Source: Pseudodesulfovibrio cashew (lineage in GTDB: Bacteria > Desulfobacterota > Desulfovibrionia > Desulfovibrionales > Desulfovibrionaceae). From it: a DNA stretch of 64,000 nt. How positions within the stretch are numbered: the stretch's first letter is position 1; every line of letters begins with the position of its first letter. The position numbers and the translations under genes were made by a program. Location of the stretch: NCBI RefSeq assembly GCF_009762795.1, contig NZ_CP046400.1, positions 3,741,501 through 3,805,500 of the forward strand, read 5' to 3'. This document shows positions 1 to 64,000 of the stretch, piece by piece. Under the pieces are notes generated by a model. It worked only from the letters and a program-made list of their open reading frames with translations, did not search any database and was not told the DNA's origin.

Positions 1-54
1 TACGTGCTCAACACGCCCACCGGCGTCTGCCACGTTACCTGCAAGCCGGAGTAG
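1..54 (+). CDS. C-terminal end of an unidentified protein (cut by window edge)
   Basis: Frame 1 is open from the first base to a TAG at 52-54 and gives 17 residues ending GVCHVTCKPE. The short C-x3-C spacing near the end is the only visible feature. The fragment is too short to assign a family. It is called as coding because the frame is open and its GC-rich third positions match the neighbouring genes; a non-coding reading cannot be excluded. Confidence 0.4.
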   Translation, partial: YVLNTPTGVCHVTCKPE

Positions 55-75
55 ACGCCGGAGTGGACGAAGCAA

Positions 76-97
76 GGGGGGTCGGGTAGATTCCCCC
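76..97 (+). promoter_or_regulatory. Small hairpin over the ribosome-binding region of the CPBP gene
   Basis: A run of G at 76-80 can pair with a run of C at 93-97, four bases before the ATG at 101. The G run is also the only Shine-Dalgarno-like sequence for that start, so the fold could limit translation. The stem is only five base pairs and may be chance. Confidence 0.25.
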
Positions 98-100
98 ACC

Positions 101-991
101 ATGAACAACGAAACAACACAGAGGGCGGGCCTTGCGCCCGTCCTCTGGTATCTCGCACTCACCTTTGCGGCCACCTTCGCCCTGGAGGGCTGGCTCATCC
201 TGCGCGGCGTGCGCTTTGACGGCGACGTCCTGGGCGCAGGACAGTCCCTGTGGCTCATGGCGGTCATGTGGATTCCGGGGCTGTCCGCGCTAGTGGTGAC
301 CCGCTTCGTAGAGGGCTCCCCCCTGAAGGCCGGGTTGTCGCTGCGCATTGGCCCCCTCGCCCCCTATCTGCTCACCGTCGTCCTCACACCGCTGGCTTTC
401 GCCGCCATGTACGGCCTCACCTGGGCGCTCGGGCTGAGCTCGCCCGACCCGTCCCTGACCGTCCTGGCGGCACACACCGGCGGAGAAGAAATCCTCACCC
501 CGGACATCGTGTTCAAGCTCCTGCTCCCCATGTCGATCTTTCTGGGACCGCTGATCAACTTCATCTTCGGACTGGGCGAGGAAATCGGATGGAGGGGCTT
601 CCTGCTGCCCCGGCTCATGGTCCTGGGCAAGGTTCGGGCCCACTTGCTCCTGGGCGTGATCTGGGGATTGTGGCACGCCCCGCTCATCTGGGCCGGGTTC
701 AACTACCCGGGGTACCCGGTGGCGGGCATGGCCATGATGTGCGTGCTCTGCCTGGCCTTCGGCCTGTTCATCAACGAGATGACCCTGCGCTACGACTCCG
801 CCCTGCTGGCCGGCTTCATCCACGCAGCGGTCAACGCACAGGGTTTCGGCATCTGGCCGTGGCTCTTTCCCGGCACCGACCCGATACTGGGCGGCGGCGC
901 GGGCCTGACCGCCGTTCTGGTCTGGATCCTGATCGGCGGCGCAGCCATGATGCTCTTTTCCCGGCGTAGAAAACGCGGGGAAACGGCCTAG
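101..991 (+). CDS. CPBP family intramembrane glutamic endopeptidase
   Basis: This 296-residue polytopic membrane protein has the CAAX-protease/bacteriocin-processing (CPBP, ABI) signature. The EExxxR motif is at E160, E161 and R165 (GEEIGWRGFLLPRL), a histidine follows in WGLWHAP (H192), and an HxxxN pair is at H241/N245. These are the known catalytic and metal- or water-binding positions of the family. At least six hydrophobic segments are visible. Bacterial members cleave membrane-embedded substrates, but the substrate is seldom known and nothing nearby reveals it here. The gene stands alone between a gene end at 54 and a terminator at 1042. The start is the first ATG and has only a G-run as ribosome-binding site. 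Confidence 0.9.
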   Translation: MNNETTQRAGLAPVLWYLALTFAATFALEGWLILRGVRFDGDVLGAGQSLWLMAVMWIPGLSALVVTRFVEGSPLKAGLSLRIGPLAPYLLTVVLTPLAFAAMYGLTWALGLSSPDPSLTVLAAHTGGEEILTPDIVFKLLLPMSIFLGPLINFIFGLGEEIGWRGFLLPRLMVLGKVRAHLLLGVIWGLWHAPLIWAGFNYPGYPVAGMAMMCVLCLAFGLFINEMTLRYDSALLAGFIHAAVNAQGFGIWPWLFPGTDPILGGGAGLTAVLVWILIGGAAMMLFSRRRKRGETA

Positions 992-1041
992 AAAAGGCTG
1001 GCCCCTGCCCCGTTCTCACCAGCGAAACGCACCAAAAAAGA

Positions 1042-1064
1042 AAAACCCCCGCGAGCGGGGGTTT
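1042..1064 (+). terminator. Rho-independent terminator after the CPBP gene
   Basis: A six-base-pair GC stem (CCCCCG/CGGGGG) around a four-base loop is flanked by A and T runs, 50 bases after the CPBP stop codon. The A run on the left means it could also stop transcripts coming from the minus strand. Confidence 0.75.
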
Positions 1065-1277
1065 GTCATGAAGTTCTTGAATGGTTGCCAAATGCCGTCG
1101 CTCTTGCCAGAGTTCAGGGTTGGTCTTTTTGTTTCCTTAAAACGCTGCCGATTCCACAATTCTTGAAGTTGATCCAAGGTTGACTCGAAACAGCCTTTAC
1201 CGGTTGATTCAAACATACGCTCCCGGCAGAACATTGCAAGCATTTTCTTAAGAAATGCGTCAATTTTTCATGCCGCG

Positions 1278-1433
1278 TCAGACCTTCTCGAAATATTCCT
1301 TTTCCGCACCACACTGGGGACAGACCCAGTCGTCGGGCAGGTCCTCGAAGGCGGTGCCGATGGGGATATTGTTTTCCGGGTCCCCTTCAGCCGGATCGTA
1401 AACGTAGCCGCACGGGCATTCCCACTTTTCCAT
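1278..1433 (-). CDS. rub: Rubredoxin
   Basis: A 51-residue protein with the two rubredoxin iron-binding loops: CPCGY near residues 6-10 and CPQCGAE near 38-44, giving the four cysteines that hold one Fe. Length and the central acidic and aromatic residues ([16 protein letters not shown]) are typical. Rubredoxin is a cytoplasmic one-electron carrier, used in sulfate reducers with oxygen-scavenging partners such as rubredoxin:oxygen oxidoreductase or rubrerythrin; none is adjacent here. An in-frame upstream extension exists, but the ATG at 1433 is chosen because it is preceded by GGAGG at good spacing and gives the normal family length. Confidence 0.95.
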
Positions 1434-1592
1434 ACTGTTTTCCTCCGTCAAATGGCGATTGAGTGTTTGCCTGTATCTTATCAGAAGTGGTATGGGTTTC
1501 AAGCGCAAAGCCATCGGCACGGCCCCGATTTCCAAAGAAATGAACGAGCCGAACGCCGAATGACGCAGTTAATCAGTCAAGGGAGCAGAGGC

Positions 1593-3710
1593 ATGAGGCA
1601 TTTCAGGAGCATCATAGGGCTGACCTTCATCAGTTCGTTCCTGCTCTCCGGCATCCTGCTGGTGAGCCTCGGCTATCTCTTGTTCCAGACGGAAAAACAA
1701 TCCATGGAAGAGGGGTACGCCACGTTCGAGACCGAACATGTCTCCACGCAGAAGGAACTCATCCGCCACGAAGTCCAGAACGTCATCGCCTACATCGAAT
1801 ACAGTAAATCGCTCATTGAGCAACGCGTAAGGCACGACATCCAGGCCCGGGTATACGAGGCCCACGACATCGCCACCCACCTTTACGACCGATACAAGGG
1901 CACCCTGTCGAAACCGAAGCTTCAGGCCCTGATCAGGGAGGCCATTCGCCCACTCCGCTTCAACAGGGGAACAGGGTACTATTTCATTACCCGGCTGGAC
2001 GGCATGGAAGTGCTTTTCGCCGACCGGCCCGAAATGGAGAACACCAACATCCTCGGCATGCGGGACATCAAGGGCAAGGCGGTAGTCAGGGAGATGATTG
2101 ATATCATCCGAAAAGATGGCGAAGGATTTTGTTCCTATTACTGGAGCAAACCCCGTCATGAGGGCAAGGGCTTCAAGAAGATCGCCTTCGTAAAATATTT
2201 CGAGCCGTTCGACTGGTTCATCGGGACAGGTGAATACCTCGACGACACCGAGGCCGTCATCAGGCAGGAGGTCCTGGACCGCATCGGAAAGATTCGCTTC
2301 GGCGAAGACGGCTACATCTTCGTCCTGAAGACCGACGGCACCTTCGTGAGCCATATCAACACCGACTTCGTCGGCAAGAACTACATGCAATTCAAGGACC
2401 CCAACGGATTCCCGGTCATCCAGGAGCTGATAGACACGGCAACGCGCCAGGGAGGCGGGTTCGTGCAGTATCTTTGGGAAAAGCCGACTCTGGGGAAGTA
2501 TGCGCGCAAGATATCTTACTCTCGCGATTACAAGGAATGGGGCTGGGTCATCGGCGCGGGCATATATCTGGACGACCTGGAGGCCGCCCTGCACGAGGCG
2601 CGCGACCGGCTGAAAAAAAAGACCACCGAGGAATTCAGCCTCATGGGCTACCTCTTCGCTCTCCTGCTGGTGGTCCTGCTCTCCATCTCCTTCTTCCTGT
2701 CCCGGCGCATCGGCAGGGGCATCGAAACCTTCACCGCCTTTTTCGACCGGGCTGTCACGTCCCAGGAAAAGATCGACGAAGGCAAGCTCTCCTTCGAGGA
2801 GTTCAAGATCATCGCCTCACGGGCCAATATAATGGTAGAGGACATGGCCCGCGCCAAGGCCGAGTTGGCCGATCTGAACCAGAACCTGGAACATCAGGTT
2901 CTGGAGCGCACCGCCGAGTTGGAAAAGGCCAACAGGGAGCTGGTCCAACTGGACGTAACCAAATCCAACTTCATCTCCATGGTTTCCCATGAACTGCGAA
3001 CGCCCCTGACATCCATCCTTGGCTTCACGAAACTCATCGCAAGGGACGTAACGCGCTACATCTTCCCCGTGGCCGAGGCCGACGAAAAGGCAAAGATGAA
3101 ATCGCAACGCATCATCAAGAATCTCTCCATCATGGAGGAGGAAGGCGTGCGCCTGACCCGGCTGGTCAGCGACATCCTCGACCTGTCCAAGATCGAATCC
3201 GGCAAGATGGAGTGGCGGTCCGAGGAAGTCAGAATCGACCATTGCATCGGCATGGCCATCAATTCCCTATCCGGACAGCTGGATTCCAAGCCGGCCATAT
3301 CCCTGGAGCAGGAGATCGCTTCAGGCCTGCCGCCCATCATCTGCGACGGCGACAAACTGACCCAGGTCATCATCAACCTGGCGGGCAACGCCATCAAGTT
3401 CATGGACCGGGGCACAATCCGGGTCACGGCGGATCGGGAAGAAGACGGCGGCGTCAGGATTCAGGTCGTGGACGACGGGCCGGGCATCGCGCCCGAGGAC
3501 CAGGCGATCATCTTCGACCGCTTCCGCCAGGCGCGAAAGGACAAGGACATGGCCAAGCCCGGCGGAACCGGCCTCGGCCTGACCATCTCGCGCCAGATCG
3601 TGGAGCACTTCGGCGGCAGGATATGGGTGGAAAGCGAACCGGGCAGGGGAAGCACCTTCGCCTTCACCCTGCCCCGCAACGGAAGACCAGCCGCTCCGCG
3701 CCCCGCCTAG
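1593..3710 (+). CDS. Membrane sensor histidine kinase with two Cache_2 domains
   Basis: About 705 residues. An N-terminal membrane segment is followed by two tandem single-Cache (Cache_2 type) modules; the repeated WxxGxGxYLDD-like ends are near residues 210 and 325. A second membrane segment near residue 355, a helical linker, HisKA (phospho-accepting H466 in [10 protein letters not shown]) and an HATPase domain with DDGPGI and GGTGLGL follow. There is no receiver domain and no response regulator next door, so it is an orphan kinase. The ATG at 1593 is chosen because AGGGAG precedes it and the membrane segment starts directly after; in-frame starts at 1452 and 1560 lack a ribosome site. Its kinase core resembles that of the kinase at 16490. 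The stop overlaps the convergent murA stop by four bases. Confidence 0.9.
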
Positions 3711-4963
3711 CCGCTGACGCGCTTGATGCGCGCGCCCACACCCGAGAGCTTTTCCTCGATATTTTCGTAGCCGCGATCCAGGTGATAGATGCGCTCGATG
3801 GTGGTCGTGCCCTCGGCGGCCAGTCCGGCCAGCACCAGGGAGGCCGAAGCGCGAAGGTCCGAAGCCATGACCGGGGCTCCGGTCAGCTTGCCCACGCCGT
3901 GGACCATGGCTGTTCGCCCCTTGAGCCGGACGTCGGCACCAAGACGAACCAGCTCCAGCACATGCATGAAGCGGTTCTCGAAGATCTTCTCCTCGATGGT
4001 ACCCGCGCCCTGCCCGAAGCACATCAGGGCCATGAGCTGGGCCTGCATGTCCGTAGGGAAGCCGGGATGCGGCAAGGTGGTCACATCCACGTTCTGCAAC
4101 AGGCCGTTGGCCCGCCGAACCAGAACATAGTCGTCCTCCTCCTGGAGCCAAACGCCCATTTCGCGGAGCTTGTAGCTCACGGCGTCGAGATCGGCGAAGG
4201 GGCAATCCAGGATTTCCAGTTCGCCGCCGGTGATGGCCGCGGCCACCATGTAAGTCCCGGCCTCGATGCGGTCAGGCATGACCCGGTAGTCGCACCCTTT
4301 CAGGGAGGAGACGCCCTCGATGGTCAGGATGCTGGTGCCGTGGCCGGTGATCTTCGCGCCCATGGCGTTGAGGAAGTTGGCCAGGTCCACCACCTCGGGC
4401 TCGCGGGCCGCGTTCTCGATGGTGGTCACGCCCTCAGCCAGGGTGGCGGCCATGATCAGGTTCTCGGTGCCGCCCACGGTGGGAAAATCAAGGGAAATGT
4501 GCGCGCCCTTGAGGCCGTCCGGACAGCTACCCTTGATGTAGCCTGCGGTGATCTCGAAGGTGGCGCCCATGCGTTCCATGCCGCGCAGGTGCATGTCAAC
4601 GGGGCGGGCTCCGATGGCGCAGCCGCCGGGCAGGGCCACCTGCGCCTCGCGCAGCCGGGCCAGGAGCGGGCCGAGGCAGAGGACCGAGGCGCGCATGGTC
4701 TTGACCAACTCGTAGGGGGCCTCGGGCTTGAGGTCCACGCAGTTCGACGTGGCCGCATTGTTTTCAAAGGTTGTCTCGCAACCGAGAATATTCAAGAGCT
4801 TCAACGAAGTGCGGATGTCGGCCAGACGCGGGACATTGGTCAGACGGACCTCGCCCTCGGCCAGCAGACAGGCCATCAGAATGGGCAGGGCCGCATTTTT
4901 CGCCCCGCTAACCTGGATCGAACCCTGGAGGGGAACGCCGCCTTCAATGATAAGTTTATCCAT
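3707..4963 (-). CDS. murA: UDP-N-acetylglucosamine 1-carboxyvinyltransferase (MurA)
   Basis: A 418-residue enolpyruvyl transferase that moves enolpyruvate from PEP to UDP-GlcNAc, the first committed step of peptidoglycan synthesis in the cytoplasm. K22-N23 in SGAKNAALP and the catalytic Cys115 in [10 protein letters not shown] are at the positions known from the E. coli enzyme. The active-site Cys means it should be the fosfomycin-sensitive form rather than the Cys-to-Asp type. Length is normal and the ATG at 4963 has AAAGG upstream. It is a single-gene unit whose 3' end overlaps the sensor kinase gene on the other strand, with no terminator visible between them. Confidence 0.97.
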
Positions 4964-5031
4964 GGATTACCTTTTTGTGTTTCTTTTACTTGACCGTTGA
5001 GGAAACCTTAGCTAGAAAAGCTCCCTCACAC

Positions 5032-5108
5032 GGTGGGTGTAGCTCAGTTGGTAGAGCACTTGGTTGTGGCCCAAGGGGCCGTGGGTTCAAGTCCCATCAC
5101 TCACCCCA
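5032..5108 (+). tRNA. tRNA-His (anticodon GTG)
   Basis: A complete cloverleaf with encoded CCA. The acceptor GTGGGTG pairs with CACTCAC, and the extra 5' G at 5032, characteristic of tRNA-His, faces C73. The anticodon GTG is at 5066-5068 and the T-arm has GGTTCAA. Confidence 0.97.
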
Positions 5109-5119
5109 AGTGACCTTGT

Positions 5120-5150
5120 AAGGACGGAATTTCCATTCCGTCCTTTTTTC
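5120..5150 (+). terminator. Terminator after tRNA-His
   Basis: An 11-base-pair stem (AAGGACGGAAT / ATTCCGTCCTT) with a TTCC loop is followed by a T run, 12 bases after the tRNA. Confidence 0.9.
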
Positions 5151-5162
5151 TTTCCGAAATTC

Positions 5163-5882
5163 CTATTCAAGGTGTCCCGCATCCTTTTCGGCCTTGTCCA
5201 GCATGTCCCGTAGCGGGCGCACGCCCTCGGGCACGGTGGGGACATGATAGAGGACGTTTTCAGGGCTCCCGTCCTCCACGCCATGGTAGACCGCGTTAAG
5301 CCCGGTCCGGTCGGACAGGCCACCGCCGTTGAGGGCCACCCCTGCATACAGCCCGGTGGTATCGCCCACAAAGACCACGTCGCCCGTTTCCTGGAACTCG
5401 GCAGTACGATTGAACTCCACGTCCGAATCCACCACCGTGACGTTGGCATTGCCCTGGAAGACAACGCCCGTGTCCAGCACGTAGCGCAGGTCGTCCCCGC
5501 TCATGTAGAAGATGATGCCCGAGGTGCGGGTCACCCCGGCCTGAAGGCCCACGCCCCCGGTGCCCTTGCTCAGGAAGGCGGGGCCGCTCCAGCCGTCGGG
5601 AGTGCGGGCCATGGCGATGGCGTTGCCGCCGCCCACGGAAAAGAAGAAGCTGACGTTGCCCATGGCCGGGATGATGAGCATCCCCTGGGCGTCTCGAATC
5701 ATTTCCTCGACAGCCTCCCGGTTCGGGCCCTCCAACTGCTTGCGGACCACGGCCGTGGCCTGGTCCACAATGGATTGGGCCGCCGACATCTCCCGGGGCG
5801 CGGTCGACCTGCCCGCGCAACCGCAGAGCAGGACGGCCACAAAGGCCGCCGCCAGGAATGAAAGACGTTGCTGCATATGCAT
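5163..5882 (-). CDS. SYLF (YSC84-type) domain lipoprotein
   Basis: 239 residues with an N-terminal lipoprotein signal ending in LLCGCAG, so the mature protein should be lipid-anchored at the lipobox cysteine. The rest matches the SYLF/YSC84 lipid-binding domain: a helical start, GMLIIPAMGN, a glycine-rich stretch around FSVGGGN, and a C-terminal GVALNGGGLSDR-like segment. Bacterial members are poorly characterised; phosphoinositide binding is known only for eukaryotic relatives. A second ATG two codons downstream (5876) is an equally possible start. It ends close to the tRNA-His terminator and lies upstream of selB in the same direction, but nothing links it to selenium. Confidence 0.85.
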   Translation of the reverse strand: MHMQQRLSFLAAAFVAVLLCGCAGRSTAPREMSAAQSIVDQATAVVRKQLEGPNREAVEEMIRDAQGMLIIPAMGNVSFFFSVGGGNAIAMARTPDGWSGPAFLSKGTGGVGLQAGVTRTSGIIFYMSGDDLRYVLDTGVVFQGNANVTVVDSDVEFNRTAEFQETGDVVFVGDTTGLYAGVALNGGGLSDRTGLNAVYHGVEDGSPENVLYHVPTVPEGVRPLRDMLDKAEKDAGHLE

Positions 5883-5908
5883 GGCGTAGTGCCCCTGCCC
5901 CTATGGTG

Positions 5909-7816
<1,908 letters not shown>

Positions 7817-8004
7817 GTATGGCTATCCTTTTCTGGCGTGATATCGGCGTGTTCCAATCTCACTGAGCCATACCAGATAAATGGGCGGCCCGCCACAGGG
7901 GGAACCCCTCCGCGCGACCGGGGACGGGCGGAGGACAGCGGCTGTCCTCGACTGGCGGTAAAGCAAAAACATGACCGCCATGATCCGGGAACAGCCCGTC
8001 CAGC

Positions 8005-10515
8005 TTACGCCTGTGCGTTCAATCCCCCGATGAGTTCATTCAACTCCCGGGCGATGGAATTGAGTTCGGCACATGCCTGGGCCGATTCCCCCATGGCCTC
8101 GTTGGTTGCGTGCGATATGCCAAGCATGTCCTCGGCGGCGCTGGCGATCTCTTCGGAAGTGGCCGACTGTTCCTCCGAGGCCAGGGCGATCCCCTGAATC
8201 TGTTCCGAGGAATTGTCAGAAAGCTTGACGATCTCCTCCAGGGCTTCGCCTGCGGTCCCGGCCTGGGAGGAGCAGGCCTCCACCACCTCGGCGACCTTGT
8301 CTGTCTCGCCGATGTTCCGCCGGGTTCCCTTCTGGATGGCTCCGATACTCTCACCGACCTCGGTGGTGGCAGTCATGGTCTTCTCCGCCAGCTTGCGGAC
8401 CTCGTCGGCCACAACTGCGAACCCTCTTCCGGCCTCGCCGGCCCTGGCAGCTTCGATCGCCGCATTGAGCGCCAGGAGGTTGGTCTGATCGGCGATGTCC
8501 GTGATCACGGTCATGACCCGGCCGATGTCCTCGGCCCGTTTGCCGAGATCATTCATGTTGTCCTTGAGACCGGAGGCCAGCACCCTGACATCGTTGATGG
8601 AGGAAACGACATCGGTGACGATGCCTTGGCCCTGGCGGGCCTTCTGCTCGGTCAGTTCGGCGTTGCCTGCGGCCTGGGCCGCGTTCCGGGCCACTTCGCC
8701 CACAGTGGAGTTCATCTCCTCCATGGCCGTGGCCGTCTCGGTGGCGCGCCTGGCCTGTTCCTCGGCCCCACTCCTGGACTCATTAACTCGTGCCGAGAGC
8801 TGTTCGGAAGCCGACGCCATGCGCTGGGAGAGGTCTCTCGCCCTTTCGGCAACGTCCAGAATCTTCCGCTGCGTGCTGCGAATGTCTGTCTCATCCACGA
8901 CGACTTCCAGCGCACCCGAAGCCACGCCGTCCTCCACGCCAAGGGGCATCGAGTATCCTCTGATCTCCATTTTCCCGCAGTCCGGATTCGCCTTTGTCTC
9001 GCGACTTTCCTGCGACAGGGAAGCCATGGCCCGGGTGCAGACGCACTCACCGGTTCCGCAGATCTCGGCCCGGAAGACCTCACTGCACTTGCGGCCCACC
9101 AGCGACTGGCTTGTACGGGCGATCTCGCTCGTGACCTTGTTCGCATAAAGGAGGGTGAAATCACGGTCGATGGTAAAAACCGGGAAGGGGAACGAGTCGA
9201 ATGTCTCGACAAAGGTATCGGCAAGGGTGTTCATGCTGCGCACCAGTTCGGCATAGGCGCCTTCATACTCGGACTCGTCGCCACGCGCCGTCAACAATCC
9301 TTTCCGAACCTGATCCGAAATGGATTCGCAATCGGAAATAACCGCCGTGAGCCGGGCCGGTATTCTGGCCACGGACCGATGAATCCTGCCGATCTCGTCA
9401 TTGGGCACCGAGTCCGAATCGTTGGTCAGGTTGCCATCGGCCACTTGCTCGGCAAAACGGCTGATGCGTGCCAGCGGACGGAACACGGCAAACGGCAGGA
9501 CGCCGAGGATGGAGAGGATGGGGATGATGACGGCAGCGGCGAAAATCCCCACCACCAGCATGGCCGCTCCGTCCAGGATGGTGTTCTGCTTGGAAATATC
9601 CTGAGCCAACGCAATGACCCCGATGGGATGACCCTGGTAATCCTTCACCGGGAGATAAGCCAGGGCGTAATCCCCTGAAAGCGCGAAGAACTTTTCCGCC
9701 ATCCCCCGCTTGAGCCGACTCACGGACACCTTGCCGTCAAGGGCCTCGTTCTTTTTGCCCGCCACCCGGACGAAGGCACCCCCGAGTACCGGGAACTTGG
9801 CCGGGTCCTGCAATTTGGTCGTGGTCGGCAGCAGGGCCGCATCCATGTAGAGCGAAAAGAACTGCCCCTCTTCTTTCTCCAAGGGCTTGAAGACGTCGCC
9901 GTAACTCTTCAGGACCTCGACGGAGCCCAGCCGGTTGCCGCCCTCGTCCAGAACCGGGGCCAGGCCGCGAATGGCGAATCCGCCCCTGCCGGGTTCGATG
10001 CCCTGCCTCGCCTTGCCGTCCCGGTTGACGTCAAGGACCGTCTTGCGGAAGCCGGAAATATCGTCGGAAATATCAACCCATTTCCCATCCCGCTTGGCCT
10101 GCTTGTCCCGCCACATCCGGGCCAGGCTCCTGCCGTTGGGCAGGTGAAAATGCAACCTGAGCTTCTCCCCCAACACGTCGGCATATCCGTCCAGCACGGC
10201 CTTCAGGGACTGCCGGAGATCCTCTCGCGCCTGTTGCGCCATGGGATCGCTTTCGTCGTCCATCCGGCCCTGATGGGCCGACCGATACGCCGCCACAACC
10301 GAAGGCATCCGGCTGAACAGCGCGGCTTCCTCCAGGGCTCTGACCGAGGCCTCCTCGGTATTCTGCTCCACGGTTTTGGCCACACCCTTGACCAACATCT
10401 CCGCAAAAGACTCCCGAAGGGTGTCGAACTGCCCGGTCAGCAGACTGTACCCACCAATCCCGACAATCAGTACTAATGGAATAATCGGCAGTAAAATCTT
10501 ATACTTGATACTCAT
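8005..10515 (-). CDS. Methyl-accepting chemotaxis protein with Cache-like sensor and Cys-rich PAS
   Basis: About 836 residues. A membrane segment near 8-28, a large periplasmic sensor (30-305) of Cache-like appearance, a second membrane segment near 310-335 and a HAMP domain are followed by a PAS domain and the MCP signalling hairpin. The conserved tip is near [14 protein letters not shown], followed by [18 protein letters not shown]. The PAS segment carries a cysteine cluster (GRKCSEVF, then ICGTGECVC), recalling PAS domains of anaerobic sensors, though ligand or cofactor is unknown. The ATG at 10515 is preferred over a GTG at 10521; both sit behind GAGGTG. No che genes are adjacent. Confidence 0.92.
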
Positions 10516-10585
10516 TCCCACTCACCTCAACTAGCAATAAGAAGCCATCGGCCATGGCTGGAACAAACCTCAGGAAAATCGCGAA

Positions 10586-10613
10586 TGCGAACTGCGGGTT
10601 GCCACAGTTCGCA
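10586..10613. promoter_or_regulatory. Inverted repeat upstream of the chemoreceptor gene
   Basis: A perfect nine-base inverted repeat (TGCGAACTG / CAGTTCGCA) encloses a ten-base spacer, 70 bases upstream of the MCP start. There is no clear T run on either side, so an operator is as likely as a terminator for the upstream hybrid kinase gene. Confidence 0.4.
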
Positions 10614-10636
10614 AGGTATTTATTTTGATAATCGCA

Positions 10637-10665
10637 AAAATAGACCGGAAAGGAATGTTTTGCAA
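10637..10665 (-). promoter_or_regulatory. Possible sigma-70 promoter for the chemoreceptor
   Basis: Read on the minus strand, TTGCAA and TATTTT are separated by 17 bases, about 120 bases before the MCP start. The match is moderate and rests on eye inspection only. Confidence 0.25.
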
Positions 10666-10817
10666 AGGAATCACAACTCGTTCTTTATGGTACAATCCGG
10701 AAGCCAAATTTCGGCACAGCCCGTAACGCGAAGGTCGAAATCTTGTGAAAAAAAGCACTATCGCCAACTTGTGCAACAGGCATTGCGAACCACCCAAAGC
10801 TGTCATCCCGCCCCGCT

Positions 10818-13106
10818 TCATGACTTCAAATATCGGTCAATAACACCGTACAACTGGTCCGGCCCCACCGGCTTGGCGAGATACTCGTTCATGCCCGCCT
10901 CAAGGAATTCATCCCTGCTGGAGCGCATGGCGTAGGCCGTCAGGGCCACGATCGGAATGTCCGTGTTGAGCACTCCGGCCCCGCCCGAACGGATTATGCG
11001 GGTAGCCTCCACGCCATCCATGACCGGCAGTTGGATGTCCATGAGCACGAGGTCGTAACTGTTGCCGGCAAGCTCATGAAGGGCGGCCTCCCCGTTTTCC
11101 ACGGCGGTGGCGTGATACCCGGCCTTTTCTAGGAGTGACTTGACGGCCATCCTGTTGACCATGTCGTCCTCCACCAGGAGGATCGCCCGATTACAGGGAG
11201 GCTGACAAATCAAGGTCTGCCCGGCCGGCTCCTCCGGACTTCCTTCCACGGCCTGCTCGAAGGGCAGGCTTAAATGGAACAGGGTGCCTTCGCCCGGCTC
11301 ACTGACCACTGACACATTCCCACCCATCAGGGAGACGAGCTGCCGGACAATGGCGAGCCCGAGGCCAGCCCCCTGGTAGGCGCGCTGAAATCCGTCATCG
11401 GCCTGGGAAAACGATTCGAAGATGCCGTCCACCTCTTCATCCCTGATCCCTATGCCCGTGTCGGAGACAGTAAAGAGAACGCGATATCCCTCAAAGGAGT
11501 GGCGGGGCAGCAGGCTCGCCTCGACAAGAATCTTTCCGCTCTCCGTGAACTTGACGGCGTTGCCCACCAGGTTGTTCAGTATCTGGCTCAACCGAAGAGG
11601 GTCGCCCGACATCATGCCTGGGACGCCTTCGTCCACACGCCTCTCCAACACAATCCCCTTTTGGCTGCAGGCCAGTCCGAACAGTTGCTCCACGGAATCG
11701 AACACTTCGGACAGGCTGAACGGCTTGTTGACCAGGCTTGTCTTGCCGGACTCGATCTTGGCCAGGTCCAGAATATCCCCCAGGAGACTTGTCAGCCGTC
11801 GGGCCGAAGCGATGGCCATGTCCACGTAATTGCTCTGCTCGACGTCCAGGGGCGTGGTCTTGAGCAACTGGTGCATGCCGAGGATCCCGTTGAGGGGCGT
11901 CCTGAGTTCATGGCTCATGTTCGCCAGGAAGACCGACTTGGCGTTGCTGGCGGCCTCGGCCCTGGCCTTCTCCTCGGTGAGCTCGGCGTTATTTTCCAGC
12001 AGTTGCCGATGCGCCTTGTCCAGTTTGAAGACCATCTCATTGAAGGCCTTGGCCAGTTCGATCATTTCATCCGGGAACGTGCCCGCCGTATCCACGATCT
12101 CCACATCCCACTTGCCGAGGCTGCTGAAGGCCTTCTTGAAATGGTCCTTGGCCGTGACCACGAGTTCGCTCACGGAGAGCACGGTCAGGCACATCCACTG
12201 CATGAGTGGAATATTTTCCCAGTGAATCTGAAATCCCCCTTCATTCGTCTCCACGTGCGTGTGCCCACTTCCTGTGGCGAACAGCTCCTCAAGGTCCAGA
12301 TCGCTGAAAGAGGCATGCACATCCCAGAAGGGAATCAGGGAAAGCTCCCCTTTGGCCAAAGCCTTGATGGGAATGCCCTGGCAACTGGAGATCAGCTCCC
12401 CATCCCCGGCCACAATGCAGGTCAACTGCGTCTTGCGTCTCGAGACCAGGATGTCATGACGGATCAATTCGTCGACCTTGAGGTCAATGCTCCAGAGCCC
12501 CACGAACCTGTCGTCTAAATACACGGGGATCGAAGCCGCCACGATCAGCCCCTGTCCGGCATAATCTATGTGCGGCGCGGACCAGCGCACCTCACGCTCC
12601 GGATTCACCTCCGGCCGGACCGAGGCGTAGGTATGATATGTTGACCATTGGAAGTCCGGAGTGATCGCCGTTATCTGGTCTATATAGGGGGATTGGAGCG
12701 CCGTATTGGTGACGTCCTGATAGTATACCCAGACTGCGCTGTGCAACCGCTTCTGCATCAGGACGAGCATGGGCCCGATGTCCCGATGGCAATACATACG
12801 GAACCTCGCCTCGGGATCGTCAACCCTGTCCGGAGGCCATGAATAACTCAGCACTTCCGAGTCCAACCCGCCCCGTCGGTGCTCCTCCAGTTGAGGCACA
12901 CTCAGGTAGAACCCGTCTTCACCCACGGCAAATCCATCGTTCTCCAGCCAGGCGGCGATGGCCGCTTCGTCGTGTGGGGTCTCGCGTAACAGCTTGGCCG
13001 AAAGCGATTCCAGATAATACAAGGTGTCCTCAACACGCTCCAACTCGCACGATATCACGCGGGCTATGGACTTGAGCTGGGTCTGGATCTGTTCGAATTC
13101 GGGCAT
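10818..13106 (-). CDS. Soluble hybrid sensor kinase with Cache-like input and receiver domain
   Basis: About 762 residues. The N-terminal ~290 residues look like a Cache/PDC sensor (GLIVAASIPVYLDDR is typical), and residues near 335-350 (DEMIELAKAFNEMVFKL) look like the C-terminal half of a HAMP domain, yet no signal peptide or membrane segment is visible. HisKA follows with H399 in [10 protein letters not shown], then an HATPase with GAGLGLAI, and a receiver domain with D690 in LMDIQLPVMDG. An in-frame extension to 13319 would overlap the divergent gene; the ATG at 13106 has AAGGGGAG upstream and is preferred. The output partner is unknown: no HPt domain or regulator is adjacent. Confidence 0.88.
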   Translation of the reverse strand: MPEFEQIQTQLKSIARVISCELERVEDTLYYLESLSAKLLRETPHDEAAIAAWLENDGFAVGEDGFYLSVPQLEEHRRGGLDSEVLSYSWPPDRVDDPEARFRMYCHRDIGPMLVLMQKRLHSAVWVYYQDVTNTALQSPYIDQITAITPDFQWSTYHTYASVRPEVNPEREVRWSAPHIDYAGQGLIVAASIPVYLDDRFVGLWSIDLKVDELIRHDILVSRRKTQLTCIVAGDGELISSCQGIPIKALAKGELSLIPFWDVHASFSDLDLEELFATGSGHTHVETNEGGFQIHWENIPLMQWMCLTVLSVSELVVTAKDHFKKAFSSLGKWDVEIVDTAGTFPDEMIELAKAFNEMVFKLDKAHRQLLENNAELTEEKARAEAASNAKSVFLANMSHELRTPLNGILGMHQLLKTTPLDVEQSNYVDMAIASARRLTSLLGDILDLAKIESGKTSLVNKPFSLSEVFDSVEQLFGLACSQKGIVLERRVDEGVPGMMSGDPLRLSQILNNLVGNAVKFTESGKILVEASLLPRHSFEGYRVLFTVSDTGIGIRDEEVDGIFESFSQADDGFQRAYQGAGLGLAIVRQLVSLMGGNVSVVSEPGEGTLFHLSLPFEQAVEGSPEEPAGQTLICQPPCNRAILLVEDDMVNRMAVKSLLEKAGYHATAVENGEAALHELAGNSYDLVLMDIQLPVMDGVEATRIIRSGGAGVLNTDIPIVALTAYAMRSSRDEFLEAGMNEYLAKPVGPDQLYGVIDRYLKS

Positions 13107-13311
13107 GTTCTCCCCTTCTCCTGTGGACACTATTCCAACCTTACCCCAATTCGTACGCTTCGTTAAGGGAAGAATCAAGAATGCGGACACGCCGACAGGC
13201 AGGAAACGAATTCCGGATCGTCGGGTAATGACCTTTATACAATCGACACAATTCCTTATATAGTGTAAATAGATTTCGCATATCCCCAACCTTTCAGAGG
13301 AGAACCCCGTC

Positions 13312-14088
13312 ATGCGCAAACTTTTCTGTCTGATAATCCTTGCCCTGGCCCTGCCTGCGGCTGCTGCCGCCTCCGACGTTGTCGCAACCTACAAGTATTC
13401 CGATGGCAGCATGGTCACCCTGTGCACCCGCGACGCCAGCCACGTCCGCATGGACACCTCGCCCACCAGCTACATGCTGCTCTCGGGCGGCAAGGTCTAC
13501 GCCGTCAACCGTGGCGACGACGGTACCTGCACTGTCATGGACATGGACACGCTCAAGTCCTCGGGCGGCGGCCTGACCTCCATGTTCGGCGGCGGCTCCA
13601 CCCCGGAATACGACGTCAGGTATGAAAAAACCGGCAAAACGGAATCCATCGCCGGCTACAAGGGTACCGTATACAAAGCCGTGGTCTTCGAAGACGGAAA
13701 AGTGGTGTCCAGAGACGAAATCGTGCTCTCCTCCCACGGCAACATCAAGAAGCTCACCGAAGCCTGGATGGCCATGGCCTCGCGCATGACCAACATGGCC
13801 GCGTCCTTTGAAGCGTCCACGGAAGAAGCCCGCAAGATGGGCTACGGCGGCGTGCTCCGCTACGGCAACGACATGCGCCTCGCCAAACTCAAGGTCATGA
13901 ACCTCAAGAGCGCCTACTACCAACTCCCCTCCGGCTCCAACCAGGTCCAGGCGCAGCCTGCCGCGCAGCAATCCGACGACATGGGCCTGAGCGACGACGC
14001 CAAGGAAATCGGCATGGACGCCAAGCAGTCCACCAAGGAGGAGATCAAGGAAGGCATCCGAGGCGCCATAGGCAGCATCTTCGACTAG
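13312..14088 (+). CDS. Exported protein of unknown function (DUF4412-like)
   Basis: 258 residues starting with a clear signal peptide (MRKLFCLIILALALPAAAAA, cleavage near 20). The mature part has a beta-rich first half with a short Gly/Ser stretch near 85 and a helical, charged C-terminal end (SDDAKEIGMDAKQSTKEEIK). The layout is reminiscent of DUF4412-type periplasmic proteins, but I do not recognise it firmly. It has its own ribosome site (AGAGGAGAA) and a strong terminator, so it is probably a single-gene unit, divergent from the hybrid kinase. Confidence 0.75.
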   Translation: MRKLFCLIILALALPAAAAASDVVATYKYSDGSMVTLCTRDASHVRMDTSPTSYMLLSGGKVYAVNRGDDGTCTVMDMDTLKSSGGGLTSMFGGGSTPEYDVRYEKTGKTESIAGYKGTVYKAVVFEDGKVVSRDEIVLSSHGNIKKLTEAWMAMASRMTNMAASFEASTEEARKMGYGGVLRYGNDMRLAKLKVMNLKSAYYQLPSGSNQVQAQPAAQQSDDMGLSDDAKEIGMDAKQSTKEEIKEGIRGAIGSIFD

Positions 14089-14108
14089 CTCTACCGTATC
14101 GAAAAATG

Positions 14109-14145
14109 CAAAGGGCCACCGGACTGGAATCCGGTGGCCCTTTTG
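14109..14145 (+). terminator. Terminator after the exported protein gene
   Basis: A GC-rich stem of about 13 base pairs (AAGGGCCACCGGA / TCCGGTGGCCCTT) is followed by TTTT. Confidence 0.9.
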
Positions 14146-14329
14146 TCTGCCCATTGCCGCCAAGCCATCAGCTTCAGCCCGCACGTCTCGGGGAACACCC
14201 GCCTCAGAGACGGCCCGGCTTTCCGCTCCGCGCGCCCAAGACTCGACCCAACGAGTTTATGGTTGCGACCGGGCGCAAAAAACGACTATGCTACGAACTA
14301 ATAATGACTAAATTCAGCAGGCATACAGC

Positions 14330-15094
14330 ATGAATGTATTTATCCGTTATTTATGGATTGTACTTATCTTTTCATTTTTTTCTCCGGCGCATGCCCAAGA
14401 AACGCTCACGCTCTGTTCTGCAGACTCCCCACCCTGGACCATTCAAAACAGCAGTTCCCCCACCGACATTGAGGGACTGGCTGTGGACATCATGTATGAA
14501 TTGTTTGACCGAGCCCATACGGAAGTCCAAATGGTGGCCCTTCCGTTCAAGCGATGTCTCGCCAACACGCAGTCCGGGGAATTGGACGGATGCTTCATGA
14601 CCATCAAGAATGCGGAGCGGGAAACCTATGCCGAATTCACGGACTCCTACCTGACCATTCCGACATACGCTTACTACTCCTTGAAGAAATTCGACCAATT
14701 CGAGTGGGACTCATGGGAGGATCTCAAACCGTATCGGCTCGGGGTACAACGAGGTTTCAAATACGGCCGAGCATTCACCGATGCATTGAAGTCCATGCCG
14801 TTTAAAATAGTTGAAGTTTCCGATGTGAGCGAGGGCGTCGGAATGCTTTTTCTGGATAGAATCGATTTAATGCTGACCAACGAGTTTCGATACGAGTATA
14901 TGATCAGACAACATCCGGCATACGAGGGCAAACTGGCGCATGCACTCAAACCGATTGGGATAGGTCAGGTATATATCGCCATTTCAAAGAACTCCCCGCA
15001 TGTCTCCATCGTTCCAAAGCTGAATGAAATTATTGCGAACATGAAATCCGACGGCTCCCTTCAAAAGATCGTCCATCCGACTCCAAGGCCATGA
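14330..15094 (+). CDS. Orphan periplasmic solute-binding protein (SBP_bac_3 family)
   Basis: 254 residues with a signal peptide ending FFSPAHA (near 22), then the two-lobed fold of amino-acid-type binding proteins: LTLCSADSPPW at the start of the mature chain, GLAVDIMYELFDRA near 45, and a C-terminal region ending NMKSDGSLQKI. No permease or ATPase genes are adjacent, and a relative sits just downstream at 15315. Such orphan proteins may feed a distant transporter or act as sensors' binding partners. The ligand cannot be read from the sequence. Local composition is visibly more AT-rich than the surrounding genes. Confidence 0.85.
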   Translation: MNVFIRYLWIVLIFSFFSPAHAQETLTLCSADSPPWTIQNSSSPTDIEGLAVDIMYELFDRAHTEVQMVALPFKRCLANTQSGELDGCFMTIKNAERETYAEFTDSYLTIPTYAYYSLKKFDQFEWDSWEDLKPYRLGVQRGFKYGRAFTDALKSMPFKIVEVSDVSEGVGMLFLDRIDLMLTNEFRYEYMIRQHPAYEGKLAHALKPIGIGQVYIAISKNSPHVSIVPKLNEIIANMKSDGSLQKIVHPTPRP

Positions 15095-15314
15095 CATGCC
15101 GTATCCCTTTGACGTTCCATGTCTCACAGAACATCGGCAAGAAGAACGCAGTTGAACTCAAACCTCTCTCCTGAATTGAGGACGGATCACCCCGGGACGA
15201 CGACAATACCCGGCTCACCCGCATCCTGCGCCCCTATTCGCACAGGATTCTCCCGCTGCCGTCACCCCGATAAAGTAATTGAACGAAATCGATCCATCAT
15301 CTAGTGAACCTTTT

Positions 15315-16061
15315 ATGCTTCAGCGGACAACAATCCTTATCGCCCTTTTCCTCAGCCTGTTCATGGCTGAAGCGAGCGCGAACAACCCCACGATCATCGT
15401 TGTCGGCGACCACTCCCCTCCCTTCAGGATTTTTGAAGATGGCCGGGCATCGGGAATCTATTTCGACACCATCAAGGAAATCAGCAAACGCATGGGGTTC
15501 ACTCCAAAGTTCGTCCAGGTTCCGTTCAAGCGGGCTCTGGACATGATGCGCAAAGGAACCGCCGACATGATGCCCGGCCCCAACTACACGAAGGAACGGG
15601 CCTGCAACATGGTATATACGGCTGCGATGCTGCCCGCCGAACCCAAGGCGTTCTACTATCGAAATCCCCAAAACAGGATCTTGCGATTCGACGACCTGCA
15701 AGGCAAGAGCGTGGCCAGCACACTGGGCAAGGACTACAATCATATCCTTGAGAAATCACCAAGGACGACTCTCGAGCTCGTACGCAACTACGAGCTGGCA
15801 ATCCAGAAAGTCCTGTTCAACCGGAACGACCTTGTCATCCTCCCGGAATTCCAGGGGGACTACCTCCTGCATACCCGCGATCTCAAGCTCTTCAAGTCGC
15901 CGTTCAAACTGCCTGGGAAGCCGAGCCATATCTGCCTTTCGCGCAACTCGCACTTGCAGGGCCGTCAAGAGGAACTACGGAAAGCCATGGAATCCATCAT
16001 CGCGGATGGTACCTTCCAGAAGATCCTCGACCGGTACTCTCCCAACCTCACAACTCCCTAA
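15315..16061 (+). CDS. Orphan periplasmic solute-binding protein (SBP_bac_3 family)
   Basis: About 248 residues: signal peptide (MLQRTTILIALFLSLFMAEA), then TIIVVGDHSPPFRIFEDGR, the usual first strand and ligand loop of the family, GIYFDTIKEISKRMGF, and the C-terminal IIADGTFQKILDRY. The ATG at 15315 gives a normal signal peptide; a TTG at 15279 would add 12 hydrophilic residues and is less likely. Neither start has a strong ribosome site. It has the same orientation and family as the gene at 14330 but is separated from it by about 220 bases, so it may be a separate unit. No transporter partners are nearby. Confidence 0.85.
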   Translation: MLQRTTILIALFLSLFMAEASANNPTIIVVGDHSPPFRIFEDGRASGIYFDTIKEISKRMGFTPKFVQVPFKRALDMMRKGTADMMPGPNYTKERACNMVYTAAMLPAEPKAFYYRNPQNRILRFDDLQGKSVASTLGKDYNHILEKSPRTTLELVRNYELAIQKVLFNRNDLVILPEFQGDYLLHTRDLKLFKSPFKLPGKPSHICLSRNSHLQGRQEELRKAMESIIADGTFQKILDRYSPNLTTP

Positions 16062-16489
16062 ATACTCCGCCACCAGAAGATGGTGCCACATGGAATAACC
16101 AGGAATGCGGCCCCTGAACGAGGCAGGCGTTGGAAAGAGAGGCTCCATCACGCCAAAGGGCTTTGCTGTGCTCTGACAACGGGAAGAGACAAACGCACCT
16201 CTGCGGTGACAAACTCCCTGCTCGCCCATAGTTAGCCACGCCACCTCAGGGATCCACCAGTCTCACTGAGACAATGTGCTTGCTCTGGCGGTTTCAAACG
16301 ACAAAACCGATACGGTTCGGCCACGCGAGACAGGAAGAGTTCATACGGGATCCGTTTCCAAAGGATGCCAGTTTATTCAAAAAAGAGAACCTAAAAGTGT
16401 TGTCAATTCTCTATGCAAAATGTAATAGATATTGTTAGGATAAACCTAGATTTCACCATTGTTGCGCCGGGGAATTTTGGTACAAGCTT
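16062..16489 (+). promoter_or_regulatory. 428-base intergenic region with a possible promoter for the Cache kinase
   Basis: No gene was found. At 16400-16428 TTGTCA and TAATAG are 17 bases apart, in AT-rich DNA about 60 bases upstream of the kinase ATG, a possible sigma-70 promoter. The rest shows no repeat or conserved RNA structure that I can recognise. Confidence 0.3.
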
Positions 16490-18382
16490 ATGAAGTATTT
16501 CAGTTCAGTCAGATTTATTTTGATCCTCATTGTCCTAGCAGGCATATTGCCTAACTTGGTAGTGGTGTTCTCCGCCGGACTGGAACGAAGGAACAATGAG
16601 ACTGAACACGCAAAACGAACAATACTCAGATTGGCAGAGTACTACGCCTACGAGCAGATACAGGAATTTAATCGCATTAAGACCATCCTTATCACTCTGA
16701 GCAAAACAACAGAAGTACAATCCCTGGATGAAGCCGCATGTAATGAATTATTCAAATACTATCGTTCCGCAAATCCGACTTATGCAAATTTTGCCATGAT
16801 AGGGCCTGACGGATTTGCTATATCATCCGCCCTGCCATTCAAGAAACCAAAGGATCTGTCGAATCGAAAAGAAATTATTGATGCCTTGAAAACGAAAAGA
16901 TTCTCCATCGGAGAATATGCAATCGGGAGGGTAAGTAAAGTTCAAATATTGCCAGTGGCATATCCTGTCTACAACAAACAAGGGAGAATATTGTGCATCT
17001 TGTTAGCGTCCCTGAGACTGGGGGGCTATGAAGAATTATTTGAAAAAGCCCATCTCCCTCAGGGGTCTTTTGTAGGTCTAGTCGATTCCAAGGGAAAACG
17101 TTTGTACAGGTATCCCGTTGTGGAGAAGAAACATGTCGGAACGGCGATCCCGGCCCAGGTTTGGGATAAACTGATTCATCTGAAACAAGAGGGAATGTTC
17201 ACCGCGCTGGCGGGCGATGGCAGACACATCATCTTCGCTGCCCGCCGTATACAATACAGCGCCGAGCAAGAGCCGTTCCTCAATATTTTTGTCGGCACCC
17301 CTGAGAAGGACGTCCTCCAAAAAGCGGATATCGCCACCATCAAATACGTCACCTGGGCCGGCATAGCGTTTTTCCTCTCTGTCACACTGGCTTATCTTAT
17401 TGGAAAATTTGCCATTCACAACCGAGTGAAGGGATTGGTTACCGTCGCTCAGCGATTGGGAGCCGGGGACTTTTCCGCACGGACCGGGCAAGGAGAAGAC
17501 AGCGGAACTTTCGGCAAACTGTTCAACGCTTTTGATAAGATGGCGGAACAACTGGAGCAAAACATTGTCGAGCGAGAACGGGGCCGAATAGCTGCCGAGA
17601 AAGCGGCCATACTTGAACAAGCCAACGTTCGCCTGCAGGAGTTGGATGAAATCAAATCAAACCTGGTATCTTCAATTTCCCATGAACTTCGAACACCGCT
17701 GACTTCGATTAGGGGTTTTGCCAAGCTTACAGGGAAAGACTTCGAACGGTATTTCAAAGTATTGGCCAACAACCCTCAATTGGAGGAGAAAGGCGATCGC
17801 ATCTGCCACAATTTGGCAATAATCGAATCCGAAGGGGATCGCCTGACCAGGTTGATCAACGATTTTCTGGATATCAACCGTATTGAGGCAGGAAAGGAAG
17901 TATGGAACGACGCGTCGTTTAACCCCCTCGAGATCATAGGCAAGGCCGCTGAAGCCGTATCCGGGCAGTTCTCCACCAATCCGAATTTGCAATTACTCGT
18001 GGATCTGCCCCAAAGTGCCCCTGAGATCTTTGCCGACCCGGACAAAATCCAGCAGGTCCTTATCAACCTTCTCAACAACGCCTGCAAATTCACCAAAGAA
18101 GGCACCGTCACGGTATCGTTCAAGACAGAAGGTGAGAACATTGTTGTTAGCGTGGCTGACACCGGGATTGGCATTCATGAAAGCGAGCTCTCAGTCATTT
18201 TTGAAAAATTCCATAAATCCCAATCAGATGGAGCAATGCGCAGCGACGTGCGCGGCACAGGGCTCGGCCTCGCTCTCTGCAAGGAAATAGTACTGCACTA
18301 CAAGGGAAACATCTCAGTCGAGTCAATAAAGGATGAGGGGAGTGTCTTCACCTTTACCCTGCCGATAGCCACCAAGGATTAA
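16490..18382 (+). CDS. Membrane sensor histidine kinase with double-Cache sensor
   Basis: 630 residues. A first membrane segment (about 7-27), a periplasmic Cache domain (30-280), a second membrane segment near 290-312, HAMP, and HisKA with H398 in [11 protein letters not shown] are followed by an HATPase domain (DTGIGI, GTGLGLALCKE). There is no receiver domain and no response regulator adjacent. Its kinase core shares with the kinase at 1593 the LDEIKSN/LDVTKSN lead-in and an unusually long segment between the two HisKA helices, so the two are probably paralogues with swapped sensors. Codon use and composition are more AT-rich than in most of the window. Confidence 0.92.
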   Translation: MKYFSSVRFILILIVLAGILPNLVVVFSAGLERRNNETEHAKRTILRLAEYYAYEQIQEFNRIKTILITLSKTTEVQSLDEAACNELFKYYRSANPTYANFAMIGPDGFAISSALPFKKPKDLSNRKEIIDALKTKRFSIGEYAIGRVSKVQILPVAYPVYNKQGRILCILLASLRLGGYEELFEKAHLPQGSFVGLVDSKGKRLYRYPVVEKKHVGTAIPAQVWDKLIHLKQEGMFTALAGDGRHIIFAARRIQYSAEQEPFLNIFVGTPEKDVLQKADIATIKYVTWAGIAFFLSVTLAYLIGKFAIHNRVKGLVTVAQRLGAGDFSARTGQGEDSGTFGKLFNAFDKMAEQLEQNIVERERGRIAAEKAAILEQANVRLQELDEIKSNLVSSISHELRTPLTSIRGFAKLTGKDFERYFKVLANNPQLEEKGDRICHNLAIIESEGDRLTRLINDFLDINRIEAGKEVWNDASFNPLEIIGKAAEAVSGQFSTNPNLQLLVDLPQSAPEIFADPDKIQQVLINLLNNACKFTKEGTVTVSFKTEGENIVVSVADTGIGIHESELSVIFEKFHKSQSDGAMRSDVRGTGLGLALCKEIVLHYKGNISVESIKDEGSVFTFTLPIATKD

Positions 18383-18576
18383 GCCACAAAAGCCCGCTTA
18401 ACTGCTTGCCGGTCTATTCTTTTCGGTGAACCATCCGGATCATCCCGACACTGAAACGTCCTCATCAACCAGTCCACACCAGGAGGGCTCGCCCGCTTCC
18501 CTCTTGCTCGGACTACTCCCTTCGCAATACCATTCGAGACCTGGGTCATGACGATTCCCAATGGAAGTTCATTTCA

Positions 18577-18613
18577 CAAAAAAAGGGCGTCCCTGCAACA
18601 GGGACGCCCTTAA
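18577..18613 (-). terminator. Terminator after the PEP-CTERM gene
   Basis: A stem of about 12 base pairs (AAGGGCGTCCCTG / AGGGACGCCCTT) is followed, on the minus strand, by a run of T. Confidence 0.9.
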
Positions 18614-18635
18614 AGTCATCAAGCTTGTCTTCCGA

Positions 18636-19463
18636 CTAGGCGAACCGCTTCCTGGCGATGCCAAGCAGCCCCAGCAGCCCCGCTCCCAGGAGCAGGAAGG
18701 TGGAGGGCTCGGGAGTGGCGACCGGACGGATGGGGTCGATCGGAGCTACCGCGCCGTTGCGAACTGTAAACAGGTAGCGTCCCTCGACACCTACGTTGCT
18801 GCTCTCGGTCAGCGCGTAAGCGCCGCCATCCAGCAGAGCGCCGTTGACGCCGCTGCCGGCAAACTCGTAGTAGTCGCCGATACCGTTGGTCCATCCCGCA
18901 TGAGCGGAGTCGCCTCCCATACCGCCAGTACCGTCAGAGGCGTCACCGGTTTCCCACAGGATCTGGTCATAGTTGAATTCGATGTCGAAATCGCCCGCGC
19001 CAATGTCGCTGCGATCAATCAGCACCAACTGGAAGCTGTTCAGCAAATCCGTATGTTGGCTATAATACCCGACGTCGATCCAGTTCACGCCGAATGCATT
19101 CAATCCGCCCAGCAGGTCCTGACCATAGGTGACCTCATTGCCCGAGCGGGTATCCACATCCGCGAAAAACGGCGCAAGCATTGCCAGTGACCCACCGGTA
19201 ATGCCGTAGGGAGTATAGGTGGACAGCGCGTAATCAAACGTTACGTTACCGTTGTTGTTTACGTATAGCTGACTGTGCGTGTTCCCGAAGAAATTGGCGG
19301 TGAAGCCGATGTTGACAAGTCCAGTGGAACCGTCGTCATTCGCCCCAAGGACGTTTCCGTCAAACAGACCTGTGCGGACTGCCGCAGCGTTGGCGGCCGT
19401 GACCATGCCCGCAACGGCCAAAAACAAAGCTAGAAAACAAACAATGCCTACCCGTTTGTGCAT
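18636..19463 (-). CDS. Secreted NIDO-domain protein with PEP-CTERM sorting signal
   Basis: About 275 residues. A signal peptide (ending near TAANAAAV) leads into a NIDO-like domain: LYVNNNGNVTFDYAL and LAPFFADVDTRSGNEVTYG are typical of nidogen-type extracellular domains. The C-terminus is a PEP-CTERM signal: the PEP motif in VATPEPST, a hydrophobic stretch (FLLLGAGLLGLLGI), then the basic ARKRFA. Such proteins are processed by an exosortase and are usually linked to exopolysaccharide or surface structures. No exosortase gene is in the window. The ATG at 19463 is chosen because GAGGAGG precedes it; an in-frame ATG at 19511 lacks this. Confidence 0.92.
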   Translation of the reverse strand: MHKRVGIVCFLALFLAVAGMVTAANAAAVRTGLFDGNVLGANDDGSTGLVNIGFTANFFGNTHSQLYVNNNGNVTFDYALSTYTPYGITGGSLAMLAPFFADVDTRSGNEVTYGQDLLGGLNAFGVNWIDVGYYSQHTDLLNSFQLVLIDRSDIGAGDFDIEFNYDQILWETGDASDGTGGMGGDSAHAGWTNGIGDYYEFAGSGVNGALLDGGAYALTESSNVGVEGRYLFTVRNGAVAPIDPIRPVATPEPSTFLLLGAGLLGLLGIARKRFA

Positions 19464-19610
19464 CACATCCTCCTCAAGATCCGAGCTGTTACTAGACACG
19501 TGTTCAACCAATCAGACAAAAACGTTCGTGCAGCACATACTTGCAAGCAACATTTGTTCCAGAAACCACATTCAATAATTACAGGTAGTAGGAGAACGCA
19601 TATTTATATG

Positions 19611-19626
19611 AACAGTGAGAACTGTT
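19611..19626. promoter_or_regulatory. Inverted repeat between the PEP-CTERM gene and the M18 peptidase gene
   Basis: AACAGT-GAGA-ACTGTT, a perfect six-base inverted repeat, lies in AT-rich DNA about 150 bases upstream of the PEP-CTERM start. It may be an operator; no regulator can be named. The rest of the region from 19464 to 19756 has no gene. Confidence 0.3.
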
Positions 19627-19756
19627 AAGTTTTTACCGAATCGGGTTAATACTTCTTTACATTGTACGGAAAATACGGACACACAATTTGCACTGTGCCT
19701 CGACGGCGGCGCACGCACCTCATCAGATGAAATGTCCTCCTCAATGAATAAACAAA

Positions 19757-19793
19757 ATAGCCCCGCCGGATCACTCGATCCGGCGGGGCTATT
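19757..19793 (-). terminator. Terminator of the folC-selA-peptidase operon
   Basis: A 15-base-pair stem (TAGCCCCGCCGGATC / GATCCGGCGGGGCTA) with an ACTC loop. On the minus strand it is followed by a T-rich tract, 23 bases after the peptidase stop. Confidence 0.9.
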
Positions 19794-19815
19794 GTTGCCT
19801 TGATATAATATCAAA

Positions 19816-21201
19816 TCAGTTCTTGAGGAACTCTCGAAACGCCTTGGTGCAGGCGTAGATGTCCACCTTGCTGGAGAGCTCGAACGGGGAGTGCATGGAG
19901 AGCACGGGCACACCCACGTCGATGACGTCCATGCCGTACACGGCCAGAAACTTGGCCACGGTGCCGCCGCCGCCCATGTCCACCTTGCCCAGCTCGGACA
20001 TGTGCCAGGGGATGCCCGCGTCGTCGAAGATGCGGCGCAGCCAGCCGATGAAATCCGGGTGGGCGTCGTTGGCCCCGACCTTGCCTCGGTGGCCGGTGAA
20101 CTTGTTGAAACAGGGGCCGTAGCCCATGCGCGCGGCGTTGAGCGGCTCGTACACGTCCTTGTGGTCCGGATCCATGGCCGCGGACACGTCGGCGGACAGG
20201 GCCGAGCCGTTCATCATCACCTTGGAGAGGCGTGCGCCCGGTTCCCAGGCGTCCACCAGTTCCTCCATGCAATACTCGAAGAACAGGGACTTGGCGCCCG
20301 TGGCCCCCTCGGAGCCGATCTCCTCCTTGTCCCAGAAGAGCACGATCTGGGCGTATTCGGGCTCAGTCTCGGCCAGCAAAGCCTCCAGGGCGCAGAACAC
20401 GCTGGAGCGGTCGTCCTGGCCGTAGGAGCCGATGATGGCCTCATCCACGCCAACGAAGCGAGCCGGACCGGCCGGAACCGCCTGCATCTCTGCGCTGAGG
20501 AAGTCCGCCTCGGTGATGCCGTACTTCTCGTTGAGCAGCTCCAGCATGCGCAGCTTGACAGGATCCTTGGCCTTGTCCTCGTCCTTCTTGCCGGGCAGGG
20601 ACGGGCTGTGGCCCATGATGATGTTGAGCTTCTCTGCCTCAAAGGCGTCGGAGACCTTCTTGGTCACTTCCTTGTAGGCCAGGTGCGGCAGCAGGTCGGT
20701 GATGGTGAAAATCGGTTCGCCCGGCTCCTCGCCGATGCACACGGTGACTTCGGTGCCATCTTTCTTGACCACGGTGCCGTGCAGAGCGAGCTGCATGGCC
20801 AGCCAGTGGTACTTGCGGATGCCGCCGTAGTAGTGGGTCTTGGCCAGGGCCAGGTCCGTGTCCTCGTAAAAGGGGCGCTGCTTGAGGTCCAGTCTGGGGC
20901 AGTCGGCGTGCGCGCCAAGCAAACGGAATCCCTCGGACAGCGGGCGTTTTCCCTTCCTGGCCAGGAAGCAGGTCTTGTTGCGATTAAACCGTAAGGCCTG
21001 CGGCGCCCTGAGGTCGTCCACGAAACCGGCCTTCTCCACCTTGGCGCGGACATAATCCATGACCAGGCGTTCGGTTTTACATTCGCTCAGAAACTCCACG
21101 TAGCTCTTGGCCATGGCGTCCATGGCCTTGAGGTCCTTCTTGGAGGTGTAGACCTCCCAGGCGGACTTGGGTTCGTATTCCAGGGTATCCTTCTTGCTCA
21201 T
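19816..21201 (-). CDS. M18 family aminopeptidase
   Basis: 461 residues of the M18 (aminopeptidase I / ApeB) family, cytoplasmic dizinc enzymes that remove N-terminal, often acidic, residues. Visible features are GAHADCPRL near residue 95 (first metal His), SYGQDDRSSV near 265 (bridging Asp), WDKEEIGSEGA near 290 (catalytic Glu pair) and VLSMHSPFE near 440 (last metal His). Length fits the family. The start follows the selA stop by three bases and its ribosome site overlaps the selA end, so the genes are probably co-transcribed; a functional link with selenium is not implied. Confidence 0.92.
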   Translation of the reverse strand: MSKKDTLEYEPKSAWEVYTSKKDLKAMDAMAKSYVEFLSECKTERLVMDYVRAKVEKAGFVDDLRAPQALRFNRNKTCFLARKGKRPLSEGFRLLGAHADCPRLDLKQRPFYEDTDLALAKTHYYGGIRKYHWLAMQLALHGTVVKKDGTEVTVCIGEEPGEPIFTITDLLPHLAYKEVTKKVSDAFEAEKLNIIMGHSPSLPGKKDEDKAKDPVKLRMLELLNEKYGITEADFLSAEMQAVPAGPARFVGVDEAIIGSYGQDDRSSVFCALEALLAETEPEYAQIVLFWDKEEIGSEGATGAKSLFFEYCMEELVDAWEPGARLSKVMMNGSALSADVSAAMDPDHKDVYEPLNAARMGYGPCFNKFTGHRGKVGANDAHPDFIGWLRRIFDDAGIPWHMSELGKVDMGGGGTVAKFLAVYGMDVIDVGVPVLSMHSPFELSSKVDIYACTKAFREFLKN

Positions 21202-21204
21202 GTG

Positions 21205-22614
21205 CTATCCTTTGTTAAGACCGTCCACAGCTTGTTTCAGTGCCGAGGCGGCCAGCTTGAGTTCGGTTGAGGTCAGGGTACGGGCATCCAGCAGGAAGAC
21301 GTCGTCCTCGATGCGCGCCACCAGCGGCGGATCGGTGTCGAGCAGCGCCTCCCGCAGGTCGTCCGCTGAAATTCCGTTTGCGGCAAAGGTGACCATGGTC
21401 CCGGGCAGGTCGTACTCCGGGAACGCGCCACCGCCCACGCGGGACACGCCCTTCTTCAGTCCCACCACGGCCACGTCGCCCAGTTCATCACGAATGGCGT
21501 CGGCCAGTCGCCGCGCCTTGGCCTTGAGGGACTCTTTCGACGCAGTGATCATACGCAGGGTCGGCACCTTGCGCCGGGCCTCGTCCATGTCCAGGTAGAG
21601 CCTCAGCGTGGCCTCCAGCGCGGCCAGGGTCATCTTGTCGATGCGCATGGCGCGGTTGACCGGGTTCTTCTTGATGCGATCGATGTACTCCTTGCGCCCG
21701 ACGATGATCCCGGCCTGAGGCCCACCCAGCACCTTGTCGCCGGAGAAGGAGACCACGTCCGCGCCCTGGGCCACAACCTGCTGCACCGTAGGCTCGCCCA
21801 GCAACCCCTCGCCCTCAAGGGAATAGAGGGAGCCGGAGCCCAGGTCCTCGATAACCGGCAGGCCGTACTTGTCGCCGAGAGCGCGCATTTCGGCCAGGCC
21901 CACCTCCTTTGTGAACCCGACCACGCGGAAATTGGAGGTGTGCACGCGCATGAGCGCCCCGGTCTCGTCGCCGATGGCGTTCTCGTAGTCGTACACGTGG
22001 GTCCGGTTGGTGGCGCCCACCTCACGCAGGGTCGCCCCGGACTTGGCCATGACGTCAGGAATGCGGAATGAGCCGCCGATCTCCACAAGCTGACCGCGCG
22101 AGACCACCACTTCCTTTCCCTTGGCCAGGGTCTCCAGCATGATGAAGACAGCCGCCGCGTTGTTGTTGACCACAAGAGCGGCCTCGGCCCCGGTGATGTC
22201 ACAGAGAATCTGCTCCACATGGGAGTAGCGGCTGCCCCGCTTGCCCGTGGCCAGGTCGAACTCGCAGTTGGAGTAGTGCCCGCACGCCTCGGCCACGGCC
22301 TCGATGGCGGGCTTGGCCAGCAGCGATCGGCCCAGGTTGGTATGCACCACAACCCCCGTGGCGTTGAGCACCCGGCGGAAGTGAGGCCGCGAGTGGGACC
22401 GCACGTAGGCCTTCAACCTCGGCAGCAGCACCTCCAGCGACAGCCCGGTCGGGTCGGTGATCACGCCCGAACGGATTTCCTCGCGACAGAGGTCCAGGAA
22501 TGCGCTCGCGTGTTGTTTGACCAGGGACCTCGGCAATCCGGCGATGTCGCCGTCGCCGGTCGCCCCTTCCAGAACCTGGTCCATGGACGGCAGATGGCGG
22601 TAGAGTGTGCTCAT
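21205..22614 (-). CDS. selA: L-seryl-tRNA(Sec) selenium transferase SelA
   Basis: 469 residues of the PLP-dependent bacterial SelA, which converts seryl-tRNA(Sec) to selenocysteyl-tRNA(Sec) with selenophosphate. The PLP lysine is K294 in SFSGDKVLGGPQAG, matching the E. coli position closely. The N-terminal LPSMDQVL segment and the NLGRSLL and ATGKRGSRY regions are family hallmarks. It is the middle gene of folC-selA-M18 peptidase, starting 12 bases after folC. With selB at 5909 the window encodes two of the four selenocysteine factors. Confidence 0.97.
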   Translation of the reverse strand: MSTLYRHLPSMDQVLEGATGDGDIAGLPRSLVKQHASAFLDLCREEIRSGVITDPTGLSLEVLLPRLKAYVRSHSRPHFRRVLNATGVVVHTNLGRSLLAKPAIEAVAEACGHYSNCEFDLATGKRGSRYSHVEQILCDITGAEAALVVNNNAAAVFIMLETLAKGKEVVVSRGQLVEIGGSFRIPDVMAKSGATLREVGATNRTHVYDYENAIGDETGALMRVHTSNFRVVGFTKEVGLAEMRALGDKYGLPVIEDLGSGSLYSLEGEGLLGEPTVQQVVAQGADVVSFSGDKVLGGPQAGIIVGRKEYIDRIKKNPVNRAMRIDKMTLAALEATLRLYLDMDEARRKVPTLRMITASKESLKAKARRLADAIRDELGDVAVVGLKKGVSRVGGGAFPEYDLPGTMVTFAANGISADDLREALLDTDPPLVARIEDDVFLLDARTLTSTELKLAASALKQAVDGLNKG

Positions 22615-22626
22615 ATGTGTCTTGTG

Positions 22627-23883
22627 TCAGGGGGTTAGAAATTCAGGATACAAGGTATAGAACTCGGCGAGCAAATACAAGGAACCGCAGATCAGGATGG
22701 GCCCGTCCACATCCCTGCACCGCTCTATGGCGGCAGCCATGGACGGCGCGGCTTCAGCCCTGTCGCCGATGGAAGCAGCCAGCGCGGAGGCATCCGATGC
22801 CCGCTCGTTCTCCATGGCCGGGACCACGATGGGGCCGTTGCCCAGCCCCTTGAGCAGTTCCACCATGGGAGCGGCGTCCTTGTCCGCCAGACAGGCAAAA
22901 ATCACCGCGCGGGGCTTGATGTCGTCGGCATGCAGGGAGGCGGCCAGCGCCCGCAGGGCGTGACCGTTGTGCGCACCGTCGAGGATCAGGCTGAGACCGT
23001 CGGCCTCCACCCGCTGCATGCGGCCCGGCAAAAAGGCGGACATCATACCGAAGCGCTCTGACTGGAGCAGACTCCGCTCTCCCCTGTCCGCCGCTATCCA
23101 GCGCCACCCGGCCAGGGCCAGTCTGGCGTTGACGGCCTGGTGCATGCCCTTGACGCCGAGGTTGCCCTCAACCGGATCGGCGAGGTCCACGGCAAACATG
23201 AGGCGCGCGCCCTGTGCCTCGGCGCGGTCCTGAAGCGCGACCATGGCCTCGGGCTCCTGCGGTCCGGTCAGGGCCACGCCGCCCCTGCGGATAGCCCCGG
23301 CCTTGTCTCTGGCGATATCGGCGAGGGTGGGCCCGAGAATCTTCTCATGATCCATGCCGATGGGCGTGAACAGCGTCAGATAGGGCTCGAACACGTTGGT
23401 GGCGTCAAACCTGCCGCCGAGCCCGGCCTCCATGATCGCAAGATCAACGTCCGCCCGCTCGAAGGCAAGCATGGCCAGGCAGGTCTGAAATTCGAAATAG
23501 GTGAGCTCCCCGCCGCCCGGCGTATCCAGCACGGCGTTGGCCAGCTCCACCCAGGTCTCGGGCGGCAGCGGCGCCCGGTTTATCTGGATGCGCTCCCGCG
23601 GCGTGAGAAAGTGAGGCGAGGTAAACGTGCCCACCTTCCACCCGTGGGTGCGGGCGATGGAACAGAGGAAGGTGACGGTCGAACCCTTGCCGTTGGTGCC
23701 GACCACATGCACCACGGGGAATCCGAAAGCGCCGTGCGCCTCCCGGAACCGTTTCATGCGGTCCAGCGTCAGGTCCATGCTGAACAGGCCGAGCCTGTCC
23801 ATGTAGTCCGAGAGTTCAGAATAATCTTTGAAATGAGTCACGCCAGTTTCTCTATCAGGAACCGGCACGGCGCGAAAGTCCAT
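22627..23883 (-). CDS. folC: Folylpolyglutamate synthase / dihydrofolate synthase FolC
   Basis: 418 residues of the Mur ligase-like FolC family, which adds glutamate to dihydropteroate and to reduced folates in the cytoplasm. The ATP-binding loop is VVGTNGKGSTV near residue 63, followed by EAGLGGRFDATN near 150 and the C-terminal LILDGAHNGHA near 290. Whether it has both activities cannot be decided from sequence alone, though a single copy usually does both. The ATG at 23883 is used; an in-frame GTG a few codons downstream (near VTHFKDY) is an alternative. First gene of the operon leading to selA. Confidence 0.95.
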   Translation of the reverse strand: MDFRAVPVPDRETGVTHFKDYSELSDYMDRLGLFSMDLTLDRMKRFREAHGAFGFPVVHVVGTNGKGSTVTFLCSIARTHGWKVGTFTSPHFLTPRERIQINRAPLPPETWVELANAVLDTPGGGELTYFEFQTCLAMLAFERADVDLAIMEAGLGGRFDATNVFEPYLTLFTPIGMDHEKILGPTLADIARDKAGAIRRGGVALTGPQEPEAMVALQDRAEAQGARLMFAVDLADPVEGNLGVKGMHQAVNARLALAGWRWIAADRGERSLLQSERFGMMSAFLPGRMQRVEADGLSLILDGAHNGHALRALAASLHADDIKPRAVIFACLADKDAAPMVELLKGLGNGPIVVPAMENERASDASALAASIGDRAEAAPSMAAAIERCRDVDGPILICGSLYLLAEFYTLYPEFLTP

Positions 23884-23956
23884 TATGCGCCTGCGCGCTC
23901 AAACACGAATATCCTTGACCAGCCCCCACTCCCTCTATTATGGAGGATAGCCCAGC

Positions 23957-24033
23957 GCGCCAGTAGCTCAGTTGGATAGAGCATCGGCCTTCTAAGCCGA
24001 CGGCCGGGGGTTCGAATCCTCCCTGGCGCGCCA
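23957..24033 (+). tRNA. tRNA-Arg (anticodon TCT)
   Basis: A complete cloverleaf with encoded CCA. The acceptor GCGCCAG pairs with CTGGCGC, and the anticodon stem TCGGC/GCCGA holds loop CTTCTAA with anticodon TCT. The T-arm has GGTTCGAATCC. It is divergent from folC. Confidence 0.97.
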
Positions 24034-24041
24034 GATTTTTC

Positions 24042-24078
24042 AAGCGGTTACGACAGAAAGTCGTAACCGCTTTATTTT
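24042..24078 (+). terminator. Terminator after tRNA-Arg
   Basis: A 13-base-pair stem (AAGCGGTTACGAC / GTCGTAACCGCTT) is followed by TATTTTT. Confidence 0.9.
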
Positions 24079-24260
24079 TGATGTCAAAAAAGGAGCCCCC
24101 CCCTCTGACACAGCAGGAAACTTTCCGACTCCCACCGCATCGAGAGTTCTCCCATTTTTCACTATAAACCTGCTCGTCCTTAAGCGGCACTCTGAAATCC
24201 TTCATAGTCGGGTCGCTATCAGCAACAAGCGCAACCTTCCTAACCCCGACAAAATAAGAT

Positions 24261-24362
24261 ATGAACCGATCCGGAGCGACCACGCTTTTCCTGGTGCTGC
24301 TTGCCGCCTAGACCGTGGTGGGCTACGGCCGGACAACCGGACATGTGGAGGCCGGGAACCCC
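24261..24362 (+). other. In-frame upstream extension of the hydrolase gene, interrupted by TAG
   Basis: From the ATG at 24261 the frame of the downstream hydrolase reads a short basic start and a hydrophobic run (MNRSGATTLFLVLLAA), then an amber codon at 24309-24311, then TVVGYGRTTG and on into the hydrolase without another stop. It looks like a signal peptide or membrane anchor broken by one nonsense base (for example TGG or CAG to TAG). A sequencing error, a real null mutation, or chance are all possible. No strong ribosome site precedes 24261. Confidence 0.45.
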
Positions 24363-25172
24363 ATGCAACCAAAGAAGAAAGTCATGAGCAAATTTGACCA
24401 CGAGAACGGGCAGACCGTGGCCGTAAAAGGGGCCGATATCTACTATGAGACAAAGGGCACCCCTGACGGGGAACCGCTTCTGCTGCTGCACGGCGGGCTC
24501 GGCACCATGACGGACCTGAACGTCTTCGCCGACGAACTGCCTGCGTGCTTTCTGCTTATCTCCATCGACTTTCGAGGCCACGGCAAGTCCACCATGGGAG
24601 CTGCGCCGCTGACCTACGCCCAACACCAGGAAGACGTTGAAGCGGTTCTGGCGCATCTCGGCGTTGCCGAAACCTCCATCTTCGGTTTCAGCGACGGAGG
24701 TATAGTGGGATACCGAATGGCTGCGCAAAGCCCGGTGCGCGTCCGGCGGTTGGTCACCCTGGGTTCCCACTGGAGACTGCAGCCTGACGATCCGGCTCTG
24801 CCCCTCCTGAGTGGCCTGACCCCCGAAAAATGGAAAAGTATTTTCCCCGATTCCGTGGAGAGCTATGAGAAGACCAACCCCCAGCCGGATTTCGATGCGC
24901 TGGTGAAAGCAGTCGTGGCCTTGTGGACGGACCTGACGCCAACGGGATACCCGAACGAGAGCATCCGCAGCATCCAGGCCCCGGTGCTGATTGCACGCGG
25001 CGACAACGATCATCTTTTCTCGCTTGAAGAGGCTGTTGAATTACACGGCCGGATAGAAGGCTCAGGCCTCCTCAACATCCCGTATGCCGGACACGCGGCT
25101 TACGAGGACTCGCCGAAAGTATTCATAAACGCCGTCAACGCCTTCCTGGAGAAAGACCTCCCGACACAATAG
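24363..25172 (+). CDS. Alpha/beta hydrolase
   Basis: About 269 residues with the full alpha/beta-hydrolase triad. The oxyanion-loop motif LLLHGGLGT is near residue 40, the nucleophile serine is in GFSDGG near 107, the acid is in ARGDNDHLF near 215 and the histidine in YAGHAAYED near 240. Substrate cannot be inferred; small esters or peptides are typical. The start is uncertain: ATGs at 24363 (GGAGG 11 bases upstream) and 24384 would make a cytoplasmic enzyme, while the frame continues upstream to a signal-like segment blocked by TAG. If the longer form was ancestral, the protein has lost export here. Confidence 0.8.
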   Translation: MQPKKKVMSKFDHENGQTVAVKGADIYYETKGTPDGEPLLLLHGGLGTMTDLNVFADELPACFLLISIDFRGHGKSTMGAAPLTYAQHQEDVEAVLAHLGVAETSIFGFSDGGIVGYRMAAQSPVRVRRLVTLGSHWRLQPDDPALPLLSGLTPEKWKSIFPDSVESYEKTNPQPDFDALVKAVVALWTDLTPTGYPNESIRSIQAPVLIARGDNDHLFSLEEAVELHGRIEGSGLLNIPYAGHAAYEDSPKVFINAVNAFLEKDLPTQ

Positions 25173-25269
25173 ATCGCTCCGGGATGGCAGGATCAGACGC
25201 ATTGCCGCGATTTCGCCCCCCCCGCGCACACCCCGTATGCGGAACAAAGCCACAATCCAGCTTACCCTC

Positions 25270-25302
25270 AGGCTCTTGGAACAACCTCCAAGAGCCTTTT
25301 TC
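25270..25302 (+). terminator. Terminator after the alpha/beta hydrolase
   Basis: An 11-base-pair stem (AGGCTCTTGGA / TCCAAGAGCCT) is followed by TTTTT. Confidence 0.9.
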
Positions 25303-25495
25303 ATACTGGCAAAGGATCAGTCCTCCGCCTCCCCGGTCAATGCACCTAGCCAAAAAAACGGAACTGGTGCTGGACAAATGCGCCACTTTGGGTACGATTC
25401 AATATAAATCAGCCAGATAGTACGGGATGGGCTATTCCCGACGATGGCAAAACGACCCGCACGGGGTCGGCTTCAGCAGGAGAGCAAGACAAATC

Positions 25496-27649
25496 ATGTC
25501 AACGTTCATCCCCATAGGCATTCTCCACTCCCAAAGCGGCCCCATGGCCATCGAGGAACAGCCGTTGGTCGACGCGGCGCTTCTGGCCGTGGATACCATC
25601 AATGACCGGGGAGGAGTCCTGGGCCGTGAAGTCCGTCCCGTCATCGCCGATGGGGCTTCGGATGACGCCACCTTCGCCACGGAAGCGCAGAAGCTCATCC
25701 GGGACCACGGTGTCTGCGCCCTGTTCGGCTGCTGGACTTCCTCCTCGCGCAAGGCGGTCCTGCCGGTGGTCGAACGGGAGGACTCACTGCTCTGGTATCC
25801 CGTCCAGTACGAAGGCCTGGAACAGTCCAGAAACATCGTCTACACGGGCAGTTGCATGAATCAGCAGATCGCCCCGGCGGTGGAATGGGCTCTCTCCATG
25901 GGCAGGCGACGCATAGCTTTCGTGGGCTCGGACTACGTTTTTCCCCGCACGGCCAACAAGCTTGTGGCCTCCATGTTGGCCGCGACGGATGCGCGCCTTG
26001 TATACGAGAGCTATCACCCGCTGACATGCCGGGATTTCACTTCAATCCTCCCCTCCCTGAGAGCAAGCAGGCCGGACCTGATCATCAACACCATAAACGG
26101 CATCGGAAACATCTCCCTGCTTGAGCAGCTACAGTCGGTTCCGGAGCTTGCCAAACCGGACCTCGTCTGCTCCCTGAGTTGCACCGAGAATCTCTTCTCA
26201 AGGCTTTCGAAAGGAGCAGAGGGACAACTGGCCTGCTGGGGCTATTTCGCATCCGCAGATTCCCGAACCGACATGGACTTTGTCTCGCGGTTCAGGAGCG
26301 AGAAAGACCAGATCCCATCCGATCCCACCGCAACCGCGTACAGCCAGATACTGCTCTGGGCATCCATAGCAAGCCGCATAGAATCGATAGTCCCGGCTGA
26401 CGTCCGAGCCAATCTTGCCGGAAGCGCGGTGGAGAGCCCCCTGGGGCGGCTGGAAATCCAGGACAACCAGCATGTTCTTCGCAGCGCTTTGATCGGACGA
26501 AATAACGGACAAGGCCAATTCGACATCCTGTGGCAAAGCGACGGTCCGATCCCCCCGCTGCCGTGGTTTGGCGTTACCGAGACCGAATTGCCATATAAAG
26601 AATTGATATTTCAGGTCCTGAGCGATCTACCCGAAGACATAACCATACAGGCCCGCCTCGAATCCGAGATAGCAACCCGCCAGGAGATGGCGGTAGCCAT
26701 GGCCAAGAACCAAAGCAGGCTTGAAGAAACGGAAAAGATAGCCAGGATCGGAGCATTCGAGAGGAACCTGAAGACCGGCGAGGGATACTGGTCCGACATG
26801 CTGTTCCAGTTGCTCGGTCATGCTCCGGGAGCATTCATCCCCAGCCTGGAAGCCCTAGAGAGTCATTTTGTCGAAGAAGATCGGGCGGACTTCCATCAGA
26901 CGTTTTACGCATCCCTGATTGATGGCAAGGGGCTGGACCACCAATGGCGCATCCAACGAGCGGACGGAGCGATCCGATACGTTCAGATACACTCCGCAAT
27001 CCTGCGGGACAACGAGGGCAACATCGACAGGTACCATGGGACCGTCATGGACATTACCGAACGGGCCCTTGCGGAGGAAGCCCTCAGGCTCAGCGAGCGG
27101 GAAATGCGTCTCCTCGCCGAGACCGACGGTTTGACCGGCATCTTCAACCGCCGGAAGTTCCTGGAGCTGACCACAAGGGAAATAGAGCGGTCAAAACGCT
27201 ACCCCTCTCCCTTCACCCTCATCATGTTCGATGTGGACCGGTTCAAGGCGATCAACGACACATACGGGCACAATGTGGGCGACTTGGTTCTCCAGAACAT
27301 CGTGGAATGCACCAGACAGTTGATCCGCGACGTGGACATTCTGGGCAGAATAGGTGGGGAGGAATTCGCCCTTGCTCTGCCCCAAACTGACCTGGACGGA
27401 GCGGGGGTCCTGGCGGAACGTATTCGCAGTGCGGTGGAAGAGTGTGAAACGATCACCCATGATACCAAGCTGTCCTGCACCATCAGTCTGGGGGTAGCCG
27501 AACTGAAGGGATGCGCCGAAGACGTCGACAGCATCCTCAAGGCCGCCGATCTCGCGCTCTACCGCGCCAAGAACACGGGACGCAACCGTGTGGAATTCAT
27601 GGTCGGCTCAGACCTTGATGTCGCGTGTACGCTTGACCCAGCCACCTGA
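25496..27649 (+). CDS. Cytoplasmic AmiC-like ligand-binding / PAS / GGDEF protein
   Basis: About 717 residues, no signal peptide or membrane segment. Residues 1-375 are a type 1 periplasmic-binding fold closest in feel to the cytosolic amide sensor AmiC and to urea-binding UrtA (GILHSQSGPM, RKAVLPVVERED, YPVQYEGLEQS, then FVGSDYVFPR and DNQHVLRS). A short coiled region, one PAS domain (about 420-540) and a GGDEF domain follow; GGEEF at 620-624 is intact, so diguanylate cyclase activity is expected. A soluble amide- or urea-type ligand could thus set c-di-GMP level. The ATG at 25496 has AGGAG 13 bases upstream; an in-frame ATG at 25427 lacks one and adds a basic stretch. A LuxR gene converges just downstream and a PilZ gene is 1.1 kb away. 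Confidence 0.88.
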   Translation: MSTFIPIGILHSQSGPMAIEEQPLVDAALLAVDTINDRGGVLGREVRPVIADGASDDATFATEAQKLIRDHGVCALFGCWTSSSRKAVLPVVEREDSLLWYPVQYEGLEQSRNIVYTGSCMNQQIAPAVEWALSMGRRRIAFVGSDYVFPRTANKLVASMLAATDARLVYESYHPLTCRDFTSILPSLRASRPDLIINTINGIGNISLLEQLQSVPELAKPDLVCSLSCTENLFSRLSKGAEGQLACWGYFASADSRTDMDFVSRFRSEKDQIPSDPTATAYSQILLWASIASRIESIVPADVRANLAGSAVESPLGRLEIQDNQHVLRSALIGRNNGQGQFDILWQSDGPIPPLPWFGVTETELPYKELIFQVLSDLPEDITIQARLESEIATRQEMAVAMAKNQSRLEETEKIARIGAFERNLKTGEGYWSDMLFQLLGHAPGAFIPSLEALESHFVEEDRADFHQTFYASLIDGKGLDHQWRIQRADGAIRYVQIHSAILRDNEGNIDRYHGTVMDITERALAEEALRLSEREMRLLAETDGLTGIFNRRKFLELTTREIERSKRYPSPFTLIMFDVDRFKAINDTYGHNVGDLVLQNIVECTRQLIRDVDILGRIGGEEFALALPQTDLDGAGVLAERIRSAVEECETITHDTKLSCTISLGVAELKGCAEDVDSILKAADLALYRAKNTGRNRVEFMVGSDLDVACTLDPAT

Positions 27650-27672
27650 ACAAACGATGACTCGGGCCCGGT

Positions 27673-28443
27673 TCAAACCAGGCCGTGAGCGGAGGCAAAC
27701 CTGGCGAGACCTACAGTGGACTTGCAGCCGAGTTTGCCGAGCAGATGGCGGCGGTGGGTGTCCACCGTATGCTTGCTGATGAACAGGTCCTCGGCTATCT
27801 GCCGACTGGTTTTGCCCAGGGAAAGGTTGCGGAGCACCTCTATTTCCCTCGCCGTAACGGTGTCGAACACCTGGTCCTCCTGACTGAAGACCTTGAAATC
27901 AAGCACCCTGGCAACGCCGGACCTCATGACATGCTTGCCGATGAAGCAGACGGGAAAATATTTTCCGTAGTCAATAATACTGACATTGGCCAGCAACAGC
28001 GAAGGAAGCCCTGCGTCGTCCAGCTCCAGCACATAGACCCTCTCAAGCAGGTTTCGGTACTCGCCGGAGAAATGTCGAAGCCGGTAGTTGTACTGCGCGT
28101 ACACCCGCCTGCGCTCCTCTCGCGGTGTGGCATGGAGGATTCTGTCGAAGGCCGGATACACGTGCCGCAGGATGACCCACATGTCATCCGGATGAAACCG
28201 CTCGAACGCGAAATCAACTCCCATCTCCAGGGAAGCCTCGTTGCTGAACCCCGTGGTCGGAGCCTGAAGCTTGCCAAGGAACCAGATTTTCTTCTTCCCG
28301 ATCTCATGCAGATAATAAAAGGATGCGGCTTCAGGGACCATGGAATCGAAGCGCTTGTATCGCTCCACATAGTCCAGAATGGCCTCTTCCGGAACTGAAC
28401 CGGTCCTGAAGGCGGCATCATACGCACCGAGGAAATCGCTCAC
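27673..28443 (-). CDS. LuxR-family transcriptional regulator with PAS-like N-terminus
   Basis: 256 residues. The C-terminal ~60 residues are a LuxR/GerE helix-turn-helix (TAREIEVLRNLSLGKTSRQI, then ISKHTVDTHRRHLLGKLG). The N-terminal ~180 residues look like a divergent PAS sensor: FAFERFHPDD and a following RLRHFSGEYRNLLER segment resemble PAS core and FxxEYR motifs. No receiver aspartate is visible, so it is not a two-component regulator. It converges on the AmiC-PAS-GGDEF gene with 23 bases between stops. Target genes are unknown; GATCAAC repeats upstream of its start may be its own operator. Confidence 0.88.
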   Translation of the reverse strand: MSDFLGAYDAAFRTGSVPEEAILDYVERYKRFDSMVPEAASFYYLHEIGKKKIWFLGKLQAPTTGFSNEASLEMGVDFAFERFHPDDMWVILRHVYPAFDRILHATPREERRRVYAQYNYRLRHFSGEYRNLLERVYVLELDDAGLPSLLLANVSIIDYGKYFPVCFIGKHVMRSGVARVLDFKVFSQEDQVFDTVTAREIEVLRNLSLGKTSRQIAEDLFISKHTVDTHRRHLLGKLGCKSTVGLARFASAHGLV

Positions 28444-28564
28444 ATCGCCCTCCCCGATCAGGTTTGCCTCGAAATACTCATTTGAGAGTATGGACCTCTC
28501 CCATTATTTTACACGATCATCATAACACAAGACAGTGTCAAGCGACCCGGGAGAGTTATAACAT

Positions 28565-28608
28565 GTTGATCGCAACCCATTTGATCAACTGACTTTCATT
28601 CGATCAAC
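28565..28608. repeat. GATCAAC repeats in the LuxR/PilZ intergenic region
   Basis: GTTGATC at 28565-28571 forms an inverted repeat with GATCAAC at 28583-28589, and a third copy GATCAAC lies at 28602-28608. They sit between the divergent luxR-type gene (start 28443) and the pilZ gene (start 28759). Spacing suggests regulator half-sites. Nothing else was found in the 315 bases from 28444 to 28758. Confidence 0.4.
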
Positions 28609-28758
28609 CCTGCCCGGAGATGGAGACGGTTCCGGACTCACACGCACGCACACCCCGCAGGCATTGCGTCGGCGGAAAACGCCGAAGCAATTCACCTCCG
28701 GTCGCAATGGGAGAGAGCGGCGGGAGGAAGAGGAAACCCTTTAACAAAGGAGTGCGGT

Positions 28759-29067
28759 ATGGAACGGAGGATGCGCCCGAGAATAAGCCCGGTGGAAAGG
28801 GTCTTGGCAATCCTGGAAGGACAAAGCGCCCCTGAAGAGGTGGTCGACTTTTCCGCCTCGGGGATCAGGGTGACCAACGGAAACCGCCTGCCGCCGGGGA
28901 GACGGCTATGGGTGGACCTGATCATCAACGAGGAATTATGCGCCTGCGGTATTCCCGGCACGGTCCGCTGGGCGCGCGGCACCACAGCGGGCATCGACCT
29001 GAAGCACGCAGACGAACTCCAGATGCAATGCTGCCGGAACATGGAAACTCGCCTCATGTGCAGATGA
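28759..29067 (+). CDS. PilZ-domain protein (c-di-GMP receptor candidate)
   Basis: 102 residues. The arginines near the N-terminus (MERRMRPR) supply an RxxxR-like motif, and DFSASGIR near residue 29 matches the (D/N)xSxxG motif, the two c-di-GMP contact motifs of PilZ domains. The beta-barrel pattern continues to AGIDLKHAD. It is a single-domain protein behind a good ribosome site (AAGGAG). The GGDEF gene 1.1 kb upstream is a possible source of ligand. What it acts on is not evident. The spacing between the two motifs is short for the family, so binding should be tested rather than assumed. Confidence 0.72.
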   Translation: MERRMRPRISPVERVLAILEGQSAPEEVVDFSASGIRVTNGNRLPPGRRLWVDLIINEELCACGIPGTVRWARGTTAGIDLKHADELQMQCCRNMETRLMCR

Positions 29068-29157
29068 CGATTCATTCCGGGGAGAGCGGGCGGTAGCCCC
29101 CTGTAGCCTAATCCGATCCGAATCCGCCCGCCTCAGCCCAGCCCTGGCGACCAAATG

Positions 29158-29196
29158 AAACGGGCCGTAGAACAGCAATGTCCACGGCCCGATTGT
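29158..29196 (-). terminator. Probable terminator after the GlcG-like gene
   Basis: On the minus strand a CGGGCCGT stem pairs with ACGGCCCG across a long loop and is followed by TTTCATTT, 21 bases after the stop. It is weaker than the other terminators here. Confidence 0.6.
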
Positions 29197-29216
29197 TTTG
29201 CAATTCGGAAAAGACG

Positions 29217-29714
29217 CTACTTGATGGCAGCGGCTCCGGCCATGGCAACGCTCTCGTCCTCGTCCACGCTGCCGCCGCTCACGCCGATGGCGCCGATGAT
29301 GACGTTGTTGGCATCAACCAGAAGAACGCCGCCGGCAAAAAGGATCAGGCCGTCGTTGCTGGCTTCGATGCCGTAGAGGGGCTGGCCGACCTGGGAAACG
29401 GAACCAAGGGTGCGGGTCGACATGTTGAAGTAGCGGGCGGTCACGGCCTTCTTGATGGAAATATCAATGCTTCCGATAAAGGCGTCTTCCTGGCGGTAGA
29501 AGGCCTTGAGGTTGCCGCCGGCATCGACGATGGCGATATTCATGGGCACCTTGATGGCCTCGGCCTTCTTGAGCGCGGCAGCCAGGATCTTCTGCGCCTG
29601 CGCAAGCGTGATGTCGCCGGACAAGGTCTTGACGGGATCGGCGGCCAGGGCGGGCGCACAGCACAGGAGCATCAAGGAAAGGGCCAGAGTGGTGGTCAGC
29701 ATCAGTTTTTTCAT
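29217..29714 (-). CDS. Exported GlcG/HbpS family (DUF336) protein
   Basis: 165 residues with a signal peptide (MKKLMLTTTLALSLMLLCC..., cleavage near APALA). The mature part is a GlcG/HbpS domain: ITLAQAQKILAAALKKAEAI, MNIAIVDAGGNLKAFYR, and the glycine-rich end IGAIGVSGGSVDEDESVA. HbpS of Streptomyces binds haem and other members sit in glycolate or propanediol loci, but the role of most members is unknown. This exported form may bind a small ligand in the periplasm. A two-cysteine run in the signal peptide is not a good lipobox. It stands alone between two intergenic regions. Confidence 0.85.
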   Translation of the reverse strand: MKKLMLTTTLALSLMLLCCAPALAADPVKTLSGDITLAQAQKILAAALKKAEAIKVPMNIAIVDAGGNLKAFYRQEDAFIGSIDISIKKAVTARYFNMSTRTLGSVSQVGQPLYGIEASNDGLILFAGGVLLVDANNVIIGAIGVSGGSVDEDESVAMAGAAAIK

Positions 29715-30025
29715 AAATCAGTCCTTCGTTGGTTGCGGTCCAAACAATCCCGCTAGGGGAGCCTGTAACAAGTGAGCGGGTCTACGCATTGGCCAACCAG
29801 AAGGAGTACTCCGGGGAGCCGAAAATGGCAGAAAAGGCAGGGAATCCTGCTCCGCGGGGAGCGAAGCTACTCTCGGACAAGAGCAAATGCAACATAAAAG
29901 CCTAGATTTCAAAGAAATAATACAATTCTGTAACTACAAAAAAGTAAGTTAACCTCCCAACGGCCGGAAAGAGAGTCCCGGTCAGCTACTCCTATCTCCT
30001 CTCAACGTGGCGGCAAGAATAAAAA
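29715..30025. other. Intergenic region, nothing recognised
   Basis: About 310 bases between the GlcG-like gene start and the next terminator. A short GC hairpin near 29852-29866 (GCTCC/GGAGC) is the only structure seen. No reading frame is convincing. Confidence 0.5.
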
Positions 30026-30053
30026 AAGGGGCGGGATCATGGATCCCGCCCCT
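30026..30053 (-). terminator. Terminator after the second chemoreceptor
   Basis: A 13-base-pair stem (AAGGGGCGGGATC / GATCCCGCCCCTT) is followed on the minus strand by a seven-base T run. Confidence 0.93.
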
Positions 30054-30074
30054 TGGTGTGTTCAGGTGCAGATG

Positions 30075-32219
30075 TTAGAAGCGTTCGAACTCGCCCGGAT
30101 CGTCATCCATGCCTTCCATGGACAACCCCTTGGGGGCAGCCTTGGGCTTGCCCTGAGGAATGGCGGCCACGGGCTGCCTCTTCACGACCTTCGGGGAGGA
30201 ATGGTAGGAACGCCCGTCGTCCACATGGAAGAAGGCCATGACCTGCTGCAGGTGCTGTCCCTGCGCTGCAAGTTCTTCGGTGGTGGAGGCCATCTCCTCG
30301 GAGGCGGAAGCGTTCTGCTGAATGACCGTGTCGAGCTGTGCGATGGCCTGGTTGATCTGGTTGGCGCCGGAGTTCTGCTCGTTGCTGGCGGCCGTGATCT
30401 CCTGGACCAGGGACGCGGTCTTTTCGATGTCAGGCACCAACAGCTTGAGCATCTCGCCCGCCTTCTCGGCGACTTCCACGCTGCTGCTGGACAGTTCGCT
30501 GATCTCGGCTGCGGCTTCGCCACTGCGCTCGGCCAGCTTGCGGACCTCGGCGGCCACGACGGCAAATCCCTTGCCGTGCTCGCCTGCCCGGGCAGCCTCA
30601 ATGGCCGCGTTCAGGGCCAGCAGGTTGGTCTGCCTGGCGATTTCCTCGACGATGGAGATCTTCTCAGCGATGCTGCGCATGGACCCCACGGTCTTTTCCA
30701 CGGCTTCACCGCTGACCTTGGCGTCTTCTGCGGCCTTGTTGGCCAACGCGTCCGTCTCCTGCGCATTCTGGGCATTCTGCGAGATGTTCGCGGCCATCTC
30801 CTCCATGGACGAGGTAACTTCCTCAATGGATGCAGCCTGTTCGGTGGCACCCTGGGAAACCGCCTGGGAAGAGGAGGACAACTCCACGCTGCCCGAGGCC
30901 ACATTTTCGGAAGCGGACTTGACTTCGACGACGACGCCCTTGAGCTTCTCGGCCATCTCCTTCAACGTATTGGAGAGGATGCCGATTTCGTCCTTTTGAT
31001 GCACGTCGATCTCGTTGTTCACGAAATCGCCGCCGGCGATCTTTTCAGTGAAGGCCACGGCCACGCGAATCGGGGCCACGATGCTGTTGGCCAGGAACCA
31101 GAGCACGATACAGGCGATGACAGCGATAACCGCGCCTGCGGAGATGCCGATGATGCTGTTACGCTGGGAATTATCAGCCATGACCTCTGTCAGGTGGTTG
31201 GCATCCGCAAAGACCACGGCACGCTGAACCTCGATCTGGAGAGCCCAGGGAGTACCGGTCCGTCCCAAGCGAAGCGGGGCGCCCACCTCAACATGCTCAT
31301 CCTCGGGGGACATGTTGGCATAGGCCTTGCCGCCTTGAATGTTGTTTACCACGGACTGCCAATCTCCCTGGAATACGTCCTTGAGGGGCTTGCCCACGGC
31401 GCTGGGGTTGGCGCTGTCCGCGACCACGATACCCAGATAACTGATGACCCGGACAACGGCCTCGCCGCTATACAGGGACTTGGCGATGTCCTCGCTCAGC
31501 TTCTGCACGAAGGTCAGGCGAAGGTCGGTACCGCCGATACCCAGGAACTTGCCGTTTTCCTCGATGGGAACGGACATGGTCGTGAGCATTTCCTGCTTGC
31601 CCTGGACGATGTAGGGGAACGGATCGAGAATATTTTCCTTTCTGCGCTGGCGGGGGAACAGATACCAGCCACCCTTGGTCACGCCGTTGGGATGCAGCGA
31701 AGCGTCCTCGTAGCCGACCAGCGGCTGACGGGCGATCCGTCCGCTCTCATCGCGGTTCCAGTAGGGAACGAAGCGGCCGGAATCGTCATGACCGGTGGCC
31801 TTGTCCCCGGCGTACTGGGCGTCCTTGCCGTCGAGGGCATCGGGCTCCCATGCACTGTATGTACCGAGAAATTCGGGGTTGTCTTTCAGGACCGTCAGCA
31901 GGATGTCGTTAAACATCTCGCGCAGATTGAAGGATGATGCCTCGGGCCGTTCACGGATGGCCTTGAAGGCATCGGCAATGGTACGGGCAGTAACCAGATT
32001 GATGTTGATCTTGTCCGCCAAGGAATTTGCTTCGCGCTCTGCGGTTGCAAGCAACCCCTGTCTGGTCTGGTTTTCGATAAGCGCGTTGACTTTTTCCGTG
32101 ACAAACTGCTCGGATTGCGACTGGGAGAACATCTGCACCGCAACCAGGACAATGACGGTTGCGAGAAGACATGTCCCCGACATGAAGACAATCTTGGTCT
32201 TGATCGACTTGAATTGCAT
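30075..32219 (-). CDS. Methyl-accepting chemotaxis protein with dCache sensor and CheR-tether tail
   Basis: About 714 residues. Membrane segments are near 8-30 and 350-372, with a double-Cache (dCache_1) sensor between (motifs [20 protein letters not shown] and [20 protein letters not shown]). HAMP and a classic MCP signalling domain follow ([19 protein letters not shown]). The C-terminus is a flexible proline/lysine linker ending in EFERF, which fits the x-aromatic-x-x-aromatic pentapeptide that recruits CheR or CheB. Many dCache_1 receptors bind amino acids or organic acids; the ligand here is unknown. The ATG at 32219 has AGGTG upstream; an earlier in-frame start at 32273 would add a non-typical leader. 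Confidence 0.93.
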
Positions 32220-32634
32220 ACTTACACCTGCTGTTAAGGAACACGACACGATCGGCTGATGCGCCGTACCCACCCGACGCCGCCTCTCTTGACTATTGAT
32301 TTACAGAATCCAACTTGCTTGCTCTATTATAATTTTCATAAACGTAACATGCTATTCCACGATACCGTCTTGAAAACAACAGCGCCGGCAAGAAGTTGGA
32401 TTCCCCTCCGGTAAATCTCCAATCGGCTGAATACACAGCCGTTCCCCTCCTCCCTCTCGCCGGGGCACGAGACCTCTGCCTCTAGGACACCCTCTCCGAC
32501 AACGCGGTGCCGAACCCCGATCAAGACCAGCACAATAGGCAAAGCTCTCGGTTTTGAATAGACATTTTCAACACTATCCAATAGATGCCTTTAATACGTT
32601 TAAACATATGCACCCCATTGCCACGGAGGGAATC

Positions 32635-33912
32635 ATGACGGACTCGGCACACCGCGAGATGTGGGAAAAGCTCAACCTGGACCTGGAAGCTCACGATGGG
32701 CTCCTGGCAGTCCTGGGCCAATTTTACGGAGACATCTACCTGTCCCAGGACAATCGGCTGAAGGGAGCGGAGTATCTCGACTTCGTCCTGTCCGAGGTGC
32801 ACGGCCTCCGGATCAAGGAAATACAGGATGCCAGGGACGCGGGACGCAAGGTCATCGGCTCCTTCTGCGTCTTCGTGCCTGAAGAGATCACCCTTGCCGC
32901 CGACGCTGTCCATGTAGGCCTGTGTGCCGGGGCCGAGGCCGGGACCGATCTGGCGGAACAGATGGTGCCGCGCAACACCTGCGCCCTGATCAAATCTTTC
33001 ATCGGCTTCAAGCTTGCCAGGCTCTGTCCCTTCATCGAGTCCAGCGACATGATCGTGGGCGAGACAACCTGCGACGGCAAGAAGAAGGCCTACGAAGCCT
33101 TCAACGAGATCGCACCTACCTATGTAATGGAAGTGCCCCAGACCAAGACTCAGGCCGCACGGGAACTCTGGAAATCCGAAGTGCTCCGCTATCTCGCCGA
33201 AGTGGAAAAGCTCACCGGCAAGACCATCACGGCCGAGAAACTGAAAGAGGGCATCCGCATCGCCAACGGCAAGCGCCGAGCCCTGCAACGGCTCACCGCC
33301 CTCCGCGCCGCAGACCCCGCGCCTATTTCGGGCAGGGACGCCCTGCTCATCAACCAGATCAGCTTCTATGACGATCCGGTGCGCTTCACCGCCAAGATCA
33401 ACGAGCTGTGCGACGAACTGGAGAGCCGCATCGCGGACGGTAAGGGCGTGGCCCCTGCCGGCACTCCCCGCCTGATGCTCTCCGGCTGTCCTATGGCCGT
33501 GCCCAACTGGAAGCTGCCCTACGTGGTCGAAGGTGCCGGCGCGGTCATCGTGGGCGAGGAGTCCTGCATCGGCACCCGCAACAGCCGCGACCTGGTGGAT
33601 GAATCCGGGGAGACCCTGGAGGAGATGATCGACGCCATCACGGACCGCTACATGAAGATCGACTGCGCCTGCTTCACGCCCAACGACGAGCGGTTGGACA
33701 ACGTCACCGCCCTGGCCAAGGACGTGAAGGCGGACGGCGTCATCCACTACAGCCTGCTCTTCTGCCAGCCCTACTCCCACGAGGCTCTCAAGGTGGACAA
33801 GGCCCTCCAGGCCGAGGGCGTGCCCATGCTCTCCATCGAGACGGACTATTCCATGGAGGACGTGGAGCAGCTCAAGACCCGCGTTGAGGCATTCGTGGAG
33901 ACCCTTGCATGA
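32635..33912 (+). CDS. Double-cubane-cluster-type anaerobic reductase (2-hydroxyacyl-CoA dehydratase D-like)
   Basis: 425 residues related to the D subunit of 2-hydroxyacyl-CoA dehydratases (HgdB/FldC family), in the branch that also contains the double-cubane-cluster protein of Carboxydothermus. Cysteines at 78, 97, 116, 131, 146, 285, 311, 344, 346 and 377 provide more than enough ligands for the [8Fe-9S] double cubane; the SGCPMAVPNWKLP and GEESCIGTRNSRDLVD segments are typical. It is a single-subunit form: no second dehydratase subunit is adjacent, so the substrate may not be a CoA ester. Its activase overlaps the stop by four bases. Start chosen at 32635, preceded by GGAGGG; an earlier in-frame ATG lacks a ribosome site. 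Confidence 0.88.
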   Translation: MTDSAHREMWEKLNLDLEAHDGLLAVLGQFYGDIYLSQDNRLKGAEYLDFVLSEVHGLRIKEIQDARDAGRKVIGSFCVFVPEEITLAADAVHVGLCAGAEAGTDLAEQMVPRNTCALIKSFIGFKLARLCPFIESSDMIVGETTCDGKKKAYEAFNEIAPTYVMEVPQTKTQAARELWKSEVLRYLAEVEKLTGKTITAEKLKEGIRIANGKRRALQRLTALRAADPAPISGRDALLINQISFYDDPVRFTAKINELCDELESRIADGKGVAPAGTPRLMLSGCPMAVPNWKLPYVVEGAGAVIVGEESCIGTRNSRDLVDESGETLEEMIDAITDRYMKIDCACFTPNDERLDNVTALAKDVKADGVIHYSLLFCQPYSHEALKVDKALQAEGVPMLSIETDYSMEDVEQLKTRVEAFVETLA

Positions 33913-34670
33913 TCATAGGGCTCGACATCGGCTCCCGCTCCATAGAGATGATATGCATGGAGGACGGGGAAACCGTTCGGGCCGAGCGCGTGCCCACCAC
34001 GTTTGATCCGTTGGCGCAGTGCGCAAAATTACTGAACGGGTTGCGGCCGTCACGCCTGGTCGGGACGGGATACGGCCGCAACCTTGTTCAGCGTATGGAG
34101 CTCGGCTGCGAGCTCCACGCCATAACGGAGATCAAGGCACACGCCCTGGGCGCGGCCAGCCTTTTTCCCGAGACGGCCACCATCCTCGACATTGGCGGCC
34201 AGGATACCAAGGCCATCTCCCTGTCGAACGGCAAGGTGATGAAATTCGAAATGAACGACCGTTGCGCAGCCGGTACCGGCAAATTCCTGGAATACACGGC
34301 CGGGGTCTTTCAAATCCCCATTGAGGAATTCGGCGCGTACGCCCTCAAGGGGAGCAATCCGCCCGAGATCAGCTCCGTATGCACGGTTTTCGCCGAGACC
34401 GAAGCGACCTCGCTCATGGCGCGGGGCGAAAAGCCCGAGAGCATCGCCCTGGGGCTGCACAAGGCGATCATCAGACGCACGACCAACATGCTCGGCAGGG
34501 TCGGATTGCGACTTCCCCTGGTCTTCACCGGGGGTGTGGCGCACAATCCGTGCATCCGCCGTCTCCTGGCCGAAGCCACCGGAGCCGAAGAGGGCACAGG
34601 ACTGCTCATCCCGGAAGAGCCCGACATGGCCGGAGCCCTGGGAGCCGCGCTCCACGGCATGGCTTCCTGA
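33909..34670 (+). CDS. ATP-dependent activase of the double-cubane reductase (BadF/HgdC family)
   Basis: 253 residues of the ASKHA-fold activators ('archerases') that inject low-potential electrons at the cost of ATP. The phosphate loops LDIGSRSIEM (residue 5 onward) and DIGGQDTKA (near 94) are visible, and C119 (DRCAAGTG) and C158 (SSVCTVFAE) are the two cysteines that each monomer gives to the single [4Fe-4S] cluster at the dimer interface. The ATGA overlap with the preceding gene indicates translational coupling and makes it the dedicated reductase of that protein. Electron donor is not evident. Confidence 0.93.
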   Translation: MIIGLDIGSRSIEMICMEDGETVRAERVPTTFDPLAQCAKLLNGLRPSRLVGTGYGRNLVQRMELGCELHAITEIKAHALGAASLFPETATILDIGGQDTKAISLSNGKVMKFEMNDRCAAGTGKFLEYTAGVFQIPIEEFGAYALKGSNPPEISSVCTVFAETEATSLMARGEKPESIALGLHKAIIRRTTNMLGRVGLRLPLVFTGGVAHNPCIRRLLAEATGAEEGTGLLIPEEPDMAGALGAALHGMAS

Positions 34671-34830
34671 TCCTCCCGGAGCGCCACCCGCTACCTATCC
34701 CGCACTGGCTGGAACGGAAGACATCGGCAACACGCCGAAAGCACAGCCGTGCCGGAGCGCATCTCCCCCGATACCACAGCCAGCTACAATTCCATCCTGG
34801 AAGACGCAAAGGCAAGCAACCCAGCACGCC

Positions 34831-37311
34831 TTAATCGCCGGAGCCGCCATTTGCCTTGATGGCTCCCAGTTCCCTGCGGAGATCCCCCGCGTCAACGGGC
34901 TTGCTCAGATAACCATCCATGCCGGCGGCAAGGAACTTCTCCCTGTCCCCGGCCATGGCGTGGGCGGTCAGGGCGATGACGGGAATGAGACGGTTGTCAT
35001 CCCCGGCCTCCCCCTTTCGGATGGCGGCCGTGGAGTCGATGCCGTCCATGACCGGCATCTGGACGTCCATGAGCACCAGGTCGAACCGGTCGCCACGCAG
35101 GGCCTCGAGGACCGCCTCGCCATTTTCCACCGAATGGACCTTGGCGCCGGCCTTTTCCAGCAACCTGGACGTGGCCAACCTGTTGATCCGCTCGTCCTCG
35201 GCCAGGAGAATTCGCAGCCCTTCCAGGGCGTCCTCAGGCAGAATCTCCACCTGCGAGAACTCGTCCAGTGTTCCGCCCTCGGGAGGGACAAGGTCGAACA
35301 TAAGATAGAAATAGATGGCGGTGCCCCTACCCATGGTGCTGTCCACGGCAAGGCCGCCGCCCATGATGTCCACGAGACGGCGGGTAATTGCCAGCCCCAG
35401 TCCCGCACCCTGCTGGTCGCGGCGGTAACCCTCTTCCACCTGCATGAAGGGCTGGAACAGTGTTTCGACCTTTTCCTCCGGAATGCCGATCCCGGTATCC
35501 TGCACCAAAAACAGGACCTTGCATTTGTTCTCTTCCCTGACGGGCAGCAGGGACGCTTCCACAGTCACACTGCCCTTCTCGGTAAATTTCAATGCGTTTC
35601 CAACCAGGTTGCCCAGGACCTGCTGAACGCGAACCTCGTCGCCGTAGAGCATCTGAGGAATGGCCGGATCCACGTCGTAGACCATCTCCACCCCGGACTG
35701 GCTGATGACGGATCGGAACATGTCCCTGATCTGACGAAGGGTTCTGGAAAGCTGCATGGGACCGACGTGAAGGCGCAGGGTTCCGGCTTCAACGCGGGAG
35801 ATATCCAGAATGTCCGAGATAAGCCGGTTCAACCGCTTGGACGAGGCGATGGCGTTCCCTGCATAGTCCCGCTGTTCCGTATCCAGCTTGGTGGTAAAGA
35901 GCAGTTGGAGCATGCCGAGCACGCCGTTGAGCGGCGTTCGGATCTCGTGACTCATGTTGGCGAGGAACCGGGACTTGGCACGATTGGAGGCGATGGCCGT
36001 CTCCTTGGCGCTGGCCAGTTCAGCCTCTCCCAGCAACCGCTCCGTGATGTCGAGAACAACGGAGATGATCCGCTTCTTGCCGTGCAGCATGAAGGGTCCT
36101 GTATAGACCTCGACGTCGCGCAACCTGCCGTCAGCCAGCCTGTGCCTGGACTGAAAACTCCTGAGGTTGTCCGCAGAAACACCATTCAACCTCTTTCTGA
36201 CGGTCGAGTCGGTCACCTTATTGAGTTCGTAAACCGTGGTCGTCAGCAACGTTTTCCGGTCGTACCCATAAAAGCCCTCAGCGGCCTTGTTTACGTCCAG
36301 CAATGAGCCTGTCTCGGGATCGACCACAAGCATGACTACCTGATTGTCCTCGAAAAAGGCGCGGTATTGTTCCTCGCTCTGGCGCAATTGATGCGTTTGT
36401 TTGCTCAGGGCGCTGCGCAGGGACATGGTCCAGCACCAGGCAGCTGCCAGGAGGATGGCGCCCACGCCAACAAGCCCCATGAACCAGTAATAGACTTCCA
36501 CCGGGACAACAGGCGGGCTGCCGCCCACCCATCTTTCGAACAACTCCTGCCTTTTTTCTATCGGGATGCGATCAACGGCCTTGTCCAGGATGGAGAAGAG
36601 CATCTGGTCATGCTTGGAGGTGGCCACGGACAACCGGTTCACGTAACCGCTGTCGCCGGCGATCTTCAGGTTGGTCAGCCCCTGGGAGTGGATCAGGTAG
36701 GAGCCATACATCTGATTGATGATCATGGCGTCATACAACCCGGTGGACACGCCCCGCAGCCCTTCCAGATTATCAACCACGCCCGATGGAACTATGGCCG
36801 GGTAGTGTTGGGCAAGATAGTCGTTGACGGCGTATCCGGCCACCGTGCAGACCCGGTATCCATACAGGTCCTCCATGGTCCGGATTGACGAGGATTGCCG
36901 AGTGACGATTACGTAGGGAATCTTGATGAAAGAGTTGGTGAAGGAAAGGGATCTGGCCCTGTCGGCCGTGCTCGCGATGCCCACGATCAGGAAGTTCCTG
37001 CCAATTTGGGCATACTTCATTACTTCCTGCCAAGTGGGCAAGTCCCTATGGACAAACGTGACGCCGAGAACGGACTCCAGTTCACTGTGGTAGTCGACGA
37101 GCAACCCCACATATTCGCCCGATTCGTCGTGGAAGGCGTTGGGCGGCGCTTCGTATCCGAAAAGCACCTCAACGTCAGCCGCATGGTCAAGCAACCATTG
37201 ACGCTCTTCGAGGGAAAGGAAATCCTCATCCCCTTCACCCCCTTGCCCGTATGCTCCCACCGCAAAAAGGAACAGAACGGCCAAGGCCATAAATAGCAAA
37301 ATTCGTTTCAT
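34831..37311 (-). CDS. BvgS-like hybrid sensor kinase with periplasmic binding-protein domain
   Basis: About 826 residues. Order: signal sequence (MKRILLFMALAVLFLFAVGA), one SBP_bac_3 domain in the periplasm (about 30-265), a membrane segment (about 273-295), PAS (about 320-440), HisKA with H455 in SHEIRTPLNG, HATPase (GAGLGLAI), and a receiver with D749 in LMDVQMPVMDG. BvgS has two such binding domains plus an HPt; this protein has one and no HPt. It converges on the activase gene with 160 empty bases between. The ATG at 37311 directly precedes the signal sequence; an in-frame GTG at 37329 is possible. No cognate regulator is adjacent. Confidence 0.92.
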   Translation of the reverse strand: MKRILLFMALAVLFLFAVGAYGQGGEGDEDFLSLEERQWLLDHAADVEVLFGYEAPPNAFHDESGEYVGLLVDYHSELESVLGVTFVHRDLPTWQEVMKYAQIGRNFLIVGIASTADRARSLSFTNSFIKIPYVIVTRQSSSIRTMEDLYGYRVCTVAGYAVNDYLAQHYPAIVPSGVVDNLEGLRGVSTGLYDAMIINQMYGSYLIHSQGLTNLKIAGDSGYVNRLSVATSKHDQMLFSILDKAVDRIPIEKRQELFERWVGGSPPVVPVEVYYWFMGLVGVGAILLAAAWCWTMSLRSALSKQTHQLRQSEEQYRAFFEDNQVVMLVVDPETGSLLDVNKAAEGFYGYDRKTLLTTTVYELNKVTDSTVRKRLNGVSADNLRSFQSRHRLADGRLRDVEVYTGPFMLHGKKRIISVVLDITERLLGEAELASAKETAIASNRAKSRFLANMSHEIRTPLNGVLGMLQLLFTTKLDTEQRDYAGNAIASSKRLNRLISDILDISRVEAGTLRLHVGPMQLSRTLRQIRDMFRSVISQSGVEMVYDVDPAIPQMLYGDEVRVQQVLGNLVGNALKFTEKGSVTVEASLLPVREENKCKVLFLVQDTGIGIPEEKVETLFQPFMQVEEGYRRDQQGAGLGLAITRRLVDIMGGGLAVDSTMGRGTAIYFYLMFDLVPPEGGTLDEFSQVEILPEDALEGLRILLAEDERINRLATSRLLEKAGAKVHSVENGEAVLEALRGDRFDLVLMDVQMPVMDGIDSTAAIRKGEAGDDNRLIPVIALTAHAMAGDREKFLAAGMDGYLSKPVDAGDLRRELGAIKANGGSGD

Positions 37312-37584
37312 CGCGGCCGCCGGTATCACCGGTCAATCGTTGCATGTTGCGCCCAAAGGCGATCCGCCCAACATTTCACACTATTCCCGACAATAGACTG
37401 AATGGGAGACATTGCCAATCGTGTTATAAATTTTTCCGCTCTTTTCATTCCCACCCCGAACCCCTCGATTTTCCGGTTTATCCCGGATTCCGACGGTGCT
37501 ATGAAAATTCCGGCCCGATCCGTGCCGGGGAATACGTTCCCGAAACGCTCGAATCCAGGCGAAACGCCTACGGAGTAAAAATCA

Positions 37585-39117
37585 ATGCATGAAAACTATA
37601 TCATCACCAACGTCAATGGTATCGCCATGGACGACGCGGACACCCGTTTCAGCGCCCTGGCAGTGGAAAACGGACGCATCACCCTGGTCGGCAGTGCGGA
37701 CGACGTCGCCCCCCTCATCCGGGACGGGCATCCGGTCCTCTCCCTGGACGGCAAGACCATGCTGCCCGGGTTCATGGACACCCATCAGCACCTCGGCCTG
37801 ACCGGCCAGGTCCTCAACGGGCTGAACTTCCTGGGAGACGACTCTCTGGACACCGTCTATGCCCGCCTCACCGAAGCCGCGAAAGAAGCGCCCGACGACC
37901 GTTGGGTCCTCGGCTATTCACTCAACGAGTACAACGTACGCGAAGGCAGGCTCCCCCTGAAGGAAGACCTGGACGCGGCCTGCCCCAACCGGCCGGTCAT
38001 GGTCGTCCACACCTCATGGCACCTGTGCGCCCTCAACTCCAGAGCGCTGGAGATCCTCGACCTCCCGCGCGGCCTGCCGGGCCTTGACGTGGGGGCTGAC
38101 GGCATGCCCACCGGGCTGGTGCGCGATCCCGGTTCCCTCACTCACGTGTTCCCGGCGGTCAGCTCCCTCACCCCGGCAGAGGCCAAGCTGGCCAGCTTCC
38201 GCGCAGCCTGCGAGGCGGCTCTGAGACAGGGCATCACCACCCTGCACTGCCTGGAGGGCGGCGAGTTCGGCCCGGGCGACACCCGGCTGGTGGTGGAGAA
38301 CCGTGACAAGCTGCCCCTGAACACCGTGATCTGGAACCAGGTCATGGACATCGAGGAAACCGTGAACCTCGGCCTGAAACGCATCGGCGGCTGCATCTGC
38401 GCGGACGGAGCCATCGACGCCCGCACCGCCGCCGTGTTCGAGCCCTACCTCGACCAGCCCGACAACCGGGGCACCCTCAACTTTTCCCAACAACAGATGG
38501 ACGACTTCATCCTGGCCGCACACAAGGCCGGGTTGCAGACCGCCATCCACTGCGAGACCGACCGGGCCATCGAACAGGTTCTCCTGGCCATGGAGCGCGC
38601 CATCGCGGCGCACCCGCGCAAGGACCACCGCCACCGCATCGAGCACTGCGAAATCCCCACCCCCGGCCAGCTCGATCGCATGGCCGAGGCGGGCATCATC
38701 GCCTCCATGCAGCCCGCGTTCTTTCCCTTCTTAGTAGATATGGACGACTACGAACTGCGCTTCGGCAAGGACCGGCTGCGCTGGATTCATCCCTACCGGA
38801 CCATGCTGGACAAGGGCATCGTCATGTGCGGCGGTTCCGATTGTCCCATCACGCCCCACACCCCGCTGGTAGGCATCCAGGCCGCCGTGCTTCACCCCAT
38901 CAAAGAGGAACGGCTCACGCCCCTGGAGGCCATCCGCATGTTCACCTCGGATGCGGCGTATAGCGGTTTCGAAGAGCATGAACGCGGCAGCATCGAGCCG
39001 GGAAAAGTCGCGGACCTAGTCGTTCTGGACGACGATCCGACAACCGTGGCCCCCGAGAAAATAGGCTCCATACACGTGGATCGAGTCATCGTGGCGGGCA
39101 GGACAGTCGAGCGATAA
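37585..39117 (+). CDS. Amidohydrolase (YtcJ-like, Amidohydro_3)
   Basis: 510 residues of the metal-dependent amidohydrolase superfamily. The strand-1 metal motif is H67-x-H69 in GFMDTHQHLG; later ligands appear in AIHCETDRA, HRIEHCEI and GSDCPITPHTPL, the usual YtcJ pattern. Other members hydrolyse N-substituted amides or formamides, but the substrate is not predictable. A transcript from it might run into the cassette at 39275, but a sigma-54 promoter lies between. No signal peptide, so cytoplasmic. Ribosome site is GGAG within CTACGGAGTAA upstream of the ATG. Confidence 0.92.
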   Translation: MHENYIITNVNGIAMDDADTRFSALAVENGRITLVGSADDVAPLIRDGHPVLSLDGKTMLPGFMDTHQHLGLTGQVLNGLNFLGDDSLDTVYARLTEAAKEAPDDRWVLGYSLNEYNVREGRLPLKEDLDAACPNRPVMVVHTSWHLCALNSRALEILDLPRGLPGLDVGADGMPTGLVRDPGSLTHVFPAVSSLTPAEAKLASFRAACEAALRQGITTLHCLEGGEFGPGDTRLVVENRDKLPLNTVIWNQVMDIEETVNLGLKRIGGCICADGAIDARTAAVFEPYLDQPDNRGTLNFSQQQMDDFILAAHKAGLQTAIHCETDRAIEQVLLAMERAIAAHPRKDHRHRIEHCEIPTPGQLDRMAEAGIIASMQPAFFPFLVDMDDYELRFGKDRLRWIHPYRTMLDKGIVMCGGSDCPITPHTPLVGIQAAVLHPIKEERLTPLEAIRMFTSDAAYSGFEEHERGSIEPGKVADLVVLDDDPTTVAPEKIGSIHVDRVIVAGRTVER

Positions 39118-39162
39118 ATTGCCAATCCGCCGTTGTTCCTGGCCCGGGCATCGCCTACACTG

Positions 39163-39179
39163 CTGGCACAGGGCTTGCT
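39163..39179 (+). promoter_or_regulatory. Sigma-54 (-24/-12) promoter for the SBP-GTPase-ABC cassette
   Basis: CTGGCACAGGGCTTGCT fits the sigma-54 consensus (TGGCAC-N5-TTGC with GG and GC ten bases apart) with no mismatch in the core. It is intergenic, 100 bases before the ATG at 39275, and oriented toward the cassette. An enhancer-binding activator is required, but no clear activator site was seen upstream. Confidence 0.75.
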
Positions 39180-39274
39180 GACAAGGCAATATACCCCTTT
39201 GAGGGCAGGGATTAAGGCACATTTTTGTAGGAAACTCCAAAATTGTCCCCTTACGTGCGACAAAAAGGAAATAC

Positions 39275-40300
39275 ATGAAAACTCTCGACCAACTTATGGC
39301 CTCGGTCCAGGCTTCCGGCCAACAGGACAACCCGGACCCTGGCGAACTCGATCTGCTCCTCTACTCTCCCTGTCCGGTCAAGCTGGCGGTCAAGGCGCAA
39401 CTGGACGAGGTGAGCCGCGAATACGAAGAGGCGGGTGACCCGATTAACATCCACATCCCCATGGGATGCACCTCGGTTGACCCCTACGACCCCCTGCACC
39501 TGGAGACCGACCCGGACAAACTTCCGGGCATCATCGCCTCCATCGGCTTCGGCGACTTCTTCCGCAAGGGCTTTTCCGAACGCTTCGTCAACACCGGCGT
39601 GTTCGAAGCCGTGTTGCCCGAGAAGGTTCACCCCCTGCATGAAGAGGCCGGCATCGTGGACCCGGAGGGACGCTATACGATCTACGCCCTGACCCCGTAC
39701 ATTTTCCTGGTGGACACGGCCCGACTCGGCGACACTCCGCCGCCTCGACGCTGGGAGGACCTGCTGCACCCGCGCTACCGAGGGCAGATCAACATGTGCG
39801 GCGACGGCGACGACATGGCAGACGCGGCCCTCATGTCTATATATAAAGAGTTCGGCATGGAGGGGATCGAAAAACTCGCGGCCAACGCCCACGGCCTGAT
39901 GCACTCCTCGCGCATGGGCAAATCCGGCGGCTCGGCCAAGGGCGGCGGCATCTACATCATCCCATATTTCTTTGCCGAGACCTCGCAGCAGCCAGAGCAT
40001 ATGCAGGTCATCTGGCCCGAGGACGGCACCGCGGCCAGCCCCATCTATTTCCTGGCCAAACGCGACGCCCGGCCAAGGCTGGACAAACTCCTCGACTTCT
40101 TCACCCGGGGATTCGGCGAGATCGAAAGCGCCCGCTGGTTCCTGCCCCTCGGCGGCCCGCTCCCGGACAACCTGCCGCCCGAAGCCCGCATCAAATGGGT
40201 TGGCTGGGACTTCATCCGGGACAACGACATCACCGCCGTGCGCGACCTGCTCAACGACACCTTCCGACGTCTGGTCAAGGAGACGCCGTGCGCCTCGTGA
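39275..40300 (+). CDS. ABC solute-binding-protein homologue without signal peptide
   Basis: 341 residues of the iron/spermidine-type (extracellular solute-binding) fold: LDLLLYSPCPVKLAV at the first strand, IYALTPYIFLVD, RRWEDLLHPRYRGQI (a hallmark of Fe3+/thiosulfate-type binding proteins) and YFLAKRDARPRLDKLLDFF. Unusually the N-terminus (MKTLDQLMASVQASG) is polar and has no signal peptide, lipobox or Tat motif, and the ATG has its own AAGGA, so the protein should stay in the cytoplasm. Cysteines at SPCP, MGCT and NMCGD could hold metal. The stop overlaps the GTPase start by 13 bases. Function is unknown; co-occurrence with a GTPase and an ATPase suggests metal or cofactor handling rather than uptake. 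Confidence 0.8.
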   Translation: MKTLDQLMASVQASGQQDNPDPGELDLLLYSPCPVKLAVKAQLDEVSREYEEAGDPINIHIPMGCTSVDPYDPLHLETDPDKLPGIIASIGFGDFFRKGFSERFVNTGVFEAVLPEKVHPLHEEAGIVDPEGRYTIYALTPYIFLVDTARLGDTPPPRRWEDLLHPRYRGQINMCGDGDDMADAALMSIYKEFGMEGIEKLAANAHGLMHSSRMGKSGGSAKGGGIYIIPYFFAETSQQPEHMQVIWPEDGTAASPIYFLAKRDARPRLDKLLDFFTRGFGEIESARWFLPLGGPLPDNLPPEARIKWVGWDFIRDNDITAVRDLLNDTFRRLVKETPCAS

Positions 40301-40983
40301 CCGTCGCCGGACCGCCCTCCTGCGGCAAGACATCGCTGTTGACCAAGGCCTGCGCCGAACTCATGCACCAGGGCGTGTCCTGCGCCGTGGTCAAGTTCGA
40401 CTGCCTCCAGACCCGCGATCACGACACCTACACGGACGCGGGCATCCCGGCCACCGCAGTGCTCTCGGGCGGTCTCTGCCCGGACCACTTCTTCGCCACC
40501 AACCTGGAGGAAGCCTTCGACTGGGCCGAATCCACCGGGGCGGAATGCTGCATTATTGAAACCGCGGGGCTGTGCAACCGCTGCTCGCCGCACCTTCGCG
40601 GCGCGTTGGCCCTGTGCGTCATCGACAACCTTATGGGCATCGAGGCTCCCAAGAAGATCGGCCCCATGCTCAAGCTGGCCGACCTGGTCCTGGTGACCAA
40701 GGGCGACCTCGTCTCCCAGGCCGAACGCGAAGTGTACCGGCACCGCATCCGGCAGATGAACGCCAAGGCCGTCATCCGGCACATCAACGGCCTGACCGGC
40801 CAGGGGTGCCGCGACCTAGCGACCATCCTGGGCATGGCCCCGGACATCAAGTCGGTCACGGAGATGCGGCTGCGCTTCGCCATGCCCGCCGCGGTCTGCT
40901 CCTATTGCCTGAGCGAGACCCGCATCGGTAGCCGCTACCAGAAGGGCAACGTGAAAAAGGCCGCGTTCGGAGGTGGAAAATGA
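40288..40983 (+). CDS. HypB/UreG/CobW-like P-loop GTPase
   Basis: About 231 residues starting at a GTG preceded by AAGGAG. The Walker A loop AGPPSCGKTS begins at residue 6, a switch-like AVVKFDCLQTRD follows, and CIIETAGLCNRCSPHL near 85-100 is the Walker B region of SIMIBI GTPases fused with a CxxC. TKGD near 138 is the base-specificity loop. A CSYC pair near the C-terminus (AAVCSYCLSE) adds two more cysteines. Relatives (HypB, UreG, CobW/Nha1) deliver metals into enzymes or cofactors using GTP. It overlaps both neighbours (13 bases upstream, ATGA downstream), so the three proteins are made together. Confidence 0.85.
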   Translation: MRLVTVAGPPSCGKTSLLTKACAELMHQGVSCAVVKFDCLQTRDHDTYTDAGIPATAVLSGGLCPDHFFATNLEEAFDWAESTGAECCIIETAGLCNRCSPHLRGALALCVIDNLMGIEAPKKIGPMLKLADLVLVTKGDLVSQAEREVYRHRIRQMNAKAVIRHINGLTGQGCRDLATILGMAPDIKSVTEMRLRFAMPAAVCSYCLSETRIGSRYQKGNVKKAAFGGGK

Positions 40984-41750
40984 GCGGAGATTTTCTGACC
41001 CTGCAAAGCCTGACCGTCACCGCCGGTTGCGACAAGGACGGCCGGAACGAGACCATGGACGTGGCCTTCGCACCCGGAGAGATAACCGCCCTGCTCGGCC
41101 CCACGGGATCGGGCAAGAGCCGCTTCCTCTACGACATCGAGTCCCTGGCCGACCGCGACACGCCGTCCCGCCGAACCGTACTCCTGGACGGGGAAAAGCC
41201 CGACCCGGACCGTCGCTTCGAACTCCAGGGCAGGCTGGTTGCCCAGCTGACCCAGAACATGAACTTCGTTCTGGACATGGGCGTGCGCGACTTCATCCGC
41301 ACCCACGCCGAGAGCCGAGAGGCGGAAGACCCCGAGGCCACGGCGGACGAGGTGATCAATGCGGCCAATGCCCTGGCCGGCGAGCCCTTTGACCTGGACA
41401 CCCAGCTCACCCAGCTCTCGGGCGGCCAGTCCCGTGCGCTGATGATCGCGGACGCGGCCCTGCTCAGTTGGTCGCCCATCCTGCTCATCGACGAGATCGA
41501 GAACGCGGGCGTGGACAAGTCCCGCGCCATGGACCTGCTGCTCAAGAGCGACAAGATAGTGGTCATCGCCACCCATGATCCCGTGCTCGCTCTGTCCGCC
41601 GACCGGCGGCTGGTGTTCGAAAACGGCGCGGTAGGCAAGATACTGCCCCGCTCGGGCGCCGAGGAACGCATCCTGGCCCGGTTGGAAGACGCGGAAGCGG
41701 AATTCTCCCGCATCCGATCGCATCTTCGGCGAGGCCTCCCCCTGGAATAA
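40980..41750 (+). CDS. ABC-type ATPase without permease partner
   Basis: 256 residues of an ABC nucleotide-binding domain: Walker A LGPTGSGKSRF near 41, signature LSGGQSRAL near 149, Walker B PILLIDEIENAG near 168 with the catalytic Glu, and the switch His in IATHDPV near 200. The Q-loop is around residue 90. No transmembrane gene is adjacent and the partner binding-protein homologue is cytoplasmic, so it may act on a soluble partner rather than drive transport. Last gene of the cassette, followed by a strong terminator. Confidence 0.88.
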   Translation: MSGDFLTLQSLTVTAGCDKDGRNETMDVAFAPGEITALLGPTGSGKSRFLYDIESLADRDTPSRRTVLLDGEKPDPDRRFELQGRLVAQLTQNMNFVLDMGVRDFIRTHAESREAEDPEATADEVINAANALAGEPFDLDTQLTQLSGGQSRALMIADAALLSWSPILLIDEIENAGVDKSRAMDLLLKSDKIVVIATHDPVLALSADRRLVFENGAVGKILPRSGAEERILARLEDAEAEFSRIRSHLRRGLPLE

Positions 41751-41794
41751 CCAGGCATCCGCCCGCCTCCAGGGCAGAAAAAACCATAAAAATC

Positions 41795-41828
41795 AAGCCG
41801 AACAACAATTATGTTGTTCGGCTTTATT
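41795..41828 (+). terminator. Terminator after the SBP-GTPase-ABC cassette
   Basis: A 13-base-pair stem (AAGCCGAACAACA / TGTTGTTCGGCTT) with an ATTA loop is followed by TATT. It separates the cassette from the molbindin gene. Confidence 0.88.
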
Positions 41829-41877
41829 GCGTTTTTGTCACAATATGTATTATACCATAATAAAAAACGCATGAATA

Positions 41878-41887
41878 GTTGATCAAC
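41878..41887. promoter_or_regulatory. Palindrome GTTGATCAAC upstream of the molbindin gene
   Basis: A perfect ten-base palindrome, about 90 bases before the ATG and directly before a TTGACT element at 41890. It shares GATCAAC with the repeats at 28565-28608. Role unknown. Confidence 0.3.
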
Positions 41888-41937
41888 GGTTGACTGCGAA
41901 TCTTATTCTGACATAGATAGACCATCTTAATCTTAAC

Positions 41938-41954
41938 TATGCATAAAATGCATA
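41938..41954. promoter_or_regulatory. Inverted repeat TATGCAT-AAA-ATGCATA before the molbindin gene
   Basis: A perfect seven-base inverted repeat, 25 bases upstream of the ATG at 41979 and so within the likely 5' region or promoter. Its position suits an operator. Molybdate or tungstate regulators (ModE, or the TunR family of sulfate reducers) are candidates by function only; I did not match it to a known site. Confidence 0.45.
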
Positions 41955-41978
41955 CGAAAACACCTCTAGGAGTAAGAA

Positions 41979-42185
41979 ATGCAACTGAGCGCACGCAACC
42001 TGGTTCCCGGCAAAGTCAAGGAACTCACTGTCGGTCTGGTCAACGCCGAAGTGGTTATCGAAATCGCCCCCGGCGTGGAAGTCGTTTCCGTGATCACCAA
42101 GAATTCCGTGGAACGCATGGACATCAAGGTCGGTGACGAGGTCAAGGCCATGGTCAAGGCCACCAGCGTCATGATCGCCAAATAG
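41979..42185 (+). CDS. Molbindin (single Mop/TOBE domain protein)
   Basis: A 68-residue protein consisting of one Mop/TOBE domain: MQLSARNLVPGKVKELTVG, then NAEVVIEIAPGVEV, and the conserved IKVGDEVKAMVKATSVMIAK end. Molbindins assemble into hexamers that store molybdate or tungstate in the cytoplasm. It is monocistronic: its own ribosome site (AGGAG) and flanking terminators at 41795 and 42212. Immediate neighbours are the SBP-GTPase-ABC cassette and lipoate ligase; a Mo/W link to the cassette is only suggested by proximity. Confidence 0.93.
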   Translation: MQLSARNLVPGKVKELTVGLVNAEVVIEIAPGVEVVSVITKNSVERMDIKVGDEVKAMVKATSVMIAK

Positions 42186-42211
42186 CGCCGATTCGGCACA
42201 AGTGACAAATC

Positions 42212-42250
42212 GTGAGCGGACGCCCCATCGGGCGTCCGCTCACTCCTTTT
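42212..42250 (+). terminator. Terminator after molbindin
   Basis: A 14-base-pair stem (GTGAGCGGACGCCC / GGGCGTCCGCTCAC) with a CATC loop, followed by TCCTTTT. Confidence 0.93.
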
Positions 42251-42347
42251 GAAAGCCCGGCCAAGCCGCGGGATGGATAAAGGAGACCTCTTCCGACCAC
42301 GCCTGCAAGGTCCGGCTTTTGCATGCGAATCAGGCAAAGGAGAACGC

Positions 42348-43325
42348 ATGCGATACATTTACAACCAGTCCACCGACCCGGCCTTCAATCTGGCCGCAGA
42401 AGAATATTTGTTGACCCGAACCGAGCCCGAGGTGTTTATGCTCTGGCGCAACGCACCGGCCGTCATCGTCGGCCGGAACCAGAACACCCTGGCGGAAATC
42501 GACGAGACCTTTCTCAGGGAGCGCGGTATCCCGGTGGTCCGACGCATGAGCGGAGGCGGGGCCGTCTTCCACGACCTGGGCAACATCAACTTCACCTTCA
42601 TCAGCACCGGGACCGCTTCCAAGGGTTTGGATTTCCAAAAATTCACCATGCCCATCCAGGAGGCGCTCGAAGACATGGGCGTGAACTGCACCTTCAGCGG
42701 ACGAAACGACCTGCTCATCGAAGGGAAGAAATTTTCGGGCAACGCCCAACACTTCCATAAGGGACGCATCCTGCACCACGGCACCCTGCTCTTTTCCTCC
42801 GACATGACCGACCTCTCCGGCGCGCTGCGTGTCGACCCGGAAAAATACCGGGACAAGGCGGTCAAGAGCGTCCGTTCCAGGGTCACCAACATCTCCAGCC
42901 ACCTGCCCGCTCCCATGGAAGTGACGAACTTCATCGCCGCACTCATGGACTTCGTGTCCAAGGAGGCCGCACAGGACGACATGGCCCTGACGGCAGAGGA
43001 GAACCGGATCATAGAAGCGCTTGCCGACGAGCGCTACCGTACCTGGGACTGGAACTTCGGCTACTCTCCGGCCTACAATTTCAACCGGCGGACCAGAACC
43101 CCCGGCGGACTGCTGGACGTCAACATGTATGTGAAAAAAGGACATATTACCCGCGTCAGGCTCCATGGCGACTACTTTGGTGTCAAAAGCGTCAGCGAGT
43201 TGGAGGAACAGATACTCGAGTGCCGCCACCAGCGCGCCGCACTGGAAGAACGCCTGACCGGAATCAACCTGGAGGAGTACATCAAGGACGTGGATCTCCC
43301 CACCTTCCTGGACTGCCTGTTCTGA
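42348..43325 (+). CDS. lplA: Lipoate--protein ligase
   Basis: About 325 residues of the LplA type, which adenylates lipoate and transfers it to a lysine of lipoyl domains. Catalytic-domain motifs are VIVGRNQNTLAEID, VVRRMSGGGAVFHDLGN near 68-85 and the lysine-containing EGKKFSGNAQ near 125. The C-terminal accessory domain is present (TRTPGGLLDVNMYVKKGHI). The ATG at 42348 has AAAGGAG upstream; a longer in-frame reading lacks this. The acetoin-dehydrogenase-like operon 1 kb further on encodes a lipoylated E2, a probable client. Not obviously in the same transcript as the flanking genes. Confidence 0.92.
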   Translation: MRYIYNQSTDPAFNLAAEEYLLTRTEPEVFMLWRNAPAVIVGRNQNTLAEIDETFLRERGIPVVRRMSGGGAVFHDLGNINFTFISTGTASKGLDFQKFTMPIQEALEDMGVNCTFSGRNDLLIEGKKFSGNAQHFHKGRILHHGTLLFSSDMTDLSGALRVDPEKYRDKAVKSVRSRVTNISSHLPAPMEVTNFIAALMDFVSKEAAQDDMALTAEENRIIEALADERYRTWDWNFGYSPAYNFNRRTRTPGGLLDVNMYVKKGHITRVRLHGDYFGVKSVSELEEQILECRHQRAALEERLTGINLEEYIKDVDLPTFLDCLF

Positions 43326-43357
43326 GGCTGGGAGCCGATATCCTCCCTTAAAAGGAG

Positions 43358-43374
43358 TGTTCAATTTTCGAGCA
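43358..43374. promoter_or_regulatory. Possible AcoR binding site (TGTTC-N7-GAGCA)
   Basis: TGTTCAATTTTCGAGCA differs by one base from the TGTTC-N7-GAACA repeats in front of the aco operon and even shares part of the spacer with the site at 49934. It lies about 110 bases upstream of a sigma-54-like promoter (43467-43485), a normal enhancer distance. Confidence 0.5.
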
Positions 43375-43422
43375 ATGTTCACGTCCGAGACATGGCCCGG
43401 TCAAGACCGGACAGACACAGCC

Positions 43423-43441
43423 GTTATATCCAGTTGATATA
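43423..43441. promoter_or_regulatory. Inverted repeat TTATATC-N5-GATATAA
   Basis: A perfect seven-base inverted repeat with five-base spacer, between the AcoR-like site and the sigma-54-like promoter. It could bind a second regulator or IHF-like protein, or be chance in AT-rich DNA. Confidence 0.35.
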
Positions 43442-43466
43442 AAAGAAATAAATATGGATTTCACGG

Positions 43467-43485
43467 CAGGCATGCTCCTTGCTTT
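43467..43485 (+). promoter_or_regulatory. Probable sigma-54 promoter of the AhpD-like gene
   Basis: AGGCATGCTCCTTGCTT keeps the GG and GC ten bases apart and a perfect TTGCTT -12 region; the -24 region has two differences (AGGCAT for TGGCAC). It sits 40 bases before the ATG at 43525. Confidence 0.5.
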
Positions 43486-43524
43486 ATCCAGGCATCTCAA
43501 CAACCAACCCAGGAGAATAAGCCA

Positions 43525-43851
43525 ATGGATGCAGCAGAAAAAGCAGCAATGACCCTGTCCAAAATGACCACCCAGGCCGGAAACGTCTTCCCCAACTACA
43601 TCGCCTTCACCAAGGAGATCAGCCAGTGGGGTCCCATCGACCACAAGACCCAGGAACTGATTCACGTCGCCTGTTCCATGATGTCCCAGTGCGAGATGTG
43701 CATTTCCCTCCACATCCAGGGTGCGGCCAGCCACGGTGCCAGCAAGGAAGAGATCATGCAGGCGGCCATGCTGGCCATTGCCATGGGCGGCTCGCCGAAG
43801 ATGATGTACATGAAGTACGTCTTCGACGAACTCGAGGACTTGTTCGATTAG
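43525..43851 (+). CDS. Carboxymuconolactone decarboxylase (AhpD-like) family protein
   Basis: 108 residues of the all-helical CMD/AhpD fold. The redox or proton-relay motif CEMCISLHIQGA near residues 52-63 has the CxxC and downstream His of the AhpD branch, so a peroxide-defence or thiol-redox role is more likely than a true decarboxylase. The HGASKEEIMQA segment follows as usual. Ribosome site AGGAG. It has its own probable sigma-54 promoter with an AcoR-like site upstream, linking it to the acetoin-type operon on the other strand. Confidence 0.88.
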   Translation: MDAAEKAAMTLSKMTTQAGNVFPNYIAFTKEISQWGPIDHKTQELIHVACSMMSQCEMCISLHIQGAASHGASKEEIMQAAMLAIAMGGSPKMMYMKYVFDELEDLFD

Positions 43852-43869
43852 TTCGAAATCGGCATTATG

Positions 43870-43905
43870 CCGGGGCCGGGGGAGACGTTCTCCCTCCGGC
43901 CCCGG
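43870..43905. terminator. Strong GC hairpin after the AhpD-like gene
   Basis: CCGGGGCCGG and GGGAGA pair with TCTCCC and CCGGCCCCGG around a short loop, starting 18 bases after the stop. No T run follows, so it is either a transcript-end stabilising hairpin or an imperfect terminator. Confidence 0.5.
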
Positions 43906-44077
43906 ATATCGGCAAACGGCTTTCCGAGCCCTGCCCATTGAAATCCAGCCCCTCGCGTACGCCAAGCGACGCGCCTCGGCCCTGGATTTTTCTTATGTCC
44001 GGCAGGCAGATAATCGGGACACACGAGTAATTCGAATGGAACGCCCGTTCCGTTTCTCATCCAAGAGAGGAAAAGAT

Positions 44078-44467
44078 ATGGATATCAACACGCACGAAAG
44101 CATTGACCGGTCGCTGTGCGGCGAACCCACCGCAGTGGAGGAAGGACGCAGCGAGGTACGCCTGGAGTGCACCCGGAACATGGCTGCCGACGGTAGCGGG
44201 CTGGTGCACGGCGGCTTCATCTTCGGGCTGGCCGACTACGCGGCCATGCTCTCGGTCAACCATCCCAACGTGGTGCTGGGGGCAGCCGAAACCCGTTTTC
44301 TGAAGCCCTCAAAAGTGGGAGACGTCCTGGTGGCCAGGGCGCAAGACGAGACCCCGCAGGAGCGCAAGCATCTCGTGCGGGTGGAAGTATCGTGCGGCGA
44401 GGACACCGTCTTTGCCGGAACGTTCACCTGCTTCGTCACGCCGAAACACGTTCTCGCAGACGACTAG
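44078..44467 (+). CDS. Hotdog-fold thioesterase (PaaI-like)
   Basis: About 129 residues of the hotdog superfamily. GSGLVHGGFIFGLADYAAM near residues 40-58 is the PaaI/YbgC-type central-helix motif with the HGG loop and acidic residue used in thioester hydrolysis. LGAAETRFLKP and the C-terminal VFAGTFTCFV strands complete the fold. The acyl-CoA substrate is not predictable. The ATG at 44078 has GAGAGGA upstream; an in-frame ATG at 44036 lacks it. It converges with the aco operon end. Confidence 0.87.
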   Translation: MDINTHESIDRSLCGEPTAVEEGRSEVRLECTRNMAADGSGLVHGGFIFGLADYAAMLSVNHPNVVLGAAETRFLKPSKVGDVLVARAQDETPQERKHLVRVEVSCGEDTVFAGTFTCFVTPKHVLADD

Positions 44468-44534
44468 CCGCATTGTTCGACGGACGCGAGGCGGTTGATC
44501 ATTCGAAGCCGCCCGGCGTCCACCGGTATCAAGT

Positions 44535-44843
44535 TCAGCCGAACAGTTTGTCGCCGCTGACGTTGTTCAGGCCGGGGTGGACGTCGAAACGGACCACGCC
44601 CACTGGGACGTCGACGGCGGCGGCGATGCGTGCGGTACCGGCCACGCCGAACCCGCCGCACAGCTCGATAGCCGCGATGCCTTCGTTCTCCACCAGATCG
44701 CGGGCCAATTCCTCAGCCTGGTCGTAGCCGCTCACGGCCACAGCCAGGAGCTCCACGCCTTCGGTCAGGACCCAGCTCCTGTGTTGTTTCGGGTCGCCGC
44801 CGGGGGCGACGAAAATGAACGCGGCTTTGAGTGCGTTGCTCAT
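44535..44843 (-). CDS. DUF6506-family protein, end of the aco operon
   Basis: 102 residues without signal or membrane segment. The alternation of strands and helices (LKAAFIFVAPGGDP, VAVSGYDQAEELARDLV, AIELCGGFGVAG) and the end FDVHPGLNNVSGDKLFG resemble the small DUF6506 proteins, whose role is unknown. The gene starts 17 bases after the AcoX stop with TAGGAGAG as ribosome site, so it is the last gene of the operon. Confidence 0.72.
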   Translation of the reverse strand: MSNALKAAFIFVAPGGDPKQHRSWVLTEGVELLAVAVSGYDQAEELARDLVENEGIAAIELCGGFGVAGTARIAAAVDVPVGVVRFDVHPGLNNVSGDKLFG

Positions 44844-44860
44844 GCTCTCTCCTATTCGGA

Positions 44861-45850
44861 TTATGATGGTTGGCGGAACAGACCTTCATCCCTGGCAAGG
44901 GACATGGTCTTTTCCACATCGATGACCATGGGGCCGTCCGTGTTCAGGCGAATGGACGCCCTGGAACCGGTCGGAATCTCCACCTCACGTTCGCCGTCCA
45001 CGGCGATCAGACCGGGGGCGACGTTGATGGGAAAAACTTCTCCGGGAGCCATCTCCGACACCCCGATGATGGGCACGTCCGCGAACATGCCCGGCGCGAT
45101 GGCCGCCGTCACCGTGATGGGCGCGGGCTCTCCCAGTTGCAGGGCCAGGCCGAGGGGCTCCTCCGGACTGATGCCCCGGATCTGACCGCCGATGGCCGAG
45201 AGCCCGATGGACCCCGCGCTGCACCGGGTCAGGAAGAGCTGGGGCACCTTTTCCATGTGCCAGACTGCCCTGGAGGCCAAAAAGACATCATCATATACTG
45301 CTGCATCCACTAGGGCGATGTCCACAACTTCGCCGTCGAGCAGGATGTCGAACATGCAGGATTTGACGCAGCACGCCTCCCAGGGGAGGCGGCCACTGGC
45401 GACGAGCCCTGCCGCAAGGCCCATCACCGTGGCCTCTCCCATGAGGGGGAAGACGTTATTGGTTCCCGTGGAGAGCGGTAGGAGGGGGATTCGGACGGTC
45501 CCCTTGCAGGCCGCTCGGCTGGTTCCGTCGCCGCCGAGGACGATGAGGCAGCGAGCGCCGAGGGTCTCCATGATACCCGCAGCCGTGGTGGTGTCGGTCT
45601 GGTTGTTGCGGACGGGCATCTCTACCGCCTCCACGGGAATGGACGGGGAAATGGAATTGAGGGCGCGCGGAACAGTGGCATAGGAGTCCGGCATATAGAG
45701 TATCTTCGTGATCCCGGCCCGTTCCAACCCGAGGATGAGCCGCCGGACCATGCGGACCTTTTCCTGATTGTCGAAAACGCTGCCGTGGGCGACCAGGCGG
45801 CGGATGTCCTTGCCGGAAGCGGGGTTGGCCAGAATGGCTGCTATGCTCAA
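44861..45850 (-). CDS. acoX: AcoX-like NAD kinase-fold protein
   Basis: 329 residues of the ATP-NAD kinase superfamily, AcoX branch. The GGDGTSRAACKG loop near residue 103 is the kinase signature, and PLSTGTNNVFP near 127 is the second nucleotide motif. AcoX is a regular member of acetoin-dehydrogenase operons but its reaction is not established. It lies 64 bases after the E1 beta stop in the same direction, which fits that setting and strengthens the acetoin call. Confidence 0.85.
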   Translation of the reverse strand: MSIAAILANPASGKDIRRLVAHGSVFDNQEKVRMVRRLILGLERAGITKILYMPDSYATVPRALNSISPSIPVEAVEMPVRNNQTDTTTAAGIMETLGARCLIVLGGDGTSRAACKGTVRIPLLPLSTGTNNVFPLMGEATVMGLAAGLVASGRLPWEACCVKSCMFDILLDGEVVDIALVDAAVYDDVFLASRAVWHMEKVPQLFLTRCSAGSIGLSAIGGQIRGISPEEPLGLALQLGEPAPITVTAAIAPGMFADVPIIGVSEMAPGEVFPINVAPGLIAVDGEREVEIPTGSRASIRLNTDGPMVIDVEKTMSLARDEGLFRQPS

Positions 45851-45914
45851 CGAAACGCCCTCTTGAAATTCGGCGGGGAAGCGGCCGAAACCGCCCCCCC
45901 GCTATGGAATGGGA

Positions 45915-46886
45915 TTAGCGAATACTCTTTACTGCTTCAACAATGTTGTCCGCGCTGGGGATGTAGAACTGTTCCAGCGGCGGGGAGAACGGGACCGGGC
46001 AGAAGGGAGCGCCGACCCGCTTGATGGGGGCGTCCAGGTAGTCCAGGGCCTCTTCGGCGACCATGGCCGAAATCTCCGCGCCGGGACCGGCGAAGGTCAC
46101 TGCCTCGTGGGCGACGACCAGGGCGTGGGTCTTCTTGACGGAGTCCAGGATGGTGTCCTTGTCCAGGGGCAGCAGGCAGCGCGGGTCAACGACCTCTGCC
46201 TCGATGCCGTCGGCCTTGAGCTTTTCTGCAGCCTCCAGGGCGGAGTAGACCATCTGGGAGGTGGCCACGATGGTCACGTCGCTGCCCTCGCGCTTGATGT
46301 CGGCCTTGCCGAGATCGATGGTGTAGCTCTCGTCCGGGACTTCGCCGCTGGCGCCGTAGAGCAGCTTGTGCTCCAGGAAGACCACCGGGTTGTCATCGCG
46401 GATGGCGCTGATGAGCAGGCCCTTGGCGTCGTAGGGAGTGGACGGGATGACCACCTTGAGACCGGGAATGTTCATGAACCAGGACTCCAGGCACTGGGAG
46501 TGCTGGGCGGCAGCACCGATACCGGCGCCTTGGGGCATGCGCAGGGTCATGGGAACGGTGGTCTTGCCGCCGAACATGTAGCGCATCTTGGCGGCCTGGT
46601 TGAACAGCTGATCCATGGATACGCCGATGAAGTCGACGAACATCAGCTCGGCCACGGGGCGCAGGCCGCTGGCGGCGGCGCCGGTGGCCGCGCCGACGAT
46701 GGCGCTCTCGGTGATGGGGGTGTCCATGACGCGTTCCTCACCGAACTGCTCGAACAGGCCCTGGGTGACGCCGAAGCATCCGCCGAACTGACCCACGTCC
46801 TCGCCGAGAATGAAGACATTCTCGTCGCGCTCCATTTCCTGCCTCAACGCCTCATTGAGTGCCTGAAGATATGTTTTTTCGGACAT
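45915..46886 (-). CDS. acoB: Thiamine-dependent dehydrogenase E1 component, beta subunit (acetoin dehydrogenase type)
   Basis: 323 residues of the transketolase-like E1 beta family: FILGEDVGQFGGCFGVTQGL near 26-45, TPITESAIVGAATGAAASG near 56-74 with the Glu that activates thiamine diphosphate, and the C-terminal transketolase_C domain (VVDPRCLLPLDKDTI). It pairs with the E1 alpha gene 51 bases upstream to form the alpha2beta2 heterotetramer that decarboxylates or cleaves the substrate and acetylates the E2 lipoyl arm. Pyruvate or branched-chain oxoacids are alternatives; acoX and acoR favour acetoin. Confidence 0.9.
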   Translation of the reverse strand: MSEKTYLQALNEALRQEMERDENVFILGEDVGQFGGCFGVTQGLFEQFGEERVMDTPITESAIVGAATGAAASGLRPVAELMFVDFIGVSMDQLFNQAAKMRYMFGGKTTVPMTLRMPQGAGIGAAAQHSQCLESWFMNIPGLKVVIPSTPYDAKGLLISAIRDDNPVVFLEHKLLYGASGEVPDESYTIDLGKADIKREGSDVTIVATSQMVYSALEAAEKLKADGIEAEVVDPRCLLPLDKDTILDSVKKTHALVVAHEAVTFAGPGAEISAMVAEEALDYLDAPIKRVGAPFCPVPFSPPLEQFYIPSADNIVEAVKSIR

Positions 46887-46937
46887 TATTCTCTCCGTTG
46901 AATTAATTATCTATTCGTGAAATGCAACGCGGCCGGA

Positions 46938-47897
46938 TTAGGCGTACACGTCGTCCATCAGTGCGCTGGTCTCAGGCATGGGGCTTTCCTTGGCGAAAGC
47001 CACGGCCTCGTCCACATCCTTTTCGATGCGCGCCTTGATCTTGTCCGCTTCCTTCTGGGTGATGGTCTTGCTCTCGACGAGCTTGGCCTCGAACCGGGGA
47101 ATCGGATCCTTGGCCATCCACTCTTCCAGCTCCTCGGTGCAGCGGTAGGTGCAGGCGTCGCCCTCGAAGTGGCCGCGCCAGCGGTAGGTCTTGCACTCCA
47201 CCAGGGAGGGGCCTTCACCCTTGCGGGCGCGCTTGACGGCCTCGGTCACGGCCTCGTGCACCGCAAGCACGTCATTGCCGTCCACCACCACGCCGGGCAT
47301 ATCGTATGCGGCGGCGCGGTCGGCGATGTCCACGACGGCCATGGACTTGCACTGCGGGCACGAGATGCCGTACCCGTTGTTCTCATTGACGAAGACCAGC
47401 GGCAGTTTCCAGGCGCTGGCCATGTTCAGGGCTTCCTGAGTGGTACCCTGGTTGGACGCGCCGTCGCCGAAGAAGCAGACGGCCACGTTGTCGGTCTTTT
47501 TGTATTTGGCGGCCAGGGCTGCGCCGGCGGCAAGAGGGCCGCCGCCGCCAACGATGCCGTTGGCGCCGAGAATGCCGAGATCCATATCGGCGATATGCAT
47601 GGAACCGCCCTTGCCCTTGCAGTAACCGGTGCTCCGGCCGAAGATCTCGGCCATCATCAGCTTCAGGTCACCGCCCTTGGCCAGGAGGTGTCCGTGGCCG
47701 CGGTGGGTGGAGGTGATCGAGTCGGCATCGGTCAGGGCTGCGCAGGCGCCGGTGGCGACGGCTTCCTCACCGAGATAGAGGTGCACGAAGCCAGGGATCT
47801 CGCCCGCTGCGAAAAATTCCTGCAACCTCTGCTCGAACAGGCGAATCCTGTTCATGGTTTCATACATCTGAATCAATGTCTTCTTGCTGAGAGCCAT
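46938..47897 (-). CDS. acoA: Thiamine-dependent dehydrogenase E1 component, alpha subunit (acetoin dehydrogenase type)
   Basis: 319 residues. The thiamine-diphosphate motif is visible as FFGDGASNQGTTQEALNMAS near 142-161 with the terminal NN in ENNGYGIS, and the phosphorylation-loop region (YRWRGHFEGD) near 225. SSTHRGHGH-type residues (SITSTHRGHGHLLAKG) and GGSMHIAD near 98 are E1 alpha hallmarks. Size is that of the short AcoA/PdhA type. It starts 18 bases after the Lin0512 gene with a GAGGAGAG ribosome site. Confidence 0.92.
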   Translation of the reverse strand: MALSKKTLIQMYETMNRIRLFEQRLQEFFAAGEIPGFVHLYLGEEAVATGACAALTDADSITSTHRGHGHLLAKGGDLKLMMAEIFGRSTGYCKGKGGSMHIADMDLGILGANGIVGGGGPLAAGAALAAKYKKTDNVAVCFFGDGASNQGTTQEALNMASAWKLPLVFVNENNGYGISCPQCKSMAVVDIADRAAAYDMPGVVVDGNDVLAVHEAVTEAVKRARKGEGPSLVECKTYRWRGHFEGDACTYRCTEELEEWMAKDPIPRFEAKLVESKTITQKEADKIKARIEKDVDEAVAFAKESPMPETSALMDDVYA

Positions 47898-47915
47898 TGC
47901 TTTCTCTCCTCTGGG

Positions 47916-48344
47916 TTATTCGGCCTTGGCGGCGCAACCGCAGGCCTGTTTCTCCGATATTTCCGTTCCCTCGTCCGCCATGTCCATCTCGATGGAGACG
48001 GTCAGGGCGGCACAGGCGGCGACGATATTGCTCACGCCGGGAGCGAAGCAGGGAACCTCGATTCCCGGCACGCTCATGCCGCCGGAAACCACGGACAGCG
48101 AAGTCTCGCCGATGGGGATGCAGGAAAGGACGGCATCCCGGTCCACGGCTTCCGGATCAGGCACGGCCACGTCCGCATGGACGTAAACGCCCTGGAACCG
48201 GTCCCTGCCGCATATTTCCACGATCCCGCACAGACAGATCCGGGACACAGCGTCCCGCACCGCGCGCACCGCGGCCTTGGTCATGTCCTCTCCGTGCAGG
48301 TCGGCGGCGTAACCGAGCTCTATGGCAAACCGTTTTCGCGGCAT
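47916..48344 (-). CDS. Lin0512-family protein inside the aco operon
   Basis: 142 residues. The N-terminal KRFAIELGYAADLHGEDMTK and the CIPIGETSLSVVSGGMSVPG segment resemble the small Lin0512 family, which has no known function. The C-terminus adds a short tail with a CGC motif (QACGCAAK). No signal peptide. It is set between E2 (8 bases) and E1 alpha (18 bases), so it must be co-transcribed and may assist the complex; that role is an inference from position only. Confidence 0.75.
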   Translation of the reverse strand: MPRKRFAIELGYAADLHGEDMTKAAVRAVRDAVSRICLCGIVEICGRDRFQGVYVHADVAVPDPEAVDRDAVLSCIPIGETSLSVVSGGMSVPGIEVPCFAPGVSNIVAACAALTVSIEMDMADEGTEISEKQACGCAAKAE

Positions 48345-48352
48345 GACGTCTC

Positions 48353-49708
48353 CTAGACGATCATCAGGCCGGGGTTCTCCAGCATGTCGCCCAGCTCACG
48401 CAGGAAGGACATGGCCGGCGCACCGTCCGTGGTCATGTGGTTGAAGGTCAGGGAAAGGGTCATCATCTGCCGGATCTTGATTTCGCCATCCACGACGCCG
48501 GGCTTCTCGACGATGCGTCCCACGCCCAAGATGCCGGTTTCCGGCGGATTGAGGATCGGGGTGAACCCGTCCATGCCGAGCATGCTCACATTACTGATGG
48601 TGAACGTGCCGCCGGCGATCTCGTCCATGCTCAGGCCGCCCTTGCGAGCGCGGCCGGCCACGTCGCGGACTTCGGCCTTGAGTTCTTCCAGGGTAAAGCT
48701 GTCGGCATTCTTGACGTTGGGCACGATGAGCCCGTTGGGAATGGCCACGGCGATGCCGAGGTTGACGTAGTTGTGCATGTGGATGCCGTCGTCCTGCATG
48801 GTGGAGTTCATGATCGGATGGCGCTTCAGAGCGCGGCAGACGGCGTAGGAGATGATATCGTTGTAGGACAGGCGGTACTCGGGGTCGCGCTTGTTGCGGG
48901 CCAGGAGCGTGGAGCGCAGCTTGACCATCTCCGTGACGTCGAGTTCAACGAACACGGAGAGCTGGGCGGCGCTGTTCAGGCTGGCCTGCATGTTGTCGGC
49001 GATGAGCTTGCGGACGCCTTCCATGGGCACGATGGTGTCCGCGGCAATGGCAGGACCTGCAGCGACGGGCTCTTCCGCGACCGGGTTCATGGCCCGCAGG
49101 ATGTCGGCCTTGGTGATCTTTCCGTCGGTGCCCGTTCCGGTAACCTGGGAGAGATCCACGCCCTTCTTGCGGGCGAACTCGATGGCCTTGGGGCTGGCGT
49201 TGATGCCTGCGTATTCGGCGTCAGCGGCGGCCTGCACGTCCTTCATGGTGATCGCGCCGTTGGGGCCGGTGCCGCCGACCGTGGACAGGGTCACGCCCAG
49301 TTCCTTGGCCAGCTTTCGGGCGGCGGGCATGGCGCGCACGAATCCGCCTTCCTCGACGGGAGGCGTGGCCGCCGCGGCTGCAGCGGGAGCATCGCCGGAG
49401 GCAGCGGCTGCCGGAGCCGGAGCTTCGGCTGCCGGGGCGACTCCGCCCTCTACCCTGTCGGGGGTTTCGCCCGCTTCGGCGATAATCGCCAGGACGGACT
49501 GCACTGCTGCAACCTCGCCCTCGGGCACGATGATTTGGAAGAGAACGCCGCTGGCGGGCGCCTCGACCGAGTTTGTGATTTTGTCGGTCTCCACTTCGAA
49601 GAGGTCTTCACCCGCTTCGACCGGATCGCCTTCGCCTTTTAGCCAGCGGACGATCTTTCCTTCTTTCATGGTCAAGCCCCATTTGGGCATGATCACTTGT
49701 TGAGCCAT
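48353..49708 (-). CDS. acoC: Dihydrolipoamide acetyltransferase E2 component (acetoin dehydrogenase type)
   Basis: About 451 residues. One lipoyl domain with K43 in VETDKITNS, an Ala/Pro-rich linker (about 80-115), then two consecutive peripheral-subunit-binding motifs (MPAARKLAKELGV and SPKAIEFARKKGV) and the catalytic acyltransferase domain ending in FNHMTTDGAPA, where His and Asp of the HxxxDG motif are kept. Two subunit-binding domains are unusual for an E2 this short. It is the first gene behind the sigma-54 promoter. No E3 gene is present in the operon or window, so E3 must come from elsewhere. The ATG at 49708 follows AGGAGG. Confidence 0.93.
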   Translation of the reverse strand: MAQQVIMPKWGLTMKEGKIVRWLKGEGDPVEAGEDLFEVETDKITNSVEAPASGVLFQIIVPEGEVAAVQSVLAIIAEAGETPDRVEGGVAPAAEAPAPAAAASGDAPAAAAAATPPVEEGGFVRAMPAARKLAKELGVTLSTVGGTGPNGAITMKDVQAAADAEYAGINASPKAIEFARKKGVDLSQVTGTGTDGKITKADILRAMNPVAEEPVAAGPAIAADTIVPMEGVRKLIADNMQASLNSAAQLSVFVELDVTEMVKLRSTLLARNKRDPEYRLSYNDIISYAVCRALKRHPIMNSTMQDDGIHMHNYVNLGIAVAIPNGLIVPNVKNADSFTLEELKAEVRDVAGRARKGGLSMDEIAGGTFTISNVSMLGMDGFTPILNPPETGILGVGRIVEKPGVVDGEIKIRQMMTLSLTFNHMTTDGAPAMSFLRELGDMLENPGLMIV

Positions 49709-49749
49709 GACCAATCCTCCTGATTGTTTTCATATGGACTGGTCGCTAA

Positions 49750-49767
49750 TTGCAACGGCGGTGCCAA
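49750..49767 (-). promoter_or_regulatory. Sigma-54 promoter of the aco operon
   Basis: Read on the minus strand, TTGGCACCGCCGTTGCAA matches the -24/-12 consensus with GG and GC ten bases apart. It is about 45 bases upstream of the E2 start and faces the operon; the sigma-54 activator gene acoR is divergent. Confidence 0.85.
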
Positions 49768-49830
49768 CCAAGTATGATTAAAAATTACAAGATGTTATCC
49801 TGATTCATATTCAAATATCGCCACTCTCTG

Positions 49831-49847
49831 TGTTCTGAGCTGGAACA
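49831..49847. promoter_or_regulatory. Putative AcoR site 1 (TGTTC-N7-GAACA)
   Basis: TGTTCTGAGCTGGAACA, a perfect five-base inverted repeat with a seven-base spacer, centred about 88 bases upstream of the aco -12 element. Confidence 0.65.
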
Positions 49848-49933
49848 GACGGAATGGGAGACGTATGAAACTGTATGATTCAATTCAACCCGTTAATATA
49901 AATCAGATAATCCGCGATAATATATTCATCCGA

Positions 49934-49950
49934 TGTTCAATAATCGAACA
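49934..49950. promoter_or_regulatory. Putative AcoR site 2 (TGTTC-N7-GAACA)
   Basis: TGTTCAATAATCGAACA has the same arms and spacer length as site 1, 103 bases away (close to ten helical turns). It ends one base before a TTGACA (49952-49957) in the acoR leader, so it could also repress acoR itself. Confidence 0.65.
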
Positions 49951-50026
49951 CTTGACACTGCGCCCGGCTTGCGTCAGTTGGAATGTGGGGGTAAAAAAGT
50001 ATTCTGCATAGTCATGGAGGCCGGAT

Positions 50027-52096
50027 ATGCATACGCTTTTCAGGGATGGGAACAGCTTTGGAATCAGCCGTGATTCCAGCGCATTGGAGGGTGCGGTAGA
50101 CATCCCGCTCTCACAACTTCGCAGCAAACGCGAAGCATTGGTCGACTACCCCAGATGGAAGCGTTTCATTGAAGGAAAGAAAGTTGCCATGGACGATGTG
50201 GAGGACGCCATCATCGATTCCTGGCAACGCTGCCAGAGCATGGCCGTGGACCCGGCCCCCCGGAGTTGCTGGGACTTCACCCCCATGGAACAACTCAGAC
50301 CGTTCACCTCCACCCTTGAAAAGATCTGCGGAGATATCGAAGCAACTGCCTACTCGGCCATCAAGGGCAAGGGACTACTGATAACCATCGCCAACGCAGA
50401 AGCTCGCGTGGCCCGTACCTGCGGCGACCTCGAAGTCCTGCGCCAGGCAGACAAGCTGAATTTCGGCCCCGGGGCCAACTGGGCCGAGGAAAGCGTGGGA
50501 ACCAACGCCATCGGCACCGCCATCACCACGGGCCGCCCCATGCAGGTGTTTGGCGAAGAACATTTCTGCCGCAGCCATCACAGCTGGAGTTGCACTGCGG
50601 CTCCCATCCTGGACCCGCGCGGCAACGTCTGGGGCTGCTTCGACATCTCGGGCCCGGTGAAATCCGACCATTCACAGAACCTGGAACTGGTGCTCCAGGC
50701 GGCCAGAGCCCTGGAACAGAAGCTGGCCCGGGTCTACTGCTCCGAACTCGAAGGCCAGATGGCCTCCCTCTTCTCCTCCATGTTCAACTCGGTCACCAGC
50801 GGCGTCCTGTTCCTGAACCAGGCAGGACGGGTGACCAGCGCCAACAGTGTTGCCGAGGTTTTGTTGGGAGAACGGGGACGCCCCCTGAGAGGACGGCGGG
50901 CCGAGGAACTCTTCGATTTCGAAACATTCCTCGCCAAGGCTAAGCATGCCTCCATGTGTGAACCGGTGACCATCCGCTGCCGGGTCAAGCCCGGCCTCTA
51001 TGTCCGGGCAATGCCCACCTTCAGCGCAAACGGCACCTGGCTCGACACCATCGTGACGGTCAGCGAAACCCAACACACCCGCCAATTCGCAGTCCCAGCT
51101 CAACGGACCGAAACAAAGAACGCCCGGTCCAATGCCACGCCCAAAGGCTTCGAACGCGTGCTGCATGCCAGCCCGGCCATGCGCCAGGCCATCTGCCAGG
51201 CGGGCAATGCCGCCAGGACGCCCTCCACGGTCCTGCTCTCCGGCGAATCCGGGACAGGCAAAGAATTGTTCGCCCGGGGCATCCACCAGGCCGGACCGAG
51301 GGCGGGCAAACCCTTCATCGCCGTCAACTGCGGCGCCTTCACGGAAGAGCTGGTCCAGAGCGAACTTTTCGGCTACCGCGAAGGCGCGTTTACCGGCGCT
51401 GCAAAAAAAGGACGGGTGGGCAAATTCCAGAAGGCCGACAAGGGCGTACTTTTTCTTGATGAAATTTCCGAGATGCCCCTGGCGCAGCAGGTCAACCTGC
51501 TCCGCGCCCTCGAAGAGCGGGCCATTGTCCCGGTGGGCGGCACTACGCCCCAGCCAGTGGATGTGAAAATCATCGCCGCCACCAACAAGAATCTTCAGGA
51601 ACTCGTCTCCAAGGGGCTGTTCCGAGAGGACCTGTATTACCGCCTGAACGTAGTCGGCATCTCCATCCCCGCCCTGCGCGACAGGGGGGACGACATCGCC
51701 CTCCTCGCCGAGTACCACCTGGGCAGGCTCTGCTCCGAGTTCGGTATCCAATGCTCCGGCATAACCCCTGAAGCTGAAGCCCTGCTCATGGTCCACGACT
51801 GGCCCGGTAACGTCCGCGAACTGGTCAACTGCCTGGAGTTCGCCGCCAACAATCTTGGCGGAGGCTGGCTGCGGGAAGATCACCTGCCCCCTTACCTGCG
51901 GGAGAAGGCCAAAGGAAAGGCGCTGCCCGGGCGCGGCAAACAGAGCAACGAATTCCAGCTCAAGAAACGGGAAGAGGAAGCCATCCGCGAGGCCCTCGAA
52001 TTCCACCAGGGAAATATCAGCAAGACGGCCAAGGCGCTCGGCATCGGACGAAACACCCTCTACTCGAAAATGGACCGGTTCGGCATCCAGGCCTGA
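50027..52096 (+). CDS. acoR: Sigma-54-dependent activator AcoR
   Basis: 689 residues. An N-terminal sensor with a GAF-like domain (GVGTNAIGTAI-like segment WAEESVGTNAIGTAI near 165) and a following PAS-like stretch lead into an AAA+ sigma-54 interaction domain: Walker A GESGTGKEL near 407, GAFTGAAKKGRVG near 450, FLDEISEMPL Walker B near 480. A C-terminal Fis-type helix-turn-helix (ISKTAKALGIGRNTLYSKM) ends the protein. The N-terminal DSWQRCQSMAVDP motif is typical of AcoR-type activators. No receiver domain, so it should sense a small molecule (acetoin in known cases) directly. Divergent from the operon; ribosome site GGAGG. Confidence 0.93.
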   Translation: MHTLFRDGNSFGISRDSSALEGAVDIPLSQLRSKREALVDYPRWKRFIEGKKVAMDDVEDAIIDSWQRCQSMAVDPAPRSCWDFTPMEQLRPFTSTLEKICGDIEATAYSAIKGKGLLITIANAEARVARTCGDLEVLRQADKLNFGPGANWAEESVGTNAIGTAITTGRPMQVFGEEHFCRSHHSWSCTAAPILDPRGNVWGCFDISGPVKSDHSQNLELVLQAARALEQKLARVYCSELEGQMASLFSSMFNSVTSGVLFLNQAGRVTSANSVAEVLLGERGRPLRGRRAEELFDFETFLAKAKHASMCEPVTIRCRVKPGLYVRAMPTFSANGTWLDTIVTVSETQHTRQFAVPAQRTETKNARSNATPKGFERVLHASPAMRQAICQAGNAARTPSTVLLSGESGTGKELFARGIHQAGPRAGKPFIAVNCGAFTEELVQSELFGYREGAFTGAAKKGRVGKFQKADKGVLFLDEISEMPLAQQVNLLRALEERAIVPVGGTTPQPVDVKIIAATNKNLQELVSKGLFREDLYYRLNVVGISIPALRDRGDDIALLAEYHLGRLCSEFGIQCSGITPEAEALLMVHDWPGNVRELVNCLEFAANNLGGGWLREDHLPPYLREKAKGKALPGRGKQSNEFQLKKREEEAIREALEFHQGNISKTAKALGIGRNTLYSKMDRFGIQA

Positions 52097-52161
52097 TCAA
52101 CTCCCGGACTCGACAATGCGGCATAACGCCTCGCAGAATTATGACGTCACGCCTGAAAAGG

Positions 52162-52938
52162 CTACTCGTCCGTAACACCGTAGCGTGCGTTGATGGTCTG
52201 TACTGTTCCGTCCTCCCACATGCCGTTGATGATGCGCGTCAGCTTGGCCTGCCATTCACTCTTGTGTTGCAACGGCGAGTGCTTGGAGAGAACGAGATAG
52301 GCGGGAATCTTTTCCTTCAGAGCCCCCGGAGCGATGACAATTTTCTTATCGACGCCCAGCTTCTTGGCGTAATGCATCATTGCGGCGGGGCTGCCGATGA
52401 CGGCATCAAGCCGCCCGGCAATCAGCTTCTTGATGTTGGTCATCTTCATGTCGTCAGTCTCTTCCAGAATTATCTTGCCCTTGCTGACCGCCTCATTGAA
52501 CTCCTCGCTGACGTACACATTGCGCCCTTTCCCCACAACCTTGCCGTAGAGACTCTTCACCCCGGCACAAACGAACATCCCGCCCTTGCGCGTGGCAATT
52601 CGCAACTCGTCATAATGGACTCTACCCGTATACAGGCAGAAGGCCTTCCTTTTCTCGGTCTCGTAGGCGGAAAAGGCGCCGTCAATCTGCCCTTTTTCCA
52701 ATAACAGCATGACCCGAGCCCAGGGAAATGTTTCTATCTCGACCGAAAAACCGCCTCTATGCGCCAATTCATTAATGATATCAACGGAAATGCCGGTCAA
52801 TTCCCCATCTTCGACATAGACGTAGGGGGGGATGTTGTTCACGCTGGCCAGGAGGAGGGAATCTCCTTCAGCAGCGGCGGGAAACGCCTGAAAAAAAATC
52901 ATGGCAACGGCGAGAGCGTAAGCTAGGCGTCTTTGCAA
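52162..52938 (-). CDS. Orphan periplasmic solute-binding protein (SBP_bac_3 family)
   Basis: About 258 residues if translation begins at the TTG at 52938, which is preceded by GGAG and gives a normal signal peptide (QRRLAYALAVAMIFFQAFPAAA). An ATG at 52998 would place a polar 20-residue leader before it and is less likely. The mature chain has LLLASVNNIPPYVYVEDGEL, GISVDIINELAHRGGF and the end GMWEDGTVQTINARYG, all typical. It is the third orphan binding protein of this family in the window, again without permease or ATPase. The ligand is unknown. Confidence 0.82.
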   Translation of the reverse strand: MQRRLAYALAVAMIFFQAFPAAAEGDSLLLASVNNIPPYVYVEDGELTGISVDIINELAHRGGFSVEIETFPWARVMLLLEKGQIDGAFSAYETEKRKAFCLYTGRVHYDELRIATRKGGMFVCAGVKSLYGKVVGKGRNVYVSEEFNEAVSKGKIILEETDDMKMTNIKKLIAGRLDAVIGSPAAMMHYAKKLGVDKKIVIAPGALKEKIPAYLVLSKHSPLQHKSEWQAKLTRIINGMWEDGTVQTINARYGVTDE

Positions 52939-53179
52939 AATCGGATCTCCGGCATGCTTGAAAATAATCCAGTCCGAGGAGAGGCAGGGATGTCCCACTC
53001 GCTGCCGAATTTGCCCGGCATTACCCTGCCCTGCTTAAAGCCTCTCTGATGCCTGTCCAGCCCGTAACAACCAGGAGGACAGAAGGCGCTACATCAAATA
53101 CACATATCATGTTCCCAGGGAATCGTACAACCCTGGCTACAGGCTTGTTCGTCGCCAAAAAGGAGAAAGGCAAAAAGAG

Positions 53180-53213
53180 AAAGGCCTCCGGGACTGGAAA
53201 CCGGAGGCCTTTA
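53180..53213 (-). terminator. Terminator after nhaB
   Basis: A 12-base-pair stem (AAAGGCCTCCGG / CCGGAGGCCTTT) 24 bases after the nhaB stop; on the minus strand it is followed by CTCTTTTTG. Confidence 0.85.
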
Positions 53214-53236
53214 ACTTGAATGGAATGCCGTCGTGT

Positions 53237-54859
53237 CTAGAGAAACACGTAGACTGCCGCCAGTCCGGTAAGGGACATGGTTATGGTATATGGCAGTGCC
53301 AGCAGGACCATTCTGCCGTAAGAGAGACGAATGACTGGTGCTAGAGCACTCGTCAGCAGGAAGAGGAACGCTGCCTGGCCGTTAGGGGTGGCCACCGACG
53401 GGATGTTGGTCCCGGTGTTGATGGCCACGGCCAGTTTGTCGAAGTGCTCCATCGTCTCCTTGACGTATGTTGCCGCGTCCTGAGGAAGGGTGGCCAGGAC
53501 GTCCGCCCGCGCAATGTGCGGGTCCGTCAGCTTGGCCATCAGCTCCTGGCCGCTCATCCCGATGCCTTGCACGGCGTCCAACACGTGGATGAAATGCAGC
53601 TTGGTCTCGGAAATGTAGACCGTTGCAACAAACACGTTGTCGGAGATGGAAGAGAGCAGGCCGTTGGCCACGTAGTAGGCCGCGAGCTGATCCTGGCCCT
53701 TCAGTTCCAGGACGTAACCGATAATGGGAGCGAAGAGCTCCTGCGAATGGATGACCGCGACGATCGAGAAGAACACGACCAGCAGCGCGGTAAACGGCAG
53801 GGCCTCTTCAAAGGCGTGGCCGAGGCGGCTTTCCTCGACAATGCCGGTGAACGAAGTCAAAAGAATGATGACCGAAAGGCCGATCAGACCCACGGCGGCG
53901 AGGTGGAAGGCCAGCGCCAGGATGAGCCACACGCCTGCTGCGGCCTGCAGGATCAGCTTGAGTTTGCCGGCCTGTCCCTGCTTCTCCTCCATCTCGATGG
54001 CGGTCTCGAGCAGGAACGACCGGATGTTGCCGGGCATCTCGAAGCCGTAGCCGAAGAGCTTGTACTTCTCCACGGCCTGGCAGGTCAGCATGCCCACGAT
54101 AAAGACCGGAATAGTCACGGGCGCGGCATGCAGGAAGAAGGGAATGAAATGCCAGCCCATCTCGCCGCCTACCAGCAGGTTCTGGGGCTCGCCGACCAGG
54201 GTGCAGACGCCGCCCAGGGCCGTGCCCACCGCGCCATGCATCATCAGGTTGCGAAGGAAGCCGCGGAACTGCAGCAGCTCCGCCCTGTTCTGCTCCTTGA
54301 CGCTCTGGTCGCAACACAGGTCGTGGCAATCCGAGTTGTCCTTGCCGGAAACGTACCGGTGATAGACGTTGTAGAAGCCGTAAGCCACGGCCATGATCAC
54401 CGCCGTAACGGTCAGGGCGTCGAGAAAGGCGGAGAGAAAGGCACCCGCGAAGCAGAACATCAGGGAGATGGTCTTCTTGGACTTAACGCGGACCAGGATG
54501 CGGGTGAAGGTGAACTGAAGGAAATCCTTCATGAAGTAGATGCCCGCAACCATGAAGATCAGCAGCAGGATGACCTCGAAGTTCTTCAGCGCCTCATGAT
54601 AGACGGTCTCGGGCTCGGTCATGCCCATGATAATGGCCTCGATGGCCAGCAGGCCGCCCGAGGGCAGCGGGTAGCATTTCAGGGCCATGGCCAGAGTGAA
54701 GATGAATTCTGCAATAAGCGCCCAGCCGGCGATAAAGGTGCCGGCGGTCAGCATCAGAATCGGATTGAGGACAAGAAAGGAGATGATCACGAGCTTGTAC
54801 CAGCTCGGAGCATTCCCTAGAAACGTCTGAACAAAGGTTTTCGTCATTGGTGTTTTCAT
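53237..54859 (-). CDS. nhaB: Na+/H+ antiporter NhaB
   Basis: About 540 residues with roughly twelve hydrophobic segments, matching the NhaB family of electrogenic sodium-proton antiporters. Recognisable regions include [20 protein letters not shown] at the start, [20 protein letters not shown] and [14 protein letters not shown], the last a family signature. A cysteine-rich loop ([10 protein letters not shown]) near 180 is a local variation. The ATG at 54859 has AAGGAG at six bases; an in-frame ATG at 54883 is less likely. It follows the SLC13 gene in the same direction after a hairpin, suggesting a linked sodium-handling group. Confidence 0.95.
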
Positions 54860-54983
54860 TCCAATCTCCTTAAAAAGGCCCAAAACGCCTCATTGCGGCC
54901 GAAACAGAGTGTTCGTGCCGAGGCGTCGAGTCTATGGAATATGTAAAATCAGTTTAGGTTCGGGTTGTTTCGACTTGTCCCGA

Positions 54984-55018
54984 AAACGGGCGCCGGAATA
55001 GTTTCCCGGCGCCCGTTG
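54984..55018 (-). terminator. Terminator or attenuator between the SLC13 and nhaB genes
   Basis: An 11-base-pair stem (ACGGGCGCCGG / CCGGCGCCCGT) directly after the SLC13 stop, followed on the minus strand by TTTTC. The short T run suggests partial read-through into nhaB. Confidence 0.65.
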
Positions 55019-55023
55019 GTATC

Positions 55024-56823
55024 CTAGTAGAAAACCATCAAAGCTGCAATCATCACAACCATGTAAATCACGGTCATGCCTGCGCCGCTTCTGACGTAGT
55101 CAATGGTGCGATATCCTCCCGGCCGCATGATCAGGGCGTTGACCTGGTGCGTGGGCAGGACAAAGGTGTTGGAGGCCGCGACGGCCACGGTCAGGGCGGC
55201 TACGCGGGGGTCAACCCCGGCGTTGAGCGCCATGTTCATGGACAGCGGTACCAGCAGAACGGTCGCGCCGACGTTTGACGCCACCAGTGTGAAGAAGGAG
55301 GTTAGAATGCCGATGACAGTGAGCAGGATCACGGGCGTGGGCGTGCCCAGCGCGGCCATGATCGTGTCCGCGATGTATTTCGCGGCTCCTGTGTTCTCGA
55401 AGGCCATGCCCAGAGGGATAAGCCCGCCGAGCAGGAACACGGTCATCCAGTCAACGGACTGGTAGGCCTCGTCGATGGTCAGGACCTTGGTCAGGACCAT
55501 GCCCAGAGCGCCGGTAAGCAGCGCGATGGAAAGCTGGACGTGGAAACCGAGGATCATGGTCAGGGAGATTGCCAGCCACATCAGGGCGACCTTCGCCTTT
55601 TCCGTGCGCAGCAGCTCACCCTTGACCGCTTCGGTGAAGACCAGGTCGGGCAAGCCCTTGATCATGTGGAAGACTTCCCAACGACCGTGCAGGAGCAGGG
55701 CGTCACCGGACTCGATGACGATGTCGCTCAGACCGCTGACAAAGATCTTGTCCCCGCGGAAAATAGCCAGCGGCGAGACCTGGAAGCGTTGTCTGATACG
55801 AAGATCGGCCATGGTCTTGCCCATGAACTCGGACCGGGGGGTGACAATACCCTCCATGATGCCCGCGTTGTTGGGCGAGAGTTCCTCGGCAAAGGTGGCC
55901 AGCTCCGCCTGGAGCGCCCATCCCATGTCGTCGGCCATGTGCTCGACGAACTCCCGGGGACCCACAACCACCAGATGGTCGCCGGGTTTGACAACCTCAT
56001 CGGGTGAAGGGGCAAAGACGTGGCTGGTCCCGCCGTCGCGAGCGATGGCGACCAACGTACAGAAATAGATCGGACGAATGTCCAAGGATTTCAGTGTAGC
56101 GTCGTGCTTCCAATCCTCGGGCACATGCAACTCGTACAACGAACCGATGTTGTTGTAGGTATCAGTGAGCACCGAAGACATGGGCCCGGCGCTCTCCTCT
56201 TCGGACCGGTTCGGCAGGATGAACCGGCCGAAGATTATGAAGTAGATGAGAGCGGCTGCGATCAGAACCAGACCGATGGGGGTGACGCTGAACATCCCGA
56301 AGGACTCGTACTTGGTCCCGCCGACGACCATCAGGTCGTTGAGCAGAATCAAGGGACTGGAGCCGACGAGAGTCAGACAGCCGCCGATGATGGCGCAAAA
56401 GCCCATGGGCATGAGCAAGCGCCCCACCGGCACGCCGGTCTGGTTGCCGATGCGCTTGGCCGCGGGCAGGAAGAGCGCGGCCGCGCCGATGTTCTGCATA
56501 AAGCCGGATATGATGGCAACTGTTCCGGCTATGAGTGCCATGATCCTTGATTCGCTCTTCCCTGCGAAACGTAGGATCACTCGGGCCATTGAATTCATGA
56601 CGCCGGTTTTATCCAACCCGGCACCGATAATGATGACGGCAATAATTGAAACGACGGCGTTACTGCTCAGGCCGCTGATGGCCTGTTGCGGGGTAACCAG
56701 CCCCAGCAGGGGCAGGAGTACCATCATAATGATGCCAACCACGTCAACGCGAACCCACTCGAAGATGAAGAGGAGCACAGCGAAAGCGAGTACGGCCATA
56801 ACCGTAATAATCTCAGGGGTCAT
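55024..56823 (-). CDS. SLC13-family permease with two RCK_C (TrkA-C) domains
   Basis: 599 residues. Two blocks of membrane segments (about 1-190 and 400-599) flank a cytoplasmic part with two tandem RCK_C domains (each ending in a GDxLxxxG-like motif: KPGDHLVVVGP and ESGDALLLHGR). The SLC13/DASS signature is in VASNVGATVLLVPLSMNMAL and AVAASNTFVLPTHQVNALIM near the C-terminus. Members carry sulfate or carboxylates with sodium; the RCK_C domains may bind a regulatory nucleotide. Sulfate uptake is attractive in a sulfate reducer but not shown. It starts 41 bases after the stress-protein-like gene. Confidence 0.9.
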   Translation of the reverse strand: MTPEIITVMAVLAFAVLLFIFEWVRVDVVGIIMMVLLPLLGLVTPQQAISGLSSNAVVSIIAVIIIGAGLDKTGVMNSMARVILRFAGKSESRIMALIAGTVAIISGFMQNIGAAALFLPAAKRIGNQTGVPVGRLLMPMGFCAIIGGCLTLVGSSPLILLNDLMVVGGTKYESFGMFSVTPIGLVLIAAALIYFIIFGRFILPNRSEEESAGPMSSVLTDTYNNIGSLYELHVPEDWKHDATLKSLDIRPIYFCTLVAIARDGGTSHVFAPSPDEVVKPGDHLVVVGPREFVEHMADDMGWALQAELATFAEELSPNNAGIMEGIVTPRSEFMGKTMADLRIRQRFQVSPLAIFRGDKIFVSGLSDIVIESGDALLLHGRWEVFHMIKGLPDLVFTEAVKGELLRTEKAKVALMWLAISLTMILGFHVQLSIALLTGALGMVLTKVLTIDEAYQSVDWMTVFLLGGLIPLGMAFENTGAAKYIADTIMAALGTPTPVILLTVIGILTSFFTLVASNVGATVLLVPLSMNMALNAGVDPRVAALTVAVAASNTFVLPTHQVNALIMRPGGYRTIDYVRSGAGMTVIYMVVMIAALMVFY

Positions 56824-56864
56824 ATGAAATCCTTAAAGTGTGAGTAAACGTTGCGGGCTTTTCG

Positions 56865-57458
56865 CTATTTGGCCCGCAACGTCGCCCGGGTGTAGACTGG
56901 AATGCTGCTCCTCTGAGAGGCGACGGCAGTGTCGTCCATGACATAGCGGAACGGATCCTTCTCGTGCATCTTGGCCACGACGCTATCCTCGTCTCCCTGG
57001 CGAACTTCGTGACAGAAGGCCAGGCCTGCGTCTTCGGCTTTGCAGGAGAAGTATTCTATATTCTTTCGAGCCTGATCGGAGAAGGCCTTGAAGTCTTCGC
57101 CGGTTTCATCAAGATTGAGAGCTACGAGCGAACTGCGGGTCTTGCTGGCCATGCTGATGGCATAGTCGGCTATTCCGCGAGAAAAGGATTCGCCCTTGCT
57201 GACGATCAGTATCTTGCACTGCGGCCGGTCACAGCGAACCGCTTCGGTTGCCATGGGGGTGTTGCAGACGGCGGCTTCCTTGCGGCTTCCGGTGAGTCGT
57301 TTGAAAAAGGTCTTCATCGAATATCCTCCCGATTGTTCCGTAAGATGATGTTCGTGATAGACTGCCCAGGCGCCTACATTGCAGGTGTTGCAATTCTTTG
57401 CGGCCATGGAGTCATAATGCTTGTCCACCACTTTTTTCACTCCGCTGAAGAGGGCCAT
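56865..57458 (-). CDS. Universal-stress-protein-like protein with a Cys-motif N-terminal extension
   Basis: 197 residues in one open frame with two well-spaced ribosome sites. From the ATG at 57458 (behind AAGGAG) a 47-residue extension contains NCNTCNVGAWAVYHEHHL. From an internal ATG at 57317 (behind GGGAGGA) a 150-residue chain has a USP-like fold: CKILIVSKGESFSRGIADYA, then SSLVALNLDE. The ATP-binding glycine loop of classic USPs is not evident at the C-terminus. Either the protein is made in two forms, or a separate short gene has become fused. It is the first gene of the SLC13-nhaB group, so a regulatory role in ion transport is possible. Confidence 0.65.
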   Translation of the reverse strand: MALFSGVKKVVDKHYDSMAAKNCNTCNVGAWAVYHEHHLTEQSGGYSMKTFFKRLTGSRKEAAVCNTPMATEAVRCDRPQCKILIVSKGESFSRGIADYAISMASKTRSSLVALNLDETGEDFKAFSDQARKNIEYFSCKAEDAGLAFCHEVRQGDEDSVVAKMHEKDPFRYVMDDTAVASQRSSIPVYTRATLRAK

Positions 57459-58017
57459 GTTTCACTCCTTACTAGTTAAACGTTGGAGGGTGCGTTTCCA
57501 CCTCTTGCGTACTCTTACTTGATCAAAACACATGCCAAAAACGAGTATCTAATTAATACACTGTAATAATTGATTAAATATATTATTTCATCTTCGTCGA
57601 TCCGAGGAAACGATGCGATATGCAACGCCGAGTGACCGAGAAATCACCAAATAGTGGCTAATTACCGTAAGACCCCCATTTTTAGCACGATGCAAAACGC
57701 AACGCTAAGAAGGCTCAAAGACAATTTACCTATTATAATATGAAACAGGACCTCCTGGCTCAGGGCATGTGAATTTTTTCGCTTGCTTGAAATTTTTATT
57801 TATTCTTTTTTTACAGCATGTTATCTAATCTAAAATATATTCCAATCTGAAACATGACAGGGAGATACCCCCTGTTGCAAAAACTCTTTCCCCTGCCGCT
57901 GCAATCTGCAACCTTAACAAGCGGAAAACAGCATGATATAAAGGGAAATACGGCACAATAAGCGCTCCGACCAACTGGGCGGTGCAAAGAAAACTGTGCC
58001 GGGGGAGGCTTTCGCGT
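57459..58017. other. AT-rich divergent intergenic region
   Basis: About 560 bases between the stress-protein-like gene and the Lon-REC gene. It is AT-rich, with a TATAAT at 57734-57739 lacking a good -35, and a TTGATCAA palindrome near 57520. A sequence read on the minus strand near it (TTGGCATGTGTTTTGATC) resembles sigma-54 but lacks the -12 GC. No gene or known RNA was found. Confidence 0.4.
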
Positions 58018-60093
58018 ATGGGATGGTTCGGTAAGAAAAAGCCGCCGGCACCTGAGGCCGAGCCGGAAAGGGAAATCCCCCGCCAGGAAGACTCCAAGGC
58101 GGTCTCCTCGACCGCGCACGACTCACTTCGGCAACGAGTGGAGTCCGCCGGCCTGCCCCCGGACGTCCTCGATACGGCCCTGTCGGAATGCGACCGGGCC
58201 ATAGCCCTCGACCCCTCGTCGCCCGAATACTCCATCGGGCAGAACTATCTCGAATTTCTTCTGGCCCTCCCCTGGGACAAGACCACAAAGGACGACCTGG
58301 ACATCGCCAGGGCCGAAGAGGTGCTTAACGCCCGGCACTACGGCCTGCGCAGGGTCAAGGAGCGCATCCTGGAATTCCTCGCGGTCAAGAACCTCCGGGG
58401 AAAGCCCACCGCGCGCATCCTGCTGGTGGACGACGAACAGATCGCCAGGGAAAACCTGTCCATAGTCTTCGAGGCCGACGGCTTTGAAGTGACCGCCGTG
58501 GGCAACGGCCTGGAAGCCGTGAAGGCCATGGAAAAGGAACCTGCCGATATCGTGGTCTCCGACCTGAAGATGGAAGGCATGGACGGCATGGAGCTGTTGC
58601 AGGTTCTCCGCCAGCGCTGGCCGGATACCAAGGTGATCATGCTCACAGGCTACGCCACGGTAAAGACCGCAGTGGCCGCCATGCGCCAGGGAGCGGACCA
58701 GTACCTGGGCAAGCCCGTCAACCTGACCAAGCTGCGCAAGTACGTCAACGAACTCTTCGAACAGAGCCTGCGCGCCCAGCACCTGCGGGGCCCGGTGCTC
58801 TGCTTTTCAGGCCCGCCCGGCATGGGCAAGACCTCTATCGGCAAGGCCATCGCAGAGGCCATGGGAAGAAAATTCTTCCGCCTCTCGCTGGCCGGCCTGC
58901 GGGACGAAGCCGAGTTGCGCGGCCACAGGCGGACCTACGTGGGGGCCATGCCGGGACGCATTCTCCAGGGTGTCAAGAAGGCGGGATCCAAGAACCCGGT
59001 CATCCTGCTGGATGAGGTGGACAAGGCCGTGCAGAACTTCCAGGGCGACGCTACCGCCGTACTGTTGGAGATGCTCGATCCCGAGCAGAACACCGCTTTT
59101 GTGGACCACTACATGGGGCTTCCGTTCGACCTCTCGGCCACCCTGTTCATCTGCACGGTGAACTCGGTGGAACGGCTCCCTGCCCCACTCAGGGACCGGC
59201 TTGAGGTGATCGAGTTCCCGAGCTACACCCGGCAGGAAAAATTCAAGATCGCCATGGACTTCCTTGTCCCGGACCAGCTTAGGCTGCACGGTCTGGACGA
59301 ACGACTGGTCACGGTCTCGCCCGAAGCGGTCCGGCAGATAGTCACCGACTACACGCGTGAAGCCGGGCTCCGCGGACTGCGCATGCAACTGGCGGCCCTC
59401 TGCCGCAAGCTGGCCAAGCATATCCTCGCCAACGGCAAGGACCGCGCCGTGGAAGTGGACACGGATACCGTAGTTGAACTGCTTGGTCCCCCGCCCTTTG
59501 CTGCCACCGCGGCCCAGCTCCGCCCCAAGGTGGGCCTGGCCACCAGCCTGGTCTGGACGGAGATAGGAGGCGAGATCATTTTCGTGGAAGCGGCACGCAT
59601 GAAGGGCAACAAGCAGCTCATGCTGACCGGCTCCCTGGGCGAAGTCCTGCGCGAGTCAGCGCAGACGTCGCTCAGCTACATCCGCAGCCACGCAAGTGAA
59701 TACGGCATCGATCCCGATTTTTACGAGGTTTCGGACATCCACGTCCACATTCCTGCGGGCGCGGTGTCCAAAGAGGGGCCTTCAGCGGGCGTGGCCATCA
59801 CCATCGCCCTGCTCTCTCTACTCACCGGACGGCCGGTGCGTCAGGACGTGGCCTCCACCGGGGAGTTGTCGCTGCTGGGCGAGGTCCTGCCCGTGGGCGG
59901 AGTCAGGGAAAAGCTCATGGCGGCCCAGTCCTCGGGCATAGCCACGGTGATCCTGCCGCAGGGATGCGCGACAAAGGTCGAGTCAATGGAAGCGGAGGTG
60001 GTGGGAAACCTGGACATCCGCTTCGTCTCGTCCATGGAGGAAGCGGCTGCCCTGGCCCTGTGCGATGCGCCTACTCCAGGTGATAACGCTTGA
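58018..60093 (+). CDS. Lon-type ATP-dependent protease with an inserted receiver domain
   Basis: 691 residues. The usual Lon N-terminal substrate domain is missing; the protein starts with a short charged leader and the Lon helical segment (LALPWDKTTKDDLD, NARHYGLRRVKERILEFLAV). Exactly where Lon continues into its ATPase, a response-regulator receiver domain is inserted (about 138-255; ILLVDDEQIAREN, phospho-acceptor D182 in VSDLKMEGMDG, K in YLGKPVNL). The AAA+ module resumes with Walker A GPPGMGKT at 265-272, and the peptidase has the dyad S589 (GPSAGVAI) and K632 (GGVREKL), spaced 43 residues as in E. coli Lon. All catalytic parts look intact. Start at 58018 behind GGGGAGG. It overlaps the convergent NtrC-type gene by 23 bases. 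Confidence 0.93.
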   Translation: MGWFGKKKPPAPEAEPEREIPRQEDSKAVSSTAHDSLRQRVESAGLPPDVLDTALSECDRAIALDPSSPEYSIGQNYLEFLLALPWDKTTKDDLDIARAEEVLNARHYGLRRVKERILEFLAVKNLRGKPTARILLVDDEQIARENLSIVFEADGFEVTAVGNGLEAVKAMEKEPADIVVSDLKMEGMDGMELLQVLRQRWPDTKVIMLTGYATVKTAVAAMRQGADQYLGKPVNLTKLRKYVNELFEQSLRAQHLRGPVLCFSGPPGMGKTSIGKAIAEAMGRKFFRLSLAGLRDEAELRGHRRTYVGAMPGRILQGVKKAGSKNPVILLDEVDKAVQNFQGDATAVLLEMLDPEQNTAFVDHYMGLPFDLSATLFICTVNSVERLPAPLRDRLEVIEFPSYTRQEKFKIAMDFLVPDQLRLHGLDERLVTVSPEAVRQIVTDYTREAGLRGLRMQLAALCRKLAKHILANGKDRAVEVDTDTVVELLGPPPFAATAAQLRPKVGLATSLVWTEIGGEIIFVEAARMKGNKQLMLTGSLGEVLRESAQTSLSYIRSHASEYGIDPDFYEVSDIHVHIPAGAVSKEGPSAGVAITIALLSLLTGRPVRQDVASTGELSLLGEVLPVGGVREKLMAAQSSGIATVILPQGCATKVESMEAEVVGNLDIRFVSSMEEAAALALCDAPTPGDNA

Positions 60094-61402
60094 TCTTTCT
60101 CCAGAGGGAGACCCTGTCGATACCGAGAATCCGCGCGGCCTGAGTCTTGTTGCCCCCGGCTGCGGCGATAACCTTGCGGATATGCGCCTTCTCCACCTCT
60201 TCCAGGGTGGGCAGCGGGGCCTCGGCCTTGGCCATGCCGATCTCCTCGGGGAGCAGGTCCGGGGTGAACGACTGCCCCTGCCCCAGTGCCAGCGCCCGCT
60301 GAACGATATTCTCCAGCTCGCGCACGTTGCCCGGGAACGGGTAGCGCATGAGAATGTCCAGGGTATCCTGGGCGATCGAAGTGATGCTCTGCCCGGGCTG
60401 GCGATGCTTCTCCAGGAAATGGCCGATGAGGATCGGGATGTCCTCGCGGTGCTCACGCAGGGGCGGAGCCTGGAGAGTGACCACGTTGAGCCGGTAGTAT
60501 AGGTCCTGGCGAAATTCGCCCTTTTCCACCAGCTCGCGCAGGTCGCAGTTGGTGGCCGCCACCACGCGGATATCCACCGGAATCTCTCTGGTACCGCCGA
60601 CCCGCAGGAACTTGCGCTCCTGCAGCACCCGCAGCAGCTTGACCTGCATGTTCAGCTCCAGCTCGCCGATCTCGTCAAAAAAGACAGTGCCGCCATCGGC
60701 AACTTCGAGGATGCCCTTTTGGCCCCTGTTGGCGCCTGTGAAGGCTTCCTTCTCGTGGCCGAACAACTCCTTGTCCATCAACTCCGGGGTAAAGGTTCCG
60801 CAGTTGATGGCCATGAACCGCTCGTCCGAGCGCTGGCTGAGTTCGTGGATACCCTGGGCTATGAGCTCCTTGCCGGTGCCGGTCTCGCCCTGGATAAGCA
60901 CGTTGCAGTTCATCTGGGCCAGTTGCCGGACCGTGTCCTTGAGCTTCACGAAGTCGTCGCTCTGCCCGACCATAGGAAAATCGCTCTTGCCCTGGGCGAT
61001 GAGTTTGCGCAGCCGCAGGACCTCCACGGACAGGGCGTGCTGCTCGATGGCGCGCTCCACCTGAAGGCGGAGTTCGTCGAGCTTGAGAGGCTTGGCGATG
61101 TAGGAGTGCGCACCCTTCTGCATGGCCTTGACCGCGTTGGCCACGGTGGCATGCCCGGTAACCACGATGACCATCAACGACGGATAACGGGCGCGGGCGC
61201 GTTCCAGCAGTTCAATGCCGTCCATGCCCGGGAGCATCAGGTCGGTGACGACCAGATCGTACTCCCGCTTGTCCAACTCCCTGAGCCCTTCCTCGGCGGA
61301 AATCATGGCCGTGACATTGTGTCCGGCGCCCGTCAGGACGTGAGTCAGATTCTCACGGGCGATCTGCTCGTCTTCGACTACCAGGATGCGCGCTGCGGTC
61401 AT
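60071..61402 (-). CDS. Sigma-54-dependent response regulator (NtrC type)
   Basis: 443 residues: receiver (D54 in TDLMLPGMDG, acidic pair E10-D11), AAA+ domain with Walker A GETGTGKE at 172-179, and C-terminal Fis HTH (GGNKTQAARILGIDRVSLWR). The sigma-54 contact loop reads EAFTGA, with Glu in place of the first Gly of GAFTGA. Its receiver begins ILVVEDEQIARENLT, very like the ILLVDDEQIARENLS of the receiver in the neighbouring Lon protein. The start overlaps the kinase stop by four bases, so the kinase at 61399 is its partner. Targets are unknown. Confidence 0.95.
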   Translation of the reverse strand: MTAARILVVEDEQIARENLTHVLTGAGHNVTAMISAEEGLRELDKREYDLVVTDLMLPGMDGIELLERARARYPSLMVIVVTGHATVANAVKAMQKGAHSYIAKPLKLDELRLQVERAIEQHALSVEVLRLRKLIAQGKSDFPMVGQSDDFVKLKDTVRQLAQMNCNVLIQGETGTGKELIAQGIHELSQRSDERFMAINCGTFTPELMDKELFGHEKEAFTGANRGQKGILEVADGGTVFFDEIGELELNMQVKLLRVLQERKFLRVGGTREIPVDIRVVAATNCDLRELVEKGEFRQDLYYRLNVVTLQAPPLREHREDIPILIGHFLEKHRQPGQSITSIAQDTLDILMRYPFPGNVRELENIVQRALALGQGQSFTPDLLPEEIGMAKAEAPLPTLEEVEKAHIRKVIAAAGGNKTQAARILGIDRVSLWRKIKRYHLE

Positions 61403-62811
61403 GCCACCCCCTCCCGAAGCAGAGGCAGGCGAATGAAAAAGGTGGTTCCTTCGCCCGGAGCGCTCTCGGCCCGGATGGAGCCCTGGTGCTTGTCGATGAT
61501 GCCGTAGACGATGAACAGACCGAGCCCGGTTCCCTGGCCCACCTCCTTGGTGGAGAAAAAGGGATCGAAGATGCGCTGGAGCGTGTCGGCGGACATGCCC
61601 TCCCCGGTGTCGGAGATGGCGATGACCTCATGCTCGTCCTCGGTGTACGCCTGGATGTCGATGACACCTTCCCCGCCGCCAATGGCCTGTATGGCATTGA
61701 TGATCAGGTTGATGAAAGCCTCCTGAAGGCGCTGCCGATCCACCATCAGCACGATGTTGTCCGGAACGTCCACATTCACGGTAATCCTGGGGCCGACCTG
61801 GCTGGAGACCAGCCGCACCGAGCTCTCCAGCACGGACTTGATGGGATAGGGCGCTGGCGAAAAATCCTTGTGCCGGGAGAACTCCAGCAGCCCCTTGACG
61901 ATGTCCCTGGCGCGGATGGTCTCCTGGGTGATGTTGCGCATCATCTTGTCGGCGAACTCGCTCTGCCCGCCGGTCTCCTCCTCCAGAATCTGGGCGGAGG
62001 TGGAGATGTTGTTCAGCGGGTTGTTGAGCTGATGGGCGATGCCCGATGCCAGCGTACCGATGGAGGAGAGCTTCTGCGCCTGCACCAACTGGATCTGGCG
62101 CTTCTTGAGTTCCTCGACCATGGAGTTCAGGGCGACGAACACCTGCTGGATCTCATCGTGGGCGTTACGCACGGTCAGGGGGACGAAGGTGCCTTGGGCG
62201 ATGCTGCGCGTGGCTTCCTGCACCTTGCGCAGGGGCCCGAGAATGCTCCGGGTGACAAAGGCCACCAGGGCGAGCACGACCACCGCGATGACGCCCATGG
62301 AGATCACCAGGGTCATGCGCAGCTTTTGGTTGATCCCCAGGATGCTCTCCCGCTCGAACTCGGCGATGGCGCGGGAGTGCTCCACAATCTCCTGCCCGGT
62401 CTCGCGCAAGGCTTTGGCGGCCAGCGTATTCTCCTCGGGGAGGGCTGGAGCCTTGCTGAGCCGGTCGAGCAGTTCGCCGTAGCGCTCCAACCCCTTGGCC
62501 ATGGCTTCGCCGTGAGTCATGCCCCCCGGCTCGCCGATCTCCTCGGACAAGGCGTCCAGCGCGGTCCTGACCTTTTGCAGGTTTTCACGCCCCACCGTAA
62601 AAAATGCCCGGTCCCTGTAGAGAAAGAAGTTCTTCTCCTCACGCCGGATTTCGAGGATCAGGTTGCGCAGGTCATCGGCCCGTTCGACCAGGATGACCTC
62701 CTGCTGCAACTGATTGATGTTGGAGAGCGAGAGCAATCCTATGCCGCCGAAGGCGAGCGTGAAGATCGCGATCCCGATGATGATGGTATGTCTGAGATTG
62801 GGTCTGACCAT
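61399..62811 (-). CDS. NtrB-type sensor histidine kinase, partner of the NtrC-type regulator
   Basis: About 470 residues. Membrane segments near 10-30 and 155-178 enclose a helical periplasmic sensor of four-helix-bundle type (EIRREEKNFFLYRD is typical of such domains); HAMP follows, then HisKA with H260 in GIAHQLNNPLNNIS and HATPase (DTGEGMS, GTGLGLFIVYG). The H-Q-L-N-N-P box places it with NtrB/ZraS-like kinases that work with sigma-54 regulators. The ATG at 62811 puts the first membrane segment at the N-terminus; in-frame starts upstream to 62934 would add an atypical leader. It may phosphorylate both the adjacent regulator and the receiver in Lon. Confidence 0.92.
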   Translation of the reverse strand: MVRPNLRHTIIIGIAIFTLAFGGIGLLSLSNINQLQQEVILVERADDLRNLILEIRREEKNFFLYRDRAFFTVGRENLQKVRTALDALSEEIGEPGGMTHGEAMAKGLERYGELLDRLSKAPALPEENTLAAKALRETGQEIVEHSRAIAEFERESILGINQKLRMTLVISMGVIAVVVLALVAFVTRSILGPLRKVQEATRSIAQGTFVPLTVRNAHDEIQQVFVALNSMVEELKKRQIQLVQAQKLSSIGTLASGIAHQLNNPLNNISTSAQILEEETGGQSEFADKMMRNITQETIRARDIVKGLLEFSRHKDFSPAPYPIKSVLESSVRLVSSQVGPRITVNVDVPDNIVLMVDRQRLQEAFINLIINAIQAIGGGEGVIDIQAYTEDEHEVIAISDTGEGMSADTLQRIFDPFFSTKEVGQGTGLGLFIVYGIIDKHQGSIRAESAPGEGTTFFIRLPLLREGVA

Positions 62812-62987
62812 GTACTGCGTCCTCGTTTTCTCCCGCTGGAACGGGAGAATCCACAGTATGCCGCGCACATGGAAAACGCAAGGCGTTGTCCCCCGGTCCG
62901 TCACCGAGCCGGGGAGCGGTAACACAAGCGGCATAACCGCACAGCAAAGTCGAAATGCTTCGGCTCGTCAGCCGCAGAGGGGTGCGG

Positions 62988-63449
62988 CTACGCCAGCTTC
63001 CGGTTGGCGTAATCGAAGAATCTCCCACTCTTGATACTGAATTCCTTGTCGAAAAACACGGAGGAAATAAGGAACTCGGCCGAGGAACGATTGCTGGCGG
63101 TGGGGATGTTATAGAGAACGGCAAGCCGGAGCAGGGCCTTTACGTCCACGTCGTGCGGCTGGGGCTCCATGGGGTCCCAGAAGAAGAACAGGATGTCCAC
63201 TCCGCCGTCCGCGATCAACGCGCCGAGCTGCTGGTCGCCGCCCAGGGGGCCGGACTTCAGCCGGGTGACCTTTTTGCCCCCGTGCTCTGCCGCCCCACTG
63301 CTGAGCAGCTCCTCCACCAGCCGTCCGGTAGTACCGGTTGCCACTAGGTTGTGCTGGAGGATGGCGTCGCGGTTGCAATCGAGAAAATCCAGGAGCTCGT
63401 CCTTGCAGTTGTCGTGAGCCACCACGGCAATGTTTTTAACGCTGTCCAT
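62988..63449 (-). CDS. mgsA: Methylglyoxal synthase
   Basis: 153 residues, the normal size for MgsA, which converts dihydroxyacetone phosphate to methylglyoxal and phosphate in the cytoplasm, a bypass under phosphate limitation or sugar-phosphate stress. Active-site regions are visible: AVVAHDNCKDEL at the start, VATGTTGRLVEE (phosphate loop), SGPLGGDQQLGA with the catalytic Asp, and DPMEPQPHDVDVKALLR with the histidine. It stands alone, about 175 bases upstream of the kinase start in the same direction. Ribosome site GGGAGG. Confidence 0.96.
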   Translation of the reverse strand: MDSVKNIAVVAHDNCKDELLDFLDCNRDAILQHNLVATGTTGRLVEELLSSGAAEHGGKKVTRLKSGPLGGDQQLGALIADGGVDILFFFWDPMEPQPHDVDVKALLRLAVLYNIPTASNRSSAEFLISSVFFDKEFSIKSGRFFDYANRKLA

Positions 63450-63827
63450 ATCGCCTCCCGCTGCTGGGGCCTCGACGCCGGGACCAGCCCGGCATGAGCC
63501 TTGATTAGGGCTTATCGCCTGTCATCCATCCGATATCACTTGTCTATTCGTTTGTATATCCCCCGAAAGTACGTTTGCGGCAAGAACGCCACACGAAGAC
63601 ACCCTCTGTTCCACTGAAGCCGATATGAACCTCTCCTGCGTTGCGTCAATAGCCATCCCCAATCCAGACTATTGCCCCATCGCTTCCACGCTTCCCGTTT
63701 GGAATTCCGGATTTTTTCTTCCTCGTGCAACGCCTCAAATTCTCCTTTGAAGACGGGGAGCTACTAATTGTCTGCGCAAAGTTGAAAAAAAAATTCTCAT
63801 GGCGTACTGTGCCTCACTTATCTGCCC
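63450..63827. other. Intergenic region, nothing recognised
   Basis: About 380 bases after the mgsA start with no convincing gene, RNA or terminator. A minus-strand frame at 63536-63730 has no family resemblance and was not called. Confidence 0.45.
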
Positions 63828-63861
63828 GGCAGGGATGAAAAAACACCTTTTCGTCCCTGCC
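63828..63861 (+). promoter_or_regulatory. Long hairpin near the window end
   Basis: GGCAGGGATGAAAA pairs with TTTTCGTCCCTGCC (14 pairs, one G-T) around a six-base loop. It overlaps the start of a possible small reading frame at 63835, so it could be a terminator or a translational control hairpin. Confidence 0.4.
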
Positions 63862-63969
63862 GCCCCTCTCCGGAGGCAACTGGTGAACCATAAGAAAACG
63901 ACGCCAAAACATGCTCTTTCGATACATGACCGCGATGCGGCCTCCCGCATCGCTCCCTTGTTTATGTAA
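63835..63969 (+). CDS. Possible small protein (44 residues)
   Basis: ATG to TAA encodes a basic peptide starting MKKHLFVPAAPLRRQLVNHK. GGCAGGG lies just upstream but is part of the hairpin. No family is recognised and no neighbour supports it. A perfect inverted repeat (GCGATGCGG / CCGCATCGC, 63932-63953) lies inside its 3' part, which argues more for an RNA element. Confidence 0.2.
   Translation: MKKHLFVPAAPLRRQLVNHKKTTPKHALSIHDRDAASRIAPLFM
63932..63953. repeat. Perfect nine-base inverted repeat at the window end
   Basis: GCGATGCGG-CCTC-CCGCATCGC, followed by TCCCTTGTTT. It could be a weak terminator for a transcript from the left or part of the element at 63828. Confidence 0.4.
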
Positions 63970-64000
63970 GGGACAGGTCCTGCTGCTCTGGACCGTTCTC

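Follow-up and report, generated by a model that had tools for sequence, protein, structure and literature searches.

The window analysed here, a stretch of 64,000 nucleotides, encodes at 58018..60093 (+) a 691-residue protein, hereafter REC-Lon, in which a response-regulator receiver and a Lon protease share one chain, as established by ORF translation, Pfam and a check of individual residues. Pfam assigns Response_reg to residues 134-243 (E 8.9e-30), AAA to 261-399, Lon_lid to 424-474 and Lon_C to 480-681, and the protein scores 674.7 bits against the NCBIfam model TIGR00763 (lon), whose curated cut-off is 608.05. On the DNA, the receiver domain (residues 132-250, delimited by Pfam and alignments) spans 58411..58767 (+), followed by the Pfam-defined AAA+ core (58798..59214, +), Lon lid domain (59287..59439, +) and Lon proteolytic domain (59455..60060, +). 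Walker A reads GPPGMGKT (residues 265-272, 58810-58833), and the proteolytic domain holds Ser589 (codon 59782-59784) and Lys632 (codon 59911-59913). A sequence-only reading of the gene had proposed that it keeps the catalytic elements of Lon, has lost the N-terminal substrate domain and has gained a full receiver with D182. All three points are borne out: Walker A, S589 and K632 lie where that reading placed them; LON_substr_bdg has no match in the Pfam scan of the 691 residues and is present in both of the ordinary Lons found in the same genome (L002, L003); and the receiver carries an intact chemistry set, namely the acidic pair D138/D139, the phospho-acceptor Asp182 (58561..58563, +), T210 and K232.

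The protein opens with MGWFGKKK (58018..58041, +), the local form of a motif M-x(0-2)-[FLIW]-F-x-[RKQ] with a consensus of about MIFFRK. This motif, or something near it, occurs in 112 of the 118 unique relatives whose 5' end is closed, in a count where the motif itself guided the choice of start codon, and four of the remaining six are similar by eye: L035 (GTG), L080 (MGWFNIRK), L129 (HFFTRK) and L120 (MIWFRKG). An alternative start lies upstream (GTG at 57982), and the start at 58018 is preferred because it fits the conserved motif. The motif Phe is coded by TTT in 61 cases and TTC in 51, which points to selection on the amino acid. Of 806 other, crudely called neighbourhood genes, one carries a stricter form of the motif in its first 60 residues. 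The tether that follows is variable, with 65-89 residues from Met to LPW. The motif could serve as a pseudo-substrate, a membrane tag or a docking peptide.

Convergent with REC-Lon, and overlapping its 3' end by 23 bases, lies the gene of a sigma-54 response regulator (REC-AAA-Fis HTH by Pfam; 60071..61402, −), followed by that of a histidine kinase (HAMP, HisKA and HATPase_c by Pfam; 61399..62934, −). Divergent from REC-Lon is a gene for a small UspA-like protein (56865..57458, −), which has no Pfam or NCBIfam match but resembles, by BLAST, proteins encoded near other REC-Lons; it is adjoined by a CitMHS / TrkA_C anion transporter gene (Pfam; 55024..56823, −). Farther out, a methylglyoxal synthase gene (NCBIfam; 62988-63449, −) lies beside the kinase, and the frame at 50027-52096 (+) falls by similarity in a mixed cluster of sigma-54 regulators and Lons.

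Insertion site and conservation of the receiver

Alignments with two solved Lons, 7p6u and 3m6a, which we take to be Thermus Lon and Bacillus LonA, respectively, delimit the insertion. A retained Lon helical region together with the first AAA+ helix occupies residues 35-127 (58120..58398, +). REC-Lon residues 32-127 align with 7p6u, and 35-126 with 3m6a, through the helix YGLxxVKERILEYLAV, which in Lon helps to hold the adenine base. Lon sequence picks up again at GPVLCFSGPPG, the P-loop strand, and the same is seen against the genome's own Lons. Since the Lon alignment runs through this helix and resumes at the P-loop strand, the receiver is, by alignment, inside the AAA+ module, between its first helix and the P-loop strand and immediately ahead of the latter. 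The receiver had earlier been described as sitting between the helical segment and the AAA+ core; its place ahead of the P-loop stands, but it is inserted within the AAA+ module and not merely before the ATPase.

Both joints of the receiver are constant in length. The spacing from KP to GPPG is 33 in all 160 unique relatives, of which 56 came from searches without selection on spacing and the other 104 were found with the spacing in the pattern, and the spacing from LPW to the acidic pair is 54 in all 145 of these relatives in which it could be measured. The same junction thus recurs across genomes in 160 unique sequences, and chance or misassembly is rejected as the origin of the fusion. Among 52 REC-Lon members scanned, Response_reg, AAA, Lon_lid and Lon_C were found in 52, and LON_substr_bdg was not among the 15 families that these members matched. 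Two frames depart from the general form: that of Desulfothermus okinawensis (L098) is only 313 residues long, and in that of a Desulfobacca MAG (L120) little remains of the helical region that separates the N-terminal motif from the receiver. These are broken genes, sequence errors or variants.

Residue counts were made over 140 unique frames of at least 600 residues, a set that contains the window's frame and some that are truncated at the 3' end. Within the receiver, D182 and K232 are present in 140/140, D139 in 139 (one gap), T210 in 139 (one Ser) and D138 in 138 (one Glu, one gap). The sequence-only reading had named failure of D182 to be conserved among orthologues as a finding that would count against it, and no frame departs from D at this position. 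The AAA+ residues K271, T272, Y307, D332, E333 and R394 are each found in all 140, and the protease dyad is kept in 139 (S589, one gap) and 136 (K632, four gaps); the residue before the catalytic Ser is Pro in 129 frames, Ser in seven, Ala in three and a gap in one. A degenerate pseudo-receiver is rejected in view of this conserved chemistry. The constant joints would also suit a purely structural role, in which the receiver is retained for its fold and serves assembly or docking independently of phosphorylation. Such a receiver would be expected to lose some of its chemistry residues, whereas D139, D182, T210 and K232 are kept in 139-140 of the 140 frames, and we regard this explanation as very improbable.

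Distribution, lineage and gene neighbourhood

Within the family Desulfovibrionaceae, REC-Lon was found in 39 of 99 genomes (one by a partial match); across the phylum, it occurs in 51 of 395 genomes (three by partial matches). The other four sampled genomes of the window's own genus gave no REC-Lon match, and a genome of another genus holds a REC-Lon (L010) that matches the query used at 86% identity; such a pattern could stem from loss or from horizontal transfer. When a collection of 84,980 named species genomes was scanned with a sequence pattern, at least 117 stretches matched, and each of the 117 listed has a frame holding the receiver-to-Walker-A junction. By their titles, 87 belong to Thermodesulfobacteriota and two to Nitrospirota, while the assignment of 20 titled 'Deltaproteobacteria bacterium' to Myxococcota, of three titled 'Proteobacteria bacterium' to Pseudomonadota and of five to no phylum probably reflects titles more than organisms.

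In a tree built without the receiver, 36 REC-Lons drawn from 129 unique relatives occupy one side of a branch (SH-aLRT 99) against 31 ordinary Lons, 29 of which are best matches of one Lon of this genome. REC-Lons are thus a well-supported single lineage in this sequence tree, as judged against the 31 ordinary Lons sampled.

The gene neighbourhood was surveyed by tblastn at 61 loci, namely the window and 60 further stretches of 12-20 kb. An anion transporter of CitMHS or TauE type is present in 57 of the 61, and a UspA-like protein likewise in 57. At the loose thresholds of this survey, where the kinase matches include weak ones and one regulator (in L243) is just 36% identical, the kinase is found in 53 loci, the sigma-54 regulator in 51 and both in 51; some stretches without regulator or kinase stop at a contig edge. 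Of the 61 loci, 33 have their nearest regulator downstream in convergent orientation, 12 have it downstream on the strand of REC-Lon, six have it upstream and 10 lack one. Across the 99 family genomes, 37 have both REC-Lon and an orthologue of the regulator, two have REC-Lon alone, one has the regulator alone and 59 have neither (Fisher p 1.3e-23), an orthologue being defined as at least 49% identity among the matches listed, a cut-off chosen after inspection of the list; the best regulator matches in genomes without REC-Lon reach 48% (G040) and 47% (G037).

By eye, a FAEAGE-like segment and basic N-termini are frequent among the UspA-like proteins near REC-Lon (L184-L243). Their basic fraction at the N-terminus is 0.23 against a background of 0.14 (26 proteins). 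An N-terminal tag common to REC-Lon and the UspA-like protein was considered and rejected: some of the starts look alike by eye, but the composition differs only modestly from background.

Receiver kinship, upstream elements and proposed control

The best other match to the REC-Lon receiver in the genome is the receiver of the neighbouring regulator (E 4.6e-29). In other genomes, the second match above the cut-off is mostly on the same contig, within some 10 kb, and in a few it lies on another contig or far off (e.g., G058 and G080). Helix alpha-1 is the kinase-docking helix of two-component receivers. That of REC-Lon shares 8 of 14 residues with the partner receiver, against a mean of 15% and a maximum of 29% with 40 other receivers of the genome, a subset of the 90-odd other matches; over the rest of the domain, identity is 47% to the partner and 34% to the same 40. 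In the second docking element, the beta5-alpha5 loop, identity is 0.375 with the partner and on average 0.34 with other receivers. Across 51 loci, same-genome pairs of alpha-1 average 0.515 and mixed pairs 0.486, a difference for which 4 of 1000 shuffles were as high; this same-genome excess is small, and relatedness could partly explain it.

A copy of the neighbouring regulator's receiver is a candidate origin for that of REC-Lon. The nearest-receiver relation and the clustering of Lon with partner receivers fit it, but an exclusive clade of the two is marginally rejected (p-AU 0.0425); a single clade of Lon receivers is not rejected (p-AU 0.383). These tests used 71 of 179 receivers, made up of roughly one in three Lon receivers, the partners of these and 30 of the genome's 40 others, with eight long-branched receivers left out, and the receiver trees are poorly resolved.

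Upstream of REC-Lon, the dyad TGTTGCA-N3-TGCAACA (up to three mismatches, within 350 bases) is found in 49 of 61 loci against 0.8 expected from mononucleotide shuffles. It is a putative operator of the sigma-54 regulator; the available text of the D. vulgaris locus papers gives no letters for an operator motif. The window's own candidate, CGCTGCA-ATC-TGCAACC (57897..57913, +), has three mismatches and is weak by itself. A second three-mismatch site lies at 57681-57697, and the whole window has four sites against 2.0 expected. A sigma-54-like -24/-12 element directed at the UspA-like gene (57522..57537, −) has two mismatches and is not significant in the window alone, where the pattern gives 23 matches against 31.9 expected. 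Of the 61 loci, 18 carry the -24 heptamer TGGCACG, against 1.9 expected, and 15 of the 18 sites point at the UspA-like gene. The strict pattern (at least 10/12) occurs toward that gene in four of 61 loci (shuffle mean 0.56) and toward REC-Lon in one of 61 (shuffle mean 0.48). A sigma-54 promoter toward REC-Lon is rejected as not above chance, and the full -24/-12 pattern upstream does not appear clearly above chance in these scans.

The reading that we favour, with about as much belief as doubt, is that REC-Lon is a phosphorylation-controlled Lon protease forming the second output of one sensor kinase. In its favour stand the conserved receiver and protease residues, the constant joints, the single lineage, the linkage and co-occurrence with kinase and regulator, the similarity of the two docking helices, the upstream dyad and the D. 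vulgaris cofitness described below. From phosphotransfer onward, we infer the following course. The adjacent membrane kinase would phosphorylate REC-Lon at D182 and also the sigma-54 regulator; once phosphorylated, the Lon receiver, fixed rigidly next to the nucleotide site, would alter ATP binding or ring assembly; the altered ring would switch on degradation of a specific target in the same pathway; and the regulator would control transcription of the REC-Lon, UspA-like and anion-transporter genes. Substrates are probably few and specific, since the general substrate-binding domain is missing and a LonA core without its N-domain is reported, in the available part of PMC8087443, to leave aggregated or native lysozyme undegraded. 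Several points count against this reading: the beta5-alpha5 loop is hardly more like the partner's than like those of other receivers, the same-genome excess in alpha-1 is small, an exclusive clade of Lon and partner receivers is marginally rejected, and the operator candidates in the window are weak.

The direction of control, on and not off, is drawn from the related DVU3303 system of Desulfovibrio vulgaris. There, DVU3303, DVU3304 and DVU3305 are described as detrimental in chlorate, with pairwise cofitness >0.9 (PMC10102598, available passages), which suggests that protease, kinase and regulator work in one direction. Polarity may contribute to this cofitness, since the three genes share one orientation at a locus of the D. 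vulgaris kind (L205). The same source gives the reported target DVU3299, an anion transporter, as important in chlorate; these opposite signs fit poorly with simple activation of that transporter and lower our confidence in the favoured reading.

The cofitness bears likewise on a negative-feedback explanation, in which the receiver serves as a handle for docking to the shared kinase or pairing with the partner receiver, and REC-Lon degrades the regulator or the kinase, or drains phosphate, thereby limiting the response. The docking helix common to both receivers and the frequent linkage to the kinase-regulator pair would suit it, as would the putative operator dyad upstream of REC-Lon, which such a loop requires. 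A negative regulator should, however, differ in fitness from the genes that it restrains, whereas the patterns of the three D. vulgaris genes are near-identical, though polarity could mask a difference; we judge this explanation unlikely.

An off-switch, in which the ring is active as long as the receiver is unphosphorylated and the substrate is stabilised by the signal, appears distinctly unlikely. The sign of control is not fixed by sequence, and serine phosphorylation is reported to inactivate the Lon of Xanthomonas citri (PMC5784255, available passages). Against this, the genes of the DVU3303 system are reported to be upregulated under several stresses, which fits activation better, and Rajeev et al. 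2011 suggest that DVU3303 needs phosphorylation for protease activity (PMC3333781, available passages). The open-licence papers searched yielded no biochemical record of phospho-control of REC-Lon.

More tentatively, and with doubt prevailing, REC-Lon may form a Lon subfamily of its own. Its aspartyl receiver, on two constant-length joints, would gate the nucleotide pocket directly and turn phosphorylation mechanically into ATPase and protease activity, without an adaptor, and an N-terminal MxFFRK-like peptide on a variable tether would replace the substrate domain as a built-in pseudo-substrate or membrane/partner tag. Regulated bacterial proteolysis is mostly understood as acting through adaptors or changes in the substrate. 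With the signal input built into the protease and a candidate kinase adjacent, the switching of an AAA+ protease would become approachable with one point mutation (D182A) and one kinase. If the favoured reading is true, a kinase with two outputs, transcription and proteolysis, would exist in many sulfate reducers.

Comparison with known Lons and receiver systems

The AAA+ and protease cores of LonA (S16; 7p6u, 3m6a, 7fd4) align with REC-Lon over about residues 254-687. The rules given for LonA in the available part of PMC9569914 are 42 residues between Ser and Lys (a spacing given for LonA and LonB alike), 60 between the Walker A Lys and the Walker B Asp, and Pro before Ser. REC-Lon follows all of them, with 42 residues between S589 and K632, 60 between K271 and D332, and P588 before the catalytic Ser. 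Unlike LonA, it has no N-terminal substrate-binding domain, a short N-terminal motif standing instead, and it carries a receiver ahead of the P-loop strand. LonB, LonC and LonBA are likewise described as Lon cores without the LonA N-terminal region, and LonB and LonC also have extra pieces in the AAA+ alpha/beta subdomain (PMC9569914, available part). The LonB insert is given there as a membrane anchor of >100 residues between Walker A and Walker B, whereas that of REC-Lon is a receiver before Walker A; a LonB-type membrane insert is absent in REC-Lon, whose Walker A-B distance is that of LonA.

Control of an AAA+ motor by a receiver is the principle of the NtrC-family regulators (REC-AAA+-HTH), and the best other receiver match in the genome belongs to such a regulator. 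In that family, the receiver is a separate N-terminal domain on a linker that is longer and slightly variable (66-73 from KP to GESG in 52 frames of the loci). In REC-Lon, by contrast, the receiver lies within the motor and the output is proteolysis. The Lon of Xanthomonas citri is also switched by phosphorylation, but through a phosphoserine on Lon itself and with no aspartyl receiver, as described in the available passages of PMC5784255.

The closest likeness is to the DVU3303 system of Desulfovibrio (Nitratidesulfovibrio) vulgaris Hildenborough, in which, according to the available passages, receiver and Lon share a chain encoded next to a kinase and a sigma-54 regulator, the arrangement found in the window. 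Its reported targets include UspA-type and anion-transporter genes, and both gene types lie nearby in the window (PMC3333781, PMC10102598 and PMC4641369, the last tabulating the regulon). DVU3305 is reported to regulate its own operon and a neighbouring one, and Rajeev et al. 2011 reported orthologues in other genera (PMC3333781, available passages). Orthology to DVU3303 is putative, drawn from its description and from near relatives (L107, L154 and L167); records titled Nitratidesulfovibrio oxamicus (a 53-residue fragment), N. liaohensis and Desulfovibrio sp. A2 hold REC-Lon frames. The REC-Lon start in the genome that holds locus L205 (G038) is identical to that of Desulfovibrio sp. A2. The regulator-kinase pair of the window converges on lon, whereas in L205 all three genes run in one direction. 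The REC-Lon kind is thus already in print (DVU3303, 2011), though hardly studied, and the window gene is a further member. Beyond the available passages, the present analysis locates the insertion, shows that the joints are constant, gives figures for conservation and co-occurrence, and adds the similarity of the two docking helices, an operator-like dyad and the N-terminal motif.
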